Below are positions 1-64,000 of a DNA stretch of 64,000 nucleotides, piece after piece. Origin of the DNA: Streptomyces sp. NBC_00539. GTDB lineage: Bacteria; Actinomycetota; Actinomycetes; Streptomycetales; Streptomycetaceae. Position numbers and translations under genes: made by a program. Each line of letters begins with the position of its first letter. Positions within the stretch are counted from its first letter, which is position 1. Below the pieces are notes generated by a model. That model was not told where the DNA came from. It saw only the letters and a program-made list of their open reading frames with translations, and ran no database searches. The stretch spans positions 310,001 to 374,000 of the forward strand of contig NZ_CP107812.1 in NCBI RefSeq assembly GCF_036346105.1, read 5' to 3'.

Positions 1-156
1 CTGCCCGGACGACAGACTGCAAAAAATCTTGGAATGGGATGACAGATGAGGCCGTGCCGCGGCGTCTCTCTATCAGGACCAGCTTCCTCGGTCTGTCGGA
101 CTCGGTCCCTCACTGGGCCGAGGGTCCGAGACGCCCTATCGGTAAAGGAGCCGTCG

Positions 157-840
157 ATGCCGATCGGCGACCCCTTCTATCCGTGCTGCACTGGCGCGGC
201 GCCCGCCCAGGTGACTGTGCTGGCGCCGCGTCGAGCAGCAGGGGGGCAGGTGGGTGCCACTCCCGCCTGCTCGCACCAGCACCACTACGTGCCCTTCCAG
301 CTGTCGTGCGGCCTCGCCTCCGCCTATCAGCCCCGGACGGCCACGGCGCAGGAATTCGAGAAAGAGTTCGTTGACTTTCTCGAGATGAACGTGGAGCGGC
401 TGTTCCGAATTGCCTTCCGGCAAGAGAAGAACTATCACCGGTCGCAGGACGCCCTCCAGCTGGCCACAGAAAAATTGTGGCTCAACTGGAAGCGCATTCG
501 GTGCACGGTCGAGAACACGTCGCGATACGCGAGTTCCTGCGTAATCAGAAGTTACTACGACCTCCTGAGAAGAGAAAGGAGTGAAAATGGAAAATCAGTC
601 AAGTTACGGCTAGAGCGTGAGGTGCTGGATCGGGAATATCTCAAAGTTGTGCAGAGGATGCACCTGGCGGGAATCTTGAAGATCCTGCCGGCTAGGCAGC
701 GGGATATCGTCACGATGCGGTACTTCGAAGAGATGCAAGTCGCGGACATCGCGGCAGAACTGAATATATCCGTGAGTACCGTCGGTCGAGAAGAGAAGAA
801 GGCGATGGCCCTTCTCAGAGAAGCCGAGAAGCAGGAATAG
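157..840 (+). CDS. ECF-like RNA polymerase sigma factor
   Basis: Sigma-70 family protein of 227 residues. The C-terminal third has a clear region 4 helix-turn-helix: ILPARQRDIVTMRYFEEM followed by VADIAAELNISVSTVGRE. The middle has a region-2-like stretch (ATEKLWLNWKRIR). The ATG at 157 was chosen because AAAGGAG sits 6 bases upstream; the frame is open further upstream but has no such site. The first 60 residues are Cys/His/Pro-rich and unlike a normal sigma N-terminus. Codon 149 is TTA (604-606), which in Streptomyces suggests dependence on the bldA tRNA. Codon use (AAA, AGA, ATA) is unusually AT-rich for the window, which suggests transfer. It is followed after 14 bases by the gene at 855, so the two are probably co-transcribed. 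Sigma assignment is firm; the target promoters are unknown. Confidence 0.85.
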   Translation: MPIGDPFYPCCTGAAPAQVTVLAPRRAAGGQVGATPACSHQHHYVPFQLSCGLASAYQPRTATAQEFEKEFVDFLEMNVERLFRIAFRQEKNYHRSQDALQLATEKLWLNWKRIRCTVENTSRYASSCVIRSYYDLLRRERSENGKSVKLRLEREVLDREYLKVVQRMHLAGILKILPARQRDIVTMRYFEEMQVADIAAELNISVSTVGREEKKAMALLREAEKQE

Positions 841-854
841 GGAGGGAGGCGGCC

Positions 855-1415
855 ATGGACGTTGAACAACGTCTTGAGGCGGCCGTAGATCCCCGATCCG
901 GCGAACGGTTCGACGCGGGAGCGTTCCTGGCGCGGGTCCTGCCCGCGCTCGGAATCGCTTACCGCCCGGATGTCAGCGCGGTCGGCCCCCACGGGGCCGA
1001 CCCATGGCACGGCGGAGATGAGGGGGATGCCCAGGAGTCGTTTGACCTGCCCAGCAGGGAGGAGCTCCTGGACGAGCTGCACGGGCTCATCCGTGTGGCT
1101 AAGGGCGAGGAGACGGGAGGCGTCTACAGGAGAATCGCAGAGATCATCGAGGTCGTCGACGAAGAGGAAGCGGCACACGCGTGGTGGCTCCACGCAGCAC
1201 AGGCCGGCGACAAAGTGGCGGTCGCAAAAGTCGTAGACCTTTCACTGAACGAAAATGAAGAGCGGCCCAGCGCCCTTCAAGAGGTTGAGTCCCTCTCGCA
1301 GCGAATGCACCTGATCGAACAGTCGAGGGACTGGAAGCAGCATCAAGCAACTTCTCGCGAAGTCGGCAACCCGCCGATGTGTCGCGTACCCGGCCGGGCG
1401 TATCGCCCGGCATGA
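855..1415 (+). CDS. hypothetical protein downstream of the sigma factor
   Basis: 186 residues, acidic and mostly helical, with no family I recognise. The start ATG follows a GGGAGGGAGG stretch. The centre (LLDELHGLIRVAKGEETG and RRIAEIIEVVDEEEAAHAWW) resembles a short helical-repeat segment, and the C-terminal 30 residues look unstructured. The gap of 14 bases to the sigma gene suggests co-translation, so an accessory or anti-sigma-like role is possible, but nothing in the sequence proves it. A perfect 8-bp hairpin (1393-1411) overlaps the 3' end. Confidence 0.6.
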   Translation: MDVEQRLEAAVDPRSGERFDAGAFLARVLPALGIAYRPDVSAVGPHGADPWHGGDEGDAQESFDLPSREELLDELHGLIRVAKGEETGGVYRRIAEIIEVVDEEEAAHAWWLHAAQAGDKVAVAKVVDLSLNENEERPSALQEVESLSQRMHLIEQSRDWKQHQATSREVGNPPMCRVPGRAYRPA

Positions 1416-1430
1416 CCAGAAAGGAAACCG

Positions 1431-1508
1431 ATGATATGTGCCATCAGTCTGAGTGGAGATTGCAGGCCTGAGCTGTGCCGGATGATAGCCCGGAAGGAGG
1501 TGGAGTAG
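1431..1508 (+). CDS. possible 25-residue Cys-containing peptide
   Basis: ATG at 1431 is preceded by AGAAAGGAAACCG, a plausible ribosome binding site, and opens a 25-residue frame ending at TAG 1506-1508. The product contains three cysteines (C3, C11, C16) and ends RKEVE. It lies 15 bases after the preceding gene and ahead of a strong terminator, so it would be the last cistron of the sigma operon. A frame this short can arise by chance; the spacing and site are its only support. Confidence 0.3.
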   Translation: MICAISLSGDCRPELCRMIARKEVE

Positions 1509-1609
1509 AGCGAGCTGGATCCGCTGGTGCGAAAGGGAGGTTAATGGTCCCTCGGGGGAGAGACCGTAACCGTCCCGTTCGTTAGCGAGATCTGACCTCA
1601 ACTCCGCAG

Positions 1610-1643
1610 GAGCCTGGTCCCACCACTTGGTGGGACCAGGCTC
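1610..1643 (+). terminator. strong hairpin terminator
   Basis: Perfect 15-bp stem (GAGCCTGGTCCCACC with its complement) and a 4-base loop (ACTT), followed by a T-containing tail (TTCACACTTATTTTCC). It separates the sigma operon from the zeta-toxin gene. Confidence 0.85.
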
Positions 1644-1720
1644 TTCACACTTATTTTCCCCAACACTGACCGATTCGCGCCCCTCAGGCCGTCTCCTCGA
1701 CAAACACCTGAGGAGGAGCG

Positions 1721-2698
1721 GTGAAACCCCAGCACCCAGACGCCGAAACGCCCCACCCGGGGCCACGCGCGCCGAAACGGGCCGACCAGGCCCACCGCAC
1801 GCTCAGCGCCGAAGAGCACCAGCAGATCTTCGACGAGGACATTGTCCCGGCCTTCCTTACCGGCATCACCTCCCACCAGCGCCCCGTCGTCGTATACGTC
1901 CTCGGCCAGCCCGGGTCCGGCAAGTCCCGCACCGCGGACCAGCTCCAACGCGCGCTGTGCGGCCGCGGCGCCATCCGCATCTGCGGCGACGCCTTCAAGG
2001 CGATGCACCCCGACTACCACCGCCTTCTTCGCTCGCATCCCCGGACGGCCGGAAGCGAGATCCGCAGTGACTACCGCCTCTGGTGCACAAAGGCCGAGGC
2101 CTACGTACGGGCTCGCCACGGCGACCTCATCATCGAGGCCGCCCCCGCTGATGCCGACGACTTCTGGGCCAGCGCCCTGCCCTTTATCGAGGCCGGCTAC
2201 CGGATCGAGATCGTCGTCCTGGCCGTACGGGCCGCCGACAGCCGACAAGGCACCGCCCACCGCTACATGCTGCTCCAGCAGCACGGGCTGCCCGCCCGTT
2301 TCACCTCTGTCGACGGTCACGATGCCTGCTACAGCGCGCTGCCCTCCGTGATCGCCAGTACCCTCGCACACCCGTGCGTTTCCAGTGTCCTGGTGACCCG
2401 GCGCGGCCTCACACCGCTCCACCGAGCCGAAGTCTCCAGCGGCCGCGAGACAAAGCAAGCAGTCTTCAACGCGCTGATCACGGAACAGACTCGCCCCTAC
2501 ACGCCGGCCGAGGCCGCCACGTTCCTCACTGTCCAGGACATGCTGGCCCGCGCGCTGCCCGAGCACCAGGCCGAGCTGGCGGCGATCACAGCACTGGCCA
2601 CACCGCTGATGCAGACCTTCACCGCGCGCGCCATGCTCCCAGCACCGCGACTCTCATACGACGCCACGCCCCCGGCCCACAGCACCGAGTGTGGTTAG
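1721..2698 (+). CDS. zeta toxin family protein (P-loop kinase)
   Basis: 325 residues. The P-loop GQPGSGKS is at residues 62-69 after a hydrophobic strand (VVVYVLGQ). It is followed by the zeta-type segment ICGDAFKAMHPDYHRL and the basic YRLWCTKAEAYVRARHGDLIIEA, where zeta kinases place the catalytic Asp and Arg. The family phosphorylates UDP-N-acetylglucosamine or related substrates and is toxic unless neutralised. GTG start at 1721 directly behind AGGAGGAGCG. No epsilon antitoxin lies upstream; the nearest candidate partner is the small convergent gene at 2695-2919, whose stop overlaps this stop. The Walker A motif is intact. Streptomyces carries many solitary zeta homologues, so toxicity is not assured. 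Confidence 0.88.
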   Translation: MKPQHPDAETPHPGPRAPKRADQAHRTLSAEEHQQIFDEDIVPAFLTGITSHQRPVVVYVLGQPGSGKSRTADQLQRALCGRGAIRICGDAFKAMHPDYHRLLRSHPRTAGSEIRSDYRLWCTKAEAYVRARHGDLIIEAAPADADDFWASALPFIEAGYRIEIVVLAVRAADSRQGTAHRYMLLQQHGLPARFTSVDGHDACYSALPSVIASTLAHPCVSSVLVTRRGLTPLHRAEVSSGRETKQAVFNALITEQTRPYTPAEAATFLTVQDMLARALPEHQAELAAITALATPLMQTFTARAMLPAPRLSYDATPPAHSTECG

Positions 2699-2919
2699 GG
2701 CAACGTCAGGTCCCGATAGCGGGCCGCGTACGCGGCGAGTATCCCCGCCACCTCCTCTGCCGTGGCCTCGCCCAGCGCACGCTGATCCTCCACGCACCCC
2801 CGGCGAGCCTCCAGCAGCGCCTCAAGGAGTACCTGGTCCGGCTCTGCAGCCCGGCGTTGCTTCATGATCTGCTCGGAGTACCAGGCGATCACAAGCCGAA
2901 TCGACTCCTCCGCCGCCAT
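2695..2919 (-). CDS. small helical protein convergent with zeta toxin
   Basis: 74 residues from the ATG at 2919, which has GGAG 9 bases upstream; the same frame could begin earlier (up to 3102) but that extension is Pro/Cys-rich and looks non-coding. The product is charged and predicted all-helical (IRLVIAWYSEQIMKQRRAAE, then LLEALLEARRGCVEDQ). Its stop overlaps the zeta-toxin stop tail to tail. Size, helicity and position fit a neutralising partner for the toxin, but convergent orientation is unusual for a toxin-antitoxin pair and I do not recognise the family. 2920-3235 holds no other supportable gene. Confidence 0.55.
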   Translation of the reverse strand: MAAEESIRLVIAWYSEQIMKQRRAAEPDQVLLEALLEARRGCVEDQRALGEATAEEVAGILAAYAARYRDLTLP

Positions 2920-3235
2920 GTGGCCGATCTCCGGGGCAGGAGTGCACGCGGGAGGCTGCGTAGGGCGCGGAAGTTCGTCGGGCACAGCAGGTCGGCCTTT
3001 CAGTCGGACAGTCCCGCCATTGTTCAGCGCCCAGCGCTCAGGGCCAAGGAACCGCACACCATGCGCACCGAGTTGTCGGCAGCAGCATCCACCTAGGCAC
3101 ATGAACCCCGTCGGGCTTCACCAAAGCACCGCGATCCGGAGGATGCCGGCTGTCCTTCCCGGCCTCGCACGAGAGCCGGGCGATCCGCGAGATGCTTTCC
3201 CCAAGCGGACTGGTGTGCACGTAGGTTGAACACAG

Positions 3236-5941
3236 TTGATCAACGAGGTCGGGGGCGTTGTGGCAGGCAGGGATCTCAGGGCGCTGTTCAGCACGAACGA
3301 CCGCACGGTGGCAACGGCGGAGGCGTTCACAAACCGTCAGACTCAGTGGGAGCTGGTCGCGGCCGCGCTGGCCGAGCACCTGCGACATGTCGCGGATCCT
3401 GACTTCGACGTCGAGGACCTGGAACTGCCACGAAACAACGTCATCGTGTTCCACGGGGTCGGCGGAATCGGCAAGACGACCCTGTCGAGGAAGCTGGAGA
3501 CCGCGCTCGCCGGCACCGACCAGCGCCCGGCGCAGTGGGGCGAGCCCGCCTGGTCTGGTGAACGCATCCTGCCCGTACGCGTCGACCTTTCCCGCTCGGC
3601 CGGCTTCTCGTTCGAGGACCTGGTGCTCACCATCCGCGCCGCGCTCGCCGAACTGGGCCGCCCCCTGCCCGCCTTCGACATCGCGCTGCGCCGCTACTGG
3701 GAGGCGCAGCACCCCGGCGAGAGCCTGGAGGAGTACCTGAGCCGCGGCGGTCTTGCGGCGAGGTTCGGCAAGGCGATGCCGCAGCAGATGCAGTCCGCGC
3801 TCTCCGACGTCGCCCAGGCTCTGCTGCTGCCCGGTACCGTCGGCTCCGCAATCGGTGCGGTTACCGGCTCTCTGGTGCGGGCGTTGCGCGAACGCCGCCA
3901 GACAGTCCGGGCACTGGCCGGTTGCGCACGGTTGCAGGACCTGCTGGAGGCCGAGCCGGACCTAAATGCCCTGTCTTTCTACCCGCACCTCCTCGCGTGG
4001 GAGCTCGCACAGCTGCCCGCGGACAAGAAGACGGTGCCGGTCGTCCTGCTCGACACCTTCGAGGACGTCGGCGACCGCACCCACCGCGACCTGGAACGCC
4101 TGATCCAGCGACTGGTGTGGCTCATGCCCAACGTGTTCTTCATCGTCACCGGCCGCTCGCGCCTCCAGTGGGCCGACCCGGGTCTCCAAGGGCAGCTGGA
4201 CTACACCGGCCCCACCGCCTGGCCCGGCCTGGCTCTATCCGCAGCCGTCCCGGCCGCCCGCGCCGCCCGACCGCCGCACGACTACGGGCGGCAGGTCCTC
4301 GTCGGCGACTTCTCCCCCGAGGACTGCGACGACCACCTCGCCCGTCGGCTCACGCGCGACGGCGCACCGCTCATCAGTGAGGCGATCCGGCAGGTCATCA
4401 CCAACCGCTCGCACGGACTGCCGCTCTACCTCGATCTGTCGGTGATGCGATTCCTGGAGATCCGCCGCACCGGCCATACCCCGCAGCCCACCGACTTCGA
4501 CCACGACTTCCCGGCGTTGATCGCCCGCACCCTGTCCGACCTCACCCCTGATGAACGGCACGTCCTGCGCTCGGTCGCCCTCTTGGACGCCTTCGACCTG
4601 CCCCTGGCCACCGCGGCCGCCGGTCTCCAGCACGAGGCGCCGGCACTACGGCTGATCGAGCGGCCCTTCGTCCGCGAGAACGTCTTCGGGCTGTGGCCCT
4701 ATCACCTGCACGGGCTGATCCGCTCCACCGTCCGCGGCGCCGACGACCAGGCAGACGACCGCTGGTCGGCACGCGACTGGGAGCAGGCAGCCAAGCGTGC
4801 GCTGGCGGCCCTGGGCGAGCAGTGCAGTGCGCGCACCGGCCGGGACCGGAGGCGGCTGGTCGGCTGCCTACGCCAGGGCCTCGCTCTGGCCCGGGACTTC
4901 CAGCTCGACCTGGGCTGGCTTGCCGAGGCAGCCTGGGCCTACGTCAGCGACTCGGTGTGGGAGCCGCTCGCCCCACCTCTTCGAAACGACGGCACCGGGG
5001 AGGACAGTATGGCGACGGCGGCCGACGCCCTCGTCGAGCTCCTGGCCACCCTCGCCCGCCGCCAGCACGAACACCGCTCCATCACCGCCTCCCGCCTCGC
5101 CGCCGTCACACGAACCCACCTGCTGCCCGCCGACCTGCACGAGATGACCGTCTACTACCTCGCCAAGGCACAGCGCGACCTCGGCGACAGCACAGGCTCG
5201 CGTGCCGGGATGCAGCTCGTCGCCGACGGCCAAGGCCGCCTAGCCCCTGCAGCCCGGCGGGGCCTGGCTCACCTCGCCCGCCTCGCGGGAGACTTCCCCA
5301 CCGCGTACGCCGTGGCGCAGACCCTCGGCTGGGACGGCCGTCAGCACCGCATCGAGGGCGACATCCTGTGGCCGCACGGCGACATGACGCGTGCAGCCAC
5401 CGCCTACGCCAGCGCCCGCGAGCAAGCCGAGCAGCACGGCATCGCCGGCGAGCGAGCCACCAGCCAGGCCCAGCGCGCTTTGGTGCTCTCCTTCACCGAT
5501 CTCGATGCCGCCGACGACGAACTGCACCTCGCCGAACAGCTCCTTACCGGCCTCGATCTCCGTGCCACCACCCTTACGGTGAGGATTGCCGCGCTCGTCC
5601 GCGACGCCGGTGCCATGCCCGACCTCGAAGCTGCCCGCGCCCTGCGTGCCGAGATCCGTGAAACCGGTATCACCGCTGCCGCAGTCGCCCTCGAACTCGC
5701 CCTCGCGTTCCACCACGCCGTTCAAGGCGACCACGACAAGGTCCGTGCCGTCATCGACCGGATCCGCGAACTCGCCCAGACCGGCGACTACGCCTACTGC
5801 ACCGACCTCGCCCACTTCATGGCCGGTCTTCCCCTGCAAGATTCCTCGCCCACTGTCTGGCTCGACGGCCCGGACGTCGTTCGTGCTCGCTGGCACCACC
5901 TGGTAGAGAGCCGCCGCGCCCGGATAGGGCAGAGCGAATGA
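3236..5941 (+). CDS. STAND-type NTPase with C-terminal helical repeats
   Basis: 901 residues. Walker A GVGGIGKTTL is at about 74-83, and the Walker B-like VVLLDTFEDV near 267 precedes FFIVTGRSRLQW, a sensor-like strand. Together these define an AP-ATPase/NACHT-like STAND module. Residues 480-900 are alanine/arginine-rich helices in TPR-like pairs. There is no recognisable N-terminal effector (no CHAT, TIR or HTH). The TTG at 3236 gives the longest frame; a GTG at 3260 preceded by GGGGG is an equally good start. The stop overlaps the next ATG (ATGA), so expression is coupled to the membrane-anchored Excalibur protein. STAND proteins are signal-activated switches, many in defence or signalling; the trigger here is unknown. 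A fragment of a second copy lies at 18065-18421. Confidence 0.8.
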   Translation: MINEVGGVVAGRDLRALFSTNDRTVATAEAFTNRQTQWELVAAALAEHLRHVADPDFDVEDLELPRNNVIVFHGVGGIGKTTLSRKLETALAGTDQRPAQWGEPAWSGERILPVRVDLSRSAGFSFEDLVLTIRAALAELGRPLPAFDIALRRYWEAQHPGESLEEYLSRGGLAARFGKAMPQQMQSALSDVAQALLLPGTVGSAIGAVTGSLVRALRERRQTVRALAGCARLQDLLEAEPDLNALSFYPHLLAWELAQLPADKKTVPVVLLDTFEDVGDRTHRDLERLIQRLVWLMPNVFFIVTGRSRLQWADPGLQGQLDYTGPTAWPGLALSAAVPAARAARPPHDYGRQVLVGDFSPEDCDDHLARRLTRDGAPLISEAIRQVITNRSHGLPLYLDLSVMRFLEIRRTGHTPQPTDFDHDFPALIARTLSDLTPDERHVLRSVALLDAFDLPLATAAAGLQHEAPALRLIERPFVRENVFGLWPYHLHGLIRSTVRGADDQADDRWSARDWEQAAKRALAALGEQCSARTGRDRRRLVGCLRQGLALARDFQLDLGWLAEAAWAYVSDSVWEPLAPPLRNDGTGEDSMATAADALVELLATLARRQHEHRSITASRLAAVTRTHLLPADLHEMTVYYLAKAQRDLGDSTGSRAGMQLVADGQGRLAPAARRGLAHLARLAGDFPTAYAVAQTLGWDGRQHRIEGDILWPHGDMTRAATAYASAREQAEQHGIAGERATSQAQRALVLSFTDLDAADDELHLAEQLLTGLDLRATTLTVRIAALVRDAGAMPDLEAARALRAEIRETGITAAAVALELALAFHHAVQGDHDKVRAVIDRIRELAQTGDYAYCTDLAHFMAGLPLQDSSPTVWLDGPDVVRARWHHLVESRRARIGQSE

Positions 5942-6729
5942 GGAACCAGGACGAAGCTCAGGAGTTCCGCCGTCGTTTCGAGGAGGGAATGGAGGCCCGG
6001 CGCAAGGCTCATCTTGAGGAGCTGAAGCGCGAGCAGGCTGAGCGGGCGGCACAGCAGCGAAAGCGTCAGCGTGCTGACGCCTGGGCATCCTGCGTAAGCG
6101 TCCTCGCGGTGCTCGGTCTCATCGTGGGTGGCGCCTGGTGGGGCCTGTCGAGCGTGGCTTCCTGGTGGCAGGCCGACGCGGCAGCAGCAAGAGCCGCACG
6201 TGAGCAGGCAGACGTCCCAGCCCCGGGACTGCCGGCACCCAACTGGCACCTGTCACACCCGGGCGATGACGTCGCGAAGAAGACAACGACACTGTGGACC
6301 GACATGCACGAGACGGCCAGGCTTTCGCTGCTGCAGCACGAGTCCGCAGAAGACACCCGCAGCACACGCGTCGACGAACTGGACGACTACAAAGGCCTCA
6401 GCTCAAACGATGTCGAGCTGACCATCCAGCACGGTCCAGAACACGGCACTCTCACGGTGCAGGACGGCACTGGACTGTACACACCGACCACCGGGTTTCG
6501 AGGGTTCGACACCGTCGACTACACGATCAAGCTCCGTGACAAGCCCGAGCTACGCAGGGTGCGGTTCACCGTTGAAGTCGGGCTCAGCTTCGGAGCGCGG
6601 TACGACGAGGAACACAAATACGAAAACTGTGCTGCCGCGCGGGCAGCCGGCGTAGCCCCTATCTACCAGGGGCAGGACGGGTACGGACGCCACCTCGACG
6701 CCGACCGAGACGGTGTCGCCTGCGAATAA
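5938..6729 (+). CDS. membrane-anchored Ig-like/Excalibur protein
   Basis: 263 residues. Residues 1-46 are a charged coiled-coil (RRRFEEGMEARRKAHLEELK). One transmembrane helix at about 50-72 (VSVLAVLGLIVGGAWWGL) follows. Residues about 140-205 resemble a cadherin/bacterial Ig-like domain (GPEHGTLTVQDGTGLYTP, GFRGFDTVDYTI). The last 37 residues are a calcium-binding Excalibur domain (ENCAAARAAG, then DADRDGVACE). Topology would put the coiled coil in the cytoplasm and the Ig/Excalibur part outside. ATGA overlap couples it to the STAND NTPase, which suggests an outside-in sensor for the cytosolic NTPase (inference). A fragment of a homologue (DDYKGLSS) sits in the decayed copy at 18 kb. Confidence 0.8.
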   Translation: MRNQDEAQEFRRRFEEGMEARRKAHLEELKREQAERAAQQRKRQRADAWASCVSVLAVLGLIVGGAWWGLSSVASWWQADAAAARAAREQADVPAPGLPAPNWHLSHPGDDVAKKTTTLWTDMHETARLSLLQHESAEDTRSTRVDELDDYKGLSSNDVELTIQHGPEHGTLTVQDGTGLYTPTTGFRGFDTVDYTIKLRDKPELRRVRFTVEVGLSFGARYDEEHKYENCAAARAAGVAPIYQGQDGYGRHLDADRDGVACE

Positions 6730-6773
6730 CTGCCCGCCCGCTTGCAGCCGCAGTGGTTCCACAACCAATACCC

Positions 6774-6837
6774 TGGTTCGGTGACACAAGGTGATCCCTG
6801 GTGCCGCACCACCCCGGCTGCCTTGCCCGACCGAACC
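6774..6837. terminator. inverted repeat between convergent genes
   Basis: 8-bp arms GGTTCGGT and ACCGAACC enclose a 48-base loop that itself contains a small GGTG/CACC hairpin. It lies between two convergent genes and could end transcription from both sides. No T-run is present. Confidence 0.4.
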
Positions 6838-6880
6838 GAAGATCACGTCATTACCCCGGGGCGGACAGTTTGTCGAGCCC

Positions 6881-7876
6881 CTACTTGCCGCGAGCAAAGT
6901 CGATTTGGGACTGCACCTCGTAGTCGACCTGGAACACCGCGTTCGTGATCTTCTCCTCCAGAGGCTCGAAGGAGTCTTCGATTACGGCGTACTCGCTGAC
7001 CAGGGCGTGCTTGTCCTCGATGGACTCCAGAGCGGCTATCCGGGTTCGCCACTGCTCTAGCTCCGCCTTGGAGTGCGGATATCTTCGCCCTCGGACCTGT
7101 TCGAGCGTCGGGTTCGTAGCGAGGTTCGCCTGAACGAGACGCAGGGCGTCCCCGCGCACTAGCGACCGGCCGACGAGGTTGTCCTCGATGAACTCCAAGC
7201 CGTCGACCATTCGGTCCAGCCGAGCCCCGAGGTATGCAGCGAGGGCACTTCGTACTTGCGGGAGGTCGAGTCCCACCTCTCGGCGTAGCTGCGCTGCGAT
7301 CTTCTTCGGGAGGTCTGCCGCCTCGCTGAAACCTGGCCTCCTACCTTCGGTGAACCGACAGATCTCCGAACCGAGGTCGGCTGGGTAAGTGATGATCATC
7401 TGCCGGTACGACTCCAGCACTGTGCATGCGGAGTCGAAGTAGATCAGGGTGGCCGGCCTGATGATCTCAGGCCTCTGCTTGTCGCGGTGATACATCTCGT
7501 TGCGGTACTTGTGCAGCTTTTTCAGGACGGGACCGAGTGCCTCGTCAAGCAGATTGCGGCGTACCAGCAGACCAACCTTCGCGTCGAAGTTGCGGTCGAG
7601 GCCCTTCAGCTCGGCCTCGTCTACAATCTGCGCCTCGATGGAGGCGACCTCTTCGGCGTCGACCGGTATTCCCCAGGCCGCGTTCTGCTGGTAGGCCAAC
7701 AGCAACCTCTTGAGCATGCGCTGGTGCTGAAGTTCCGTCTAAACGGTTCGGTGGAGGATCAGCTCCGTCACGCTGTCGATGAGTAGGTAAGCCAACCGCA
7801 GGTTGGGCACACGCCCCTTCTCGATCATCCCCTTGGCCTCTTCGAGCTGCACGACGATCAGCTCCAGCCGCTCCAT
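6881..7876 (-). pseudogene. hypothetical gene split by in-frame amber codon
   Basis: Read from the ATG at 7876 (GGAGG 6 bases upstream), a helical protein runs 45 codons, hits TAG at 7741-7739, and continues in exactly the same frame for 285 more codons to 6881. The parts join naturally as TELILHRTV-stop-TELQHQRMLKRLLLAY, where a Glu codon GAG changed to TAG would explain the break. The downstream half (278 residues from its first ATG) has KLHKYRNEMYHRDKQRPEII, like HEPN-type RNase or growth-control families, but I do not recognise the family with certainty. It follows a small membrane-protein frame (7894-8121) by 17 bases. It could be a true pseudogene, a readthrough gene or a base-call error. 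Confidence 0.65.
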
Positions 7877-7893
7877 GTCGATCCTCCGTCGCG

Positions 7894-8121
7894 TCAGCCG
7901 GTCTGCTGCTCCACATGCTCTCTGGATGGGCGGCCTCCTACACCCGGTTTCTCGTACGACCCGTGTGGGCCCGGCTGACCCCGGACGGGGGAAGCGGCGA
8001 TGCCCCAGACTGCCTCCGCGAGCACGAAACCGGCTCCGAAGCTGACGAATACGGGACCTACAGGCACTTGTCCGGGCCGCAGATGGAACAGCTGCAGGGC
8101 CCCGGTCGCCGTCGCGTCCAT
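7894..8121 (-). CDS. small hydrophobic protein, possible
   Basis: 75-residue frame ending 17 bases before the next gene on the same strand, which argues for an operon. It has one hydrophobic stretch (VPVGPVFVSFGAGFVLAEAVWG) that could span the membrane and a Gly/Pro-rich tail. The start is uncertain because no good ribosome binding site precedes the ATG at 8121. No family recognised. Confidence 0.4.
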   Translation of the reverse strand: MDATATGALQLFHLRPGQVPVGPVFVSFGAGFVLAEAVWGIAASPVRGQPGPHGSYEKPGVGGRPSREHVEQQTG

Positions 8122-8321
8122 CAGGCCGCCGAGTCTGGGCGACAGGGCCCCCTACCAACAACGGCCGTACCGCCGGCGCCTGGCGCTCGAGTCACAGCCG
8201 GTTCGTCGCCGAGTTCGGCCGCCGGGGAGCGGCGAAGGCCCACTGCGCCAACACCTACGTCACGCAAGGGCGCGCGACGGGAGCCAGGAGGGAAAGACCA
8301 AGGCCCGACACCCGATGAGAC

Positions 8322-8335
8322 GTGATGTAGATCAC
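8322..8335. promoter_or_regulatory. CRP-like palindrome
   Basis: GTGATGTAGATCAC matches the GTGA-N6-TCAC pattern of CRP/FNR family sites. It lies 86 bases before the small membrane gene at 8421. A near-identical site occurs at 11124-11137. Streptomyces Crp binds similar sequences; binding here is inferred only. The surrounding 8122-8420 holds no supportable gene. Confidence 0.35.
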
Positions 8336-8420
8336 TCGACGCCCGTACTGTCCTGGGCCCGGTTTCGAGGGCGAAGGCGTGAAGCCGGGATGTGCCGGCA
8401 CCGTAGAACGGATCACGACC

Positions 8421-8630
8421 ATGAACCCCCTGTTCCTGGCCCTGCTCGGCATCGTCGTCCTGGCAGGCCTCGCCGGGTACGCCCTGTACCGCGCGGCCAC
8501 CCCGGACGTGCCCACCGTACTCACGACGGCTGCACGCGCGCTTCCCGTGCTCGTCCTGGGTGCCATGGCGCTCGTGCTGGTCGACCCGGCCAACATACCG
8601 AGCGTCCTGCGGGCCGTGATGCCGAAGTAG
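8421..8630 (+). CDS. small two-helix membrane protein
   Basis: 69 residues with two hydrophobic helices: LFLALLGIVVLAGLAGYALY and ALPVLVLGAMALVLV. The ATG at 8421 was preferred over the in-frame upstream ATG (8379), whose extension is not hydrophobic. It stands alone between a CRP-like site and a hairpin. Function unknown. Confidence 0.6.
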   Translation: MNPLFLALLGIVVLAGLAGYALYRAATPDVPTVLTTAARALPVLVLGAMALVLVDPANIPSVLRAVMPK

Positions 8631-8734
8631 CGGCCCCTCAGGCGGGGCGGCTGATATGCAAGCCGCCCTGTCCGCGCCCAGGCATTCGCATATTGATTCA
8701 CCCGCAGGTGGCCATCCCCCTTCGACGGGTCCGG

Positions 8735-8758
8735 CCCCGGCCCTGCAGCAGGCCGGGG
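8735..8758 (+). terminator. GC-rich hairpin
   Basis: CCCCGGCC and GGCCGGGG pair over 8 bp around an 8-base loop, 105 bases after the small membrane gene and 80 bases before the CoiA-like gene. No T-run follows, which is common in this group. Confidence 0.45.
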
Positions 8759-8779
8759 GCGTTGTCAGTGCCGCCTGCT

Positions 8780-8830
8780 ATCTCCTGTCCGTCGGATTGG
8801 ACGCCATATGCGGCGCATCGCACAGGAGAT
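8780..8830 (+). promoter_or_regulatory. 5' hairpin covering the CoiA ribosome binding site
   Basis: ATCTCCTGT (8780-8788) is complementary over 9 bases to ACAGGAGAT (8822-8830), which contains the AGGAG that precedes the ATG at 8840. Pairing would hide the ribosome binding site. The loop holds further GC-rich self-complementarity. Confidence 0.45.
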
Positions 8831-8839
8831 GCGATTTTT

Positions 8840-10003
8840 ATGCCATTCATTGCCCTTCACCCCGAGGCGGGTCGCGTCGACGCCACCCAGCCCGACCTCG
8901 GGGCCGGCCTGGACTGGTCCCAGGTCTACAAGGTCACGCCCCGCGTCGCCCTCACCTGCCCTGAGTGCTCGTGGGGTGTGCACGCCAAGCACTCGCCGAA
9001 CCGTGTGCGGTTCTTCTGCCACGACGCCGGGCGGCCGCCGGAGTGCTCTCTGGCGAATGAGTCCTGGGAGCACCACATGCTCAAACTCGTGATGGCCAGC
9101 GCCAACCGCGACGCCGGAATGTTCGCCGAGCTGGAGGTAGCTGCCGAGGACGGCTCCTGGCGGGCCGACGTACTGGCGACCTCGCCCGACGGTACGCAGC
9201 GGATCGCGTGGGAGGCGCAGCTCTCCCCGATCACGGTGGAGGACATCAAGGCGCGCACCGACCGGTACGCCGCCGAGGGGATCGCCGTGTGTTGGGTCTC
9301 GCCCCACAAGCGGCCGTCGGTGTGGATCGGGGCCGTGCCGTCCATCCGTGTACGGGTGCCTGAAGGGGACGACGAGTCCTGGGTGGTGGACGACGAGCTG
9401 GGGGGCTTCGGCTCGGGCAGCTGGTTCTTCCAGGAGGCCGAGCTCTCCCAGTTCGTGAAGTGGGTGGTGCGCGGACAGCTGCGTCCCTGCCGGAGCCTGG
9501 CCCCCAACCGCGATGTGACACGGATCATCGGCGAAGAGCACCGCTGGTTCAGGCGCACGCTGTGGTGGACCTCCCGCCAGTCCGCCGAGGCCCAGAACGC
9601 GTGGGAGGAGGAACGGATCCGGCGTGCCGAGGCGACACGGCGGCGCGAGGAGGCCGAGCGGCAGCGCGAAGTCCAGAGGTTGGAGCGGAAGTCCGCGGCC
9701 CAGGCACGGCGCGATGCTTGGTTGGCAACGCCAGCGGGCCAGCTGGCCCAGCAACGGCGCCGGGAGCTGCAGAGGCTGAAGGATGCGCAGGAGGTCGAGC
9801 AGAGAGCGGCCGCCCGTCGGCTCCAGGCGCAGCGCGACGAGGAGCGGGCCCGGCATCGGGCAGAGCTCCGGGAACGGCGTGCCAGGGAGTTCGCGCTGGC
9901 GCAGGAGCGTGAGGCGGAGCGGCAGGCACCCGGCAAGAACTGGAGCGGCGTGCCCCGGCCACGGCGGAAGCGTGGTGGGGTCAGCTGTCCCGAGCGCAGG
10001 TGA
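8840..10003 (+). CDS. CoiA-like competence/nuclease family protein, frame-broken at 3' end
   Basis: 387 residues. The N-terminal part fits the CoiA-like layout: a zinc-ribbon-like CPECSWGVHAKH, then FFCHDAG, then a nuclease-like core SWEHHMLKLVMASA, FAELEVAAEDGSWRADVLA and IAWEAQLSPI (D...ExQ of the PD-(D/E)xK fold). Residues 250-370 form a long charged coiled coil. The ATG at 8840 was chosen because upstream sequence in this frame looks non-coding and AGGAG lies at 8824-8828. The frame ends in a basic tail (RPRRKRGG) that looks wrong. The neighbouring frame reads WWGQLSRAQVKELFTAVF directly into the next gene, so a one-base slip near 9950-9960 probably removed the C-terminus. Confidence 0.75.
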   Translation: MPFIALHPEAGRVDATQPDLGAGLDWSQVYKVTPRVALTCPECSWGVHAKHSPNRVRFFCHDAGRPPECSLANESWEHHMLKLVMASANRDAGMFAELEVAAEDGSWRADVLATSPDGTQRIAWEAQLSPITVEDIKARTDRYAAEGIAVCWVSPHKRPSVWIGAVPSIRVRVPEGDDESWVVDDELGGFGSGSWFFQEAELSQFVKWVVRGQLRPCRSLAPNRDVTRIIGEEHRWFRRTLWWTSRQSAEAQNAWEEERIRRAEATRRREEAERQREVQRLERKSAAQARRDAWLATPAGQLAQQRRRELQRLKDAQEVEQRAAARRLQAQRDEERARHRAELRERRAREFALAQEREAERQAPGKNWSGVPRPRRKRGGVSCPERR

Positions 10004-10305
10004 AGGAGCTGTTCACGGCCGTCTTCGACGCGGCCTGGCAGCAGGACGGGATCCGGGTGCGGATCCCCGAGCGCGGCGGTGTCGCGGCGAGCTTCGCCTA
10101 CGGCGTCCCGGTGCACGCCTTCAACCGCCTGTACGGGATCGTGCGGCCATGCCCGGAGTTGGTTCCCCTCTCCCCGCAGCTGGCCTACCACCAGGTCTTC
10201 GCCCGCAATGCGAAGGAGGTCCAGGCCTTGGAGACGGGTGGTCTGCGCACCAGCCGGCTCACTCACTTCGATCTCGCCAACCACGAGCAGATGGCACTGT
10301 GCTGA
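10000..10305 (+). CDS. C-terminal continuation of the CoiA-like gene
   Basis: 101 residues from a GTG overlapping the previous stop (GTGA). The frame is open upstream to 9913 and reads AEAWWGQLSRAQ before the GTG, which continues the preceding protein better than the preceding protein's own tail does. It is therefore most likely the displaced end of the CoiA-like gene. A separate coupled cistron is the alternative. No known domain seen on its own. Confidence 0.55.
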   Translation: MKELFTAVFDAAWQQDGIRVRIPERGGVAASFAYGVPVHAFNRLYGIVRPCPELVPLSPQLAYHQVFARNAKEVQALETGGLRTSRLTHFDLANHEQMALC

Positions 10306-10584
10306 GTGAGGCGGCTACCCGTCCGCGCTGCGCGGACCGGGCTCAGACAGCCGTCCCCCGGGAGACTCCGCCGCCTGCGTCTAGAGAGTGGGTACCGGGG
10401 TGGCAACGGGCGCGAGCTGCTCGTTATCCACCCCGGCCGTTCCTGTCAGCGGCGGTGCGTGTGTCCTCGTGTCCGCTCCTGTGTCCCGATTTGCGCTTTC
10501 GTGAAGCCGCAGACCAGGGGGCCTTTTGTGGCGAACAGGTGAGGGGTCAGCCGTCCCACGGAGACTCGGGATCGGCTGCCGCGG

Positions 10585-10791
10585 CTACTTGCGTGTGCGG
10601 AGGTTCGCCCAGGAGCCGCCGAGGGCGGTCACCGCACCCCCGATGGTGCCGACGGCGGTTGCCGCCTCGGGGTTGTGCGTCAGCGCCAAGACGACCACCG
10701 CCACGATGGAGGCGAGAGCGGTGAGAGCGATCACCCACGCCAGCGGGTTGGAGCTCGGCAAGTCGTTTGGGGTACGGTCAATGGTCGTCAA
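10585..10791 (-). CDS. small two-helix membrane protein
   Basis: About 68 residues with two hydrophobic segments (LAWVIALTALASIVAVVVLA and AVGTIGGAVTALGGS) and a basic end (LRTRK). A TTG at 10791 has GAGGAG 10 bases upstream; a GTG at 10809 without a clear site would add six residues. Size and topology resemble small holin-like or transfer-region membrane proteins, without a specific match. 10306-10584 holds nothing I can support except a TTATCCACC motif at 10424. Confidence 0.5.
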   Translation of the reverse strand: MTTIDRTPNDLPSSNPLAWVIALTALASIVAVVVLALTHNPEAATAVGTIGGAVTALGGSWANLRTRK

Positions 10792-11047
10792 GGGTTCCGG
10801 TCTCCTCACAGTGAGCGGGGACCCGACAGCAGGCGAGTGGGAGATCCCAGCGGAGCTAGGCCGGCAAGCATCGGCTCCGCAAAGGTGGTCTCCCTTCGTC
10901 TTTCTGAAGGGCCTTCAGTGCCCAACCACGTTACTGGTGTCTCCGGGGTGTCCTGGGCCTGCGTCGGGGCGTACGGCGCCTCCGCACAGTCCGCCAGGGG
11001 CACTTTTCCCCGTCCGCCTACCACGAGGGGCGAGAATTGAGAAGCAA

Positions 11048-11095
11048 ACTATCCACAGGGAAAAACCCTGCTCAGATGCCGTCCCTGTGGATAAC
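11048..11095. repeat. inverted pair of DnaA-box-like motifs
   Basis: ACTATCCACAGGGA (11048-11061) and the reverse complement of GTTATCCACAGGGA (11082-11095) form an inverted repeat with 12 of 14 bases identical. The second contains an exact TTATCCACA, the consensus DnaA box; the first has one mismatch. A third motif, TTATCCACC, occurs at 10424-10432. The spacer also holds GGGAAAAACCC. In very high-GC DNA such AT-containing matches are not expected by chance. Confidence 0.5.
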
Positions 11096-11123
11096 CCGCC
11101 CGCCAGCCCCTCCCGACATGCGT

Positions 11124-11137
11124 GTGACGCAGATCAC
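11124..11137. promoter_or_regulatory. CRP-like palindrome
   Basis: TGTGACGCAGATCACT contains GTGA-N6-TCAC, like the site at 8322-8335 (GTGATGTAGATCAC). It lies next to the DnaA-box-like repeat. Role inferred from sequence only. Confidence 0.35.
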
Positions 11138-11598
11138 TCTCACTTTGTGGTCTAGGAAGCGCTCAACTCCCCGTCGAGGCGCCCACGTTGTCGAGGCAGG
11201 CGCCACCCGCGGCGAAGAGGTCTACGACGGGCAGCGTGGCGCCCGACCTGCCGAGCGACGTCCGGGTCGGTGAGGACCAGCGGTCGTACGCGCAGGAGTC
11301 CGTCGGCGCCCGGGTCGGGCCCTCGGCCCGGCCTCCTGGGCAACGCCGTCGACCCACTGTCCGTCAGAGCTGGGGCGTCCTTGCAGCTGGCGGACGCAGC
11401 CTGACGGGCATTTATGGTCCGGGCGAGGACCTGCTATCTGCAGGAGCGCTGCAGACCACTCCTGACGTCTCTCCGTCGGCCGCTCATCACATTTGGGTGC
11501 CTCCACGGCGACCGTCCAAATTTTTTGCCGGATCGAGGACGGCCGGGGCCGAGAGAGTGAGGAACTCAATCCCGAACCCACACCGGCAAGGAACTTTC
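11138..11598. other. stretch without a supportable gene
   Basis: Short frames here are arginine/proline-rich and lack ribosome binding sites. A 7-base A/T tract (AAATTTTTT near 11518) may belong to the promoter of the gene starting at 11599. Nothing else was recognised. Confidence 0.5.
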
Positions 11599-12183
11599 AT
11601 GATCACCCCGCCGTCTCCCCGATCCTGCATCCAGTGCCTGGCCCGGCCCGTCCCTCCCCCGCGCCTGTCGAGCTACGAGATGCAGCTGGTCCACTTCTGG
11701 CACCAGGCCCTCGGCTGTACTTTCGCGAGCGCGGCGTTCAGGGCGTTAGGCGAGATTGCAGCAGTCGCTGCCGAACTCGATGTCCCGGTGGACCCCACGT
11801 GCGAGATCTGTCAACGCGCCTGGGCAACCCCCTACGCCGGCATCCTGCTGGACCTGGAAGAGAAGCTCCGCCATTGCACGCCCTGGCCGGATCGGTCCGC
11901 GCTGCGCGAGGCCCTCTCGGCCCGGAACGCCGCGATCGAAGGTGATTCCGAACGCGTGGATCTCTTCAGCAAGAGCTGGCTGAAGCTGGACCGACCCGCC
12001 GCGTGGCGACCGGCGGTGGAGATGGCCCTGCTCGGCGATTGGGTGGGCACATTGCGGAGCCACCAGGGGTGGCTGTCAGCGGGCGCGGATACGGTCCCGG
12101 TATGTCGAACTCGTACACGACGCTGTGGACCAACGATCTCTGCCGCGAGCTCGAGCGGTCCGGTTACGCCCGCCAGCGGCTGA
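11599..12183 (+). CDS. hypothetical protein with two Cys-pair motifs
   Basis: 194 residues from the ATG at 11599, preceded by AAGGAA. It has CIQCLARP near the N-terminus and CEICQRAW near residue 73, which together could bind a metal. The rest is helical and acidic. The last 30 residues are Arg/Thr/Ser-rich and overlap the next gene by 82 bases in another frame. This suggests that the true end was lost through a small indel. No family recognised. Confidence 0.55.
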   Translation: MITPPSPRSCIQCLARPVPPPRLSSYEMQLVHFWHQALGCTFASAAFRALGEIAAVAAELDVPVDPTCEICQRAWATPYAGILLDLEEKLRHCTPWPDRSALREALSARNAAIEGDSERVDLFSKSWLKLDRPAAWRPAVEMALLGDWVGTLRSHQGWLSAGADTVPVCRTRTRRCGPTISAASSSGPVTPASG

Positions 12184-12659
12184 CGATGCTGTTCGGCGGA
12201 CCGCACCAGTCACTGCCAAGTTTCCAGCGAGCGGGCGTGCAGCGCGGTGACCGGATCTACCCCGTGCGCGTCCTGCGCACCCGGCTGCACGTGCTGGGCG
12301 CAATGGAGGTGTCCGGAATCATCCCCTACGAGGACGCGGGATCGGTGCTTCACGATGACGACTACGCAAAGCTCCTGGACTGGCGGCCGTTGAAGGCCGG
12401 CTGTGTCACGGAGGTGGTGACCGGCCCGCCAGGCTCTCCGCTCTCGTTCGGCACAGCCGTGCCGCCGGATCTTCTGGAGCGGTTGACCTATACCTCGCGC
12501 CGCGGTGAGCGGACGCTGAAGTATATCGAGGAAGGCCGACTCATCCGTTCGGTAAGCCTTCAGGGCATCTACCGGCTCGCCCCCACCTCTGCCTCCGAAC
12601 TGCGCCAGCTGGTCCTGGACGCAGAAGACTGCACGATGATCTCAACGAAGCTTGATTGA
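12102..12659 (+). CDS. hypothetical protein
   Basis: 185 residues from the ATG at 12102. It begins SNSYTTLWTNDLCRELERSG and includes LTMLFGGPHQSLPSFQRAGV and DRIYPVRVLRTRLHVLG. The mixed strand-helix pattern, with a short conserved-looking GD-YPV strand, is like small beta-barrel (PUA/ASCH-like) proteins, but I cannot assign a family. It overlaps the previous gene, which argues for joint expression. Confidence 0.6.
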   Translation: MSNSYTTLWTNDLCRELERSGYARQRLTMLFGGPHQSLPSFQRAGVQRGDRIYPVRVLRTRLHVLGAMEVSGIIPYEDAGSVLHDDDYAKLLDWRPLKAGCVTEVVTGPPGSPLSFGTAVPPDLLERLTYTSRRGERTLKYIEEGRLIRSVSLQGIYRLAPTSASELRQLVLDAEDCTMISTKLD

Positions 12660-13024
12660 GACATCCTGCTGGGATTGATGCCGTGGAAGACTTCACCGAT
12701 TAAAGCTGCGCGATGTGATCGCCGCAGCAAAATCTCCGGCCTCGTCCGTCAGAGCCGCTGCAGGACGCCGTCTGGCAGCGCGTCTCAGATCGAGAGTGTC
12801 GCCAGTGTCCTGGGCCGTCTCCTGCTGGACGCTCAGGACACCGGAGTGATCTCGGATACCGCGGTGGCTCTGTTGGCTCGGAGAGATGTGGCCGGCCTAC
12901 ACGTCTTGTGGCGGCTCGTGCAGGGCATCTGACGGGGGAATCGCTGATCGGCTCGCTGGGGAACGTGAGGGTCGCTGCCAAGGACATCTCGCACGCAGAC
13001 CTGGCGACGGCGATGCACCTGGGG
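12660..13024. other. no intact gene; short coding-like scrap
   Basis: The + strand frame ending at 12932 contains a plausible helical piece (IESVASVLGRLLLDAQDTGV, ALLARRDVAGLHVLWRLVQG) but begins in noise, so it looks like the 3' end of a lost gene. The remainder reads as random frames. Confidence 0.35.
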
Positions 13025-13165
13025 GCCCGGGCGACCGCGCAGTCCCGCGCGGGCTGTCGGGCGCCCACGTCATGGTGACGACGGCGGTCGCGCGTGCGCG
13101 GCGGCGTGCTGGGCGAGGACACCGCCGGCGAGGAGGCACTCGTCGTCGGGATGGGCGAACACGCC
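13025..13165 (-). pseudogene. PIG-L/LmbE deacetylase fragment
   Basis: The minus strand encodes VFAHPDDECLLAGGVLAQHA, the zinc-binding AHPDDE N-terminal motif of PIG-L family N-acetyl-glucosaminyl deacetylases. After a frame change it reads AVVTMTWAPDSPR, the next conserved strand of the same family. Only about 45 residues remain. It is fused in frame to a transposase fragment upstream. Confidence 0.55.
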
Positions 13166-13168
13166 GAG

Positions 13169-13330
13169 CTGCCCTCTGGATCCGAACGCCTCAGCGAACT
13201 CGGCGTCCGCGAACAACTCGCCCAGCTCGTCACGGACCCGCATCGCCAACGGGTACGGGCCCCGCGCCGCCACCGCCATCTGTGCGGTCAGGTCAGGCAC
13301 CTTCGGCCACGGCCTCGGCTGCATCGACAT
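13169..13330 (-). pseudogene. IS1182-like transposase N-terminal fragment
   Basis: About 54 residues: PRPWPKVPDLTAQMAVAA and AMRVRDELGELFADAEFAEA, followed by FGSRGQ, match the start of IS1182-family transposases. It then runs in frame into the PIG-L fragment. An insertion followed by deletion is the likely history. The adjoining 13331-13519 shows nothing recognisable. Confidence 0.55.
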
Positions 13331-13519
13331 TCCATACCCCACCCGCGACCGGGAACGCCAAGACGGCCGCTGCTGTCCTGGCCGACGGCCGTCAGCGCCG
13401 CTGGGCACGGAATAAGCCAGCAGGATCGGTGACAGCGTTCTTAACGGAACCCCCGACCCGGCAGCGCCCCCGTCCGCGCGGATGGGGGCCGTCGCCTGTC
13501 AACGGAGCCGTGCGGTTGC

Positions 13520-14020
13520 TCAGGGGGTGAGGGGTATGTACCACAGCTGGTTATTGCCCCCGTTGCAGTGCCAGACACCCACTCGGTTGGCCCCTTCGGA
13601 CCAGTCCAGGCACGTGCCGCTGGCCTTGTTCCTCAGCTCGTAGGTGACCGCGTCGTGGTCGTCTTGGTTGCTGACGACGTACCAGTCTTGGTTGAGGCCT
13701 CCGTTGCAATGCCAGGAGCCGACCCTGGTCGTCTCCACTGACCAGTCGAGGCATGCGCCGCTGGCCTGGTTGCGGAACCGCCACGTGTTCGGCGACGTAC
13801 GTTCGGCCCCCCAGGCCTGGTTGTCGGCGCCGTAATTGCAGTGCCAGACACCAACAGTGGTTCCACCGGCCCAGTCCAGACACGTTCCTGACTGACCATT
13901 GGCGTAGGGGACGGGAAAGGAGGGCGGCGGCTCTGCGGCAGCTGGAGTGATCATGCCCATGGTGATCGCCAGACCGGATATCGCTGTGGTGACAACGCTT
14001 TTCGCTCGTAGTCGCGACAT
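13520..14020 (-). CDS. secreted ricin B-type lectin repeat protein
   Basis: 166 residues. ATG at 14020 with AGGAAG 9 bases upstream. A Sec signal peptide covers residues 1-29 (basic start, ITMGMITPAAAEP cleavage region). The mature part is three repeats of about 42 residues, each with SGTCLDW, a WHCN segment and a QxW-type end (NQAWG, NQDWY, NNQLWY), as in carbohydrate-binding ricin B/beta-trefoil domains. Three repeats could form one complete trefoil. No catalytic domain is attached, so it is probably a free lectin or wall-associated protein. The frame is open far upstream, but that extension is out-of-frame shadow of the kinase gene. Confidence 0.8.
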   Translation of the reverse strand: MSRLRAKSVVTTAISGLAITMGMITPAAAEPPPSFPVPYANGQSGTCLDWAGGTTVGVWHCNYGADNQAWGAERTSPNTWRFRNQASGACLDWSVETTRVGSWHCNGGLNQDWYVVSNQDDHDAVTYELRNKASGTCLDWSEGANRVGVWHCNGGNNQLWYIPLTP

Positions 14021-14292
14021 GCAGTGCTTCTTCCTGTTCTTCCGCTTCACGAGGTTTTTCTCGTTGAGGACTAGTTGCTGAGGTTCGTCTTGAGTGTCAC
14101 CTCCATACGGACACCCGCTTGTCGGAAGTCGGTCGGCCTCCCCACTTGGGTCCGGTCCGTCACCGGTCTGGCAGGGCCGCGTGGATACTTCACTTCGCTG
14201 ACGTTCTCCGAGCGGGGAATGTGACACGCAGCAGCAAGACGTTTCGGGCCCTCCACACCGCAGCGATCGCCCGAAGGCGGGCCACCCCCAAG

Positions 14293-14748
14293 TCAGCGTG
14301 CCGGTGTGGCGTCCTGGGCGAGGGAGTGCTGCCAGAGCAGCACCTCGTCCGGGACCCGCCGGGCGGCCGGGCGCATGGCGTTGCGCTCCAGGCAGTTGTC
14401 GGGGTCGGTCGTGAAGCGGAGAGCGACGGCCGGTCGGCCGTGTCGACGGGCCAGCTCCAGGAGGCTCGCGCGGACCCGCGGTTCCACGTTCGTGGAGTCG
14501 ACCAGCACCGTGCGGCCGGCGGCCAGGTGCTCGTCGAGCAGGCGGTTCTGCCGGCTCACGGCGGCCGGGGTCACCGACTGGTCGCCCGCGTTGCCCCCGC
14601 TGATCTCGCGGCGCAGCTCGTCCAGGCACACCACGACGTCCACCGGAAAGAGGGCCGCGACGGTGGACTTGCCCGACGTGGCAGGCCCGACGGCGACGAA
14701 GAGCGTGCCGGGCGCCAGCTCGGGCGCGTTGTTCTCCGTGTTCTTCAT
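14293..14748 (-). CDS. P-loop kinase (PNKP/AAA_33-like)
   Basis: 151 residues. The Walker A motif GPATSGKST is at about 21-29. CLDELRREISGG follows, then VLVDSTNVEPRVRASLLELA (the Walker B-like strand and lid region of polynucleotide-kinase-like enzymes). The ATG at 14748 has AAAGG about 8 bases upstream. The product matches the kinase portion of bacterial PNKP-type RNA/DNA 5'-kinases but has no phosphatase or ligase domain. The substrate is unknown. 14021-14292, between it and the lectin, holds no supportable gene. Confidence 0.7.
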   Translation of the reverse strand: MKNTENNAPELAPGTLFVAVGPATSGKSTVAALFPVDVVVCLDELRREISGGNAGDQSVTPAAVSRQNRLLDEHLAAGRTVLVDSTNVEPRVRASLLELARRHGRPAVALRFTTDPDNCLERNAMRPAARRVPDEVLLWQHSLAQDATPAR

Positions 14749-15178
14749 CCCCGAACCTTTCCGGTGTTGTACGGCTCGGCGGCAGCGCGCTGCCGTACGG
14801 GTCGCCCTCGGGGTGCGTGTACCGGATCGGCTTGCCCTTTGCTCGGGCGTAGTCGGTCTCCGAGCGGGTGTAGTGCCCGATGTAGTCGCCGACGAAAGTG
14901 CCTGAGTTCGCGAATACTGAGCAGTCGGCGCCCCGAACCTGGGCGTTCGTCGCGTGTCGGTTGGCGATCGTCGTCGTTCTTTCATCCAGCAGGCGGGGCA
15001 GATGTGCCGCCCGGCCTCGGCGGTCCGGGCCGGTTCACCGGCGGTAGCGCTGGCTTAACCGCTTTGTTCTGGTGAGCTGAAACAACCAGCCTGGCCCTGC
15101 TGGCCAGGGCCAGAGCACTATCACCGCTGATAGCGGCCTGGCCCTACCCGCAGGGCCGGACCTGGAAGACTAGGGATC
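14749..15178. other. gene scrap and clustered hairpins
   Basis: On the minus strand, 14763-14930 encodes GDYIGHYTRSETDYARAKGK, which resembles part of a small nucleoside-deoxyribosyltransferase-like protein, but no complete gene is present. From 15091 three hairpins follow: CTGGCCCT/AGGGCCAG (15091-15113), CCGCT/AGCGG, and GGCCCT/AGGGCC. They precede the gene at 15179 and may form a leader or terminator. Confidence 0.4.
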
Positions 15179-15400
15179 ATGACCGACCGTCGACCGCTCT
15201 CGCTGCCCACCTTCTCCGAGCCCGCTTCCGACGCTCCCGTACCCGCCCAGGCGGGTGGGCGCCGGCTGATGCCGGTCGAGCAGGGCGCCGACTTCCGCCA
15301 GCCGCCCGGCGAGACCGAAACCGAGCCCGCATCCGCCCCGGCCCGACGTCCGCTCGCCCCCGGCGGCCTCACCTTCTCAGACCCGGACCGCCATATCTGA
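15179..15400 (+). CDS. small proline-rich hypothetical protein
   Basis: 73 residues, ATG at 15179. The composition is Pro/Ala/Arg-rich and disordered (PLSLPTFSEPASDAPVPAQA, ending GGLTFSDPDRHI). The upstream site is weak (TAGGGATC). No family recognised. It could be a small secreted or regulatory protein, or a chance frame. Confidence 0.4.
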   Translation: MTDRRPLSLPTFSEPASDAPVPAQAGGRRLMPVEQGADFRQPPGETETEPASAPARRPLAPGGLTFSDPDRHI

Positions 15401-15581
15401 GCGCTACCACCACGGGTTGCGCCACGTCCAGGAGCAGCTCACCACCTAGCCCCACCGCCCGGTGTGCCAGCGCCTCCAGCTGGACAGTGGTCGTAGCCGG
15501 CCCGGCTCCCGCCTCGGATACCGTGTTCTTCTACGGGGTGCCATAACGGATGTGACGCCCCCCACCGGAGGTAGTCAGCGT

Positions 15582-15971
15582 ATGAGTTCAAAGCGCAGCA
15601 AGAATCCAGCCCTGCCCGTACTTGACGACGCATTCCGACTCGCGTCGGTCAAGGACGCCGAAGAGTCCACCCGTGACTTGGCCGCGCGGCTGGCCACCAC
15701 CGAGCTGCGCCGCGTTTCCCACCCGGGCCGGGTCACCTGGGAGCCCACCGATCAGGCCGAGCCCGTACCGGTCCCGCCGACTGTGGTCGACGGTGACGGG
15801 GACCTGTGGCTGCGGGACCGGGGCACTGGCACCTGGACCATGCCCGAGTTCAACCCGAAGGAGTTCCCGGCCCGCTGTGGCGAGGTTCTGACGTGGAACC
15901 AGCTTGCCCGCGAGTTCGGCCCGCTTACCGCACTGGCCGACGACCGCCGCATCGGCGGCGGCCGGCGCTGA
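15582..15971 (+). CDS. hypothetical protein
   Basis: 129 residues from the ATG at 15582, with GGAGG 10 bases upstream. An N-terminal basic, helical part is followed by a strand-rich region (DGDGDLWLRDRGTGTWTMPE) and a helical end (VLTWNQLAREFGPLTALADD). The Gly/Trp strand pattern resembles short phage or plasmid accessory proteins. It ends before a strong hairpin at 16110. Confidence 0.6.
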   Translation: MSSKRSKNPALPVLDDAFRLASVKDAEESTRDLAARLATTELRRVSHPGRVTWEPTDQAEPVPVPPTVVDGDGDLWLRDRGTGTWTMPEFNPKEFPARCGEVLTWNQLAREFGPLTALADDRRIGGGRR

Positions 15972-16109
15972 CCGCGCAGCCTTCTGGGATGACCGCGCCC
16001 CTGGGGGGCCTCCCTGCAGACTCCCCCACCCGTATCCCCGAACGCAGCAACGGCACACCCGGACCAACGACCGGCTGATCCAAACGAAATGGCCTAGCGC
16101 ATGGCACGG

Positions 16110-16138
16110 GAGGCCCGCTCTGCTCGGGAGCGGGCCTC
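16110..16138. terminator. bidirectional hairpin terminator
   Basis: Perfect 11-bp stem GAGGCCCGCTC/GAGCGGGCCTC with a 7-base loop, placed between the convergent genes ending at 15971 and 16164. Confidence 0.75.
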
Positions 16139-16163
16139 GTCACAGCGACTTCGCAGCAGCCTG

Positions 16164-16781
16164 TCAGGTCTGGGCTTGGGTAGTTCGTCGGCGCCAGGTG
16201 CTCACGGCGGCGATGCCAATGAGAACCAAGAACACCGCTATGGCTAGCCCACGGGTCACACTCCAGGTGGTACCTACCAACCCTTCTTGCCTATCCGCTT
16301 CGGCGGAGAGACGCATGGTGGTCTCACAGATCACCACGACTGGCACAAGCAGTTGGCAGGGAAGGCGGAAGGGCCCTGTACGGGCACAGTGCCCCGCGAG
16401 CCCGCAGATCGGCCCCAGAAGCAAGGCGAACACACACCACAAGGCGAGCATGGAAAGAAAATCGCCCCATGCAAAACTCAGGGTTCCTGAACTCGGGCGG
16501 CTGAAATCAGGCTGCCTGAAGTCGCCTTGCATTGCCTTCGTCACGTAATAGGCAAAGACGGTAACCACAAGGGACGCGAACCCCATTATGGCCGCGCGTC
16601 TTTTCGAGTTAGCCAGTAGCCCGGAAACAAATGCCACTAGGGCGTATATCCAGCCTGCTACCAGCGTGACACTTGCCGCATGACTCGCATGCCCACCAGT
16701 GGATTCCAAAGTCGGGCCGGAGATTCCGACGATCACACCACCAACGAGGGTTAGCGCGACAGCCGATAAAAAAGAACGCAC
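16164..16781 (-). CDS. integral membrane protein (DUF6518-like)
   Basis: 205 residues, with about five hydrophobic helices: FLSAVALTLVGGVIVGI, VTLVAGWIYALVAFVSGLLA, AIMGFASLVVTVFAYYV, MLALWCVFALLLGPICGLA and IAVFLVLIGIAAVSTW. The GTG at 16781 was chosen for GAGG 8 bases upstream; it gives a membrane segment near the N-terminus as expected. Codon 5 is TTA, so translation may depend on bldA. The helix count and SLLANSKRR-type loop are like DUF6518 proteins. It lies downstream of the bacteriocin-like gene on the same strand, but a terminator separates them, so a role in immunity or export is speculative. Confidence 0.65.
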   Translation of the reverse strand: MRSFLSAVALTLVGGVIVGISGPTLESTGGHASHAASVTLVAGWIYALVAFVSGLLANSKRRAAIMGFASLVVTVFAYYVTKAMQGDFRQPDFSRPSSGTLSFAWGDFLSMLALWCVFALLLGPICGLAGHCARTGPFRLPCQLLVPVVVICETTMRLSAEADRQEGLVGTTWSVTRGLAIAVFLVLIGIAAVSTWRRRTTQAQT

Positions 16782-16865
16782 GGGCGGGACCTCGATACAT
16801 CGGACGAAGGGTGCGCGCAACCTTACCGGGTCCCTGCTCACACCGCTAGGCCGCCAATGAAAGGC

Positions 16866-16913
16866 CCGAAGGCCTGGCCATCCCGCAAAAGGTACGGTTG
16901 GCCAGACCTTCGG
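16866..16913 (-). terminator. hairpin after the bacteriocin gene
   Basis: CCGAAGGCCTGGCCA (16866-16880) pairs with TGGCCAGACCTTCGG (16899-16913) with one mismatch, 18-base loop. It would end transcription of the bacteriocin-like gene before the membrane gene. Confidence 0.65.
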
Positions 16914-16941
16914 AGAAGGCGAAAGTGTGACGCTATGGAGC

Positions 16942-17409
16942 TTAGTAGAGGCCCCAGTAGGCGTTGCACGTGTACGCTGCGCCGGCGGTGATCCCAGCCG
17001 TGGCCCAGATGTCAGCTTCGCTGATGTCCTTGTCGACCCCGCCCGCGAACGCCACGCTGGCCGAGTGCTTCTTGGTCGGGTGGATGTAGTTCGAGTAGCA
17101 CCTCTTGCCATTCCACTGGGCCGTGGTGCCGTAGTTCCAGGTGCCGCCGCCGACACTTTGGGCGGCTATCCCAGCGACACCCGACTTGGGGGCCGTCGAC
17201 ACGTTGAAAGAGGCCACACCCCACTTGGTCGGCTTCTCACCGTGCGGGCCGATGAGCGCGGCCGGAGGGGTGGCTCCCTCGGCCGCCGTAAACACCTGGA
17301 ACTGCGGGGCTGCCGGGGTAGCCGCAGTGGCGGGTCCGGCAGAGACAAGAGCTCCAGCAGCAGTCAAAATGGAGACTGCGGCAAGAGTGATCTTCCCGGG
17401 CTTCTTCAA
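16942..17409 (-). CDS. lactococcin-972-like bacteriocin precursor
   Basis: 155 residues. A Sec signal peptide covers residues 1-29 (KKPGKITLAAVSILTAAGAL, cleaved after ATA). The C-terminal 70 residues carry the lactococcin 972 family pattern: VGGGTWNYGTT, CYSNYIHPTKKHSASVAF and a final AYTCNAYWGLY. A 55-residue linker between signal and domain makes it longer than the classical peptide. Start TTG at 17409 with GGGGA upstream; no ATG fits. Family members bind lipid II and block septum formation. The usual partners, a multi-pass bacteriocin-associated membrane protein and an ABC transporter, are not adjacent, so it may be an orphan. Confidence 0.75.
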   Translation of the reverse strand: MKKPGKITLAAVSILTAAGALVSAGPATAATPAAPQFQVFTAAEGATPPAALIGPHGEKPTKWGVASFNVSTAPKSGVAGIAAQSVGGGTWNYGTTAQWNGKRCYSNYIHPTKKHSASVAFAGGVDKDISEADIWATAGITAGAAYTCNAYWGLY

Positions 17410-18064
17410 TTCATTCCCCGTCTACTAGTGATCACGAATTGTCTCCTCGCGCTGTCGCTTGAGTTGACGGGAACATCTTGCATACATGTCGATCTCGCCG
17501 AGAAGTCATCTTTGAGACAGGCGCCCACCCGAATTCAGGCATTCCGCATAGGCGTTGGCGAATAGAGTTCTGCCATAGCAGGAAGAGTATGCGACCTTCC
17601 ATGCAATTAATTATTTCAGCTACCATGGCTGATTATCGACTGGCGCGAACGAGACCAGCTCGCCGGGCGTTGAGTTCATGAACGATGGGTCGATCTCGGC
17701 CGACGCGCCGTGCACACCGCCCAAGGGCCAGCGATTGCCCGCTAGGCGGAACTGAGCGATATGGCCGAAAACGACCAGCGCGCTCCCTGTATCTCGTCAC
17801 CTACAACAACATCGAGCCAATAGCCCACACCAAGAGCTCGTAAAAGGATCTTGGTTCGGCTCGGGACAGACCTGCTGGCGGCGCCTGGAGCGGTGGCAGC
17901 AGGCCGAATTCTTCGACCAGCTGCGAGGAGCGCGGCCAGGGGCCGGGCGCCGGAGGTCAGCCAATTGCTCACCGCCTGCATCCGCGCCTGCATCCCCGCC
18001 GTGGTGATGATCTGACGGATGGACGCTGGGCGGTGCCCGCGGCACCGGCGCAGGCGAGTTGTAG
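17410..18064. other. long intergenic stretch
   Basis: Relatively AT-rich between 17450 and 17650 (AATTAATTATTTCAG near 17605), which could hold the promoter of the minus-strand bacteriocin gene. I see no supportable gene. From about 17700 the composition returns to high GC and merges into the decayed copy of the STAND/Excalibur locus. Confidence 0.5.
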
Positions 18065-18421
18065 GAACAGTGCAGCCCCGTCGACGAACCGGACGACTAC
18101 AAGGGCCTCAGCTCCTTCGGCGTAGCTGGCGACGTAGACGGCCGCTCCGACTGCGTCGCGCAGGAATCCGAGGGTCTCGCCCTCGCCTTCCACCACGCCG
18201 TCCGCGGCGAGGACCAGGGCCTGGCCGCCACCACCGACCGGCTGCGCGCGCTGACCGCCACCGGCGACTTCGCCTACTTCACCGACATCGCTCACTTCAT
18301 GGGCGCCCTGCCCCTGCCGGGGCCGTCGACCATCCGCTGGACCACGAGCGAAGACAATGTCCGCGGCGCGTGGTGCGGCCTCGTCCAGACCCGGCAGGAA
18401 CACCTGCTCGCCGGAAACTGA
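18065..18421 (+). pseudogene. chimeric remnant of a STAND/Excalibur gene pair
   Basis: An open frame without a start codon. It opens with a piece of an Ig-like/Excalibur gene (VDEPDDYKGLSS, against VDELDDYKGLSS at about 6370; 32 of 35 bases identical). After about 20 codons it becomes the C-terminus of the STAND NTPase: LALAFHHAVRGEDQG, TATGDFAYFTDIAHFMGALP and a natural TGA stop, aligned with LALAFHHAVQGDHDK and TGDYAYCTDLAHFMAGLP at 5.7-5.9 kb. The two parts are in reversed order relative to the intact locus, so a second copy was rearranged and mostly deleted. Confidence 0.75.
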
Positions 18422-18432
18422 CCCTGGACGCA

Positions 18433-18469
18433 CGACGGCTCCGACCAGAGTGTCTGGTCGGAGCCGTCG
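18433..18469 (+). terminator. strong hairpin terminator
   Basis: Perfect 16-bp stem CGACGGCTCCGACCAG with its complement and a 5-base loop, 12 bases after the stop of the STAND remnant. It probably belonged to the lost locus and also faces the convergent gene at 18503. Confidence 0.8.
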
Positions 18470-18502
18470 CCATGTACGGGCCGGGCGCCGGGCCCGGAGA
18501 GA

Positions 18503-18742
18503 TCAGCCAGCGTCGGGGCGCTGCCCCACGAGCTGGGTGAGCAGCTCGATGATCTGCGCCTGATTCCGGTCGATCTTCTTATCGAGAGCCTCGACCTTCT
18601 GGTCCAGGTTGCCGATCTGGAGGCGCACTGCGGTGAGGTCGGACTTGATGATCCCGAACTCGCGGTCGTGCCTCTCCGCGACCTCTTCGAAACGCCGGGT
18701 CAGGGCAGCGAGCTCGCTGTGGGCGATGGGATCCTCGGGCAC
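18503..18742 (-). CDS. small coiled-coil protein
   Basis: 79 residues. The GTG at 18742 was chosen for GGAG 6 bases upstream; a TTG at 18763 is in frame. Nearly the whole protein is a heptad coiled coil (LAALTRRFEEVAERHDREFG, LQIGNLDQKVEALDKKIDRN). The end is QLVGQRPDAG. Such proteins occur as phage tail or plasmid accessory proteins and as oligomerisation modules. No specific role can be read. Confidence 0.6.
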   Translation of the reverse strand: MPEDPIAHSELAALTRRFEEVAERHDREFGIIKSDLTAVRLQIGNLDQKVEALDKKIDRNQAQIIELLTQLVGQRPDAG

Positions 18743-19055
18743 AGGGCACTCCAGCCAGATCAAAACTGCATATACGAGGGCTTCACGATACCGCGCCCGT
18801 ACCTCGTGCGGCCTAACCCTCTCCCGGCTGCAGAGCTGCTGCGCGCGGCCGACGGGGGCGACCAGCCAACTCGTCGCGGCGCCCCGACATCATCACGCCA
18901 CCGTAGCGACGCACACAGCAGGCCAAGCGCCCCGGGCTCCGCCCGACACTGGCCCGCGCAGCACCCTCCCACCCCTCCACACATATAAGTCCGGCTACTC
19001 ACCAGCCGCGAAACATGCTCTGACCAGTCAAAATGCAGGACCCTCGGAAATGCGC
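18743..19055. other. intergenic stretch before the iteron-like array
   Basis: No supportable gene; the frames are short and arginine-rich. It leads into the repeat array at 19056. Confidence 0.4.
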
Positions 19056-19130
19056 CTTCCCCCTAGGCTTCCCCCTAGGCGTACCCCCCAGGTTTCCCCC
19101 GGGGCTTCCCCCCAGGCTTCCCCCTCCAGG
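19056..19130. repeat. degenerate 12-14 bp tandem repeat, iteron-like
   Basis: Six head-to-tail units: CTTCCCCCTAGG twice, then CGTACCCCCCAGG, TTTCCCCCGGGG, CTTCCCCCCAGG and CTTCCCCCTCCAGG. A seventh, weaker unit (TTCCTGCCAG) follows. The array lies in a gene-free kilobase. Frames through it give only low-complexity Gly/Pro/Leu stretches. Iterons for plasmid replication or a protein-binding array are possibilities. Confidence 0.6.
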
Positions 19131-19442
19131 TTCCTGCCAGTTGACCGAGGCGGAGCCGGCGCCGGGAGACTGGCCGCATGATCGAGCGCGGCCGGGCACC
19201 GGCCTTCGCCCCACCACACCCGCCACCGAGCCCCCGGACGGGCGCCGATCCCGACTCGCCGCCGAGGGCACCGACATGCTCCCGGCCGCCCAGGCCGCCA
19301 CCGACGAGCACCAGGCCATCCTCGGCCGGCGAACCCTCGGCCCCGGTACCACCGCCGCTCCGTGACTGACCCACCGAGCGCGCCTGCCCATCCCGCCTCC
19401 TCCAGGCCAGAACCGGGCGCGCAGCTCACCCACCGCCGCGCA

Positions 19443-19542
19443 CCACTCGTCTGTCGCCACTCGTCAGTCACCACTCGCCAAAAGAGTCACCGGACAACTC
19501 ACCGGTGATCGCCCTTCCAGGTCAGGGCTGCAGTGCCCTGAC
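19443..19542. repeat. 14-bp direct repeats and paired inverted repeats
   Basis: CCACTCG recurs at 19443, 19457 and 19471 in 14-base units (CCACTCGTCTGTCG, CCACTCGTCAGTCA, CCACTCGCCAAAAG). Two inverted repeats follow: TCACCGG/CCGGTGA (19487-19508) and GTCAGGGC/GCCCTGAC (19521-19542). A further CCTCCCG/CGGGAGG pair lies at 19601-19632. The ordered cluster looks like a protein-binding or segregation site. 19131-19442 and 19633-19892 hold no supportable gene. Confidence 0.5.
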
Positions 19543-19892
19543 TGACACGTCTCAGCGAAGAGTCACGAACCGCTGACGAGCGGGCCGGACCTGTTCGTCT
19601 CCTCCCGCAGCTATCAAAAAGTCGCCGGGAGGACAATGGGATCAACCATTTGTGGACGGTGTGGAAACGAGCCGAGCTCGTCGGGAAGCCCGCCAAGGCG
19701 AGCTGGTGCAGTACTTCCCCCCCGATTGCTTCAAGGGGGTCGGCGGTGGTCGGCCGACCGTCGTCCACGGACCGGATCGGCCAGCTTGAGTGGCCCGATC
19801 CGGGCCCGCATCACACCAGTGATCAATAGCGGGACCGGCACACCAGATCAACCGACCAACCCATCAAAGAGACACGCTCTGGGCGGAGGGCC

Positions 19893-22272
19893 TTACGGAG
19901 TGACGGGGCCGGTCTTCACGAACGTCCAGGCTCCGTTCTTCACCGCATACAGGGAGAACTGGGGGCTGGTCGTGTCACCGTACTTGTCGAAGGCGACGTG
20001 CCCGGTGACACCGTCGAATGCCAGCCCCGCCACGGCGCCGGACATCCTTGCCCGGGCGGCCGAGGGGAGAGTGCCACCGTTGGCTGCCGCTACGGCCTTC
20101 ACCGCCTCGATGACGGCCCAGGTCGCGTCGTACGCGTACGCACCGAACGTCTGGGGCTCCTCCGCATACCCCGCCGCCTCGTACTGGGAGAGGAACGCCC
20201 GTCCACCGGCCAGGTCCTGGACAGGTGTGCCGATGTCGGTGGCCAGGTCACCTTCAGTCTTGTCGTTGCTCTCGGCGAACTTGGGAGCGAAGATGCCGTC
20301 GCTTCCGATCAGCGGGATGGCCGCGCCCGCTTGCTTGATCTGCTGAGAAAGTGGCCCGGCGGCCACATGGTCGCCGCCGTAGTACACGGCGTCGGCGCCG
20401 GAAGCCCGCACCTTCGCTGCGAGGGTGGCGAAGGTGCTGCTGGCCCGGTCGACATGGTCTGTGCCGACGATGGTCCCGCCGAGCTTGGTGAATTCGCTCC
20501 GGAACCCGATGGTGAGGTCTGTGCCGTAGGAGGAGTTGTCGTCGATGACGAAGAGCTTCGTCTTCTTCGCGTCCTTGCGGAGGTACTGGGCGGCGAAGGT
20601 CCCTTGGTCTGTATCGGTGGCGATGGTGCGAAAGTAAGTCTCGTATGGGCGTGACCTGGTGCCTTTGGCCCAGTCGGCCCCCTGCGTCAGCGTCGGGTCG
20701 GAGTTGGCTGGCGAGACGGTGACCAGGTTCGCCTGTGCGAGCGGTTCCACCATGGACTGGGCGACGAAGGAGCTGAGTGGTCCGACGACACCGAGCACCT
20801 TGTCGTCGGCAATGAACTGGGTGGCGTTCTGCTGGCCCTTGGCGGGCCGCGACTCGTCGTCCAGGGCTTTGAGCTCAAATGTCACGCCGGGGACGTGACC
20901 TGTCCGGTTGGCGGTCCTGACCGCCAGGTCGGCGGAGTTTTTGATGCCGAGGCCGAAGTCGGACAGGTCACCGCTGAGCGGCGCGTCTACACCGATCACT
21001 ACGGTGACGGAGGACGCCGGGGAGCCGCTGCCTCCGTCTCCGCCCTTGTCGCCGGGCAGGTGGTCGCGGGTGAGGGTCCAGGTCAGGACGCCTCCGACGG
21101 CAAGTGTCGCAAGGGCCACACTGAGGACGGCGGACCGCCGAGTGAAGGCGCGCCGCCGAGTGGCGTCTCCTTTGCCGCGCCCCTTGTGGTCCGCACCGCC
21201 GAGCGAGGCGAGGTCGTCGGAATGGGGCACGGGGACCCGTGGGGGCGGGGTGGCAGGCCGTTCCGGTACTGGGTGGCGGGGGTTCCGGGCAGCGGCAGCG
21301 GAGTCAGTGACCACGGGCGTCGGGTGGTCCGGCAGAGCTGGCAGCTCCAGTGGGGTGGGGCCGGATTCCGCTACCGCTCTCGCTTCCGTATCCGGGGCGG
21401 GATGGGGAAGTACAGGTTCGGCACCAGCCCCTCCCACTGGCCCTCTTCCCGCGCCTCGCAGAACCGACTCCAGGAGTTCCGCGGCCTCGGCAGCGTTAGC
21501 GCGGTGGGCCGGGTCCTTGGTGAGGAGCGCGTCCAGTACAGAGGTCAGCGGGCCGGCCTGCGTCGGTGGCCGTTGAGGGCGGCTGAAGACGGCGATGGCG
21601 AGCGCGTGCAGCCCCTCGGCGTCGAACGGTGGGCATCCCTCGACGGCATGGTAAAGGGTGGCGCCGAGGGCCCAGAGGTCGTTGGCCGGTGTTGGACGCT
21701 TGCCCTCCAACTGCTCCGGCGGCATGTACTGCGGCGTGCCGATGATCATTCCGCTCTGGCTGAGCTTGGTCGTGGCATCCGCGAGGTGGGCGATGCCGAA
21801 GTCGGTGAGGACGACGCGGTCTGCTCAGAAGCCCGTTGTCCGGCTTGATGTCGCGGTGGACGATCCGCGCGTCGTGTGCCTCGGTGAGTGCGTCAAGCAC
21901 GGCGGAGCCGATCTCCGCCACCCGCCGCACGGGCAGTCGGCCCTGCTCGCGGATCGCTGCGGCCAGGGACTGTCCGCGGATGAACTCCATCACGATGACG
22001 GGGGCGCCGTTGTGCTCCACGATGTCGTGGACGGTGATGATCCCGGGATGGCTGAGGGTGACCGCCGCGCGGGCCTCGCCGGTGAAGCGTCTGAGCAGCG
22101 TGCCTCGGTCCCCATCGTCCAGCCCAGGAGGGAAGGGGATCTCCTGGATGGCGACCTCGCGCCCGAAGAGCTGCCGGTCGAGACCCCGCCAGACCCGGCC
22201 CATGCCGCCCTGGCCGATCCGTTCGACAAGCTGGTACCGCCCGGCGATGAGTTCGGGGTTCTCCTCGGTCAC
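19893..22272 (-). pseudogene. Ser/Thr protein kinase fused to ABC substrate-binding domain, frameshifted
   Basis: From the GTG at 22272 a PknB-type kinase begins (YQLVERIGQGGMGRVWRG; AIQEI with the strand of the catalytic Lys; IVHRDIKPDN). Right after HRDIKPDN the frame breaks near 21826: CTGAGCAGACC appears where CTGAGCGCAGACC is expected, about two bases short. The next frame resumes with VVLTDFGIAHLADATTK and GTPQYMPPEQLEG. After the kinase come a Pro-rich linker, one TM helix (AVLSVALATLAVGGVLTWTL) and a periplasmic-binding fold like LivJ (VIGVDAPLSGDLSDFG, VVGPLSSFVAQSMVEPL, DNSSYGTDLTIGF). Such kinase/substrate-binding fusions are known in Streptomyces as one-piece sensors. The catalytic Lys is replaced by Gln in VAIQEI if my alignment is right. 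The break may be error or decay. Confidence 0.8.
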
Positions 22273-22731
22273 GCGCCATACTGTAGGACCTGCTCCGACG
22301 ATGATGTGACGATCGAGAACATGCACGCCGGCCGGCTGGAGAGGACACAGGCGGGTAGGGCGGGACCACCACAGTCGAACCTTGATCTCGGTAACTCCTC
22401 ACCGTCACCACCGACGGCGCCACCGTCCTGGCCGACGAAGTCCAGTACAGCATCCGCGCCATCGACACCGGGGACGTCAATCCCTACTGACCCACCTCAT
22501 GGCGCCGACCACTGACGGGGGCTGTGCGCCGAGTCTGCCAAGACGTGGTCATCACGGCCTCGCAATCGTGGTCCGGGATGAGTGAGCGCACCGCTCTCAG
22601 AGCGTCTTCGGCGGCCCGGCGAATACGTGTGACTGATTCCCAATCATGTTTGTCAAGGGCGTCGGGTACGTGGTGGAGGCCGGAAAGTGATCCTGGCTGC
22701 TCGCCGTTGCAGCGGGTGAGATCCTGAACGG
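22273..22731. other. intergenic with a 3' gene scrap
   Basis: On the + strand, 22398-22490 reads VTTDGATVLADEVQYSIRAI and ends at TGA, like the end of a lost gene. No start or ribosome binding site is present. Nothing else is recognised. Confidence 0.35.
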
Positions 22732-23517
22732 ATGAACGAGACATCCGCTGCTCTGGCGACCGCTCGGTGGCCGCTGACCGCGGCTGGGGAGACTGATTGG
22801 CTGCGGGACCTGGCCGACGATGACGGGCTCACCGGCTTCATGCCGCCGGCACTGCCCGACGCCGCCTGGGTGCTCCACTCCATGTACGAACACGAACTCG
22901 GGCCCACCGACATGTCCTATGTCGCGTATCAACGAGCCGTGCTGAATGGCGGCGGGCCCGAGATCATCCCGGGCCTCGATCCCGCGGACGTGTTCGGGGG
23001 GACGCCGGGTGAGCCCCGCGGCCCCCGTTGGCGCCGACTGCGCTGGGCGGAGCTCTCGCGGCGGACCGGTGATCCCGTGGCGCCCGAGGGGCGGCCCTGC
23101 TACCGCTCCTTCCCTTCGCTCCGGGAGCCGAGCGGCTGGCCTGTCGGCATCGACGGGCCGTCCGAGGGCAGCCTGGACCGGACCGACTGGAACCGCCTGG
23201 TCGACATCCTCACCGAGCACAGCCCGCAGGGTGCCGAGACACGCTGCCTGGCCTACTACAACCCGCTGTTGCAGAAGGCTGAGGACTTCGACAACCTGCA
23301 CGTCCGGGCCGGCACGCTCGCGGATGCCAAGGCGTTGTACGACCACCCGGAGGAGGACGGTTGGACCCCGTCCAACCTCTGGGCCCAGGACCGGTCCTGG
23401 GTCCTCTGCACGGACTACGACCTCTGGGCCACCAAAGTGGCGGGCCCCGCCCCGCTTGTCGAGGCCCTCCTGAACGACACGGAAATCGAGGCCCTCCGAC
23501 TGCCCTGGGCCCTCTGA
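22732..23517 (+). CDS. hypothetical protein
   Basis: 261 residues from the ATG at 22732. It is rich in Trp, Pro and Asp (TDWLRDLADDDGLTGFMPPA, AWVLHSMYEHEL, WTPSNLWAQDRSWVLCTDYD). There are no signal peptide, TM segments or motifs. The composition and the DYDLWATKV end are typical of soluble Streptomyces proteins of the immunity or SUKH-neighbour type, but I do not recognise the family. It is monocistronic, with the IS110 remnant downstream on the opposite strand. Confidence 0.65.
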   Translation: MNETSAALATARWPLTAAGETDWLRDLADDDGLTGFMPPALPDAAWVLHSMYEHELGPTDMSYVAYQRAVLNGGGPEIIPGLDPADVFGGTPGEPRGPRWRRLRWAELSRRTGDPVAPEGRPCYRSFPSLREPSGWPVGIDGPSEGSLDRTDWNRLVDILTEHSPQGAETRCLAYYNPLLQKAEDFDNLHVRAGTLADAKALYDHPEEDGWTPSNLWAQDRSWVLCTDYDLWATKVAGPAPLVEALLNDTEIEALRLPWAL

Positions 23518-23588
23518 TCCCGACCGCCCAACCTGGGAACGATTAGGTGCGTCCAAGAGGCCACACGGAGCGCACAGTCACAAGAGCG

Positions 23589-24789
23589 CTATGCCGAGGT
23601 GAGATCGGGTTGGGGCGGCTCGGTGGTGAAGGTGCGGTGGTCGCGGATGAGAGCCCATAGGACGTCGAGACGGCGGCGGGCCAAAGCGAGGATCGCCTGC
23701 TTGTGGCTCTTGCCCTCGCTTCTTTTCCGGTCGTAGAACGTCTTCAACGTGGGGCAGAAACGGGCGGCGATTTGGGCGGAGAGGTAGAACACACGCAGGA
23801 GCCGGCGATGGTAGCGGTGTGGCCGGCGCATGTTGCCGCTGATCCGACCGGAGTCCCGTGGGACCGGTACGAGGCCGGCGACGCCGGCGAGGCGTCCCGC
23901 GGTGCCGAAGGCGTCCATATCCCCGCCGGTGCAGGCGATGAACTCCGCCCCCAGCTACGGGCCCATGCCGGGCATGCTGAGAACCACTTCCGCGTGGCGG
24001 TGCTCTCGGAATCGGGCCGCGATCCGTGCGTCGATGTCAGCGATCTCTTCGTCCAGAGCCAGGACCGTCCGGGCCAGGGTGTTCACCACGGTGGCCGCTG
24101 TGCTCTCCCCGGCCACGGCGGTGTGCTGGGCCCGAGCCGCGGCGACGGCCACATCGGCCACCGCCTGGGCGCCATGGACTTTGCGGTTCTTCAGCCAGGT
24201 CGCGAGCCGGGCCGATCCGGCGCAGGCTAGCCGGCGTTTGGTAAGCGGTCATCAGCACGAGGGCACCCTTGGAGGCGGCGTAGTCGAAGGCCCGTTCCAG
24301 GGCGGGAAAGTATTCCAGGAGTTGTGCCCGCATTCGGTTGATGGCGCGGGTGCGATCGGCTGCGAGGTCGTAGCGGCGGGCGGTGAGGATCTTCAGATCC
24401 ACCGCGATCTTGTCCCATTCCTGCAAGGGCTGCAGGTCCTGGCGCATCCGTGCCTGGTCGGCTATGACGTAGGCATCCTTCGCATCGGTCTTGCCGTCGC
24501 CTCGGTAACCACGGGAGGCGTGGTGGACGGTCCGGCCAGGGATATAGCGGAGCCGCTGGCCGTGGTTGGCCAGGAGAGCGATCAGTAGAGCGCCGCCGCC
24601 GGCGTTCAGGTCGACGGCCCAGGTCACCGGGCTGTCCGCCGCGAGCGCGAGGACGTCACCTATCAGTTCTAGGAGCTCAGGCTCGTTGTTGGGAACCCGG
24701 CGTGAGAGCACCTTCGTCCCGTCCGTGTCGATCACCGTGCAGTGATGCGCGGCCTTGCCGGCATCCGTCCCCGCCCAGAGCTCGGGCAC
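23589..24789 (-). mobile_element. IS110-family transposase, broken
   Basis: From the GTG at 24789: LWAGTDAGKAAHHCTVIDTD, the first DEDD aspartate region, then VTWAVDLNAGGGALLIALL and GRTVHHASRGYRGDGKTDAK, typical of IS110. The frame breaks near 24200 (LRRIGPARDLA against LATWLKNRKVHGAQAVADVA) and again at an in-frame TAG (23955). The last part, GNMRRPHRYHRRLLRVFYLS with KSHKQAILALARRRLDVLWA, is the family's C-terminal catalytic half. Two lesions make it inactive in cis. No terminal inverted repeats are evident, as expected for IS110. Confidence 0.85.
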
Positions 24790-25600
24790 CCGAGCCTCCC
24801 TCGTCGTCCGGTGGACTGGTCCCTGCAGACGACCACGCCGACGTGTCCTTACGAAGCGATCTCTGTTCGCTTATCCCAATGAGTGGCCGTGTCGTCGCGG
24901 GGCGCTGGGCGGCCAATGCGCACCGCCCGGCCGGGGTACGCGGCGCCGACCTCGTGCGCGGCGCAACTCCACAGGGGGTACCGCGGGGGGCGGCGTGTTC
25001 GAACGTAGCGGCTCTTTTGCGGACGCGGGCACGGATCGCGAGAAGACCACCCGGGTGTGTGCCGGCCGCCTCGAAGGTGCCGATGCTAGCCGCCGTCCCG
25101 ACCGCCCAGAGGTGTGACGCTCCGGGTGCTCACCCAGCCGCGAACCAGATCGAGCCACTCTCGCGGGCGCCGGATCTCGGGCCGGACCTGAAAGTACAGG
25201 AATCCTTTCCTCTGACATCGCCCCAGGTCAAAGCGCTCTCCTGCGCGAGTGGCGCCTGGCGTGAGGGGAGGCCAGAGATGACCGGATCACGGTACTGGTA
25301 GCTGCGGATTGTCAGTGGCGTGGGCGAGGGTCCGTCCGCAGAGCACAGCCGCACCACACCGAAGGAGACGGGTGCTGTCGACGCGTCATGCAAGCCGCCG
25401 CTCGGGCGACCGTCCCGCCGCCTTCCCCGTACGTGTGAATCGAACGAAGCGAGAGGAGCCGCCCACGCAGACGGCCCTTGCCGTCCGCGTCCCGCGTCGA
25501 ACCTTCACTCGACTCGTCGCCCGCGGCTGCCCGTAGCGGCCCTGCGATCAGGTCCGTTTCCCGGGTGCTCTGCCCCCCCGTTCCGACCCCAGGAGAAATC
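24790..25600. other. 810-base stretch without a supportable gene
   Basis: All frames are short, basic or lack a ribosome binding site. It separates the IS110 remnant from the peptide-modification locus and should contain that locus's promoter. A CTTTCCTCTGACATC segment lies near 25205, but I cannot place a promoter with confidence. Confidence 0.45.
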
Positions 25601-25750
25601 GTGAATCCCGTCCGCTTGGTCACCCTTCACCCTGTTCTCGAGAACCCTCCTGCTGCGGCCGCCGAGGCCCTCGCGCATCGGCGGCCCGTCGACGTCCGCC
25701 GCGCTCTGTTCGCCGCAGCATCACGACCGTCATCGGGGTGGGGGGCATGA
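25601..25750 (+). CDS. 49-residue peptide, candidate modified-peptide precursor
   Basis: GTG at 25601 with AGGAG 5 bases upstream, the best ribosome binding site in the region. The product starts MNPVRLVTLHPVLENPP, has an Ala-rich helical middle (AAAAEALAHRRPVDVRRALF) and ends AAASRPSSGWGA. Its TGA overlaps the ATG of the APH-fold kinase gene (ATGA), so the two are translationally coupled. A short gene opening an operon of kinase, exporter and methyltransferase has the layout of a RiPP precursor: an N-terminal leader and a Ser-containing C-terminal core. I know no family with this sequence. A leader peptide that only regulates the kinase gene is the main alternative. Confidence 0.5.
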   Translation: MNPVRLVTLHPVLENPPAAAAEALAHRRPVDVRRALFAAASRPSSGWGA

Positions 25751-26637
25751 TCAACCCGACCACTCCGCCTCCCGCCCTGCTCGCGTGGGCCAGCCGGGAA
25801 CTCGCCGCCCGCCCTGCCGTCCAGGACGTCAGCCATCCACGCGAGAACTCACGCGTCTGGCAGCTAGACCTGCCCGGGGCTTCCCGCTTTTACCTGAAGA
25901 TCTCACCCAAGGCCGTGATGTACGAGCGCGAAACGTTCGCGCTACGAAGTGTCGCACCGGCCCTCGGCGCCGGCGGTGCGCCGCAGCTGCGCGCCTCGAA
26001 CGCCGAAGATCTGGCACTGCTGCTGACCGCCGTCCCAGGACGACCGCTCAAGCAGCTGGAGCTTTCGCCCTTGGAGGAAGCCCGCGCGCACTGGCATGGC
26101 GGCGCCCTGCTGGGCCGCCTCCACTCGGCCGGTGACCTCTCCGGCCGTCGCCGGGCCGAGGCAGAGCAGGCGCTGCGAGCCGCTGCTGACGGCGCCGAGG
26201 GGCACCTGGCGACGGCCGGGAACCGGCTGACCGTGCTGGAGCAGAGGCTCGTGCGCCGGCTGGCCGAGGAGCTGCGGGCCCTGCCGCCGGTGCCGCTCGC
26301 GTACATCCACGGCGACGCGTGGGACCGCAACCTCATGTGGTCGAGATCCCGGCAGCAGGCCGGATGGATCGACTTCGAGCGCTCCCGGCCCGCGACCGCC
26401 GTGCAGGACTTCGTGCTGATGGCGTCCTCCACCTGGACCGATCGGCCCGACCTGCGCGCCGCATGCCTCCAGGGCTACGGCCGCAACCTCACGCGCGAGG
26501 AGCAGCACGCCTTGAAGTGCCTCGCAGCGATCGACGCGGTGAGCTGCCTGGTGTGGGGACCGAAGCTCGACGACCCCCGCGTCACCGCACGCGGACGGCG
26601 CACCCTGGACCGGCTGATGGCGGGGGTGTTCGCATGA
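25747..26637 (+). CDS. APH-fold kinase (aminoglycoside phosphotransferase family)
   Basis: 296 residues. It contains the catalytic loop YIHGDAWDRNLMW (HGDxxxxN), then GWIDFERSRPATAVQDF, the metal-binding Asp region. The N-terminal ATP-binding sheet has FYLKISPKAVMYERETFALR with the likely Lys and Glu. ATG at 25747 overlaps the peptide gene's stop; its own stop overlaps the ABC transporter start (ATGA). APH-fold kinases phosphorylate small molecules, and in some RiPP pathways (thioamitides, class V lanthipeptides) they phosphorylate Ser/Thr of precursor peptides. The location between a peptide gene and an exporter favours peptide or peptide-like substrates, but an antibiotic-modifying role cannot be excluded. 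Confidence 0.75.
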   Translation: MINPTTPPPALLAWASRELAARPAVQDVSHPRENSRVWQLDLPGASRFYLKISPKAVMYERETFALRSVAPALGAGGAPQLRASNAEDLALLLTAVPGRPLKQLELSPLEEARAHWHGGALLGRLHSAGDLSGRRRAEAEQALRAAADGAEGHLATAGNRLTVLEQRLVRRLAEELRALPPVPLAYIHGDAWDRNLMWSRSRQQAGWIDFERSRPATAVQDFVLMASSTWTDRPDLRAACLQGYGRNLTREEQHALKCLAAIDAVSCLVWGPKLDDPRVTARGRRTLDRLMAGVFA

Positions 26638-28574
26638 CCGCACCGCACCACCGGACCGACTCCCCGGCCACCGCAGCGACCGTCGGCGGCGAAGCGGCGT
26701 CCCTCCCGGCCGCGCGGACGGGCGCTCCGCAGCCCTCGGCGCCGCCGGAGCTCGACTACAACGGGCGCAAGCACCGGCGGGCGATGGACGACGCCACCTT
26801 GTGGGACATGGCCCGCCGCATCCCCGCGGCCCTGATCCAGACGGCCCGCCTGGCCTGGTGCGTCGACCGGCACATGGCACTGACGATCGTGGTGTGCCAG
26901 CTGCTGTCCGGCGTCGGCACGGGGGTGATGCTCACCGCTGTCGCGAAGGCCATGCCGCAGCTGATGGTCGACGACCCCCGCCAGGGCCTGGCCCAGGCGT
27001 GGCCGGCGCTGACCGTCGCCGTCGTCGCGATGGCCACCGGCGCGTCCATGTGGATCCTCGCGGACTGGGCGACCCGGCGCCTGAACCCGCAGATCGCCTC
27101 GGCCGCGGACCTGCAGCTCGTGGATCTCCACATGCGGGCCGAACTCGCCGCCTACGACGCGGAAGGGTTCGGCGACCGGAGCCAGGCGGCGGAGATCGGC
27201 GCGCTGCGCGCCGTCGACCTCGCCGACGACGCCAAGACCCTCACCAACGGGCTCATCCAGCTCGCCTCCGCGGCCGTGGTCCTCACCACCTTGCACCCGC
27301 TGCTCTTCGGCGTGCTGCTGCTGTCCGTCGTCCCCCGCGGTCTCGGCGGCGTGATCGCCGCCCGGGTCGACTACCGCGTCCACGACCAGACCATCTCCGC
27401 CCGCAATGTCCGCGGCATGATGCGCTGGTGGCTGACGACGGCCGAGCTCGCCGACGAGCTCCGCGCCAACACCATGCGCGGCTACCTGCACTTTTGGTAC
27501 CGGTCCATGTGCGACCGCGTCGAGACGCGGGAGGTCGCCGGGGCCCGCCCGTATCTGCGGATCACGCTGCTGGCCGCCTCGCTCGGCGGCCTGTTCACCC
27601 TCGGCATGTGGGCCTCGCTCGCCGGCCTGGTCCTCGCCGGTGCCATGACGACCGCGATCGCGGGCACCGCGGTCGTCGCGTCGCAGACCGCGGGTCGCGC
27701 ACTGAACTCGATCATCCGCTACAGCACGGTGATGTTCCACCACGGCCTCTACCTCTCCGACTATTACGACTTCATCGACGAGGTCCGCGCCATGACCACC
27801 GCGCGCGGCACCGTACTGGCCAGGCCTCCGCAGCAGATCCGACTGGAAGGCGCCTCCTACACATACCCGAGCAAGGAGGCCGCGGCCGTCAAGCCAATCA
27901 CCCTCACCCTGAACCGCGGCGAAGTCGTCGCCCTCGTCGGGGAGAACGGCGCCGGCAAGTCCACGCTGATCCGCATGCTCACCGGACTGACCGTCGCGAG
28001 CGACGGCAAAGTCCTGTGGGACGACATCGACCTGACCGACGCCGACGCGGAGTCGGTGTGGCGGCACGTGGGCCTGGTGCCGCAGAAGAACGGGCACTGG
28101 CCGCTCGCCGCCCGGGAGAACATCACCCTGGGCCAGCCCCGCGAGCACGGCGACGAGCGGATCTGGGACGCGGTCGAACGGGTCGGCATGACCAAGGCCC
28201 TGCGTGAACTCCCCAAGGGCTTGGAGACGCTGCTCGCCCGGTCGGTGTGGGGCGGCCACGAGCTGTCCGGAGGGCAGTGGCAGAGGCTGGCCTGCGCGCG
28301 GGCGATGTACAGGGAGCCGGCCGTGCTCGTCCTGGACGAGCCGACCAGCGAGATGGACGCCCGGGGAGAGCACCAGATCTTCCGGGAGCTGCGGGCCATG
28401 GCCTCGGACCGGATCACCGTGGTGGTCACCCACCGCCTCGACAACGTGAGGATGGCCGACCGAGTGATTGTTCTTGACCGGGGAACTGTCCGGGAACAGG
28501 GCTCCTTCGACGAACTCGTCGCGACCGAGGGGAGTCTGCTCGGCGAGCTGTACGCCCTCGCCCAGGACCGCTGA
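26634..28574 (+). CDS. ABC exporter, fused permease and ATPase
   Basis: 646 residues. The N-terminal 60 are disordered. The membrane domain (about 80-350) has helices such as MALTIVVCQLLSGVGTGVML and ITLLAASLGGLFTLGMWASL. The ATPase has Walker A GENGAGKSTL, Q-loop LVPQKNGHWPLAA, signature LSGGQWQRLACARA, Walker B VLVLDEPTS and H-loop VVVTHRLDNV, all intact. The layout is that of an ABCB-type half-transporter exporting peptides or lipids. There is no C39 peptidase domain, so leader removal, if it occurs, needs another enzyme. Coupled by ATGA to the kinase gene, and followed 79 bases later by the methyltransferase. Confidence 0.85.
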   Translation: MTAPHHRTDSPATAATVGGEAASLPAARTGAPQPSAPPELDYNGRKHRRAMDDATLWDMARRIPAALIQTARLAWCVDRHMALTIVVCQLLSGVGTGVMLTAVAKAMPQLMVDDPRQGLAQAWPALTVAVVAMATGASMWILADWATRRLNPQIASAADLQLVDLHMRAELAAYDAEGFGDRSQAAEIGALRAVDLADDAKTLTNGLIQLASAAVVLTTLHPLLFGVLLLSVVPRGLGGVIAARVDYRVHDQTISARNVRGMMRWWLTTAELADELRANTMRGYLHFWYRSMCDRVETREVAGARPYLRITLLAASLGGLFTLGMWASLAGLVLAGAMTTAIAGTAVVASQTAGRALNSIIRYSTVMFHHGLYLSDYYDFIDEVRAMTTARGTVLARPPQQIRLEGASYTYPSKEAAAVKPITLTLNRGEVVALVGENGAGKSTLIRMLTGLTVASDGKVLWDDIDLTDADAESVWRHVGLVPQKNGHWPLAARENITLGQPREHGDERIWDAVERVGMTKALRELPKGLETLLARSVWGGHELSGGQWQRLACARAMYREPAVLVLDEPTSEMDARGEHQIFRELRAMASDRITVVVTHRLDNVRMADRVIVLDRGTVREQGSFDELVATEGSLLGELYALAQDR

Positions 28575-28653
28575 CTCTCGGCCCCCAGCAGAGGTCCATG
28601 CGGGGCCGTGCAGCCGGCGCGGCCCCGCCACTCCCCCGACGCCAAGGAGCGCC

Positions 28654-29372
28654 ATGCACAGCACCGAGCCCGAAGCCGTAAACGTCCGCGCCTGGAACAC
28701 GTACGGCACCCACCATCTGCAGCGAGGCACCGACATCCCGGAAGTCGACCGCATCTCCTGGGGATTCTGGCCGACCGGCCCCGGCGCCGAAGTCCTCGGC
28801 GACCTGACCGGCCTGCGCGTCCTGGACCTGTGCTCCGGCCTGGGCAAACACGCCGCCCACCTGGTGCGCGAGCACGGCGCCACGGTCGACGCCGTCGAAG
28901 CATCCGCCAGCCAGCCAGCCAGCACGCACGCGCCGTCGCCCGCCACGACGGCCTCCCAGGTCTCACCCTCATCCACGCCGACGCCGTCGACCACCTGAAC
29001 CATGCCGAACCCTACGACGTGATCTACTCCATCCACGGCTTCGGCTACCTCGACCCCCATCGCCTGCTGCCCGCCCTCCGGCCAGCCATGAAACCCCGCG
29101 GGCGCCTCGCCTTCTCCGTCCTGCACACCAACTCACACGGGCACGGCCCCTCTTCGAGCGTCACGCCGCGCGCGGAGATCCTGCCGCTCGCCGGCGCCCC
29201 GGACCAGAACGTCGAGATGTGGGTGCTCACCCCGAAGCTGTGGGAGGACCTCTGCGTCGACAACGGCCTCCTCATCGACGGGATCGACGCACTAGACGCC
29301 CCCGAGGACGACAATCCGGTCTCCGTCCGCCTCTACCGCGCGCACAGCCGATCCGCGTACTCGCGCGCATGA
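28654..29372 (+). pseudogene. class I SAM methyltransferase, out of frame at a CCAG repeat
   Basis: ATG at 28654 with AAGGAG close upstream. Motif I, LRVLDLCSGLGKHAAHLV, is intact, followed by AAHLVREHGATVDAVEASA. The frame then enters four CCAG units (28907-28922) and stops at 28998, giving a 114-residue stub. In another frame the fold continues: HARAVARHDGLPGLTLIHAD, DVIYSIHGFGYLDPHRLLPA and PRGRLAFSVLHTN, to a stop at 29372. With two CCAG units (eight bases fewer) the two halves join as EASASQHARAVARHDG without a gap. It is either an assembly or slippage error or a phase-variable off state. Last gene of the peptide-modification locus. Confidence 0.8.
28907..28922 (+). repeat. CCAG tetranucleotide tract (four units)
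   Basis: Four perfect CCAG units inside the methyltransferase reading frame. Copy numbers of two or five would restore the full-length protein; four puts it out of frame. Confidence 0.8.
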
Positions 29373-29617
29373 CCCTTGACGAGCCCCGAGACTATGGGAG
29401 CCAGGGCGAGGTCGTACGTGAAGCCGCATTCCGCACAATCCGTCATGCACTCACGTTAAGCCGTCCGTCCCTGCCATGGCGTTCTGCCTGCGTCGATTCG
29501 TCGGCGTGAGGCCTCCGCGGCGCAGCTTGCTCGGCGTTGATGCGACGGTCACGAAATTCAGGCGACAGGACGATGCGCCTGCCGGACGATGACGGGCGGA
29601 GCGGGGAGGACGACGTA

Positions 29618-31615
29618 TTGAAGAACGGGGAAGTGGTGACTCGGGGGTTGCTGGAGGCGCTGGATGCCGTCGTGTGGGACGGGCTTGAGACGGCATCTCC
29701 GGAGGAACCGGTCAAGAACGTGCAGCGGGCACTTCGTCGGCTCGCCTCGCGGGGTGCACAGGCGGTGGAGGGTGACTGCGACCCGCTCTACTCTCTCGTC
29801 ACGCTGGACGGACGCGAGACGCCGTCCGCGGCCGCGGTCGCCCTGCCGTTCATCATCGCCCTTGCGGCCGACCCGGACAGGGGTGCGCGGGTTGGCCTCG
29901 TCGAACTCTTGGTGGCGCTGCACGCTCCGGCCTTGACGGGCGAGGACTGGTCCGGGGCGTGGGCACTGCTCTCGGACCCGGAGCCGGCGGTGCGGCGGGC
30001 GGCGCTGGCGCTGCCCGTCGGGATCGGACGGCTGCTGGAGCGGTGGCGGGTCGAGGCGGACCCGACGGTACGGCTGCCGCTGCTGCTCGCCTTGGGCGAG
30101 GCGGTTGCCGGCGCGGCAGTTTCCGGCGCGGCAGTTTCCGGCGCGGCGGTTTCCGGCGCGGCCAGGGAGCATGCCGACGACGCGCGAGCGGTCCTGGTCG
30201 GCGTACTGGACGGTGACGACCCGTTGCTGTGGGTCGCGGCCGTGCACGCCTCGGCGAAATCCGACCGGGAGATGCCGGTTCGTCAGATGGACCGACTGAT
30301 CAAGGTGTTCTCCGATCTCACGCTGCGACCACGGTTCGAGGCGGTCTGGTACACCCCGGGCATAGAGAGTCCCTGGACCCGCGAGGACCTGGTCGTGTCG
30401 ACGGCCTGGCTGCTCCGGCACGACCCCGGTGCGGAACTCGCCTTCGCCGTGAGGACGGTCGAAGCGGCGCAACGCTCCGGCGATGCCGCGCTGTGCCGGG
30501 AGGGGCTGGACGTCGCGTGGCGGCTCCTCACCGAACGGCGTTCCGTGGAGGCTGCCCTGCTGCCGCTCGCCGGCGGCCTGCTGACCGATCCGGACGGCGC
30601 CGTGCGGCTGAGGGCGGCGAACATCCTCGCGGTGCTGGGCCGGCGGGCGGCCCCGTACGCCGATCTGCTCGCCACCCTGCTCGACGACGACGCGGCCGAC
30701 CCGTACCTCGACGGAACGGTCCGGGAGATCGCCCGGTGGGCCTTGACCCGGATCGATGACCCACGAGCGCTGCCGGGACTGGTCGAACAGCTCCGGGCCC
30801 AGGCAGAGGAGCAGGGCCGAGGTTATGTCGTGGGTGAGCCCCGGCGGCCGGAGATCGAGGACGTGCTGATCCCGCTGCGCGGGCACGCGGACGTCCTGCT
30901 GCCCGCGATCCGGGAAACGATCCGCAAGGGCACGGCCCGCGGCTTCCTTCAGGTGCTGGAAGCCTGGGGCGAGGACGCGCTGCCCGCCCTGCCCGAGCTC
31001 CTCCCGCTCCTGGCAGACACCCGGACCTCGGTCACGGTGCTCAGGATGCTGCTGGCGATGGGGCCGGCGGCCGCCTCAGCCGAGGAGGCCGTACGGACCT
31101 GCCAGATTCTGGACTACCCGGGCAATCACCACCTGGTGGCCAGGACGGTCGCAGCCATCGGAGGTGACCGCGAGGCTGCTCTGAGGCTCGTCGACGAGGC
31201 GGTGGCGGCCGCGGAAGAACCCGTCTTCGGGCCGATCAGCGCCCTTGCCGGATTCGGGCGCGACGCGGCGTCGCACGCGGACCGCGTGCGGGTCGCGATG
31301 GAAAGCACCGGGTACTGGCCGCGGCTCACCGCGGCGATCACGCTCTGGGAGATCACGGGCCGGGTCGAACCGAGCATGCGGGTCCTGGAGGAGTTCATCC
31401 TGCCGATCGCCGACGGCGGTGACGGCTTCGGCTTCTTCCAGGACGCCCTCCGTGCCGTGATCCGAATGGGCGAGATCAGTCCGGCGATCCGGGAAGCGCT
31501 GCTGGCGGTCCGGCAGTCGGAGCGCCGCCTGTCCGCGGAGGGGGGATATCCGATGGTTCTCCGCGACGAGGAACTGCGCGGCCTGATCGGCGAAGCCCTC
31601 GCGCTCGCGGGATGA
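29618..31615 (+). CDS. HEAT-repeat protein
   Basis: 665 residues from the TTG at 29618, chosen for GGGGAGG 8 bases upstream; ATG codons at 29537 and 29573 are in frame without a clear site. The protein is almost entirely antiparallel helix pairs (ALLSDPEPAVRRAALALPVG, LTDPDGAVRLRAANILAVLG, LLPLLADTRTSVTVLRMLLA), typical of HEAT repeats. A five-residue VSGAA repeat at 30104-30163 lies in one loop. HEAT proteins of this size in Streptomyces often sit next to polymorphic-toxin immunity genes, as here (Imm7 and SMI1/KNR4 downstream). The function is probably protein binding. 29373-29617 holds no gene. Confidence 0.75.
   Translation: MKNGEVVTRGLLEALDAVVWDGLETASPEEPVKNVQRALRRLASRGAQAVEGDCDPLYSLVTLDGRETPSAAAVALPFIIALAADPDRGARVGLVELLVALHAPALTGEDWSGAWALLSDPEPAVRRAALALPVGIGRLLERWRVEADPTVRLPLLLALGEAVAGAAVSGAAVSGAAVSGAAREHADDARAVLVGVLDGDDPLLWVAAVHASAKSDREMPVRQMDRLIKVFSDLTLRPRFEAVWYTPGIESPWTREDLVVSTAWLLRHDPGAELAFAVRTVEAAQRSGDAALCREGLDVAWRLLTERRSVEAALLPLAGGLLTDPDGAVRLRAANILAVLGRRAAPYADLLATLLDDDAADPYLDGTVREIARWALTRIDDPRALPGLVEQLRAQAEEQGRGYVVGEPRRPEIEDVLIPLRGHADVLLPAIRETIRKGTARGFLQVLEAWGEDALPALPELLPLLADTRTSVTVLRMLLAMGPAAASAEEAVRTCQILDYPGNHHLVARTVAAIGGDREAALRLVDEAVAAAEEPVFGPISALAGFGRDAASHADRVRVAMESTGYWPRLTAAITLWEITGRVEPSMRVLEEFILPIADGGDGFGFFQDALRAVIRMGEISPAIREALLAVRQSERRLSAEGGYPMVLRDEELRGLIGEALALAG
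30104..30163 (+). repeat. 15-bp in-frame tandem repeat, four units
   Basis: Units GTTGCCGGCGCGGCA, GTTTCCGGCGCGGCA, GTTTCCGGCGCGGCG and GTTTCCGGCGCGGCC encode one VAGAA and three VSGAA. Length changes would stay in frame, so this is a neutral or linker-length variable repeat in the HEAT protein. Confidence 0.8.
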
Positions 31616-31634
31616 CCCCCCTTAGGATCATGGC

Positions 31635-31982
31635 GTGTTCGAGTACCACGGCTGGATCACCCTCAGGGAGACCGCCGGTGATGACGAAGATGAGGCCCGG
31701 CTGCGACAGGTGGTCGACCAGCTGCGGCTTCGCATCGCCCAGATGGCAAGTCCTTACCTCCTTGACCTCCGGTGGATGAACGGCGAGCCCTTCATCCACC
31801 TGGGTGGCCATTCCAATCACCGCTCGTCGCCCGATGCCGTCGCTCTGTTCGAGTATGTGGCGACCGTTGCTCCCGGCTCCTACGGACTCCTCCACATCCG
31901 CGATGGCCCGCCGAGCGGCCGCTGTCCCGTCTCATTAGATCTTGCAGAGACAGGGCCGCTGACCTGCGGGCTGACAGGTTGA
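31635..31982 (+). CDS. Imm7-family immunity protein, C-terminally altered
   Basis: 115 residues, GTG start 19 bases after the HEAT gene. FEYHGWITLRETAGDDEDEA, LLDLRWMNGEPFIHLGGHSN and APGSYGLLHIRD match Imm7, which protects against polymorphic toxins. After LLHIRD the usual acidic beta-hairpin end is missing and is replaced by a Pro/Ser tail, so the protein is probably truncated by deletion. No cognate toxin is visible in the window. Confidence 0.7.
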   Translation: MFEYHGWITLRETAGDDEDEARLRQVVDQLRLRIAQMASPYLLDLRWMNGEPFIHLGGHSNHRSSPDAVALFEYVATVAPGSYGLLHIRDGPPSGRCPVSLDLAETGPLTCGLTG

Positions 31983-32323
31983 GTCGAGACCCAGGACAGG
32001 TGGAACAAGGAGTCTCGGGAGGGCCGTGGGCGGAGACGAGTGCTCGTCTCACCGATCATGGCGCGGGAGGGCAGCCCTGAGCTGAACTCCGTCAGAATGG
32101 TGAGACTCCGTCTCCGAAGGCCTTCCATCACGCCCAACGGGTTGGCCCCAACAGCACGGGGGCCCAAGGGGTTCGATGTCAGTGCATCCACGTACCGTCT
32201 GCCCATGGATGGTCAGTGGTCGCCTTCGTTCTCGATAGATGACGTCAGAACCTTGGAGCCCGTGCTGCGGTTCCTGAGGGCAAGCAACGCGAACAGGCGT
32301 GCTCCTTCCGTCGGGGATCGCAC
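31983..32323. other. intergenic after the truncated Imm7 gene
   Basis: Frames on both strands are short and irregular. Probably the debris of the deletion that shortened Imm7, plus the promoter of the gene at 32324. Nothing recognised. Confidence 0.35.
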
Positions 32324-33025
32324 ATGAGTGAAATACCGACGCCTGAAGCAGAAGACGTAAAACAGGCGTGGAGCCGCGTCACCAACTGGCTCGAACAGAA
32401 CGCTCCCGACGTTTTCGCGACTCTTGGCGGCCCAGGCAGCCCGACAGCCGTCAGCGATGCTGAAGAGCGCATGGGACTGAAGCTGCCGAAAGAGCTGCGG
32501 CAGTGGCTCCTGGCGAACGACGTCGGTGCTGGGAAGCAACCCGATGCCGGCTCATGTCTGGTGGCGCTGGGATGCGCGGGAGTCATCCCCAGCGGCGGCC
32601 TCCTTCTCGGGCTCACGGACATCGAGCGTGTCTACTCACACAAGGTGGCCATGGAGGAGATGGAACCCTCCGAAGACCCGGACTATCCGTCCTGGCGCCG
32701 TGAGTGGGTGCCGATCGTCGCCGAGAGCGACGGCTTCTACGGCAGGTTCCTGAACACCCAGACTGGAGGCATCGGGTCTTGGAGTGAGGGCTCCAACCCT
32801 GAGGAGGGAAAATTCACCTCGTTGTTCGCCTTCTTTCGGGATGTAGCGGACCACCTGGAAGGGGTCTCCTCGGGCGTCGCAAGTGAGAGCACCGGGGGCC
32901 GGATGCACAATCACGGTCCGGAGGGCGAGGCGATACGGCTCTGGGCCCGCGCGAACGGCTACCTCGTCAATGACAACGGACGCATCCCTGCCCCCATCCG
33001 CGAGGCGTACGAAGCGTCACTGTGA
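32324..33025 (+). CDS. SMI1/KNR4 protein with Lsr2-like C-terminal domain
   Basis: 233 residues. Residues about 10-180 fit the SMI1/KNR4 (SUKH) fold: WSRVTNWLEQNAPDVFATLG, ERMGLKLPKELRQWLLANDV, SWRREWVPIVAESDGFYGRF. The last 35 residues, GEAIRLWARANGYLVNDNGR followed by IPAPIREAYEAS, match the C-terminal DNA-binding domain of Lsr2 (helix-turn-RGR/NGR-IP-helix). Lsr2 domains bind AT-rich DNA. A SUKH protein with an Lsr2 tail would combine immunity-type protein binding with DNA binding. ATG at 32324; no strong site. Confidence 0.75.
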   Translation: MSEIPTPEAEDVKQAWSRVTNWLEQNAPDVFATLGGPGSPTAVSDAEERMGLKLPKELRQWLLANDVGAGKQPDAGSCLVALGCAGVIPSGGLLLGLTDIERVYSHKVAMEEMEPSEDPDYPSWRREWVPIVAESDGFYGRFLNTQTGGIGSWSEGSNPEEGKFTSLFAFFRDVADHLEGVSSGVASESTGGRMHNHGPEGEAIRLWARANGYLVNDNGRIPAPIREAYEASL

Positions 33026-33112
33026 GCAGCCCGGCAGCGAAGTCGCCGACCAAGGCGGCGAGCCGATTGGTGCCCTGGTTGGCTCCTGACGCTGTCAGTC
33101 CGCGCCGTCCTC

Positions 33113-33507
33113 GTCGTCGGGCCAGCAGCATCGGCGTGGACGTGCCGTTCTCCGCGTCGTGCGTCAACGCAATGTGCCTGAGCCGGTGCAATGTCCATCC
33201 CGCCAGGTCCTCGACGTCCTCGCGCCGGGCAAGCGGGTTCGCCAGCAGCCGGGTGGACTCCTCGAAGACCTCCTCCCCCCCGCCGGCGGTAGGAGCACCG
33301 GGCCCGGCTGGTCTCCTCGCACACGTCCAGCGTCGCGGTTCCGGCTGGGGCCTTGCGACCGGTCAGGAACAGGGGCCTGCGGGTGCGGCCGGCGATCAGG
33401 CGGGGCAAGATCTGGGCGGTGCCGGACTGCCAGTGGATCCACTCGGTCGCGCCGCCCTTGGCGGTGATCTTGCCGCGCTTGTCCTGCGGGTACAGGTCTT
33501 CCACGTT
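33113..33507 (-). pseudogene. tyrosine recombinase fragment
   Basis: The minus strand reads LYPQDKRGKITAKGGATEWI and PRLIAGRTRRPLFLTGRKAP, then in a second frame EEVFEESTRLLANPLARRED and AGWTLHRLRHIALTHDAENG. This is the catalytic half of a phage-type integrase with the R and HxLRH boxes. A frameshift lies in a G-run near 33290, and the final Tyr box is absent. It points to former site-specific integration next to this point. Confidence 0.75.
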
Positions 33508-33511
33508 CAGG

Positions 33512-33670
33512 CTGCCTTCCGACGCCTCCTACCACGGCACCTACGCGGCGACCTGGGTCGCCATCAAGCTCCGCTGGGACCTGGCCGTCGACGACAACGA
33601 GCGCCAAGCCCTCCTCGGACTCGCCGTGGACTGCCCCACCACCACCGTGGTCTACGAGAGCGCTGCCTGA
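33512..33670 (+). pseudogene. C-terminal fragment of an HNH endonuclease
   Basis: YHGTYAATWVAIKLRWDLAV followed by DDNERQALLGLAVDC and a natural stop is the end of actinobacterial HNH nuclease family proteins. The HNH motif itself is gone. It abuts the integrase fragment head to head. Confidence 0.5.
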
Positions 33671-33747
33671 ATCGGTGAGGCACTCCGCACGCGGCCCGAC
33701 GACGTGGCTTCGTCAAGGAGCACCCAGACGCGTCCGCTGGGCGGTTG

Positions 33748-35993
<2,246 letters not shown>

Positions 35994-36015
35994 CCGGGCC
36001 AAGAGTCGACGACCG

Positions 36016-36170
36016 GAATTCCGCCCGGCGACCCGCGCCGACGAGGAACGGCTGACCGACTGGCTCACCGATGAGATCTGCCCCGTGGAGCTGGTTGAGG
36101 ATCGGCTGCGCCAGGCCCTACTCGTGCAGTGTCGCATCGAGCCCCCGGGCCGTATCGAGCCGAACGTCAA
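36016..36170 (+). mobile_element. Tn3-type transposase fragment
   Basis: EFRPATRADEERLTDWLTDE and LVEDRLRQALLVQCRIEPPG resemble the DUF4158 N-terminal region of Tn3-family transposases. Only about 50 residues remain, without a start or catalytic domain. Confidence 0.5.
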
Positions 36171-36277
36171 CCCGTACGGAACCTTCCCCCTCAGTCTTCC
36201 GGCTCCTCGACATCTACCGACCCGAGTCCGCGTGACTACCTGCTCCGGCCCGGCACCGCTGTGCCAGGCCGAAGCGA

Positions 36278-36676
36278 TCAGCCGGCGGACAGTCTGTGCC
36301 ACCAGTGACCGCAGCCGCCGGAGCAGAAGCGCTCGCGGCGCCGCTCGTCGGCAACCGCGAGGACTGCGATCAGCAGCCGGAACGCCTTTCGACGTTCGCC
36401 GAGAGGCGTGAGACCGGCGATCTTTCCCAGTTGCTCGTCGATCCGGCCGCGTGAAATCAATACCGCGGGCGTATGCGTCGGGCGCAGCCCAGCACGGCGG
36501 ATGCTCTCTTGCACATCGTCGGCGACAGCACGCGCCTGGACACAGTGATGGCGTAGGAACAGCAGCACCTCGGACTGGTCTTCCGGGACGAGGTCGTCGA
36601 ACCACTCGATGCCTTCAGACATGGGGCGTAACCCCTGCGCGAGTTCATTGAGCCGGACGTCCCGTTCGTTCACCAT
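36278..36676 (-). CDS. DUF5958 family protein
   Basis: 132 residues from the ATG at 36676 (a GTG follows at 36673). NERDVRLNELAQGLRPMSEG, SEVLLFLRHHCVQARAVADD and ESIRRAGLRPTHTPAVLISR match DUF5958. It ends with a possible metal site, CSGGCGHWWHRLSA. Function unknown; the family is common in Streptomyces accessory DNA. 36171-36277 and 36677-36852 hold nothing supportable. Confidence 0.7.
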   Translation of the reverse strand: MVNERDVRLNELAQGLRPMSEGIEWFDDLVPEDQSEVLLFLRHHCVQARAVADDVQESIRRAGLRPTHTPAVLISRGRIDEQLGKIAGLTPLGERRKAFRLLIAVLAVADERRRERFCSGGCGHWWHRLSAG

Positions 36677-36852
36677 TGCCCCCGGGAGATCAGGCGGCAC
36701 TCGGCCGCGGCGCCGGCGCGGACTCACGTCCGCCCTCGTCAGGACGCGTGCCCACAGCTTGCCGTGCGCAGCCGCTCGAGCACCAGCTCATTACAAGCGG
36801 CATGGGTGCAGCCCTGTGGGCCGCCACGAGCAGGGACGGAACTCAGCTGCCC

Positions 36853-37356
36853 TCAGGCAGGAGCAGCGGCTACCCAAGCAGCGGTGACACAGCCTTCCTC
36901 CCAGTGCCACCACTCCTTCGCTTCACCGTGTTCCAAGAGCGTGCGGATCCGAGGCAGGTCCGCCTCAGGCGGGACGTCCAGAGCCACCAACCGGAACTGC
37001 TCGATCCCCTCGCCGGTCGTGCCGAGGCGGTGGAAGACCTCCAGCACGCTTTGGCGCGCGGCGGCTGAGCCGTCGTCCTTCAGTACGATCAGCCGGATCG
37101 TGCAGTTCTGAGACGGTCGGACCGTCTCCCCGGCCCAGAGAACACCGTCGCCATCGAACTCCACCTTGATGATGTCACCGCTGGCGACTCCGCGTACGAA
37201 CCAGGGCGTGTTGTCCAACCGCACCGTGCCGTCGCCAAGGTCCACCGCCCACAGGCTCTCGACGCTTGCCGGCGGCCAGCCATCCTCATCTATGTCCATC
37301 CGGAAGTGGACCTTCACGTGGGCGTCACTGGTATTCGTCACCGCGCCATCATCCAC
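36853..37356 (-). CDS. DUF4265 family protein
   Basis: 167 residues. KVHFRMDIDEDGWPPASVES, LDNTPWFVRGVASGDIIKVE and NCTIRLIVLKDD are the strand pattern of DUF4265, a small soluble family often beside toxin-immunity genes. The end EEGCVTAAWVAAAPA is normal for the family. ATG at 37356. Confidence 0.75.
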   Translation of the reverse strand: MDDGAVTNTSDAHVKVHFRMDIDEDGWPPASVESLWAVDLGDGTVRLDNTPWFVRGVASGDIIKVEFDGDGVLWAGETVRPSQNCTIRLIVLKDDGSAAARQSVLEVFHRLGTTGEGIEQFRLVALDVPPEADLPRIRTLLEHGEAKEWWHWEEGCVTAAWVAAAPA

Positions 37357-37399
37357 ACCGCATTCACGGGGCAGGCCCGGGGAGGGCGGTCGCGCGATG

Positions 37400-38005
37400 T
37401 CATCGGACCTGGACAGTGGCGCAGCTGAAGGTCGTGTCCTGGAGCAGCTCCGGAGTGATGGCCACGCCGGTCAGGTGCTCTGCCAGAGCGAACGCTGCTG
37501 ATGAGGACAGATCGGTTTCCGGAGACTCGTCCTTGAGGTGGAAGCCGATCCGCTCCATGGTGTCGCGGAGTTCGTCGGGTGCGGTGCCCCATCGGTCTTC
37601 CGGGAACATGGGGTCGAAGCAGAGTCGCAGAACCCGGTCCTCTGCCCAGAGGAACGTGCCGACAGCGTTGATGTTGACGAAGTGAGAGACCCAGCTCGCC
37701 TCGGCCGAGGCTGGCAGGACTCGATCTTCGGTGACTCCGAGGTAGCCGTTGGGCTCGACCAGGAGCGTCCAGGCACCCACGGTCGTCATGGCGACCAGCT
37801 GACGGTCACCCTCCTCTAGGTCGTACTGGGCAAAAGCGGCGTCGACCACGGCAGCTATGCCCAGCAGAGGAGCCTCCGGTCGTCCGTCGAGCCGGGCAAT
37901 CAGCTCGCCAGGCGACACACCTCGTACCAGGGTGAAGCAGTACGCCTCGGCGATGTCTGGAAAGTCGTTCTCGAACCACGCGTAGTCCGCTCCGGTCTTC
38001 GTCAT
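37400..38005 (-). CDS. DUF6461 family protein
   Basis: 201 residues from the ATG at 38005 (MTKTGADYAWFENDFPDIAE). EAYCFTLVRGVSPGELIARL and VGAWTLLVEPNGYLGVTEDR are characteristic of DUF6461. It lies 43 bases upstream of the DUF4265 gene on the same strand, so the two may share a transcript. Function unknown. Confidence 0.75.
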   Translation of the reverse strand: MTKTGADYAWFENDFPDIAEAYCFTLVRGVSPGELIARLDGRPEAPLLGIAAVVDAAFAQYDLEEGDRQLVAMTTVGAWTLLVEPNGYLGVTEDRVLPASAEASWVSHFVNINAVGTFLWAEDRVLRLCFDPMFPEDRWGTAPDELRDTMERIGFHLKDESPETDLSSSAAFALAEHLTGVAITPELLQDTTFSCATVQVR

Positions 38006-38106
38006 GCCACCCATCTTTGCCCCTGTGTCTGACAGTCGCTGGCCCGGCCGCCGGGAGGGCTTCCCATTCGGGAAGCGATCTTCGTGTGCCTCTGGAGTGC
38101 CTGCTC

Positions 38107-38633
38107 ACGGGCACTTGTGGACACCCTTCCTGGCGTCGGCGAGGAACGCCGCGAGCTCGCTGGCGGCCTCGGAGTCAGCGGCGGCCAGCCGGGCCGCGAA
38201 CGGCAGCTGGTCGACGTCGGCCCCGGGGACGAGCTGGGTGAGGGCGGCGAGCAGCGCGGCGTGGGCGAGGACCGGCGGGTACAACAGGCCGGCGGCGGCT
38301 TCGCAGCGGGCGGCGGGTCGACGCGCGGGCGAGCCAGGCGTCGACGTCCTGCTGCACGTACGACCCGGCGCGGCGGGTCAGCTCGTCGCGGACGACTTCG
38401 TCGCCCTCGCGGGGCTCGGCTTGTTCCAGGGCGCCCCGGTCGCGCAGCGCCTAGAGCTCATCGGCGCGGGCGGCGATCCGGTCGGCTTCGCGCAGCTCTG
38501 CCTCTCGGACGGCGGCGGCCGCGGCTTCGGCGGCGCGCTCCTCCTGGACGACGACGTTACCGTCCGGGTCGTACACGCCGCCGATCCTGACGAGCAGCCC
38601 TTCAACGCGCTCCCACTCAGCGGGCTCCGCCAT
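38107..38633 (-). pseudogene. hypothetical gene with stop and frameshift
   Basis: From the ATG at 38633 a helical protein reads MAEPAEWERVEGLLVRIGGV and AAAAVREAELREADRIAARA. It meets TAG at 38451, continues in frame as ALRDRGALEQAEPREGDEVV and SYVQQDVDAWLARAS, and then shifts frame to AAAGLLYPPVLAHAALLAAL, ending at TGA 38107. Two lesions. Just upstream (38640-38770) the minus strand encodes EDHGVLIRLLLRDPGLPSGI and LAEEFKASGWKM, a winged-helix-like piece of another lost gene common in Streptomyces plasmids. Confidence 0.55.
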
Positions 38634-38805
38634 CCCTCTTCAGCGTCCATCTTCCAGCCGGACGCCTTGAACTCCTCCGCCAGCGGCAAGATCCCCGAGG
38701 GCAGCCCCGGATCCCGCAGCAGCAGCCGGATCAGCACTCCGTGGTCCTCCGGCTGGAGACCGGGCTCGTGAGCCAGCGCGCGTCCGGGCCCGGGGCCCTC
38801 GGCCT

Positions 38806-39327
38806 CTACAGGGCGCGCAGCAGGAACTGGGTGGTGGTGTAGCTGGCGCCGCCGGAGCAGGTGTAGCTCTGCTGGGTGGCCGTGTACGTGAACCCGGACG
38901 GCACGGAACAGGCCCACATGCCGGTCACGGGCTTGTAGAGCAGGTACTGGCTGGTCGTGTAGCTCCCGCCGCCGGAGCACGTGTGGTTGCTCATGACCCC
39001 GGTGTGGGTGTAGCCGGGCATGGTGGTGCAAGCCCAGAGGCCGTCGGCGGGCGGCTGGACGTAGAACTCGGTGGTCGGGTAGCTGCCGCCTCCCGAGCAC
39101 GTGTAGGAGCTGCGGGACGAGGTGTACGTGTAGCCGGCCGGGACGGAGCAGGCCCAGAAGCCCGAGGTGGCCACGGTGGCCCCGGTGGCCCCCGTGGTCC
39201 CGGCTTCGGCGGCCGGGGCGGCGACGGCCGGGCCGGTCGCCGTGGTGAGGACCGTGGCGAGGGCGAGGGCGGCCGTCGCCGTGGCGGCGAGCAGCGTGCG
39301 GGGCACACGGAAGGTCGTACGCGGCAT
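38806..39327 (-). CDS. secreted protein with three Cys-pair repeats
   Basis: 173 residues. ATG at 39327 with AGGAG 8 bases upstream. A Sec signal peptide covers residues 1-36 (LLAATATAALALATVLTTAT, cleavage near AVAAPAA). Three repeats of about 40 residues follow, each FWACSVPAGYTYT-like, then YTCSGGGSYPTTEFY-like (two Cys each). The regular Cys pair and aromatic pattern suggest three small beta modules, each with one disulphide. No family name is known to me; a cell-surface or carbohydrate-binding role is plausible. Confidence 0.75.
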   Translation of the reverse strand: MPRTTFRVPRTLLAATATAALALATVLTTATGPAVAAPAAEAGTTGATGATVATSGFWACSVPAGYTYTSSRSSYTCSGGGSYPTTEFYVQPPADGLWACTTMPGYTHTGVMSNHTCSGGGSYTTSQYLLYKPVTGMWACSVPSGFTYTATQQSYTCSGGASYTTTQFLLRAL

Positions 39328-39917
39328 GGCGGGCACTCCTGTTCGGTTCGTCCATCGGGCAGAGTCAACGGGTCGGGGCCGGCAGGGGGTCGGGCCTGTG
39401 CCCCGGCCGCCGCAGGGCGCGAGCGCCGGAAGACTGTCAGGGGCACGGGCTCCCGGCAAGGCCGGTGCCGCGCGGTCCGCTGTCTTCCGGCCGCCACTGG
39501 CACCCCGGCCGACCTGCGGGCTGACCGGGGCGCACCGCCCTGCCAGGGTGTTCGGTACGGACGGAACGGCGGGGTCCGCCCACTGGGTACGGGTCAGCCG
39601 GCCGGGGCGTTGAAGTGGTCCTCCGGGTTGGCCGCCGTCGGGCCGTCGAGGAGCAGCGGCCCCGACTCCCCGTTCCGTCTCCAATACCTTGAGCCCTACG
39701 CCGAGGCGGCCCGCACGTGGCCGCAGGCCAAGGCCGAGATCGTCGACACCACTCACCTCACACCCGCCCAGGCCGCCCAGCAGATCGCAGAGGCCGTCAA
39801 GAGTTGAGACGACCTTCCGGCGCCGTACCTCACAGGTGACAACAAGACTGCCTATGTGACCCCTACCGTGCTTCGACTCATCAACACGGTCTATAGCAGA
39901 CCTGAAATTCTGTGGTT
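39328..39917. other. 590-base stretch with a 3' gene scrap
   Basis: The + strand frame ending at 39807 reads LEPYAEAARTWPQAKAEIVD and LTPAQAAQQIAEAVKS, like the end of a P-loop kinase, but its start lies in noise. The rest is empty apart from the promoter region of the secreted protein. Confidence 0.35.
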
Positions 39918-40181
39918 CTAAAACTGGATATCCAGGGTCAGGACGTCCGTGAAATTTGCCTCCAGGCCAGCACATCGAGTGCCCCAGTCCGTGAAATAGG
40001 ACTCGGTTATGGCGGCCGCGACGATCGGATGCAGCTCTTCCTCCGTCGCACCCTCCTCCCGGAGCTGGAGGATCTGGGCAGCGTAGGTGGGTGAGATCGC
40101 CGTGCTCACGAACCGCTGACGGCCGTCATCCGAGCTGCCGCGCGCGGCGAACCCGAAGTAGGCGGTGCACTCCACCCACAT
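39918..40181 (-). CDS. small hypothetical protein
   Basis: 87 residues from the ATG at 40181. It has coding-like composition: FGFAARGSSDDGRQRFVSTA, then AAQILQLREEGATEEELHPI and LEANFTDVLTLDIQF. No motif is known. The GGGGGG before the start is a weak site. It may be an immunity-type or truncated protein. Confidence 0.45.
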   Translation of the reverse strand: MWVECTAYFGFAARGSSDDGRQRFVSTAISPTYAAQILQLREEGATEEELHPIVAAAITESYFTDWGTRCAGLEANFTDVLTLDIQF

Positions 40182-40271
40182 GCCCCCAGAGGTGGCCGCA
40201 CGCTCCCGTGCTTGTGCTCTGACCTGCGGTTGCCACTCCGACGCGGTCTCCTCCGTCAGGACGGCTGTCGG

Positions 40272-40313
40272 GCGCAGGGTGGATGTCAGTGCCGCGCAGA
40301 GTAGATGTCAGTG
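40272..40313. repeat. 20-bp direct repeat
   Basis: GCGCAGGGTGGATGTCAGTG (40272-40291) and GCGCAGAGTAGATGTCAGTG (40294-40313), 18 of 20 identical, two bases apart. It lies in a stretch without a gene (40182-40492). It could be the multiple terminal repeats of an IS21/Mu-like element or an operator. Confidence 0.5.
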
Positions 40314-40492
40314 TCTGTGGCCCACTGCCGTACGAGGCGGCCGGTTTCTGCAGCTGCGTACATCGTCGCTGAGGGCGATGAGGATGAGGCTGCGGTAGTG
40401 CATCCGTCCGGCAGCCGTGGTGTCGCGGCGGTCTCGTTACCATCGTGGCAGTGGACGGCATCTCAACCTCCATGAACTCCAACGGATCAGCA

Positions 40493-43400
40493 CTATTGCG
40501 ACGGGGGCGCCGTGACAGACAGGGGGACTGAGAGCATGCGCAGGGCGTCGGACAGAGGTCCGGCGGTCACGGTGGTGCCATCGGACGGGCTGGACCGTGA
40601 CGGTTTGGTGAGGCCCTGCATCTGACGGTCCATCGAGGACATGCTCATCTCCGAAAGGACCCACCCCAGGGGCGCCGTGATCTGTGGCTGTGTACGGGGT
40701 GCCACCAGGAAGCTCCGCACCTTCAGCTGAGGTCCCGTGCCGACCCGCAGCTCGGCCCCGGGAGCGGCGCCCGGCAGCGGGCCGGTGAACCTCGTCAGCG
40801 CGGCCTGTTGCAGAGTTGTCGTGCGGGCGGCAGTGGCGGCCGCGCGTTTCCCGGTGAGCGGGACGACGAGTTCGTTCAGGGGAGTCAGCGCCGGTTCGGG
40901 CGCGTTGAGGGAGTAGTGGTTGTCAAGGAACACAAGGACGGGTGCGACGTACGGTTGGTCTTTCCCCTCGGTCTTCCGCGCTTCTTGGTTGTGTGCAGCC
41001 ACGGCCGGTTCGACAGCGGACCAGAGCTCCAGCAGGGCCGCGATTCCGCTGTTCTCCAGATAGCCGCCGTCGATGGACGAGATGAGGTCGGGGTTCTTTT
41101 TCTTGCTTGCCGACAGCTTCTTCTCGTCATTTGAGAGGCAGCGGTACATCGTGCCGCTGGGGGAAACGTAGGCGAAGCGGGCCGATAGGTGGGCGGCGGT
41201 GGACATCCGCAGTCCGAGGTCGCGGATCCCGCAGTTCGCACTGTCGGTGAAGGCCCCGGCATCGACAGTGGCTGTGGCGAACTGGGTGCCCCCGCCAGCG
41301 TGGGAGACCACTGCCCTCTGGCACCGCAGCGTCTCGTCGGGTGTCCTGCCAGTCGTCCAGCGCGCCGATACCGCAATCCGACAGCCGGATGTGACATCCG
41401 TGCCGTTCAGCATCAGCAAGGGGTGCCAACCGGCTCCCGCGACAGTGCTGGCGGGTGCCGGCCGGGTGGCGGTGAAGAAGTTGCGCTCCCAGCCGTCCGG
41501 GCCCGGCATGGACTTCTCCCAGGCGCGTTCGAACACCGAGGCACGGTCGCCGATCGTGCCGTCGAGCACGCGGTTCATCCCGTGGAAGGCGTGGGTTCCG
41601 TCCCGGTAGAGCAGCGCGGCGATGTCAGCGGCGAGGGCGTCCTCGTCGGCCATCCTGCGGACGACCATACGGCCAGCTTCGGCGCGTGCCGACGCCTGCA
41701 GGCTGAGCGTGTGCGCCGCGAGACCCAGGCTGCCTCCGGAGACGCCGCTCATCCCAAAGGTATAGGACGAGGCGCAGGGCGAGGCCGTCGTCAGCTGATC
41801 CATTGCGGAACTCGTCCAGTAGGCGGCCCGGATGCCGCCACCGGCGGCGGCCACGAAGACCATGGGGATGGCGTTGCCCTCTACACCTGCCGACGCGTTC
41901 GTGGCGGCAGGCTGCCTACTGCGACAGGTTTTGACCTGTTCATACCAGTTGTCAAATTCCGTTTGGAAGGAGAAAGGTTGGATATTTCTGGGTGTGTTGG
42001 CACTGTCCTGCTTCAGGCGGACCGCATGGTAGAACCCCGAGTTGTCGAGCATCGACTGAGCCGCCAGCACCGCCAGCACAGGCAGCCAGATTGGGGTGTA
42101 CCGGAAGCGCAGGGCGCGGAACGCCCTGTACGGCTCACGCGTTTCCGCGCAGCGGTTGAACCACGCGCACAGCAGGACGACCGAGGTGAGGAGGAGGGCG
42201 AGGACGCCAAGCGTTCTCAACCAGGCACCCCAGGTCAGCGGGTCTACTGCGGTCAGCAGTCCCAGGGCGGAGCTGATGAGGATCAAGACCAGACCGGTGA
42301 CGAACGGAATGCGAGCACGACGCCGCGTCTGGACGAGGGTCGCGGGCTCCCACTCTCCGAACAGCCTGCCCTCGGCCCACCCGATACTGCTGTAGACGAG
42401 GGGCGGAAGAATCACGGCGAGAACCAGACCGGCCACGAACCAGAACCAGCTCAGAGCCGCCCCATGGGGAACGCTTTCGATCAGCGAGTTGAGCAGGACG
42501 GGTCTGGCGAATGCCCTGACCAGACCAAGCCCTGCGATCATGATCGGGACGACGGTGAGCGCGCGCCCGATCGTCGCAACCCTTCTGCGCCGGCTGGGTG
42601 CCTCCACGGGGCGGCGCGCCGGATCATCTCCGCGGACGAGGATGCCGAGTACGGAGATCGCCAGCGCGACGATGGGGATGGCCAGCCCCCCGACGTTGTG
42701 CTTCCACGGTTGATGGAGCACGTCATCCGACCAGAACGGCCACAGGAATAGCAGGGCGACGGCAGCAAACAGTGGCAGCCACAGGAAGGCCCACTTGCCG
42801 CGCGCCTGTCCCCGCTGCCAGTTCGACCTGTCCAGGAGCGCCCAGCATTCCGCCACCCACCGCCGCAGGCTCGAGTCCCGTTCGTCACCGGTCTGGTCTT
42901 GATCCTCACTAGCTCCGCCCTGGGACTGCTGCCAGTTCCACCTATCTAGGAGCGCCCAGCGTCCCGCCACCCACAGCCCGAGGGACAAGCCTGCGAGTGT
43001 GATCACCGGACCCATGATGTCCCCGAGGTGCAACCAGTGCCACCGCCTGATGTCGTCATGAACCCAGGAGCGCTGGATGTCCGGGACTTGCTCCAGGGGC
43101 CCACCGCCCGGCAGGGCGATCAACGCGGCCAAGACCACCACTGCGGCGAGTTGGCTACGGTGCCGGGTCCAGGTACGGGACGGCCTCAACTCGCCGCATT
43201 GCCAGCGAGTGAACCATTGGGTCAGGCTGAGCGGAAGGATGTCGACGACGAGGACCGCCACGCCCAAGAGCACGGTGGCTCCGAGCAGCAGCCACTTGAG
43301 CCATGACAGCCAGGTGACAGCGCTGGCCCATGCCTCCACGCCGCTCTTCGACCGAGCAGCATGGACCAGGAAGCCGGTGGCCCCGGTCTCGGCCAGGTCT

Positions 43401-43900
43401 GCCAGCAGCAAGGCCGACACCATCGCCGTGATGCCCGTCACACTGAAAGGGATCGACGCCGACTGCCCTTGGTCGGTAGGGATCGACGCGGACTGCCCTT
43501 GGTCGGTGCGGAACTTCAGGATTCGGCGGAGTAGCACGTAAAGCCCGAACGTGTAAGCGGGAGCGAAGACAAAGAAGTCGAGCGCGATGTACGCCCTCAG
43601 CCAGCACTTGAGGGACCCCTCGCGGCCTGGGCTGCCGACAGGTGCATCATCGGCCCAGGCGTTCCAGGCGGTGACCGCGCTGGCCCTGTCGGTATTCTCC
43701 GAAGGCCAAAGACCCGGCCACCCAGTCAGCGCGCCGGCGTTGTACGAGAAATGATCAACCGTCGAGAGGGTCTCCAGCAGCTGGGAGATCTCGCCCATCA
43801 CCAGCAGGGCGGCGGCAGCCAAGGCCGGCACCCACCACCGCCAGCCCCACGCAATGACCTTGCCCAGCCATCTGATGGGTGCCGCGAGTGGAATGCCCAT
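40493..43900 (-). CDS. patatin-like phospholipase with N-terminal membrane domain
   Basis: 1135 residues. The first 650 hold about 12 hydrophobic helices (WWVPALAAAALLVMGEISQL, AFIVLAALIALPGG-type and IPIVALAISVLGILV segments). A cytoplasmic or external patatin domain follows: oxyanion loop AAGGGIRAAYW, nucleophile elbow GMSGVSGGSLG, and DGGYLENSG carrying the catalytic Asp. The Ser-Asp dyad is complete, so lipase activity is expected. A 30-bp direct duplication (43449-43508) encodes TDQGQSASIP twice. ATG at 43900 chosen; a TTG at 43996 is in frame, neither has a clear site. Patatin domains attached to large membrane domains are rare among standard lipases; membrane-phospholipid turnover or an abortive-defence effector are both conceivable. 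Confidence 0.75.
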   Translation of the reverse strand: MGIPLAAPIRWLGKVIAWGWRWWVPALAAAALLVMGEISQLLETLSTVDHFSYNAGALTGWPGLWPSENTDRASAVTAWNAWADDAPVGSPGREGSLKCWLRAYIALDFFVFAPAYTFGLYVLLRRILKFRTDQGQSASIPTDQGQSASIPFSVTGITAMVSALLLADLAETGATGFLVHAARSKSGVEAWASAVTWLSWLKWLLLGATVLLGVAVLVVDILPLSLTQWFTRWQCGELRPSRTWTRHRSQLAAVVVLAALIALPGGGPLEQVPDIQRSWVHDDIRRWHWLHLGDIMGPVITLAGLSLGLWVAGRWALLDRWNWQQSQGGASEDQDQTGDERDSSLRRWVAECWALLDRSNWQRGQARGKWAFLWLPLFAAVALLFLWPFWSDDVLHQPWKHNVGGLAIPIVALAISVLGILVRGDDPARRPVEAPSRRRRVATIGRALTVVPIMIAGLGLVRAFARPVLLNSLIESVPHGAALSWFWFVAGLVLAVILPPLVYSSIGWAEGRLFGEWEPATLVQTRRRARIPFVTGLVLILISSALGLLTAVDPLTWGAWLRTLGVLALLLTSVVLLCAWFNRCAETREPYRAFRALRFRYTPIWLPVLAVLAAQSMLDNSGFYHAVRLKQDSANTPRNIQPFSFQTEFDNWYEQVKTCRSRQPAATNASAGVEGNAIPMVFVAAAGGGIRAAYWTSSAMDQLTTASPCASSYTFGMSGVSGGSLGLAAHTLSLQASARAEAGRMVVRRMADEDALAADIAALLYRDGTHAFHGMNRVLDGTIGDRASVFERAWEKSMPGPDGWERNFFTATRPAPASTVAGAGWHPLLMLNGTDVTSGCRIAVSARWTTGRTPDETLRCQRAVVSHAGGGTQFATATVDAGAFTDSANCGIRDLGLRMSTAAHLSARFAYVSPSGTMYRCLSNDEKKLSASKKKNPDLISSIDGGYLENSGIAALLELWSAVEPAVAAHNQEARKTEGKDQPYVAPVLVFLDNHYSLNAPEPALTPLNELVVPLTGKRAAATAARTTTLQQAALTRFTGPLPGAAPGAELRVGTGPQLKVRSFLVAPRTQPQITAPLGWVLSEMSMSSMDRQMQGLTKPSRSSPSDGTTVTAGPLSDALRMLSVPLSVTAPPSQ

Positions 43901-44141
43901 GAAGACGACTTGCGCAGACTCCGGACCGGCATGCCACGCGCCTCGCTCAGCGGCCGCAGAGAATCCACTGTTTGCCTGACCCGGAGCGTCTTCCAAAGCG
44001 CTTCGGTCTCGGCAGCGTATGAAACGAGGGCCTCTTGCGCTCCCAGCTCCGGCCGGACCTCGCGCCGCCGTGATCAGCGTGGACGCGGCCGGGGAGACTC
44101 CCGCCGATCACCCCTCGTTCACTCGTGCGGATGAAGGGGCC

Positions 44142-44170
44142 CAGTGTCCCGAACACGCTTCGGGACACTG
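44142..44170. promoter_or_regulatory. perfect 12-bp inverted repeat upstream of transposase
   Basis: CAGTGTCCCGAA and TTCGGGACACTG flank a 5-base spacer (CACGC), 17 bases before the ATG at 44187. The position fits an operator for autoregulation or part of a transposon end. Confidence 0.5.
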
Positions 44171-44186
44171 TCGGAGACTTCCGATC

Positions 44187-44816
44187 ATGGAGGAGGCGGA
44201 CGATTCGAAGCGTGCCGCGGCGGTGGCCCGGCTGCTTCAGTTGCGGGACGATGAGCAACTGTCGGCCACGCATGTGCGGTTGGCCGCCGAGGGCTTGGGC
44301 GTCAGCGAGCGCACGGTGTGGCGATGGCTGACCGCCGACAGCCGCATCCCCGAACACCGGGGGCCCGAACCGTTCGTGCTGAGTGAGACGGACCGGGAGG
44401 CGTACGCCCTGTACCGGGGGAACGTCGCCGCGGTGCACCGGGCCCGCCAGGCTGTGGTCGACGGTGACGGGACCACCGCCGGCGCCCCGGTCCCCGACTT
44501 TCTGCGCGAGGGCTGGGCTGGAGCCGCCCCTGTCGCCCTGCGCACGATGCAGGTCGCCTTCGCCCGCGAGCTCACCCCCGCCGAGCGCGCCGCGTGGAAG
44601 GTCGGCGAGTCCGGGCGCCGGGCGAAGTCGGTGTACCTGCGGCGCCCGGACGAGGTGCGGGGCCGGGTGTGGGAGATGGACCACAAGCAGCTGCCGATAC
44701 TCGTGCACCCGCCGAAGGGCAAGCCGCTCTCCCCGTGGATGACCACGATCGTGGACGACGGCACCCGGGCCCTGCTGGGCTGGTCCCTCGCTGTGGGCGG
44801 GCTGGTCCTGCGCTAG
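44187..44816 (+). mobile_element. Mu/IstA-like DDE transposase, C-terminally truncated
   Basis: 209 residues from the ATG at 44187 (GGAG 10 bases upstream). N-terminal helix-turn-helix: VRLAAEGLGVSERTVWRWLT. Then RTMQVAFARELTPAERAAWK and the beginning of the DDE core, RGRVWEMDHKQLPILVHPPK (first catalytic Asp), PWMTTIVDDGTRALLGWSLA. It stops 15 residues later, so the second Asp and the Glu are missing. The same family (TniA/Mu type) normally exceeds 500 residues and is followed by an ATPase gene; neither is present. The element is dead. Confidence 0.75.
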
Positions 44817-44993
44817 TCGTACCGCATTTCGCATATGCGCGCTACTCACGAGCATCACCTGATGCCTTCGGCTCCGCCTGGAGTCTCCTCCGCACGATAT
44901 ATGCCGCCTCCCCACCACCCCCGTATCGCTCCGCAAAGGGTCACCGTCGCAGCCCTCGTTCGCCGAGACGGCCGGGTGCCGTGATCCGACGGG

Positions 44994-45467
44994 TTAGCAG
45001 CCGTCGTAGCGCCATGCACCGGCCTCTCGGACCCAAGGTTGCGCCTGCTGGTTTAGCTTGGGCACCGAGTAGGTGTAGCTGACGCGGGCCATGTCGCCGA
45101 CCAGCTGATCGATGGTCAAGGTCTGGATTTCCTGTGGCCCATAGGCCTTCGCACTGCTCTGGACGATCGCGATGAAGACGTCCGCACCTCCCACCTTGGT
45201 GGTGCATCGCTGGGAGAGGAACTCGTAAGCGGCTGCCCCATTCCCTGCGAAGTAGTGCCCGGAGTAGGCGCGGACCAGACGCTCCAGGTCTGCACGTGTG
45301 GCGGCGTCCAAGTCGCCGGGAGCCACTGGGGTAGTGGGCTCGTTGACGTCGGTATCACGCACCCAAGAGTGTGACGGGTCGGGGCTTGCGGTGCTGTCGC
45401 TATTGCAGGCGGTCAGGGCGAGGATTCCGGCCACGGTGAGCAGCGTCAGGGCGTGATGAATGCGCAT
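44994..45467 (-). CDS. lipoprotein, NTF2-like
   Basis: 157 residues. ATG at 45467. Signal peptide LLTVAGILALTACNSD with a lipobox (LTAC, Cys21). The mature part, LERLVRAYSGHYFAGNGAAA followed by FLSQRCTTKVGGADVF and RVSYTYSVPKLNQQAQPWVR, has the helix-then-curved-sheet pattern of NTF2-like proteins with a Cys near each end. It is probably anchored to the outer face of the membrane. Function unknown. 44817-44993 is empty. Confidence 0.75.
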   Translation of the reverse strand: MRIHHALTLLTVAGILALTACNSDSTASPDPSHSWVRDTDVNEPTTPVAPGDLDAATRADLERLVRAYSGHYFAGNGAAAYEFLSQRCTTKVGGADVFIAIVQSSAKAYGPQEIQTLTIDQLVGDMARVSYTYSVPKLNQQAQPWVREAGAWRYDGC

Positions 45468-45709
45468 CAGGCCATACTTACCGGGCTGATGCCACCGTGG
45501 GGAGGCTGTGACTGCTCTGTAACGGGCGAAAGCCCTCCACTCTCGCCTCGGCCAGCTTCCGCCCTCTTGCGGCGGTCCCGTTCGGGGTGCCAACTCCAGC
45601 TGTCTCCGCCGTGATGGCGCAGGCCGCGACCAGGCGCCAGTGGTGGATGTCCCGGTCGGTGAGGTTGCCCGTGTGACGGCGAACGAATCCGGGGACGGCG
45701 TGCTGGCGT

Positions 45710-45880
45710 TTAGGGCAACTGGTCCTTGACCTGGGTGTAGACGTGGATCCACCGGGCGAGGTAGAGCCCGGTTCGGAACTGGGGTGAGCGCAGGCTCTGC
45801 CAGGCGCTATTCCAGTAGATGTCGGTGGTGATCAGCACGAGGAGGCACTGGGCCCAGGTGTTCGCCCGTGGTGGGGGACG
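45710..45880 (-). pseudogene. 3' fragment of an unknown gene
   Basis: ANTWAQCLLVLITTDIYWNS and FRTGLYLARWIHVYTQVKDQ, ending in TAA, read as genuine aromatic-rich protein but have no start. It could be the tail of a membrane or transfer protein. 45468-45709 and 45881-46131 hold nothing supportable. Confidence 0.4.
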
Positions 45881-46131
45881 TGCTCGGTGTGCAAGCCGGG
45901 GCCGAGGTCGTCAGCGGCCTCGGCCCGCCGAAGGCATCCCTGCAGGCGCGGCTCACACGGTCAACGACACCTCACGAGGAGCGGAACACGGCCCCATCCA
46001 ACCACTCCTCCAACCCGGGAATCAGCGCAACTTCCCACAGAACAAGCCGACTCTGTCCGCACACGCATGCGGAGGTGCCCATTCACGCTGAGAGGTCCAG
46101 GCGCCGGGGCCCTGTAGCCAGGGGCAACGAG

Positions 46132-46503
46132 GTGATCCCGTCCTTCTCAGTCCGGGCGCGGGCCACTGCGCTGGCAAGGCGGCTCGCGGAACTCATGACG
46201 CCGTACGCCATCCTCGAAGACGGCGACGAAGCAGTGGCTCAGGTTGATGCTGAGGTCACGGCCGAAGCCCGCCGCCTCGCCGAAGCCCACCCGCCTTCCC
46301 ACTCATCCGCGGACGTTCCGACTGATAGGCAAAGGCCCCGGCAGTGGTGCCTCCGCCACGAGGTCAGTGGTGACTCGGTTCACGGTGCAGGAACTGAAGG
46401 CGCTGTTGGGTCAGCTGCAGATGCCGGGCGTCAAGGGACGGCAAGGAGCGCAGCAGGCGGACCAGGTCCGGACCGGTGCCGAGTGCTGCGTTGCGGTCCT
46501 TGA
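46132..46503 (+). CDS. possible small helical protein
   Basis: GTG at 46132 behind AGGGG. The first 60 residues (VRARATALARRLAELMTPYA, EDGDEAVAQVDAEVTAEARR) look like a real helical protein. The rest overlaps the opposing TPR-like remnant from 46364 and looks random, so the true end is probably lost. Confidence 0.3.
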   Translation: MIPSFSVRARATALARRLAELMTPYAILEDGDEAVAQVDAEVTAEARRLAEAHPPSHSSADVPTDRQRPRQWCLRHEVSGDSVHGAGTEGAVGSAADAGRQGTARSAAGGPGPDRCRVLRCGP

Positions 46504-46890
46504 GCTGTGTCCAGCAGTACAGGGCGCCGGCGGCCGCTGCGTGTACGGCTGGCGCGTCTGCGGCCTGGCGGGTCATGCGGGTCGTGGCGGCACGGGTCCA
46601 CAGCTGGGTCGCGAGCTCGAAGTCGCCTGCCATGCAGGTCAGCCCGAATTTCCCCCCACGCGATTGCTTCCAGCGAGGTGGTCGCGCAGGTCTGCAGGAC
46701 GTGCTGCTCCCAGGCCTGTGCGAGTGCGGCTGCCTCAAGGTGCCGCCCGCTGGTGGCGAGGCCGTGGATATGCGGGCGCGGATCCTGTGCGGGAAGGGCC
46801 TTGTGCTGAGGTTCCCGGTCTGACAGCTGAGGCTGCGCGTCGACAGGCAGGCCGTCGGCGGGAAGGCGTACGGCCGCCTCGACCGGCAGC
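46364..46890 (-). pseudogene. TPR-like remnant downstream of the caspase-like gene
   Basis: Two frames together read LAQAWEQHVLQTCATTSLEA, IAWGEIRADLHGRRLRAGDF, then LATQLWTRAATTRMTRQAAD and RLLRSLPSLDARHLQLTQQR, a TPR/helical region. A frame change lies near 46640. It sits directly after the caspase-like gene on the same strand and may be its displaced C-terminal domain or partner. No start is assignable. Confidence 0.5.
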
Positions 46891-46892
46891 AG

Positions 46893-47783
46893 CTAGGAAG
46901 GATGAGGGCCACGAACCAACGCATGCTGGCCAAGGGCCATCGCCTGCCAGGCGCCAGCCCCGCCCTGGCCAGGCGTCGATGCAGGCGTCACGACCGTATG
47001 AAGCGGTCTGCCCCCGTCCGGCCCCGACCTGCCAAAGGGAGCCCCTGGGAACGGCGCCGGCCCAATAGTGCCAAGTTCCAGGGCGCTCGGTAGCACGATG
47101 CAACCAGGCGGCAGGGCGGCCGCGCCTGCCGCGAGAGCATGCAGCTGGAGGTTCGAGGGCCGCGTGGGGCTGGCGCGAAGCTGATCGATCCAGGCGCGGG
47201 TGTAACAGCTCACCACGTTGCCACTGCCGCTCCAGCCAGGCGGGGCAACCACTCCGTACACCTCCACGGCCGGAGTCGCGGGCAGACTGCCGTACTCCTG
47301 CAGCAGCGGCCACGCGGCCTTGTCCGCCGCGAGATCGAGCAGCACCGTCGTCAGTCCGGCGGGCCGCCCCCGAAGCTCCGTGCCCAGCCACCCCCACGGC
47401 AACGCGGTGTAGCGAACCGAGCCAGCCGTCGTCCCAGCCAGTGCCAGATGCAGACGGCCACCCCGCCGGTCGACCGTCAGCCTGCCCGAGAGATACACCA
47501 TCAACGGGCCAGGCGTAGCGGCGGCCGTACGAAGCCGCGTCAGCACCGTGTTCGGATCCCGCGCCCCGTCCAAGTACGTCGTGTCACACGGGACATCGCT
47601 GTTCAACAACACCGGCGCCTCGACCATCCCCAGCGCCGCCAGGTTTGCGCTCGGCGCCACCTGCACGCTGCGGCGCCTCGTCGCCGCATCCCCGGCTATG
47701 AGTAGTACGTGACCCCGTTGCCCCAGCCCGAAGTTGTGCATGAGCAGACCGTACTCAGTGCCAGACGCCAAGCGAACGGCCAC
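46893..47783 (-). CDS. caspase-fold-like protein, probably inactive
   Basis: 296 residues. After an N-terminal strand (GHVLLIAGDAATRRRSVQVA) it has PGPLMVYLSGRLTVDRRGGR and LTTVLLDLAADKAAWPLLQE, the places where caspases carry the catalytic His (YFSGHG) and Cys. Here the His position is Arg and no Cys follows the second strand, so catalysis is unlikely. The last 70 residues are Pro/Gly-rich and may be out of frame. Start uncertain. It resembles inactive caspase-like partners in bacterial conflict systems; the assignment is from motif shape only. The neighbour is a TPR-like remnant. Confidence 0.45.
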   Translation of the reverse strand: MAVRLASGTEYGLLMHNFGLGQRGHVLLIAGDAATRRRSVQVAPSANLAALGMVEAPVLLNSDVPCDTTYLDGARDPNTVLTRLRTAAATPGPLMVYLSGRLTVDRRGGRLHLALAGTTAGSVRYTALPWGWLGTELRGRPAGLTTVLLDLAADKAAWPLLQEYGSLPATPAVEVYGVVAPPGWSGSGNVVSCYTRAWIDQLRASPTRPSNLQLHALAAGAAALPPGCIVLPSALELGTIGPAPFPGAPFGRSGPDGGRPLHTVVTPASTPGQGGAGAWQAMALGQHALVRGPHPS

Positions 47784-47803
47784 TCACCCTTGATCCAGAA
47801 ACG

Positions 47804-48160
47804 TCACGTCTCGGCCCATGCCAGGCACCGGACGGCGTCGATGCCGTGCCGCTCGGCCCAACGTTCGGTGAGCGGGGCGCGCTCGGCGGCCCCGACGATA
47901 TCGGCGCCGGCCGCCTGGCCGCGGCCGTGCCCGCTGGTCGCCGCGGCCATCGCCTCCTGGGTCCGGATGCTCTGCTCGCGAAGACGTTCGGCTTCGGCCC
48001 GGCCCTGGGCGAAGTTGGTCTCAGGGTCAAGGATCCGGGTGCGGATCTGTTCCCGTGCGACTGGGGCGATCCGGGTGTCCGCTGAGTGGGTGGAGCGGTG
48101 GGCGCGGTGCTGGGCAATGGCCTCGGGTAGCCCGCGAGCAGCTCGTAGGGCTCTGTCCGG
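47804..48160 (-). pseudogene. fragment of an unknown helical protein
   Basis: ADTRIAPVAREQIRTRILDP, NFAQGRAEAERLREQSIRTQ and WAERHGIDAVRCLAWAET read as coding but lack a start with a ribosome binding site. The only in-frame ATG is deep inside. It probably lost its 5' end. Confidence 0.4.
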
Positions 48161-48315
48161 GGCGCGACCGGGGCTGGGGTGGTGTGGGTGTGTCGCCGGG
48201 CTGGTGCGGCGGGGGCGGTGGCGGGCGGCACACCGTGTCCGCCCTACCGTGGCCCGGGTGGGTCTGGCGTGTGCCGGTCGGATAGGCGGGGCGCCAAGGG
48301 CTCGTGCCGTCGCTC

Positions 48316-48717
48316 TTAGTTCTCGGGGTCGTCCTCCTCCGCCGGGGGGAGGGCGGCGGCGTTCAGGACCTCAGTGACCGTGACGGTGATGATCTGCTCC
48401 AGGTCGGCGGCGTCGATACTCCCGGCCGCATGATCGGTCTCGCTCAGGCGCACGCGAACGTGCCGCTGGACCACGTCAGCTCGGGGCGTGGGCGTGCGGG
48501 TGCGCAGGTCGTTGTAGACGGTCCAGGCGAAGGTGGCGACGCTCACGACGAGGGAGGCGAGGCCGACCGGATCCAGGCCCCCGTACTGGCCGGCACGGTC
48601 GGAGGAAGACCGGTGGAGTGCCGCCTCCACGTGGTCCGGCAGACCGGGGTGACGGTCGGCCAGGCATAGCGCGGCGGCGCGCGCTCCGCCGGTGATGGTG
48701 TCGTGCACGGTCGTCAC
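48316..48717 (-). CDS. small membrane protein coupled to the CHAT/TPR gene
   Basis: 133 residues from the GTG at 48717, which overlaps the TPR stop (GTGA). N-terminal helical part (GARAAALCLADRHPGLPDHV), one TM helix (GLASLVVSVATFAWTVYNDL), and a C-terminal helix (DAADLEQIITVTVTEVLNAA). Tight coupling to the CHAT/P-loop/TPR protein suggests that it anchors or executes that system at the membrane (inference). It resembles small single-TM effector-associated proteins. Confidence 0.65.
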   Translation of the reverse strand: MTTVHDTITGGARAAALCLADRHPGLPDHVEAALHRSSSDRAGQYGGLDPVGLASLVVSVATFAWTVYNDLRTRTPTPRADVVQRHVRVRLSETDHAAGSIDAADLEQIITVTVTEVLNAAALPPAEEDDPEN

Positions 48718-49970
48718 TCCGTATCTGTGGGTCGTGGCTGGGCGGACAGGATGTGGTGGATCACGGTCATTGGCAGGGCATCGGTGGTGGCTCGCCAGGT
48801 CTGTTCGAAGACCGTACGGTCCATGACCTCGGTGAACCGAGGCAGGTGCTCCAGGGCCCGCCCGAGGGCCGGGTGGGTGCACCTGTCGGACAGCGCCAGG
48901 CACCGGACCGTCCAGGTCAGGGACTCGACGTGGTCTCCCCGTTCCCAGGCGAGAAGGCCCATCAGGTGGTAGGTCGACGCCATCGCGGGCAGGTCGCTGA
49001 CCTTCTCGGTGATGTCGAGGGACTTCCGGCACCACGCTTGGGCGTCGTCGAAGCGCTTCAGCAGACCCGTGATCTTGCCGAGCTGGTGGTACGTGGTGGC
49101 GAGACGCACCCGGTCGCCGAGCCTCTCATTGGCCCTGACTGCTCCCAGGTACCACTTCTCCGCGTCCTTCAGCCGGCCGCGCTCCTCCGCGACCAGCCCG
49201 AGCTGGTGGCGGGCGGTGGCCGTGCCGCTGTCGTCCCCGACCTGTTCCGCGATGGTCAGGGCCTGTCGGTAGCAGTCCTCCGCCTTCTTCAGCTGCCTGC
49301 GTTCGTAGGCGACCCTGCCGAGTTGGTGGAGGGCGCCGGCGACCGTGGTGAGATCGTCGAGCTGCTGACTGATGGTGAATGTCTGCTGGTAGTGCCGTTC
49401 GGCCTCGTCCAGCCGGCCTCGACGCAGCGCGACCGAACCGAGCTGCCCGTGGTTGGCCGCCGTGCGCTGCAGGTTGCCGAGACCCGTATTGAAAGTGAGC
49501 GCAGCCGTGTAGTGCCGTTCGGCCTCCTCCAGCCGGTCCTGCTTCTCGGCGGCCACGCCGAGGTGGTGGTGGGACTCGGCCACCCCGTGGTGGTCGCCGA
49601 GGCGCAGCCGGATAGTGAGGGCCTCTTCGTAGCGCCCTTTGGCCTCCTCCAGCTGTCCTTTCAGCAGAAGGACGGTGCCCAACTGCTCCTGCCCGTCCGC
49701 GTACTGGGAGTCCTGACGGTTTTCGGCGTCGTCCTCCAGGACGCCCAGGAGGTCACGGACGGCGTGTTCGGCCTCGTCGAGCTTGCGGGCGTCGGTGTGG
49801 TCCTGGGCCTGGGAACCGGTCATGAACAGCCACAGCGCCCGCGCGGGCGTGCCGGTGGCGGGTGGCTCGCCGTCGACGGTCTCGACAGCCAACCGGACGC
49901 GGTCCGCCCACGCCTGCCGTTCCGCGACCAGCCCTTGGAGCGCCCAGTACTGGTGCAGTGCCTGGGCCAC
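48714..49970 (-). CDS. TPR protein, displaced C-terminus of the CHAT protein
   Basis: 418 residues from the first ATG. At least seven TPR units of about 40 residues (YEEALTIRLRLGDHHGVAES, YQQTFTISQQLDDLTTVAGA, YRQALTIAEQVGDDSGTATA). The frame is open upstream and reads HNRLTLSAALARAVDQGLWE just where the CHAT protein stops. One missing C in CTCCC-ATCAC near 50040 would explain the break, so this is most likely the C-terminal half of a single CHAT/P-loop/TPR protein. Ligand sensing through TPRs is usual for such proteins. Confidence 0.75.
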   Translation of the reverse strand: MAQALHQYWALQGLVAERQAWADRVRLAVETVDGEPPATGTPARALWLFMTGSQAQDHTDARKLDEAEHAVRDLLGVLEDDAENRQDSQYADGQEQLGTVLLLKGQLEEAKGRYEEALTIRLRLGDHHGVAESHHHLGVAAEKQDRLEEAERHYTAALTFNTGLGNLQRTAANHGQLGSVALRRGRLDEAERHYQQTFTISQQLDDLTTVAGALHQLGRVAYERRQLKKAEDCYRQALTIAEQVGDDSGTATARHQLGLVAEERGRLKDAEKWYLGAVRANERLGDRVRLATTYHQLGKITGLLKRFDDAQAWCRKSLDITEKVSDLPAMASTYHLMGLLAWERGDHVESLTWTVRCLALSDRCTHPALGRALEHLPRFTEVMDRTVFEQTWRATTDALPMTVIHHILSAQPRPTDTE

Positions 49971-50034
49971 GAACTGGGCGTCCTCCCAGAGGCCCTGGTC
50001 GACGGCGCGGGCGAGGGCGGCGCTGAGCGTGAGC

Positions 50035-52665
50035 CTATTGTGATGGGAGCAGGTCGAGGGCGAGGACGGCCTCTCCGCTCTCCAGTTGCTGCGTCACCCA
50101 GTCGCCGAACCTCCCGCACGCCTCCAAGAAGGCGGGGTCGCCGGCATCGGGCTCGACGGGGCTGCCGGTCGCCGCCCGCAGGGACGACGGGCCCGAGAGG
50201 TGCGCGGGCAGAGCGGGATGGATGCGGTACTGGCCGGTGCCGAGGGAGCTGAGCAGACCCACCCGGGCGGCGCGCGCCAGCAGGTCCTCCCACTCCTGCG
50301 CGCTGTGCCCCTGGTAGGGGGCCGGGCATCCGGGGACGCGTGAGTAGGCGGCCAGCAGATTGCTGTCTGCGACTCCCCGAAAGAGTGTCAGCACGGTGAG
50401 CGCCTGCCGGTCGGCGTCGGACAGGTGGCCGAGAGAGTAGGCGATGCTCGCGGTCAGGGAGCCGGTCCGGCCCCCCTCGGCCGATTCCGGCAGAGGAGTG
50501 GCGCCCCGCAGCGCGCCCAGCAGGTCCCGTGCGTCCGTGGTCTCCAGGTGGGGGAGGATCAGCCGCAGACTCAGCGGGTGACCGTCCAGCCAGCGCATGA
50601 GCTCCCCGAAGGAGCGCATCTCCCGGCGCCGGCGGGCTTGCGGATAGGGCGCGAGCAACTGATCGGCGTACTCATGCGCCTCTTCGGGCTCCAGGCCGGG
50701 AACGGCGACCCTTCGAATGTTCCCCAGCCACTGTTCCTCCGTGCGGCTGGTGACCAGGACAGCGCTGCGGCCGCCCGCAGCCACGCCGGAGAGGAACGCA
50801 CGGAGCTCCACCCGCTCGGCCTCGGACAACGGCGGGGTCGACCGGTCGTGGCCGGCCATCGAGTGCACAGTCTCGAAGTTGTCCCAAATCAGCAGCATCC
50901 GCCGCGTACGCAGGGCGTTCTCCACCCGTGCCCGGCGTGCGGCGCGGTCGAGCCGCGGGAAGTCCTCCTCGGGCAGACGCCGCCCGACGGCGTTGATCAC
51001 CCCGTCCAGGCCGAACGAGGCGACGCCGGGTTCGAAGGAGTGCCAGATCACCAGCTCCGGGGCGTCGACTGCACCGGTGTCGCGGAACCAGCGCCCGAAT
51101 GCCTTGGCAAGTTCGGTCTTCCCGGTGCCGGCCTGCCCGTGCAGCACGACAACCCGCTGCAGCCTCGCGGCGGACTCCAGCGTGTGGAACAGGGCGTCAC
51201 GCCCAACGAACTCGGCCTCGGCGGCGAGGTCCAGATCCAAGCCCGCGTTCACCTTAGCGGCGCCGTCCGTACCCTCCCGTTCCCCCAGTCCGGGCGGCAC
51301 CGTGTCCCGTCCTGCCGATGTGGCGGACCCGGGCCGGGCCCTGAGCCAGGGGAAGCCCGCGTCGCTTCGGGCGTACAGAACAGGGACCATCCAGTCGGCC
51401 AGCGGTAACAGCCCCTTCGGGGAAGGCCGTTCATCGGCCGTTGCCAGCCTCCTGCGGCCCGCAGCGACGGCCTCCGTGACGCGGTCACCCGACAGCAGGC
51501 GCTCGTAGAAGGCCGCCATGAACTCGGCGGCCGCCACCGCGTAGACGCTGTAGGCCATCGCGACGACGGCTGCAGCCCCTTCCTGGAGGAGCCGCGTGGC
51601 GACCGTGGCCTCCACCCGGGCGCCGACCACTGCGGACTGGCACGCGTTGAGCACGACGATCGGCACCTGCGCCTGGGCGAGCACCCTGGCCACCTGCTCG
51701 GCCGGTACCAGGTCCAGGCCACCCGTGAGATGTTCGAACGCGAGCATCCCCTGACGGCCCGGGCCGTCATCGCTCTGCGGGGTGAAACGGTCGACCGGGC
51801 GCGGGGCGTGGCCGAAAACGCCGTGGCCGTCGAAATGCACGATCTGGAACGGCTCGCCGGCCGCCCTGGCCTCGGCCAGCACCTCCCCGAGACGGTCGAG
51901 GGTGGGCGGACGCAGCACGACCAAGTCGACCTCGTCGCGGATGGGCGCCAGACGGCGGAGCAGCGGCCGGGCGATCATCCGGTAGCCCACGTCCTGCGGT
52001 CCATCCGGTCGGGATATCACCATCAGGACCCGCAAGCGGGACCCGGTAGCCTGCGATACCGCAGTCGACTGGGCCCTGAGGAGCCCTCGGGAGACCGCCA
52101 CCCCGTCCAAGGCGAGCGGCGTGGGCCGCGCCGGGTCGGCCATCAGCTCCCACGGCAGGCCGAGGGGGCCAGCGGTGGCGGAGAGGATCACGACCTCAAT
52201 CGGGCCACCCCGTGCCCGAGCCCGGACGTAGGCGTCACGGGCGAGACCGGCGCCAAACACCGCTTGGAAGATGCGGGCCCCCCAAACCGGCAGCTGGGTC
52301 TCGACCGCACTGCCGCGGTCGCCGTAGACCCCGAACGGAGCGCGCAGGTACTGCTCCAAGTACCAGCGGAGCTCCGCCAGGTCGTGCTTGTCCAGGGGCC
52401 ACCGCAGGGAAGCCGCCTGAGCGGCCACCATCGGATAAAGCTCACCCGACGGCCACTCCCGGACCGTCACCAGCCCATCGGCCTCGCACTCGACCAGTAG
52501 ACGATCCGTCACAACCCCGCCCCGGCTGCCAGAGGCGGCCACTGGGGCTACCCCGTACGTACCGAGCATAGAGGGTGAGGTACGGGTCGTGGGCCGGCTG
52601 GTAGTCGAAGGCGCCCGGGAGTCTCCAAGAGGCTGCTGTAGGTTCTCACTTTCGGTGTCATGCAT
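50035..52665 (-). CDS. CHAT protease fused to a STAND/NB-ARC P-loop domain
   Basis: 876 residues. CHAT protease: catalytic His in QIVHFDGHGVFGH (about 273) and Cys in PIVVLNACQSAVVG (about 339), both present. STAND domain: Walker A VVLHGQAGTGKTELAKAF (about 505) and Walker B RMLLIWDNFETVH (about 587), with SRTEEQWLGNI and LDGHPLSLRLILPHL as in NB-ARC/AP-ATPases. The frame ends LALDLLPSQ and continues in another frame as the TPR gene. Start uncertain: ATG at 52665, the frame is open to 52764, and a GTG lies later. CHAT-STAND-TPR proteins resemble NLR-type immune sensors in which ligand binding to the TPRs triggers proteolysis. Confidence 0.82.
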   Translation of the reverse strand: MHDTESENLQQPLGDSRAPSTTSRPTTRTSPSMLGTYGVAPVAASGSRGGVVTDRLLVECEADGLVTVREWPSGELYPMVAAQAASLRWPLDKHDLAELRWYLEQYLRAPFGVYGDRGSAVETQLPVWGARIFQAVFGAGLARDAYVRARARGGPIEVVILSATAGPLGLPWELMADPARPTPLALDGVAVSRGLLRAQSTAVSQATGSRLRVLMVISRPDGPQDVGYRMIARPLLRRLAPIRDEVDLVVLRPPTLDRLGEVLAEARAAGEPFQIVHFDGHGVFGHAPRPVDRFTPQSDDGPGRQGMLAFEHLTGGLDLVPAEQVARVLAQAQVPIVVLNACQSAVVGARVEATVATRLLQEGAAAVVAMAYSVYAVAAAEFMAAFYERLLSGDRVTEAVAAGRRRLATADERPSPKGLLPLADWMVPVLYARSDAGFPWLRARPGSATSAGRDTVPPGLGEREGTDGAAKVNAGLDLDLAAEAEFVGRDALFHTLESAARLQRVVVLHGQAGTGKTELAKAFGRWFRDTGAVDAPELVIWHSFEPGVASFGLDGVINAVGRRLPEEDFPRLDRAARRARVENALRTRRMLLIWDNFETVHSMAGHDRSTPPLSEAERVELRAFLSGVAAGGRSAVLVTSRTEEQWLGNIRRVAVPGLEPEEAHEYADQLLAPYPQARRRREMRSFGELMRWLDGHPLSLRLILPHLETTDARDLLGALRGATPLPESAEGGRTGSLTASIAYSLGHLSDADRQALTVLTLFRGVADSNLLAAYSRVPGCPAPYQGHSAQEWEDLLARAARVGLLSSLGTGQYRIHPALPAHLSGPSSLRAATGSPVEPDAGDPAFLEACGRFGDWVTQQLESGEAVLALDLLPSQ

Positions 52666-52725
52666 CGACGCCGTGACCTGGACGTTCCCGTTTAGGCGGA
52701 CGTACGAGACCCGCACCGGCAGGCG

Positions 52726-52833
52726 GTGATCCGTTTGGCGCTGACTGCGACCGCTGCCCAGCACAAGGATGTCCTGGGCGACTTCCAGGTCCTCGTGCGC
52801 ACCGTGCGCCCGGGAACCGAAGCGGAGGCGTAG
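52726..52833 (+). CDS. possible 35-residue peptide
   Basis: GTG at 52726 opens IRLALTATAAQHKDVLGDFQ and ends TAG just before the gene at 52836, with a two-base gap. The pattern reads as coding and may be either a coupled leader or the end of a lost gene. Confidence 0.3.
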   Translation: MIRLALTATAAQHKDVLGDFQVLVRTVRPGTEAEA

Positions 52834-52835
52834 TC

Positions 52836-53300
52836 ATGGGTCGATTCATGGACAAGTACCTCGGAACCCGCTACCCCGAGGAAGGGGTGACGCCGCGGCA
52901 CATCCAAGAGGTGCGCGCGGCGCTCCTCGCGCTCAATGGGACAGACGTTCCTTTCGTCCTGCGCCACGGCGTCGGGAAGGAGGGTGACCTAGTAGCCGAG
53001 TGTCGGGTGCCCGGGCTGCGCGTACGGCTGTGGACTCGGATGCGCCTGGACGCGGCAAAGCGTGAAGTGCGCGCCCTCGACGAGCAGTGGGAGGGCTCGT
53101 TCGCCGAGCACACCCGCGGTCAGCGCTCCAGCGGCCCGGCGAACGCGGTGTACTGGGTCTACGAGAAACAGAAGGGATCCGATGGGCGAGAGCGCAGAGT
53201 CCAGACCGTCCGCTTCGAAACCAGCCAGATCAAGAACCCGCTCCGTCAGACCGTCCTCGACGCCGGCTGGACCTGGCGCGGAGTACTGTTCCGCCTCTGA
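52836..53300 (+). CDS. hypothetical protein
   Basis: 154 residues. ATG at 52836 with GGAGG 7 bases upstream. YPEEGVTPRHIQEVRAALLA, VPFVLRHGVGKEGDLVAECR and RLDAAKREVRALDEQWE indicate a mixed alpha/beta protein. It ends LDAGWTWRGVLFRL. No family recognised. It is divergent from the CHAT gene and may share its control region. Confidence 0.65.
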   Translation: MGRFMDKYLGTRYPEEGVTPRHIQEVRAALLALNGTDVPFVLRHGVGKEGDLVAECRVPGLRVRLWTRMRLDAAKREVRALDEQWEGSFAEHTRGQRSSGPANAVYWVYEKQKGSDGRERRVQTVRFETSQIKNPLRQTVLDAGWTWRGVLFRL

Positions 53301-53965
53301 CCCACCTCCCAAGCCTGCAGACGGCTTCGCCGTGAGGAACCGCTGCCGCCAGCCACACCGATAGGCGCGCTCCCCTTCCCCGGCCACGCTCCTCCTGGCC
53401 GGGCGTCACACCCCGGTGCCACAAGGTCCTCCTCATTGGGTGAGCTCGGTCGGAACCGAAGTCCCAGACACGCATCTGGTGCACACCATTAGATGCTGCC
53501 CTCGATCTTCCGTCGCTGGCATCCGGGCAGTTCACAGCGCTACGACACGGCGATCAGGGACTGAAGCGACTGAAAGTCGAACACGGCCGTACGACCGATT
53601 CCAACTCCGAAGACTAGGAAGTATCGGCGTTGAAGGGCTAATGACCACGACGAGATCAGTGCCGTGATCATGATTGGTTGGCGGAGGTGGCCCCTGCTGG
53701 GAGGAGGCGTTCCGTCCGGCCGCAAGCTGAGCAACAGGGTCGCCAGGGTGAGGCGCGTGCGGCACCGGACGGAGTTGACGGGGGGCCTTGTGACCGTAGG
53801 CCATCTTTTTCAGCCGATGGCGCTCTCAGGCACGCAGCGGAACCGGTACGCGGAGCGGACGGTCACGAAGGAGTCGCCGTTCCTCGGCGTTGGGGCGGAC
53901 CGGGCGGTGTCACGCGGACACCGTCGGGCGACGATTTGGGGCCGGCGGTGTCCGCGTTGGGGGCT
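53301..53965. other. 665-base stretch without a supportable gene
   Basis: Frames are short, with frequent stops in AT-richer parts (53480-53660). No repeats or strong hairpins seen. Confidence 0.45.
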
Positions 53966-54394
53966 TCAGGATTCGGGGTGGGCCAGGCGGCTGAGCATGG
54001 TTACGGCGTCGTCGTGCACCACCGGCTGGAAGAAACGTGTGTCGACGTTCTCGACGGCGGCGATCGCGCGCGGAGCCAGCTCGGCTCCGGCACTGGTGAC
54101 ACGCAGCCGTTTGGCGCGGGTGTCGGCGGGGTCTACCTCGCGCTCGATCAAACCCTTGGCCTCCAGGGCGCGCAGGACCTGCGAGGTCATCTTGACGTCG
54201 GTGCCGGCCTGGCGGGCCAGGGCCTGCTGGTTGGGGTGTTCGCCCTGGGTATTCAGCCACCAGGTGCAGGCAAGCAGAACGAACTGGACGTGGGTGAGGT
54301 CCATCGGGCCGAGGGCCGCGGCGATATCGCGCTGCCAGCGCAGCGTGGCGTGCCAGAGCAGGAACCCAGGGCTGTCGCCGGGGCTGAGGGCCAT
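53966..54394 (-). CDS. MarR-family transcriptional regulator
   Basis: 142 residues. Winged helix: HPNQQALARQAGTDVKMTSQ followed by VLRALEAKGLIEREVDPADT and RAKRLRVTSAGAEL, the recognition helix and wing of MarR. Dimerisation helices at both ends. The start overlaps the SRPBCC stop by one base. Probably represses the SRPBCC-MarR operon through the palindrome at 54829; the ligand is unknown. Confidence 0.85.
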   Translation of the reverse strand: MALSPGDSPGFLLWHATLRWQRDIAAALGPMDLTHVQFVLLACTWWLNTQGEHPNQQALARQAGTDVKMTSQVLRALEAKGLIEREVDPADTRAKRLRVTSAGAELAPRAIAAVENVDTRFFQPVVHDDAVTMLSRLAHPES

Positions 54395-54810
54395 CAGTCC
54401 TGTGCCAGCTTGACCAGGGCGGCCATGGTCTCGGGCCAGTCCGCGGTGACGGCCGGACCGATTCGCGGGCCGAGCTGGTCGGCTCCGGTGCCGGTGATCT
54501 CCATCCGGTACGTCACTCGAGTGCGGCCTTGCTTGCCCTGGTCGAGCCGGTGAATGGTGCGAAGGAGCAGCCCGTCGAACCGGGCCTCGTCCACAAACAG
54601 TTCGTTGACGGTCGCCTCGGCGACGATCAGGTGCACCGGGTCCTGGCCGGCTGGCGTCATCACGATCTCAGCGCCCGCCGCGAACGGGCCGCTGATCTGG
54701 ATGCTCGCGATGTCGGTGTTCCAGACTCCCCAGTTCTCGACGTCAGCCCACAGACGCCAGATCGCCTCGGGTGCGGCGTCGGTCTCGGTGCTGTGCTCGT
54801 ACGTCCACAT
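54394..54810 (-). CDS. SRPBCC (START-like) protein
   Basis: 138 residues. YEHSTETDAAPEAIWRLWAD, NWGVWNTDIASIQISGPFAA and RTRVTYRMEITGTGADQLGP followed by MAALVKLAQD match the polyketide-cyclase/AHSA1-like SRPBCC fold, a hydrophobic ligand pocket. It is first gene of a two-gene operon with MarR, suggesting a role in a small-molecule response. Confidence 0.8.
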   Translation of the reverse strand: MWTYEHSTETDAAPEAIWRLWADVENWGVWNTDIASIQISGPFAAGAEIVMTPAGQDPVHLIVAEATVNELFVDEARFDGLLLRTIHRLDQGKQGRTRVTYRMEITGTGADQLGPRIGPAVTADWPETMAALVKLAQD

Positions 54811-54828
54811 CAGTGGCCTCCTGGTCGA

Positions 54829-54871
54829 AGATTCTCTTCGAGAAGACTATCTGCGCGGAGATTATCTGTCC
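54829..54871. promoter_or_regulatory. MarR-type operator candidate
   Basis: AGATTCTCTTCGAGAAGACT (54829-54848) is a near-palindrome centred on TTCTC-TTC-GAGAA. A directly repeated half-site, GAGATTATCTG, follows. It lies just upstream of the SRPBCC-MarR operon. Confidence 0.45.
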
Positions 54872-54928
54872 ACACGCCTTTCAGTGCCCCTCCTTCGCCC
54901 CAGGGGCAGCCCTCACGCAGCACCACTT

Positions 54929-55108
54929 CTACGTCAACCCCCGAAAGACTTCCTGAGCCCACCACTCAAGCCATTCCGGGGCGGCAGCCGAGGTGTCCTG
55001 GAGCCACTTCACGTATCGGGTCACCCCCTCGGCGATGGTGGCCTTCGGCTTCCAGCCCAGGCCCCGGTAGGTCTGGCGTGCGGTCGGATAATGGACGGGC
55101 CTGAGGCC
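54929..55108 (-). pseudogene. NAD-dependent epimerase C-terminal fragment
   Basis: HYPTARQTYRGLGWKPKATI followed by EGVTRYVKWLQDTSAAAPEW is the end of an extended-SDR epimerase/dehydratase. The Rossmann domain is absent. Confidence 0.5.
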
Positions 55109-55357
55109 TGCGCCGAGCTCACCGGTCCCCGTCCGCGAGCAGATGGCACACTTGTGCCGCGCCCTCCTGGGTGCTGGCCTCGACCGCATGCCCCACAGCC
55201 GCCCTCCTTTCAGCTCACCGGGTCTGTCGCCGCAGTTGTGCGACGCGGGATTGGTGCGGGTGGCCGCCCGGCGAGTTGCAGCGGACCCCCGGATCGGCCT
55301 TGCAGGTAGTGGCGACGTCGGTAACGCCCACACGGAACGTAGCTGCGAGCGCGGGGA

Positions 55358-55522
55358 CGGCTCAGCCTGACGCTTTCGTTCGTTGATGATCAGACGGAGG
55401 CGTTCGTCGTGGGGGAGCTGCCGGCGGGGGCCGTTGCCGATGCCGTCGTCGTTAAGGCAGCCCTTGCCCTTCTTGGCGAGGCACCGAGGACAGGGCTGCG
55501 TGAACCACGAACCGCGTAGGAC
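55358..55522 (-). other. zinc-ribbon-like coding fragment
   Basis: GSWFTQPCPRCLAKKGKGCL (CxxC, then Cys 6 residues later), followed by LPHDERLRLIINERKRQ, resembles small zinc-ribbon proteins of Streptomyces plasmids. No good start is visible and the frame runs on into the epimerase fragment, so it is partial at best. 55109-55357 shows nothing else. Confidence 0.35.
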
Positions 55523-55978
55523 CTGCTTATACAGCGGTAACTTTCCCTTCGCCCTCTGCGCGCGTGGAGCGCGCATCGGTGACCCGCGAGCGGTCCGACG
55601 CCGGAAGCGGGCAGGCTCCGAAGGCGTCCTCACACGTCGATCTACTTGCGCTGATCGTCGAGGAAGACCTCACAGTCGAGGATCTGCTGCATCGCCCGGT
55701 CGAACGGCGGCGGCGACCAGGGCGAGCCTGCCGCTGCCCACGCACCGGGCGAACGCGGTCCGGCCCAACGGACCGGATTCACGACATGAGAGACCATGAA
55801 GCGCGCCCGCCACGGCCCATCAACGCCGCCGTCACAGCCCCCAGGTTCCTGTCCGAGGCACCCGCCGAGGCACAGCCAGGGCTTCGCGGTCTCAGCGCCC
55901 AAGCAACAGTCGGTGAAGAATCTTTAACTATCTGTGTACTCTTTGCGGTTTCAAGTAGTGCTCAGGACCAGGAGACTC
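55523..55978. other. intergenic stretch
   Basis: No supportable gene. The last 60 bases are AT-richer (CTTTAACTATCTGTGTACTC) and should carry the promoter of the PASTA-Excalibur gene. Confidence 0.4.
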
Positions 55979-56998
55979 GTGTACCCGCCGCCGCACGCCT
56001 ACTCGCCCACGCCCGCGCCGCCCCGACGCTGGTGGCAGCATCCCGCCTTGATCATCACAATGCTGTTCTTCCTGCCGCCGGTGGGTATCGCACTCGCCTG
56101 GACAAGCCGTTGGAGCCAAACGAAAAAAATTGTCGCGACCGTCCTGTCCGGCATCTGGTTCTTGATCCCGCTACTGTCCGACCCACCGAAGAAGACGGAC
56201 ACCGACGCCAAGCCGCAGGCGCTCGCCACCGCACCGAGCACCAGTCCGCGCCCGAGCCCGTCCGCCCCTCCTAGCTTCGTCGGCCAGAGCCTCAAGGCAG
56301 CAAAAAAGGCGGCCTCAACCGCTGGCTACAACGCGACCTCGCATGACGCTGCTGACACCAACACAAGCCAGTGGGACGACGACAACTGGAAGGTGTGTTT
56401 CCAGACCCCGGCAGCCAAGCAGATCGGCAAGCTGCCGACGCTCGACTTCGGCGTGGTCCGCAACGAGGTCCCGTGCCCGGCCAACGACGGCGAACCGATC
56501 CCGTATCCGAAGATGCCCAAGGTTGTCGGACAGACCTTCGCCAAGGCGTCCGAAGCACTCAAGCCGATCGGACTCCAGAAGATCGAGCCGCAGAGCGCGT
56601 ACACCGACGTCACCCTTCCCGGCGCCGTGGACGATTGGGTGGTCTGCTTCCAGGAGCCCGCCGAGAACAAAGAACTCCAGACTCCCAAAACCACGACCGC
56701 CTACCTGCAGCTCGCCGCCCCCGGCACCGCGTGCCCCTCGTCGCAGCACACCGAACTGCACCCCAAGCCGGCGCCAGCCCCCAACGACGACGACTCCCAC
56801 AACTCGTCCACAGGCGGCTCGACCTCTACCACCGGCGGCTCCGGCGGAGGAAGCGGCTCCGGTGGCTCCGGCGGAGGCAGCGTGTACTACAAGAACTGCA
56901 CGGCCGCGCGAGCTGCCGGCGCCGCCCCTGTTCACAGGGGCGATCCGGGCTACGGCCGCCACTTGGACCGTGACGGCGACGGCGTCGGCTGCGAGTAG
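55979..56998 (+). CDS. membrane-anchored PASTA-Excalibur protein
   Basis: 339 residues from the GTG at 55979 (AGGAG 4 bases upstream). Short Pro-rich cytoplasmic start, two hydrophobic helices (ALIITMLFFLPPVGIALAW and KIVATVLSGIWFLIPLLS), then a Pro/Ser linker. Two PASTA domains follow (PSFVGQSLKAAKKAASTAGY and MPKVVGQTFAKASEALKPIG), each ending in a WKVCFQTP or WVVCFQEP strand. A Ser/Gly linker leads to a C-terminal Excalibur domain (KNCTAARAAGAAPVHRGDPG, DRDGDGVGCE). PASTA domains bind peptidoglycan or muropeptides and Excalibur binds calcium, so this is a cell-wall-facing receptor without a kinase. Confidence 0.85.
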   Translation: MYPPPHAYSPTPAPPRRWWQHPALIITMLFFLPPVGIALAWTSRWSQTKKIVATVLSGIWFLIPLLSDPPKKTDTDAKPQALATAPSTSPRPSPSAPPSFVGQSLKAAKKAASTAGYNATSHDAADTNTSQWDDDNWKVCFQTPAAKQIGKLPTLDFGVVRNEVPCPANDGEPIPYPKMPKVVGQTFAKASEALKPIGLQKIEPQSAYTDVTLPGAVDDWVVCFQEPAENKELQTPKTTTAYLQLAAPGTACPSSQHTELHPKPAPAPNDDDSHNSSTGGSTSTTGGSGGGSGSGGSGGGSVYYKNCTAARAAGAAPVHRGDPGYGRHLDRDGDGVGCE

Positions 56999-57025
56999 GC
57001 CACGCTCCCAAGGGAAGGAGGAACC

Positions 57026-57133
57026 ATGTTCGGCCTCGTCAGCCTGATGATCAATCTATGCATCGTCTGGCCCCTCAAGCTCATGGTGCAGCTCTGCAAG
57101 GCCACGCTCCGGATGTTCGGCGTACGCATCTGA
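57026..57133 (+). CDS. 35-residue hydrophobic peptide
   Basis: ATG at 57026 behind a strong AAGGAGGAACC site, 27 bases after the PASTA-Excalibur stop. MFGLVSLMINLCIVWPLKLM then VQLCKATLRMFGVRI: one hydrophobic helix with two Cys and a basic end. Immediately followed by a terminator. The strong site and position support a real small membrane peptide co-expressed with the receptor. Confidence 0.6.
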   Translation: MFGLVSLMINLCIVWPLKLMVQLCKATLRMFGVRI

Positions 57134-57147
57134 CCCGAGCACCTCAC

Positions 57148-57186
57148 GTCGTAGCCCCGCCCCCTGACCAGGGCGGGGGCTACGTC
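57148..57186 (+). terminator. GC-rich hairpin terminator
   Basis: GTAGCCCCGCCC pairs with GGGCGGGGGCTAC with one bulge around CCTGACCA, extended by ACGT at both ends. It lies 15 bases after the 35-residue peptide gene. Confidence 0.7.
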
Positions 57187-57585
57187 ATTCCTGTCTCACC
57201 CGTACGCCGGAACCTTGGTGCAGCCCGATCACCGACTCCCGGAATCCTGACTGCGCTGGTCAGGTCGTAGGGCCGCTCGCGGGCACCGCAACCTCCGAGG
57301 GCGGCATCGCGGCTGGCCGGCACCAGCCGCAAGGAGGCGCTGGAGATCGCTGCCGAGTACGACAAGAAGGAGGCCGAGGCGTACCGGGAGCTGTACCGGG
57401 CCGGCCGTCCGCCGAGGACGCCGGGCGCGAGGAGTTGGCCGCCATCCGCAGTCCGGGGACGGTCGCCCTGTTCGAAGAGCAGGACTCCCGCAGGCAGGGC
57501 CCGTCCGACGTCGAGGAGCTGCAGACCCGCGCAAAATCGGGTAATCACACATAGGTGCGAGGCTCTGTTTTTTCGATGTCAGGCG
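57187..57585. other. decayed coding scraps
   Basis: The + strand shows RKEALEIAAEYDKKEAEAYR in one frame and LAAIRSPGTVALFEEQDSRR in another, pieces of a charged helical protein without a start. Nothing complete. Confidence 0.35.
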
Positions 57586-58029
57586 TCACCACTGTGACCT
57601 GGACGTTCCATTTTGTCTCAACAGCACCGCTGTCCGGGGGCCTGCATCGGCAGCCGTCCGTTCCACCCACTCCCGCACAGTCACTGCTTGCTCGATGCGG
57701 CTGACGATGTCTTTCTTGGACGCCTTGTCCAAGGTCTCCGGGATCTTGTCGAAGGTGCCGGGAAGGATGTCGAGCAGACCCCAGATCTGTTCGCCGGTGC
57801 TGACAGTCAGGAGCTGCTGGCACCTCCACTGCAGCGGCATCTCTGGACGGTGCGTGAGCCGCTGGACGAGGGTAGGGAACACGTAATGCGTCGTCTCTGC
57901 GGCGAGGTGCTCTTGGAGCCAGTCGACCGGGAGACGCTGGCTGAAGCTGTGCATGGCGGCCTCTTGGGCCAGGTCCAGGAGCTGAGCGGTGTTGACGGCT
58001 CGGACAGTGCGGGGAAGGGTCGGGGTCAT
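57586..58029 (-). CDS. hypothetical protein
   Basis: 147 residues from the ATG at 58029. Helical: TAQLLDLAQEAAMHSFSQRL, TTHYVFPTLVQRLTHRPEMP, GTFDKIPETLDKASKKDIVS, TVREWVERTAADAGPRTAVL. No TM or signal; no family recognised. The ribosome binding site is weak. Confidence 0.5.
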   Translation of the reverse strand: MTPTLPRTVRAVNTAQLLDLAQEAAMHSFSQRLPVDWLQEHLAAETTHYVFPTLVQRLTHRPEMPLQWRCQQLLTVSTGEQIWGLLDILPGTFDKIPETLDKASKKDIVSRIEQAVTVREWVERTAADAGPRTAVLLRQNGTSRSQW

Positions 58030-58696
58030 GTCGAGATGATGCCAAGAAGCCTCCGCGGGCCGGGAGGCCAGCTGGGTCGGGATGCGATCTGCCGACGGGC
58101 GGAACCCCAGACTTCCTCCTCGGAGGTGAGTTGCTCGGGGTCGTGGCCTTCCCATTCCGAGGCGGGCAGCTCGGCTGTCCGGAGCCTTCCCCTGGCGGAA
58201 GGACCCGACGCCGCAGGGTGGACCGAAGACTAGCGCGCAGAGCCGAGCTGGACGGTGACCCTGGCCCTCACCGATCCCGAGCACAACCGGCTCGGTCGAC
58301 TGGCCACATTGTGGATCGGTGACTACGCCGTCCGACGAACACCCCGCCTCTGTGGATCCGCGGTGCCGTCGCAGACCAAGCGGCGCTTGGTACCTAGCGC
58401 GCCGGTGCCGGGGGGCGTGCGGACGGCACGTGACACGGTCGGCTACCTGAACTTTCTGCTGCAGAAAGCCGCAGAACCGATCGAGCACTTGGACCTGCTC
58501 GTCACGACCGGAGCTTTGCCATGGATTCAGTTCTGACTCGGGCGCTCCTCACGAGCACTCATGCGGATCCGAAGGACTGACCACTTCGGGTGGGATTCCT
58601 GGTTCTGATGGCGCCGGATGAGGCGCCATCTCTACGCTCGAACAACACGGGGCCGGCCGCGTGGTCGGCGAAGGACGAACTGGTGCAGGAGAGTAC
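58030..58696. other. 667-base stretch without a supportable gene
   Basis: A + strand frame ending at 58536 (TVGYLNFLLQKAAEPIEHLD) has coding-like patches but no start. Nothing else recognised. Confidence 0.4.
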
Positions 58697-59014
58697 GTGC
58701 TCACCGAAGGTAAGCTGGTACGGGACCGGATTCCTCAGATCATCCGCGCCGACGGGGCCGAACCGGAGGTCTACGTGGCCGACCCGGCCGAGTACCGCCA
58801 GCGCCTTCGCGCCAAGCTGGCCGAGGAAGTCGCGGAGTATATGGAGGCGGACGAGACGGATGCCCCCGAGGAGCTCGCGGACGTCCTCGAGGTCGCCTTC
58901 GCGCTCGCCGCGGACCTCGGTGTCGATTCCGATCAGCTGGAGAAACTCCGCGCTTCCAAGGCCGAGCAGCGGGGAGGCTTTTCGGAGCGCATTGTCTGGA
59001 CTGGCAACCGCTGA
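58697..59014 (+). CDS. MazG-like nucleotide pyrophosphohydrolase
   Basis: 105 residues from the GTG at 58697 (GGAG about 5 bases upstream). EGKLVRDRIPQIIRADGAEP then KLAEEVAEYMEADETDAPEE and LADVLEVAFALAADLG show the EExxE-12-E-x2-D helix pair of all-alpha NTP pyrophosphohydrolases (phosphoribosyl-ATP pyrophosphatase-like). These hydrolyse non-canonical or alarm nucleotides. It stands alone. Confidence 0.8.
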   Translation: MLTEGKLVRDRIPQIIRADGAEPEVYVADPAEYRQRLRAKLAEEVAEYMEADETDAPEELADVLEVAFALAADLGVDSDQLEKLRASKAEQRGGFSERIVWTGNR

Positions 59015-59040
59015 CCCGCGGTGCCGGTCCCGCAACGCCT

Positions 59041-59313
59041 CTAAAGCCCGGGCTTGGCCAGCACGATGTGGCTCACTCCGGGCAGTGGCAGCCCAGGCGT
59101 CCCCGCCGCGGGGGCGAGGCCGGCGCGGCGGGCGAGCGCGGTGGTCTCCGCCGCGCTGATGCCGCGCTGGAACGTCCCCTTCCCCTCGCTCGACCAGTAG
59201 CCGTCATGGTGGGCCGTCCAGTTACTGCCCGCAGCGGTCTTCGTGATCTCCTCGGGGGAACGGGTGACGATCACGACGTGACCGCCAGGGCGGGACGAAG
59301 TGGGCCGCTTCAT
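59041..59313 (-). pseudogene. C-terminal part of a SAM methyltransferase
   Basis: RPGGHVVIVTRSPEEITKTA is the strand and loop after motif III of class I methyltransferases; NWTAHHDGYWSSEGKGTFQR and ALARRAGLAPA complete the C-terminal sheet. The SAM-binding N-terminus is missing. Its upstream end runs into the TPR regulator's C-terminus, so a deletion has joined the two. Confidence 0.6.
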
Positions 59314-60500
59314 GCAGCAGTTGGGCGCGGGAGTGCACCAGGCCGGTCCGGTAAGCGGGTGGCAGCCGGTTGTAGACGGCCGCTGCCATCGCGGCGGCTG
59401 CGCCCGGGTCTCCGTCGACGCGCAGGCAGGCGGCGGTGTCCATGGCGATCAGGGCGCGGGTCATCACCGATGGCGAGGTGGTCAGGGCCAGGGCGTCGTC
59501 TTGCGCCCGGTAGGCGGCGCGGGTGTCGCCGAGCAGCGTGTACGCCTGGGAGAGGTGCACCGCGTGCTTCTGGGCCGGGTATCCGAACCAGGTGTCCGCT
59601 GACTCGGGGCCGTCCAGCTGTTCGGCCAGGGTGCGGACGTCGTCCACTGCCCGGCGGGCGCCAGCCAGGTCGCCGACGGCGGCGAGGGCGCGGGCGTTGA
59701 CGGCGGCCGCGAGCGCGGCCGCGCCGGAGGGGCGGCCGCCGGCTTCCCGGCGGGCCTGCGCGGCGATGCGGGCGGCCTGTCCCGGGGCGCCGTAGTTCAG
59801 GCCGACCATGGCGTGACGGCCCAGGACCCAGGCCGTCATCCGCCGGTCCCCGGACTCGCGGGCCGCTTTCTCTGCGGTGGCGAACCAGCGGTGCGCGTCG
59901 GCCTGATCGCCGCGGTCATGCTGGACGATGGCCACCAGGCCGGAGATCCCGGCGGCTGTACGCGCCAGGTCGGTACGGTCCCGCGCGGGGTGAGGCCGGC
60001 GCAGGACGGCGGCGAGGAGCGCCAGGTCCTCCCGCATCTCCCCGAGGACGGCATCGGGAGCCCGCCCGTTGTAGCCGCCCCGGTGCCGCTCGAACGCGCC
60101 TTCCAGGTAGGCGAGGTCCCCGGCGCCGCCGGCGTCCAGGCCGGTTTCGATGCCCTCCCGGGCCTGCGCGATGCCGGGCAGCACGGCGAACCCCGCCGTG
60201 GCCGCCGCCAGGGTGAACAGCTTGCGTCGCTTCACGTCGTCGTCCTCCATCCTCTGCTGCCTGCGGTGTCGCCGGGTGTTCTCCAGGGCCTGGTCCAGCT
60301 GCTCGTCGGTCAGGCCGTAGACGGTGCGGATCGCACCAGACCGGGGTCGGTAAGCGGCGCTCGGGCTCCCAGCGCTTCAGGTTCTCGACCGTGCACACGA
60401 GGCCGGCGGCGGTCATGCACTTGGCCTGCTGCTCGCGAGTCCGGTCCGCCCGTTCCCTGATGGTGCGCAGCAGCTCGCCGATTCCGTCCGGGCTCACCAT
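59222..60500 (-). pseudogene. XRE-TPR transcriptional regulator, frameshifted
   Basis: From the ATG at 60500: GIGELLRTIRERADRTREQQ and AAGLVCTVENLKRWEPERRL, a Cro/C1-type helix-turn-helix. The frame breaks near 60340 and resumes as IRTVYGLTDEQLDQALENTR and DDVKRRKLFTLAAATAGFAV, followed by TPR-like helices (WFATAEKAARESGDRRMTAW, AQKHAVHLSQAYTLLGDTRA). This is the usual Streptomyces XRE regulator with a TPR sensor. It diverges from the 30-residue peptide locus and is its likely regulator. It ends by running into the methyltransferase fragment. Confidence 0.75.
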
Positions 60501-60751
60501 GCCGGGCCTCCCCGAGTGTGGGTCTCGAAAGACCATCCTGGCCCCCCAACGCGGCACCCCACAGCGGGAATCGGCCCCCTGGAGCGGCCCTCCCCTGTGG
60601 TCTTCCCCGGACCTTCAATGGTCGAACGGAACCGGCCGGGACAACGCCTCCAGGGGCTCCCCATCCCAGCCGGCCCCGCACTGGCGCCCGCCTCGCCTGG
60701 GGGCGGCGGGCGCCGTCCACGCTCCATCCGACACGAGAGAAGGAGTACGTC

Positions 60752-60844
60752 ATGAACCTGATCCTCTCCAGTCGCTCCATCAAGGGGGCCGCGACCCGGA
60801 CCCCCGACGGCGGGGGCACCGGCAAGGGCGACGGCAACGACTGA
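60752..60844 (+). CDS. 30-residue peptide, candidate modified-peptide precursor
   Basis: ATG at 60752 behind GAGAGAAGGAGTACGTC, one of the strongest ribosome binding sites in the window. The product begins MNLILSSRSIKGAATRTPDG and ends GGTGKGDGND: a short hydrophobic start, then a Ser/Thr/Gly/Asp-rich, Cys-free end. It stops 9 bases before the JmjC/cupin gene, divergent from an XRE-TPR regulator. The size, strong site and adjacency to a peptide-type oxygenase and an APH-fold kinase suggest a RiPP precursor whose Asp/Asn/Thr residues could be hydroxylated or phosphorylated (inference). No family recognised. Confidence 0.6.
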   Translation: MNLILSSRSIKGAATRTPDGGGTGKGDGND

Positions 60845-60853
60845 TCGCCGACC

Positions 60854-62025
60854 ATGACCACCGCGATTGACGCGGCGGTCCGGAGCCTCGGCGGGGAATT
60901 CCTCGCCGAGGCTTTCGGCCGCTCCTACCAGCACTGGTCACAGGCCGCCGACCTCAGCGGCATGTTCACGTGGGACGACCTGAACGACCTGGTCGCCCGA
61001 CACCGCCTCGACGCCCCGCGCCTGCGCCTGTTCAACGACGGGGAGCAGGTCCCGCCGTACGAGTACCTGCACACCTCGATCACAAGCGCTCCGAAGTCCG
61101 CCACCGCGTCGAGCCCTCCGGCCTCCACCAACAGATCAGCGCCGGCGCCTCCCTGGTCCTGGACGCCGTCGACAAGCTCCACCCCGGCGTCCAGGCCCTG
61201 GCCGAGGCGCTGGAGCGGCACTTTCGTACCGACGTCCAGGCCAACCTGTACGCCTCCTGGCACCCCACCGAAGCCTTCGGTATCCACTGGGACGACCACG
61301 ACACGGTGATCTTCCAGCTCGAAGGCGCGAAGCGCTGGAACCTGTACGGAGCCACCCGCACAGACCCGCTCCGCCTGGACGTCGAAGCCCCCGAGAAGCC
61401 CACCGGGCCGCCGCTCGCCAAAGTGATTCTGCAGGCCGGGGACATGCTCTATGTACCGCGGGGCTGGTGGCACGCGGTGGCTGCCACGCAGGGCCGCTCC
61501 CTGCACCTGACATGCGGGCTGACCCCAGTGACCGGCCACCACCTCCTGCTGTGGCTGGCCGGGCAGCTCCTCCACTCCCCCACCCTGCGGGCGGGCGTGC
61601 CCATCGTGGCCGGCCCCGCCGAGCGCACCGCGTACGCCGAGCAGCTACGCAAGGAGGTGTCCGAAGCCCTCCACCCGCACATCGTCTCGGAGTTCGCCGC
61701 CTCCCTGGACGCCCGCGACCCCGGCCGCCCGGCCCCCTCCCTCCCGTACATCGACGACGTCCCAGCCGACCCCGGGCTGGTCCTGGCCCTCACCACCGCC
61801 CGGGCCGCGCTGGAGGCAGCCGACGAGGCCGTCGTACTGCGCGCCGCCGGACACGAATGGGAGCTCCACCCATCCGTGCGCCCCGCGCTGGAGGCCCTGG
61901 TCTCCGGCGCCCGCCTGACCCTCGGAGAACTGGCCGACCGCTCCGGCCTCACCGTGGAACAGGTCGCGGCCCTCGCCACCGAGCTGGTATCCAAGGACGC
62001 GGCCGCCGTCTCCCAGCCGAGGTAG
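60854..62025 (+). pseudogene. JmjC/cupin 2-oxoglutarate oxygenase, frameshifted
   Basis: N-terminal part from the ATG at 60854: LGGEFLAEAFGRSYQHWSQA, DLNDLVARHRLDAPRLRLFN. The frame breaks near 61084, where ATCAC-AAGCGC lacks one C, and resumes as RSEVRHRVEPSGLHQQISAG. The core is a cupin_4/JmjC oxygenase: iron ligands H and D in FGIHWDDHDTVIFQLEGAKR and the distal His in MLYVPRGWWHAVAATQG. The C-terminus is a winged-helix-like part (LTLGELADRSGLTVEQVAAL), as in ribosomal oxygenases YcfD/MINA/NO66. Such enzymes hydroxylate His, Arg or Asp in proteins. With a 30-residue peptide gene just upstream, the peptide is the obvious substrate candidate. Confidence 0.8.
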
Positions 62026-62034
62026 GGATCCGCC

Positions 62035-62844
62035 ATGTTCGACGCCCCCGCACCCGCCACCGTCGACCGGATGCTGGCCGCCCAGCAGCACGCCGCAAAC
62101 CAGTTCGGCCTGCGCGCCACCGGCCGGCGGGTGTGGGGGTACCGGGGCCGAACCTTGTCGGGGGCTGCCGGCCCGCACTGGCTCCGCGTCGTCTGCGCCG
62201 AGGCCGGCACCGAGGGCGACAAGCTGTGGAACGGCCCCTCCACCTCCCGCGCCCTCCCCGCGTCGGTGCCGCGCCCCGACCTGTTCCGCATTCGGGACTG
62301 GACCACTGAGGGCTACGCCTACCGGGCCGAGCTGTACGGCCTCGCCCCCGACCCGATCGTTTCCCCGCGTCCCGTCCTCGACGAAGACCCCGGCCTGCCC
62401 GGGACGTGGTGGAAGGAGATGGTCGCCGCCTTGGACACCCTCGCCGACGTACCGCCGCCGACAGACCGCGAAGCCGTACACGAGGAGTACCTCCGCCGCG
62501 TCATCCCCCAATTCACCGGCCACCAGCTCAACGACGCCATCACCTGGAGCACCGCCCACGGCGACCTCCACTACGGCAACATCACCCGCGGCCCACACAT
62601 CCTGGACTGGGAAGGATGGGGCCGCGCCCCCTACGGCTCCGACGCCGCCACCCTGTACCTGTACGCACTGCTGGTCCCCGCCGCGGCCGCCCGCATCCGA
62701 ACCGACCTCGCCCCCGTCCTGGACCGGCCCGAGGCCCGCACCGGCCTACTGACCGTGTGCGCCCAGGTCCTCCAGGCCCAGGACCGCACCGACTTCTACG
62801 CCGAGCTCGCCGGCCCCGTACGCGAGCAGTTGCCCCACCTGTAG
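62035..62844 (+). CDS. APH-fold kinase
   Basis: 269 residues, ATG at 62035, 9 bases after the oxygenase. Catalytic loop STAHGDLHYGNI and metal Asp in HILDWEGWGRAPYGSDAATL are intact; the N-lobe (GLRATGRRVWGYRGRTL) is shorter than in resistance kinases. It is third gene of the peptide locus. Together with the oxygenase it implies at least two modifications of one substrate. An antibiotic-resistance role is possible but less likely from context. Confidence 0.75.
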   Translation: MFDAPAPATVDRMLAAQQHAANQFGLRATGRRVWGYRGRTLSGAAGPHWLRVVCAEAGTEGDKLWNGPSTSRALPASVPRPDLFRIRDWTTEGYAYRAELYGLAPDPIVSPRPVLDEDPGLPGTWWKEMVAALDTLADVPPPTDREAVHEEYLRRVIPQFTGHQLNDAITWSTAHGDLHYGNITRGPHILDWEGWGRAPYGSDAATLYLYALLVPAAAARIRTDLAPVLDRPEARTGLLTVCAQVLQAQDRTDFYAELAGPVREQLPHL

Positions 62845-63097
62845 CGGGGCTGCTGCACACCGGCCGCCGTTTCCATTAACCCGCGCTGGTGGAGCGGATC
62901 GCCGACCGACTCACCACCGACTACGGCCTGCTCCAGTCTGACCGGACTGGACGCCCACGGAACGAGCCGCGTATGCCCCGGATGCTCAGCTCCCCGTTGT
63001 CCGCCCTGCGTAGCACCTCGCCCCCGTTCTTCAGCGCCACCAGCCGGTCCGGGTGCCTCGTGAGTTGCCTCCGGTACCAGGAGCCCGGCAAGACGAT
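62845..63097. other. intergenic stretch
   Basis: The minus-strand frame RTIVLPGSWYRRQLTRHPDR (around 63010-63130) reads as a coding scrap without a start. No intact gene. Confidence 0.35.
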
Positions 63098-63129
63098 GGT
63101 CCGCACGCCGACCGATCGGCGTGCGGACC
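63098..63129. terminator. strong hairpin
   Basis: Perfect 14-bp stem GGTCCGCACGCCGA with its complement, 4-base loop CCGA, followed on the + strand by AAAAGAAAAG. It separates the peptide locus from the minus-strand toxin-antitoxin pair. Confidence 0.7.
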
Positions 63130-63241
63130 AAAAGAAAAGAGGGGCAGTGGCCAGCGATGGCGAGTGCCCCTTCAAGTGCGCCGACCGCAGCACGGGGTGC
63201 AGACCCCCGCCGGGTGACACGGCTGGTCTTGGACGGTCCTG

Positions 63242-63640
63242 TCAATGATCAGGATGGACGGCCTGGACGCCGGTGCCGTCGTACAGCTCGGGCTCCAGAG
63301 TGAGCAGGTACCGGCCGGCGGGGAAGTCTGCCGAGGGGCGGGCCGCGTGGATGGCGTGGACGGAGGCCCAGCGGTGCCCGGCGTGCAGGAGCTCGGTGGC
63401 GGACAGGGCGGCGGCGGTGTCGAAGGGCTCGATCTCGATGAACCGCAGCCCGTTGATGTAGGCGAGCAGGCCGGGCCGCCCGGTATCACCCGCGGTCAGG
63501 GAGAGCACTGGGGCGTAGAGGGTGCCCAGGCCGCCGGAGGCTTGTACGTAGAACGCGGCGACGGCCTCGTTGTACGGGTCCTTGGGGTCGTGAAGGGCGG
63601 TAGCGGTCGTGTGGTCCAGGACGACCGCGATCGGCCCCAC
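63242..63640 (-). CDS. PIN-like toxin (VapC type)
   Basis: 132 residues. GPIAVVLDHTTATALHDPKD, GLGTLYAPVLSLTAGDTGRP and GHRWASVHAIHAARPSADFP have the PIN-domain layout, with acidic residues at strand ends. The start GTG overlaps the antitoxin stop (TAGTG). PIN toxins cut RNA; two of the four usual acidic residues are not obvious, so activity is uncertain. Confidence 0.6.
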   Translation of the reverse strand: MGPIAVVLDHTTATALHDPKDPYNEAVAAFYVQASGGLGTLYAPVLSLTAGDTGRPGLLAYINGLRFIEIEPFDTAAALSATELLHAGHRWASVHAIHAARPSADFPAGRYLLTLEPELYDGTGVQAVHPDH

Positions 63641-63906
63641 TACGCGGCCGCCGAGTCCTGGCTGGCGCCGAGGCGCTCCAGGAGGCCACGGGCCTTCGCC
63701 TCGGCCTCCTCGCTCGGCACGGTGCCCAGCATGGAGGCGAGCTCGGCACGGGCCTGCTCCGCGCGCTCCGCGTACTCGGCCTGGGTTGGACGGCCCTCAG
63801 CGAGCTCCTCGACGAGTTGCCGGATCGTGGTGCCTTGCTCGGTCGCCAGCGCGGCCAGGCGGTCACGGGTGGCCGCACTTACCTTGATGCTCGTTTCATC
63901 TGCCAT
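63640..63906 (-). CDS. ribbon-helix-helix antitoxin (VapB-like)
   Basis: 88 residues. TSIKVSAATRDRLAALATEQ followed by GTTIRQLVEELAEG is a ribbon-helix-helix DNA-binding domain; the C-terminal helix (YAERAEQARAELASMLGTVP) would bind the toxin. Upstream of and overlapping the PIN-like gene, as normal. 63907-64000 holds its promoter and nothing else. Confidence 0.75.
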   Translation of the reverse strand: MADETSIKVSAATRDRLAALATEQGTTIRQLVEELAEGRPTQAEYAERAEQARAELASMLGTVPSEEAEAKARGLLERLGASQDSAAA

Positions 63907-64000
63907 ACACAGACTCTACTGCGGGTAGAGACCTGTGTGGAGGTTCCGGCGACACCGTGCCCGGTTTGTTCGGCTGGGCAAGCGGGGCGTGGTCGTTTCC

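Follow-up and report, generated by a model that had tools for sequence, protein, structure and literature searches.

In the biphenomycin pathway, as set out in the portions of PMC12707348 and PMC12257519 considered here, the JmjC enzyme BipG/BpmG hydroxylates a residue of a ribosomal precursor within a RiPP cluster. As stated in the sections of Bregman et al. 2025 (PMC12710340) on RRE-JmjC proteins, RRE-like folds are fused to PF08007 (JmjC), and the closest bacterial JmjC homologues of the eukaryotic RRE-JmjC proteins sit in RiPP-like contexts. The class V lanthipeptide kinases LxmK and RosK provide an example of a kinase-fold partner, and RosK phosphorylates Thr and Ser of its own precursor (PMC12291118, in the parts used here). 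In this study, we analyzed a window of 64,000 nucleotides from Streptomyces sp. NBC_00539, which lies on a contig of 436,969 bases in a genome of two contigs. The window carries a copy of an operon that, in many soil actinobacteria, looks like an uncharacterised peptide-modification pathway. The features of the locus are as follows.

60752..60844, + strand: 30-residue precursor-like peptide with its ATG at 60752, recognized from homologues, sequence MNLILSSRSIKGAATRTPDGGGTGKGDGND
60740..60745, + strand: ribosome-binding-like AAGGAG 5' of the peptide, from sequence
60803..60841, + strand: putative C-terminal core PDGGGTGKGDGND of the peptide, placed by its motif, with an inferred leader/core border
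60854..62025, + strand: JmjC/ROX-type 2-oxoglutarate oxygenase with a C-terminal winged helix (predicted), broken at about 61084 here and intact in relatives
62035..62844, + strand: APH-fold kinase (predicted), intact, 269 aa, assigned from the ORF, invariant residues, APH matches and a model
59291..60500, − strand: divergent NsdA-family HTH-TPR regulator in two frames, broken here, assigned from an NsdA_fam_reg match and alignment with relatives
60531..60623, no strand: inverted repeat GACCAT...ATGGTC between the regulator and peptide genes, a possible operator

This layout agrees with a first-pass annotation made from the DNA letters and their open reading frames. As it had claimed, a 30-residue Cys-free peptide with a ribosome binding site stands 9 bases before the oxygenase ATG (60854), and the kinase ATG (62035) follows the oxygenase stop (62025) after another 9 bases. 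Its call of a cupin_4/JmjC oxygenase is borne out by a Pfam JmjC_2 match (E 6e-26, ORF 60970-62025), that of an APH-fold kinase by APH matches in 21 of 41 aligned members and a model that fits APH-fold kinases, and that of a regulator opposite the peptide by an NsdA-family match. The frameshift that it placed within 61070-61095 was also located correctly, as relatives of the oxygenase align in two frames meeting at about 61084. The regulator is likewise read in two frames (60500-60336 and 60334-59291 by alignment with relatives). On a plasmid of Streptomyces sp. NBC_00853, the peptide is letter-identical, and the oxygenase, kinase and regulator are each one open frame. In L175, the nearest sister of the window copy in the oxygenase tree, the oxygenase frame is open and the peptide gene is reduced to its 3' end. 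A comparison of these three copies indicates that copies within this small branch decay at different places. Because the oxygenase and the regulator each lie in two frames, the NBC_00539 operon is probably a degraded copy whose pathway is non-functional, unless the frame breaks are sequencing errors.

Homologous loci were gathered by three routes. Kinase homologues (E ≤ 1e-20) occur in 95 of 393 genomes of the genus, and 40 regions were fetched from them; 39 more came from peptide matches, along with one weak match. Searched with a profile of ten peptides, 53 of the 393 genus genomes gave 57 strong matches between them (E ≤ 1.6e-8; next match 1.5e-3), a total counted by hand that includes the 10 seed rows. 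Finally, a scan with the oxygenase alignment confirmed 258 loci, and the best 80 of these were used as named loci; their titles give Streptomyces, Kitasatospora, Streptacidiphilus, Actinacidiphila and Wenjunlia, and one reads Actinobacteria bacterium. The pool of 134 loci consists of 79 named loci, 54 others and the window; some genomes enter it from both sources, and 113 loci are distinct in sequence. One peptide region (L131) was left out because its start codon was not found. As a separate observation, one genome (G064) has equal peptide matches at about 21,967 and 8,478,909 of its 8.50-Mb contig C1, in opposite orientation and near both chromosome ends, which is consistent with terminal inverted repeats.

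The first-pass annotation had made its idea of a dedicated peptide depend on finding a conserved short peptide beside the oxygenase and kinase in homologous loci. Among the best 80 of the 258 loci, such a peptide precedes the oxygenase in 79, the one miss being L175 (the same locus as L034). The core motif D-x(2-4)-G-x-[STG]-D-x-N-D is present in 98 of 98 distinct peptides with 0-3 residues beyond it, and the position after Gly is always Arg, Lys or Val (D-x(2-4)-G-[RKV]-[STG]-D-x-N-D, 98/98); this count is partly circular, since a loose D-x-N-D pattern had served to pick out the named peptides. The 80 fetched regions hold 2969 short ORFs that have a ribosome-binding-like site, and 42 of these, each from a separate locus, carry a strict form of the motif that misses the VSSG variant. 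The motif recurs more often than expected by chance. The N-terminal half is also conserved, mostly basic and helix-like, approximately L-[IVL]-x-[AS]-x-x-x-[IV]-x-A-A-R-x-R. In two close groups of peptides, pN/pS comes to 0.24 (27 loci) and 0.21 (12 loci), against 0.86 for 70 peptides that form a deep, mixed group; purifying selection on the peptide is therefore evident in the close groups only. Cys occurs in 1 of 49 distinct peptides, a conserved Arg is found in the peptides as well, and no export signal was seen by eye. The peptide gene is missing from the gene tables of six plasmid records of the window's type, such tables being known to be incomplete.

Across loci, about 9-22 bases separate the peptide stop codon from the oxygenase start, a spacing that would also suit a short ORF acting as a translational-coupling or attenuator leader of the oxygenase rather than as its substrate. 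We regard this explanation as highly improbable: the amino acid motif is kept in all 98 distinct peptides, Ser-Asp-rich peptides accompany homologous oxygenases in other families, and Rfam returned no structured-RNA match across 58500-64000. The peptide is instead very likely a dedicated substrate of the oxygenase.

The gene set around the peptide is stable. Among the 113 distinct loci, the oxygenase (intact or broken) is present in 112, the kinase in 108 and an aldo/keto reductase in 100, and 105 retain the order peptide-oxygenase-(reductase)-kinase. Thus, the earlier proposal, in which a hydroxylase and a kinase serve a dedicated peptide, is supported as a gene set and was incomplete in that the reductase had gone unseen. 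The kinase is missing from L107, L119 (oxygenase remnant only), L123 (orphan peptide), L129 and L180; in the last two, the sequence ends at most 872 and 2890 bases from the peptide, respectively. Of the 47 loci whose oxygenase frame is open, 39 show a 4-base overlap between the oxygenase and the next gene. Public annotation of the enzymes reads cupin domain-containing protein, aldo/keto reductase, and hypothetical protein or phosphotransferase. No NCBIfam family matched eight oxygenases, reductases, kinases and peptides of relatives, and the window's own pieces gave a sub-cut-off TatB match only. A role in anti-phage defence was considered and rejected, as PADLOC returned no match among five proteins.

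A conserved ribosomal precursor thus stands beside modifying enzymes, as in RiPP pathways. A dedicated protease or exporter is frequent, though not universal, in such pathways; within about 5-6 kb of the 113 distinct loci, no widely recurring protease or exporter family was seen among the 40 largest gene clusters inspected by eye, and no recurring lyase-like gene was seen among them near the operon.

For the oxygenase, JmjC_2 is matched in 40 of 40 proteins, the HxD...H active-site residues are invariant in all 40 rows, and ROXA-like_wH is matched in only 8 of 40, the window's own ORF matching this winged helix at E 0.001, below the Pfam cut-off. The oxygenase profile matches NO66, MINA, YxbC and YcfD, and the best PDB matches of a structural model (mean pLDDT 91.3) are NO66, MINA53 and YcfD, at TM-scores that reach only about 0.5-0.6. 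In the last domain of the model, strands at 318-321, 327-331 and 334-338 are followed by helices at 342-350, 357-364 and 368-380. Judged by JmjC_2, HxD...H, the winged-helix-like C-terminal elements and the fold match, the enzyme is a predicted ROX-type oxygenase.

All 20 aldo/keto reductase rows belong to PF00248 and have the D-Y-K-H residues. The reductase is absent from the window's clade, a distribution that corresponds to one change on the oxygenase tree (FastTree, midpoint root, long-branch warnings); the reductase is dispensable, as the window's clade lacks it. We considered the Ser/Thr that precedes the conserved Asp as a possible target of the reductase. Among the 134 loci (not all distinct), 119 combine the reductase with Ser/Thr, 12 have Gly and lack the reductase, and 3 have Ser/Thr and lack the reductase (L119, L123 and L129, the last at a contig end). 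This idea was rejected, as the association amounts to a single change on the tree and L259 and L260, which belong to another family, combine Gly with a reductase.

The window's kinase alone has no Pfam match. Its H175, D177, D191 and E193 are invariant in 41 of 41 rows, and the stricter string HGDxHxxN is present in 33 of 41. The best PDB match of its model (pLDDT 95.1) is AmiN, followed by aminoglycoside phosphotransferases, at 11-17% identity and with TM-scores of only about 0.5-0.6. By alignment and model, the protein is predicted to be of the APH fold with a catalytic H-x-D and a Mg-binding D. AmiN is a self-resistance kinase (amicoumacin), which counts against a maturation role. Accordingly, the kinase might serve self-protection by phosphorylating a toxic mature product, with the peptide and the oxygenase (plus the reductase) sufficing to make that product; the top fold matches and the position of the kinase as the last gene of the set both point this way. 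Set against this, the kinase gene is present in 108 of 113 distinct loci and, in 31 of the 36 loci with a reductase placed by script, shares 17 or 20 bases with the reductase gene, an export gene does not recur widely nearby, and in one locus (L058) a homologue lies at the end of a LanB-LanC cluster (lantibiotic dehydratase and LanC-like gene, by family search). Self-protection therefore appears unlikely, and we lean toward a kinase that acts on the peptide during maturation. Two further kinase homologue clusters (L060 and L062) resemble the lanthipeptide-type L058 when judged by eye; in L047 and similar loci, the homologue accompanies porphobilinogen-deaminase-like and PIG-L deacetylase genes (family search on L047).

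Upstream of the peptide, the regulator ORF 59222-60250 matches NsdA_fam_reg at E 1.4e-34. All six plasmid loci of the window's type that were inspected have a divergent gene of similar length, annotated as regulator, HTH protein or hypothetical. The intergenic repeat GACCAT...ATGGTC has one match in the window versus 0.03 expected, and both arms are present in 4 of 4 plasmid relatives whose intergenic DNA was examined. RRNPP quorum-sensing pairs are a model of signaling between a peptide and its regulator, and by analogy the divergent HTH-TPR regulator could respond to the modified peptide as a signal. The regulator-type gene in all six plasmid loci, the conserved repeat and a loosely linked gene family including the window's regulator, divergent upstream in 56 of 113 distinct loci, would agree with this. 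However, direct regulator homologues (E ≤ 1e-10) lie upstream in only 18 of the 113, other upstream gene families recur too, and the peptide shows no export signal by eye, so that a signaling role is improbable. Two other observations concern the flanks of the operon: at 58661-59014 (+), an ORF has weak matches to PRA-PH/MazG-like nucleotide pyrophosphohydrolases, and at 63242-63906 (−), a ribbon-helix-helix antitoxin-like ORF (weak, sub-cut-off Pfam match) is followed by a 132-aa ORF without a family match, possibly a toxin-antitoxin pair.

Beyond the genus, oxygenase matches (E ≤ 1e-25) occur in 118 of 394 genomes of the class; peptides of this wider family were inspected in 24 of the 30 loci listed, and 20 wider regions were viewed. 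In a clade of another actinomycete family, the peptide, oxygenase, reductase and kinase are present in 7 of 7 loci, and 1-4 residues are added to the same core in the peptides. Clade B2, a second one, has in 15 of 15 loci a different, Ser-Asp-rich peptide ending D-x-D-G-x-D-x-S-S-D-F-I, and in 5 of 5 loci tested a prolyl-oligopeptidase gene before it. A third clade has a candidate peptide in 3 of 3 loci, its N-terminal half being similar and its end rich in Ser and Asp. In L261-L268, from another actinomycete family, a prolyl oligopeptidase gene (5 of 5 tested) precedes a peptide ending DSDGTDSSSDFI or similar and a JmjC oxygenase; an FhuF-like gene comes next (4 of 4 tested), with iron-box-like sites downstream, and the arrangement looks like a sister peptide pathway. 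No acceptable candidate peptide was found in L269 and L273.

Across the peptide groups compared, the JmjC oxygenase is always present, and the shared core feature is an Asp flanked by Ser or Gly. We infer from these two constants that this Asp, or the adjacent Asn, is the likeliest target, and the hydroxylated residue may well be Asp or Asn. Because ROX relatives act on Arg or His of ribosomal proteins (PDB entry titles) and the peptides also have a conserved Arg, the hydroxylation site could also be Arg.

The distant clade B2 also bears on the nature of the product. In the 4 B2 loci tested, the oxygenase is always followed by an FhuF-like gene, and sites that match an iron-box consensus at 15-16 of 19 are present in 8 of 8 B2 loci; both would fit a ribosomal metallophore whose hydroxy-aspartates bind iron. 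However, the B2 sites listed are all downstream of the oxygenase and none precedes the peptide, and in the window's family (A), for which a shuffled control was used, a 13/19 iron-box match is found in 2 of 113 promoters versus 2 of 113 shuffled ones. Iron regulation of the window's family was rejected on this lack of enrichment before the peptides, and a metallophore is very improbable.

Our preferred reading is that the operon likely encodes a RiPP-type pathway in which the winged helix binds a leader, the JmjC domain hydroxylates Asp/Asn of the core, and the reductase and kinase act afterwards. Its observed basis is the conserved precursor, the gene order, the active-site residues, the folds and the purifying selection in two close peptide groups; the leader/core division, the hydroxylated residue, the order of steps and the phosphorylation of the peptide itself are put forward conditionally. 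In this pathway, the N-terminal half of the peptide would be the leader, bound by the putative winged helix at the oxygenase C-terminus. The JmjC domain would hydroxylate a conserved core Asp or Asn, with the beta carbon as the likeliest position. Where the aldo/keto reductase is present, as in most relatives, it would change the oxidation state of the product group, carbonyl or alcohol, and the kinase would phosphorylate a core hydroxyl, either the newly made one or that of Ser/Thr. More tentatively, and with less than even confidence, these systems might form a separate RiPP class, in which Asp residues of Ser-Asp cores are hydroxylated by a ROX-type JmjC oxygenase whose own winged helix binds the leader. 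Under the same tentative reading, the window's branch would pass the hydroxyl to the reductase and kinase, yielding a phosphorylated hydroxy-aspartyl peptide, and the prolyl-oligopeptidase/FhuF-linked branch would be a sister pathway with the same kind of oxygenase. To our knowledge, a phosphorylated hydroxy-aspartyl peptide has no precedent.

If the preferred reading is true, a widespread peptide-modification pathway (53 of 393 genus genomes) has been masked by generic enzyme annotations, the ribosomal-protein hydroxylase family is linked to peptide natural products, and the outcome of JmjC hydroxylation followed by phosphorylation can be studied in a small system that is easy to reconstitute. 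The full-text literature searched, with subscription papers mostly outside its scope, yielded no description of a peptide-oxygenase-kinase operon among the papers listed, in the parts covered, and the novelty of the operon is therefore provisional. The main text of the decRiPPter paper (PMC7794033) contains none of the terms cupin, aldo, JmjC, oxygenase and hydroxylase, and the sections of PMC12710340 on RRE-JmjC proteins do not describe the precursor, reductase and kinase of the present operon. The strand and helix order in the last domain of our oxygenase model is the RRE order required by Bregman et al. in those sections.

Compared with the known systems, the oxygenase resembles the ROX family (NO66, MINA53, YcfD and the Rhodothermus YcfD-like protein) in profile, fold, HxD...H and the C-terminal winged helix. 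However, ROX enzymes target ribosomal proteins, whereas the gene of the present oxygenase comes immediately after that of a dedicated short peptide. The operon shares a kinase-fold partner with the class V lanthipeptides but, in contrast to them as described in the portions of PMC12291118 used here, showed no lyase partner and no widely recurring peptidase or transporter gene nearby, and Cys is found in 1 of 49 distinct peptides; assignment to class V (kinase, lyase and Cys precursor) was rejected because no recurring lyase-like gene was seen by eye and Cys is nearly absent. Finally, in the portions of PMC12707348 and PMC12257519 considered, the biphenomycin target is an ornithine produced by arginase, and the cluster has MNIO, B12-radical SAM and TldD protease genes, none of which was seen in the present operon; unlike that cluster, the present operon combines its JmjC oxygenase with a reductase, a kinase and an Asp-rich core.
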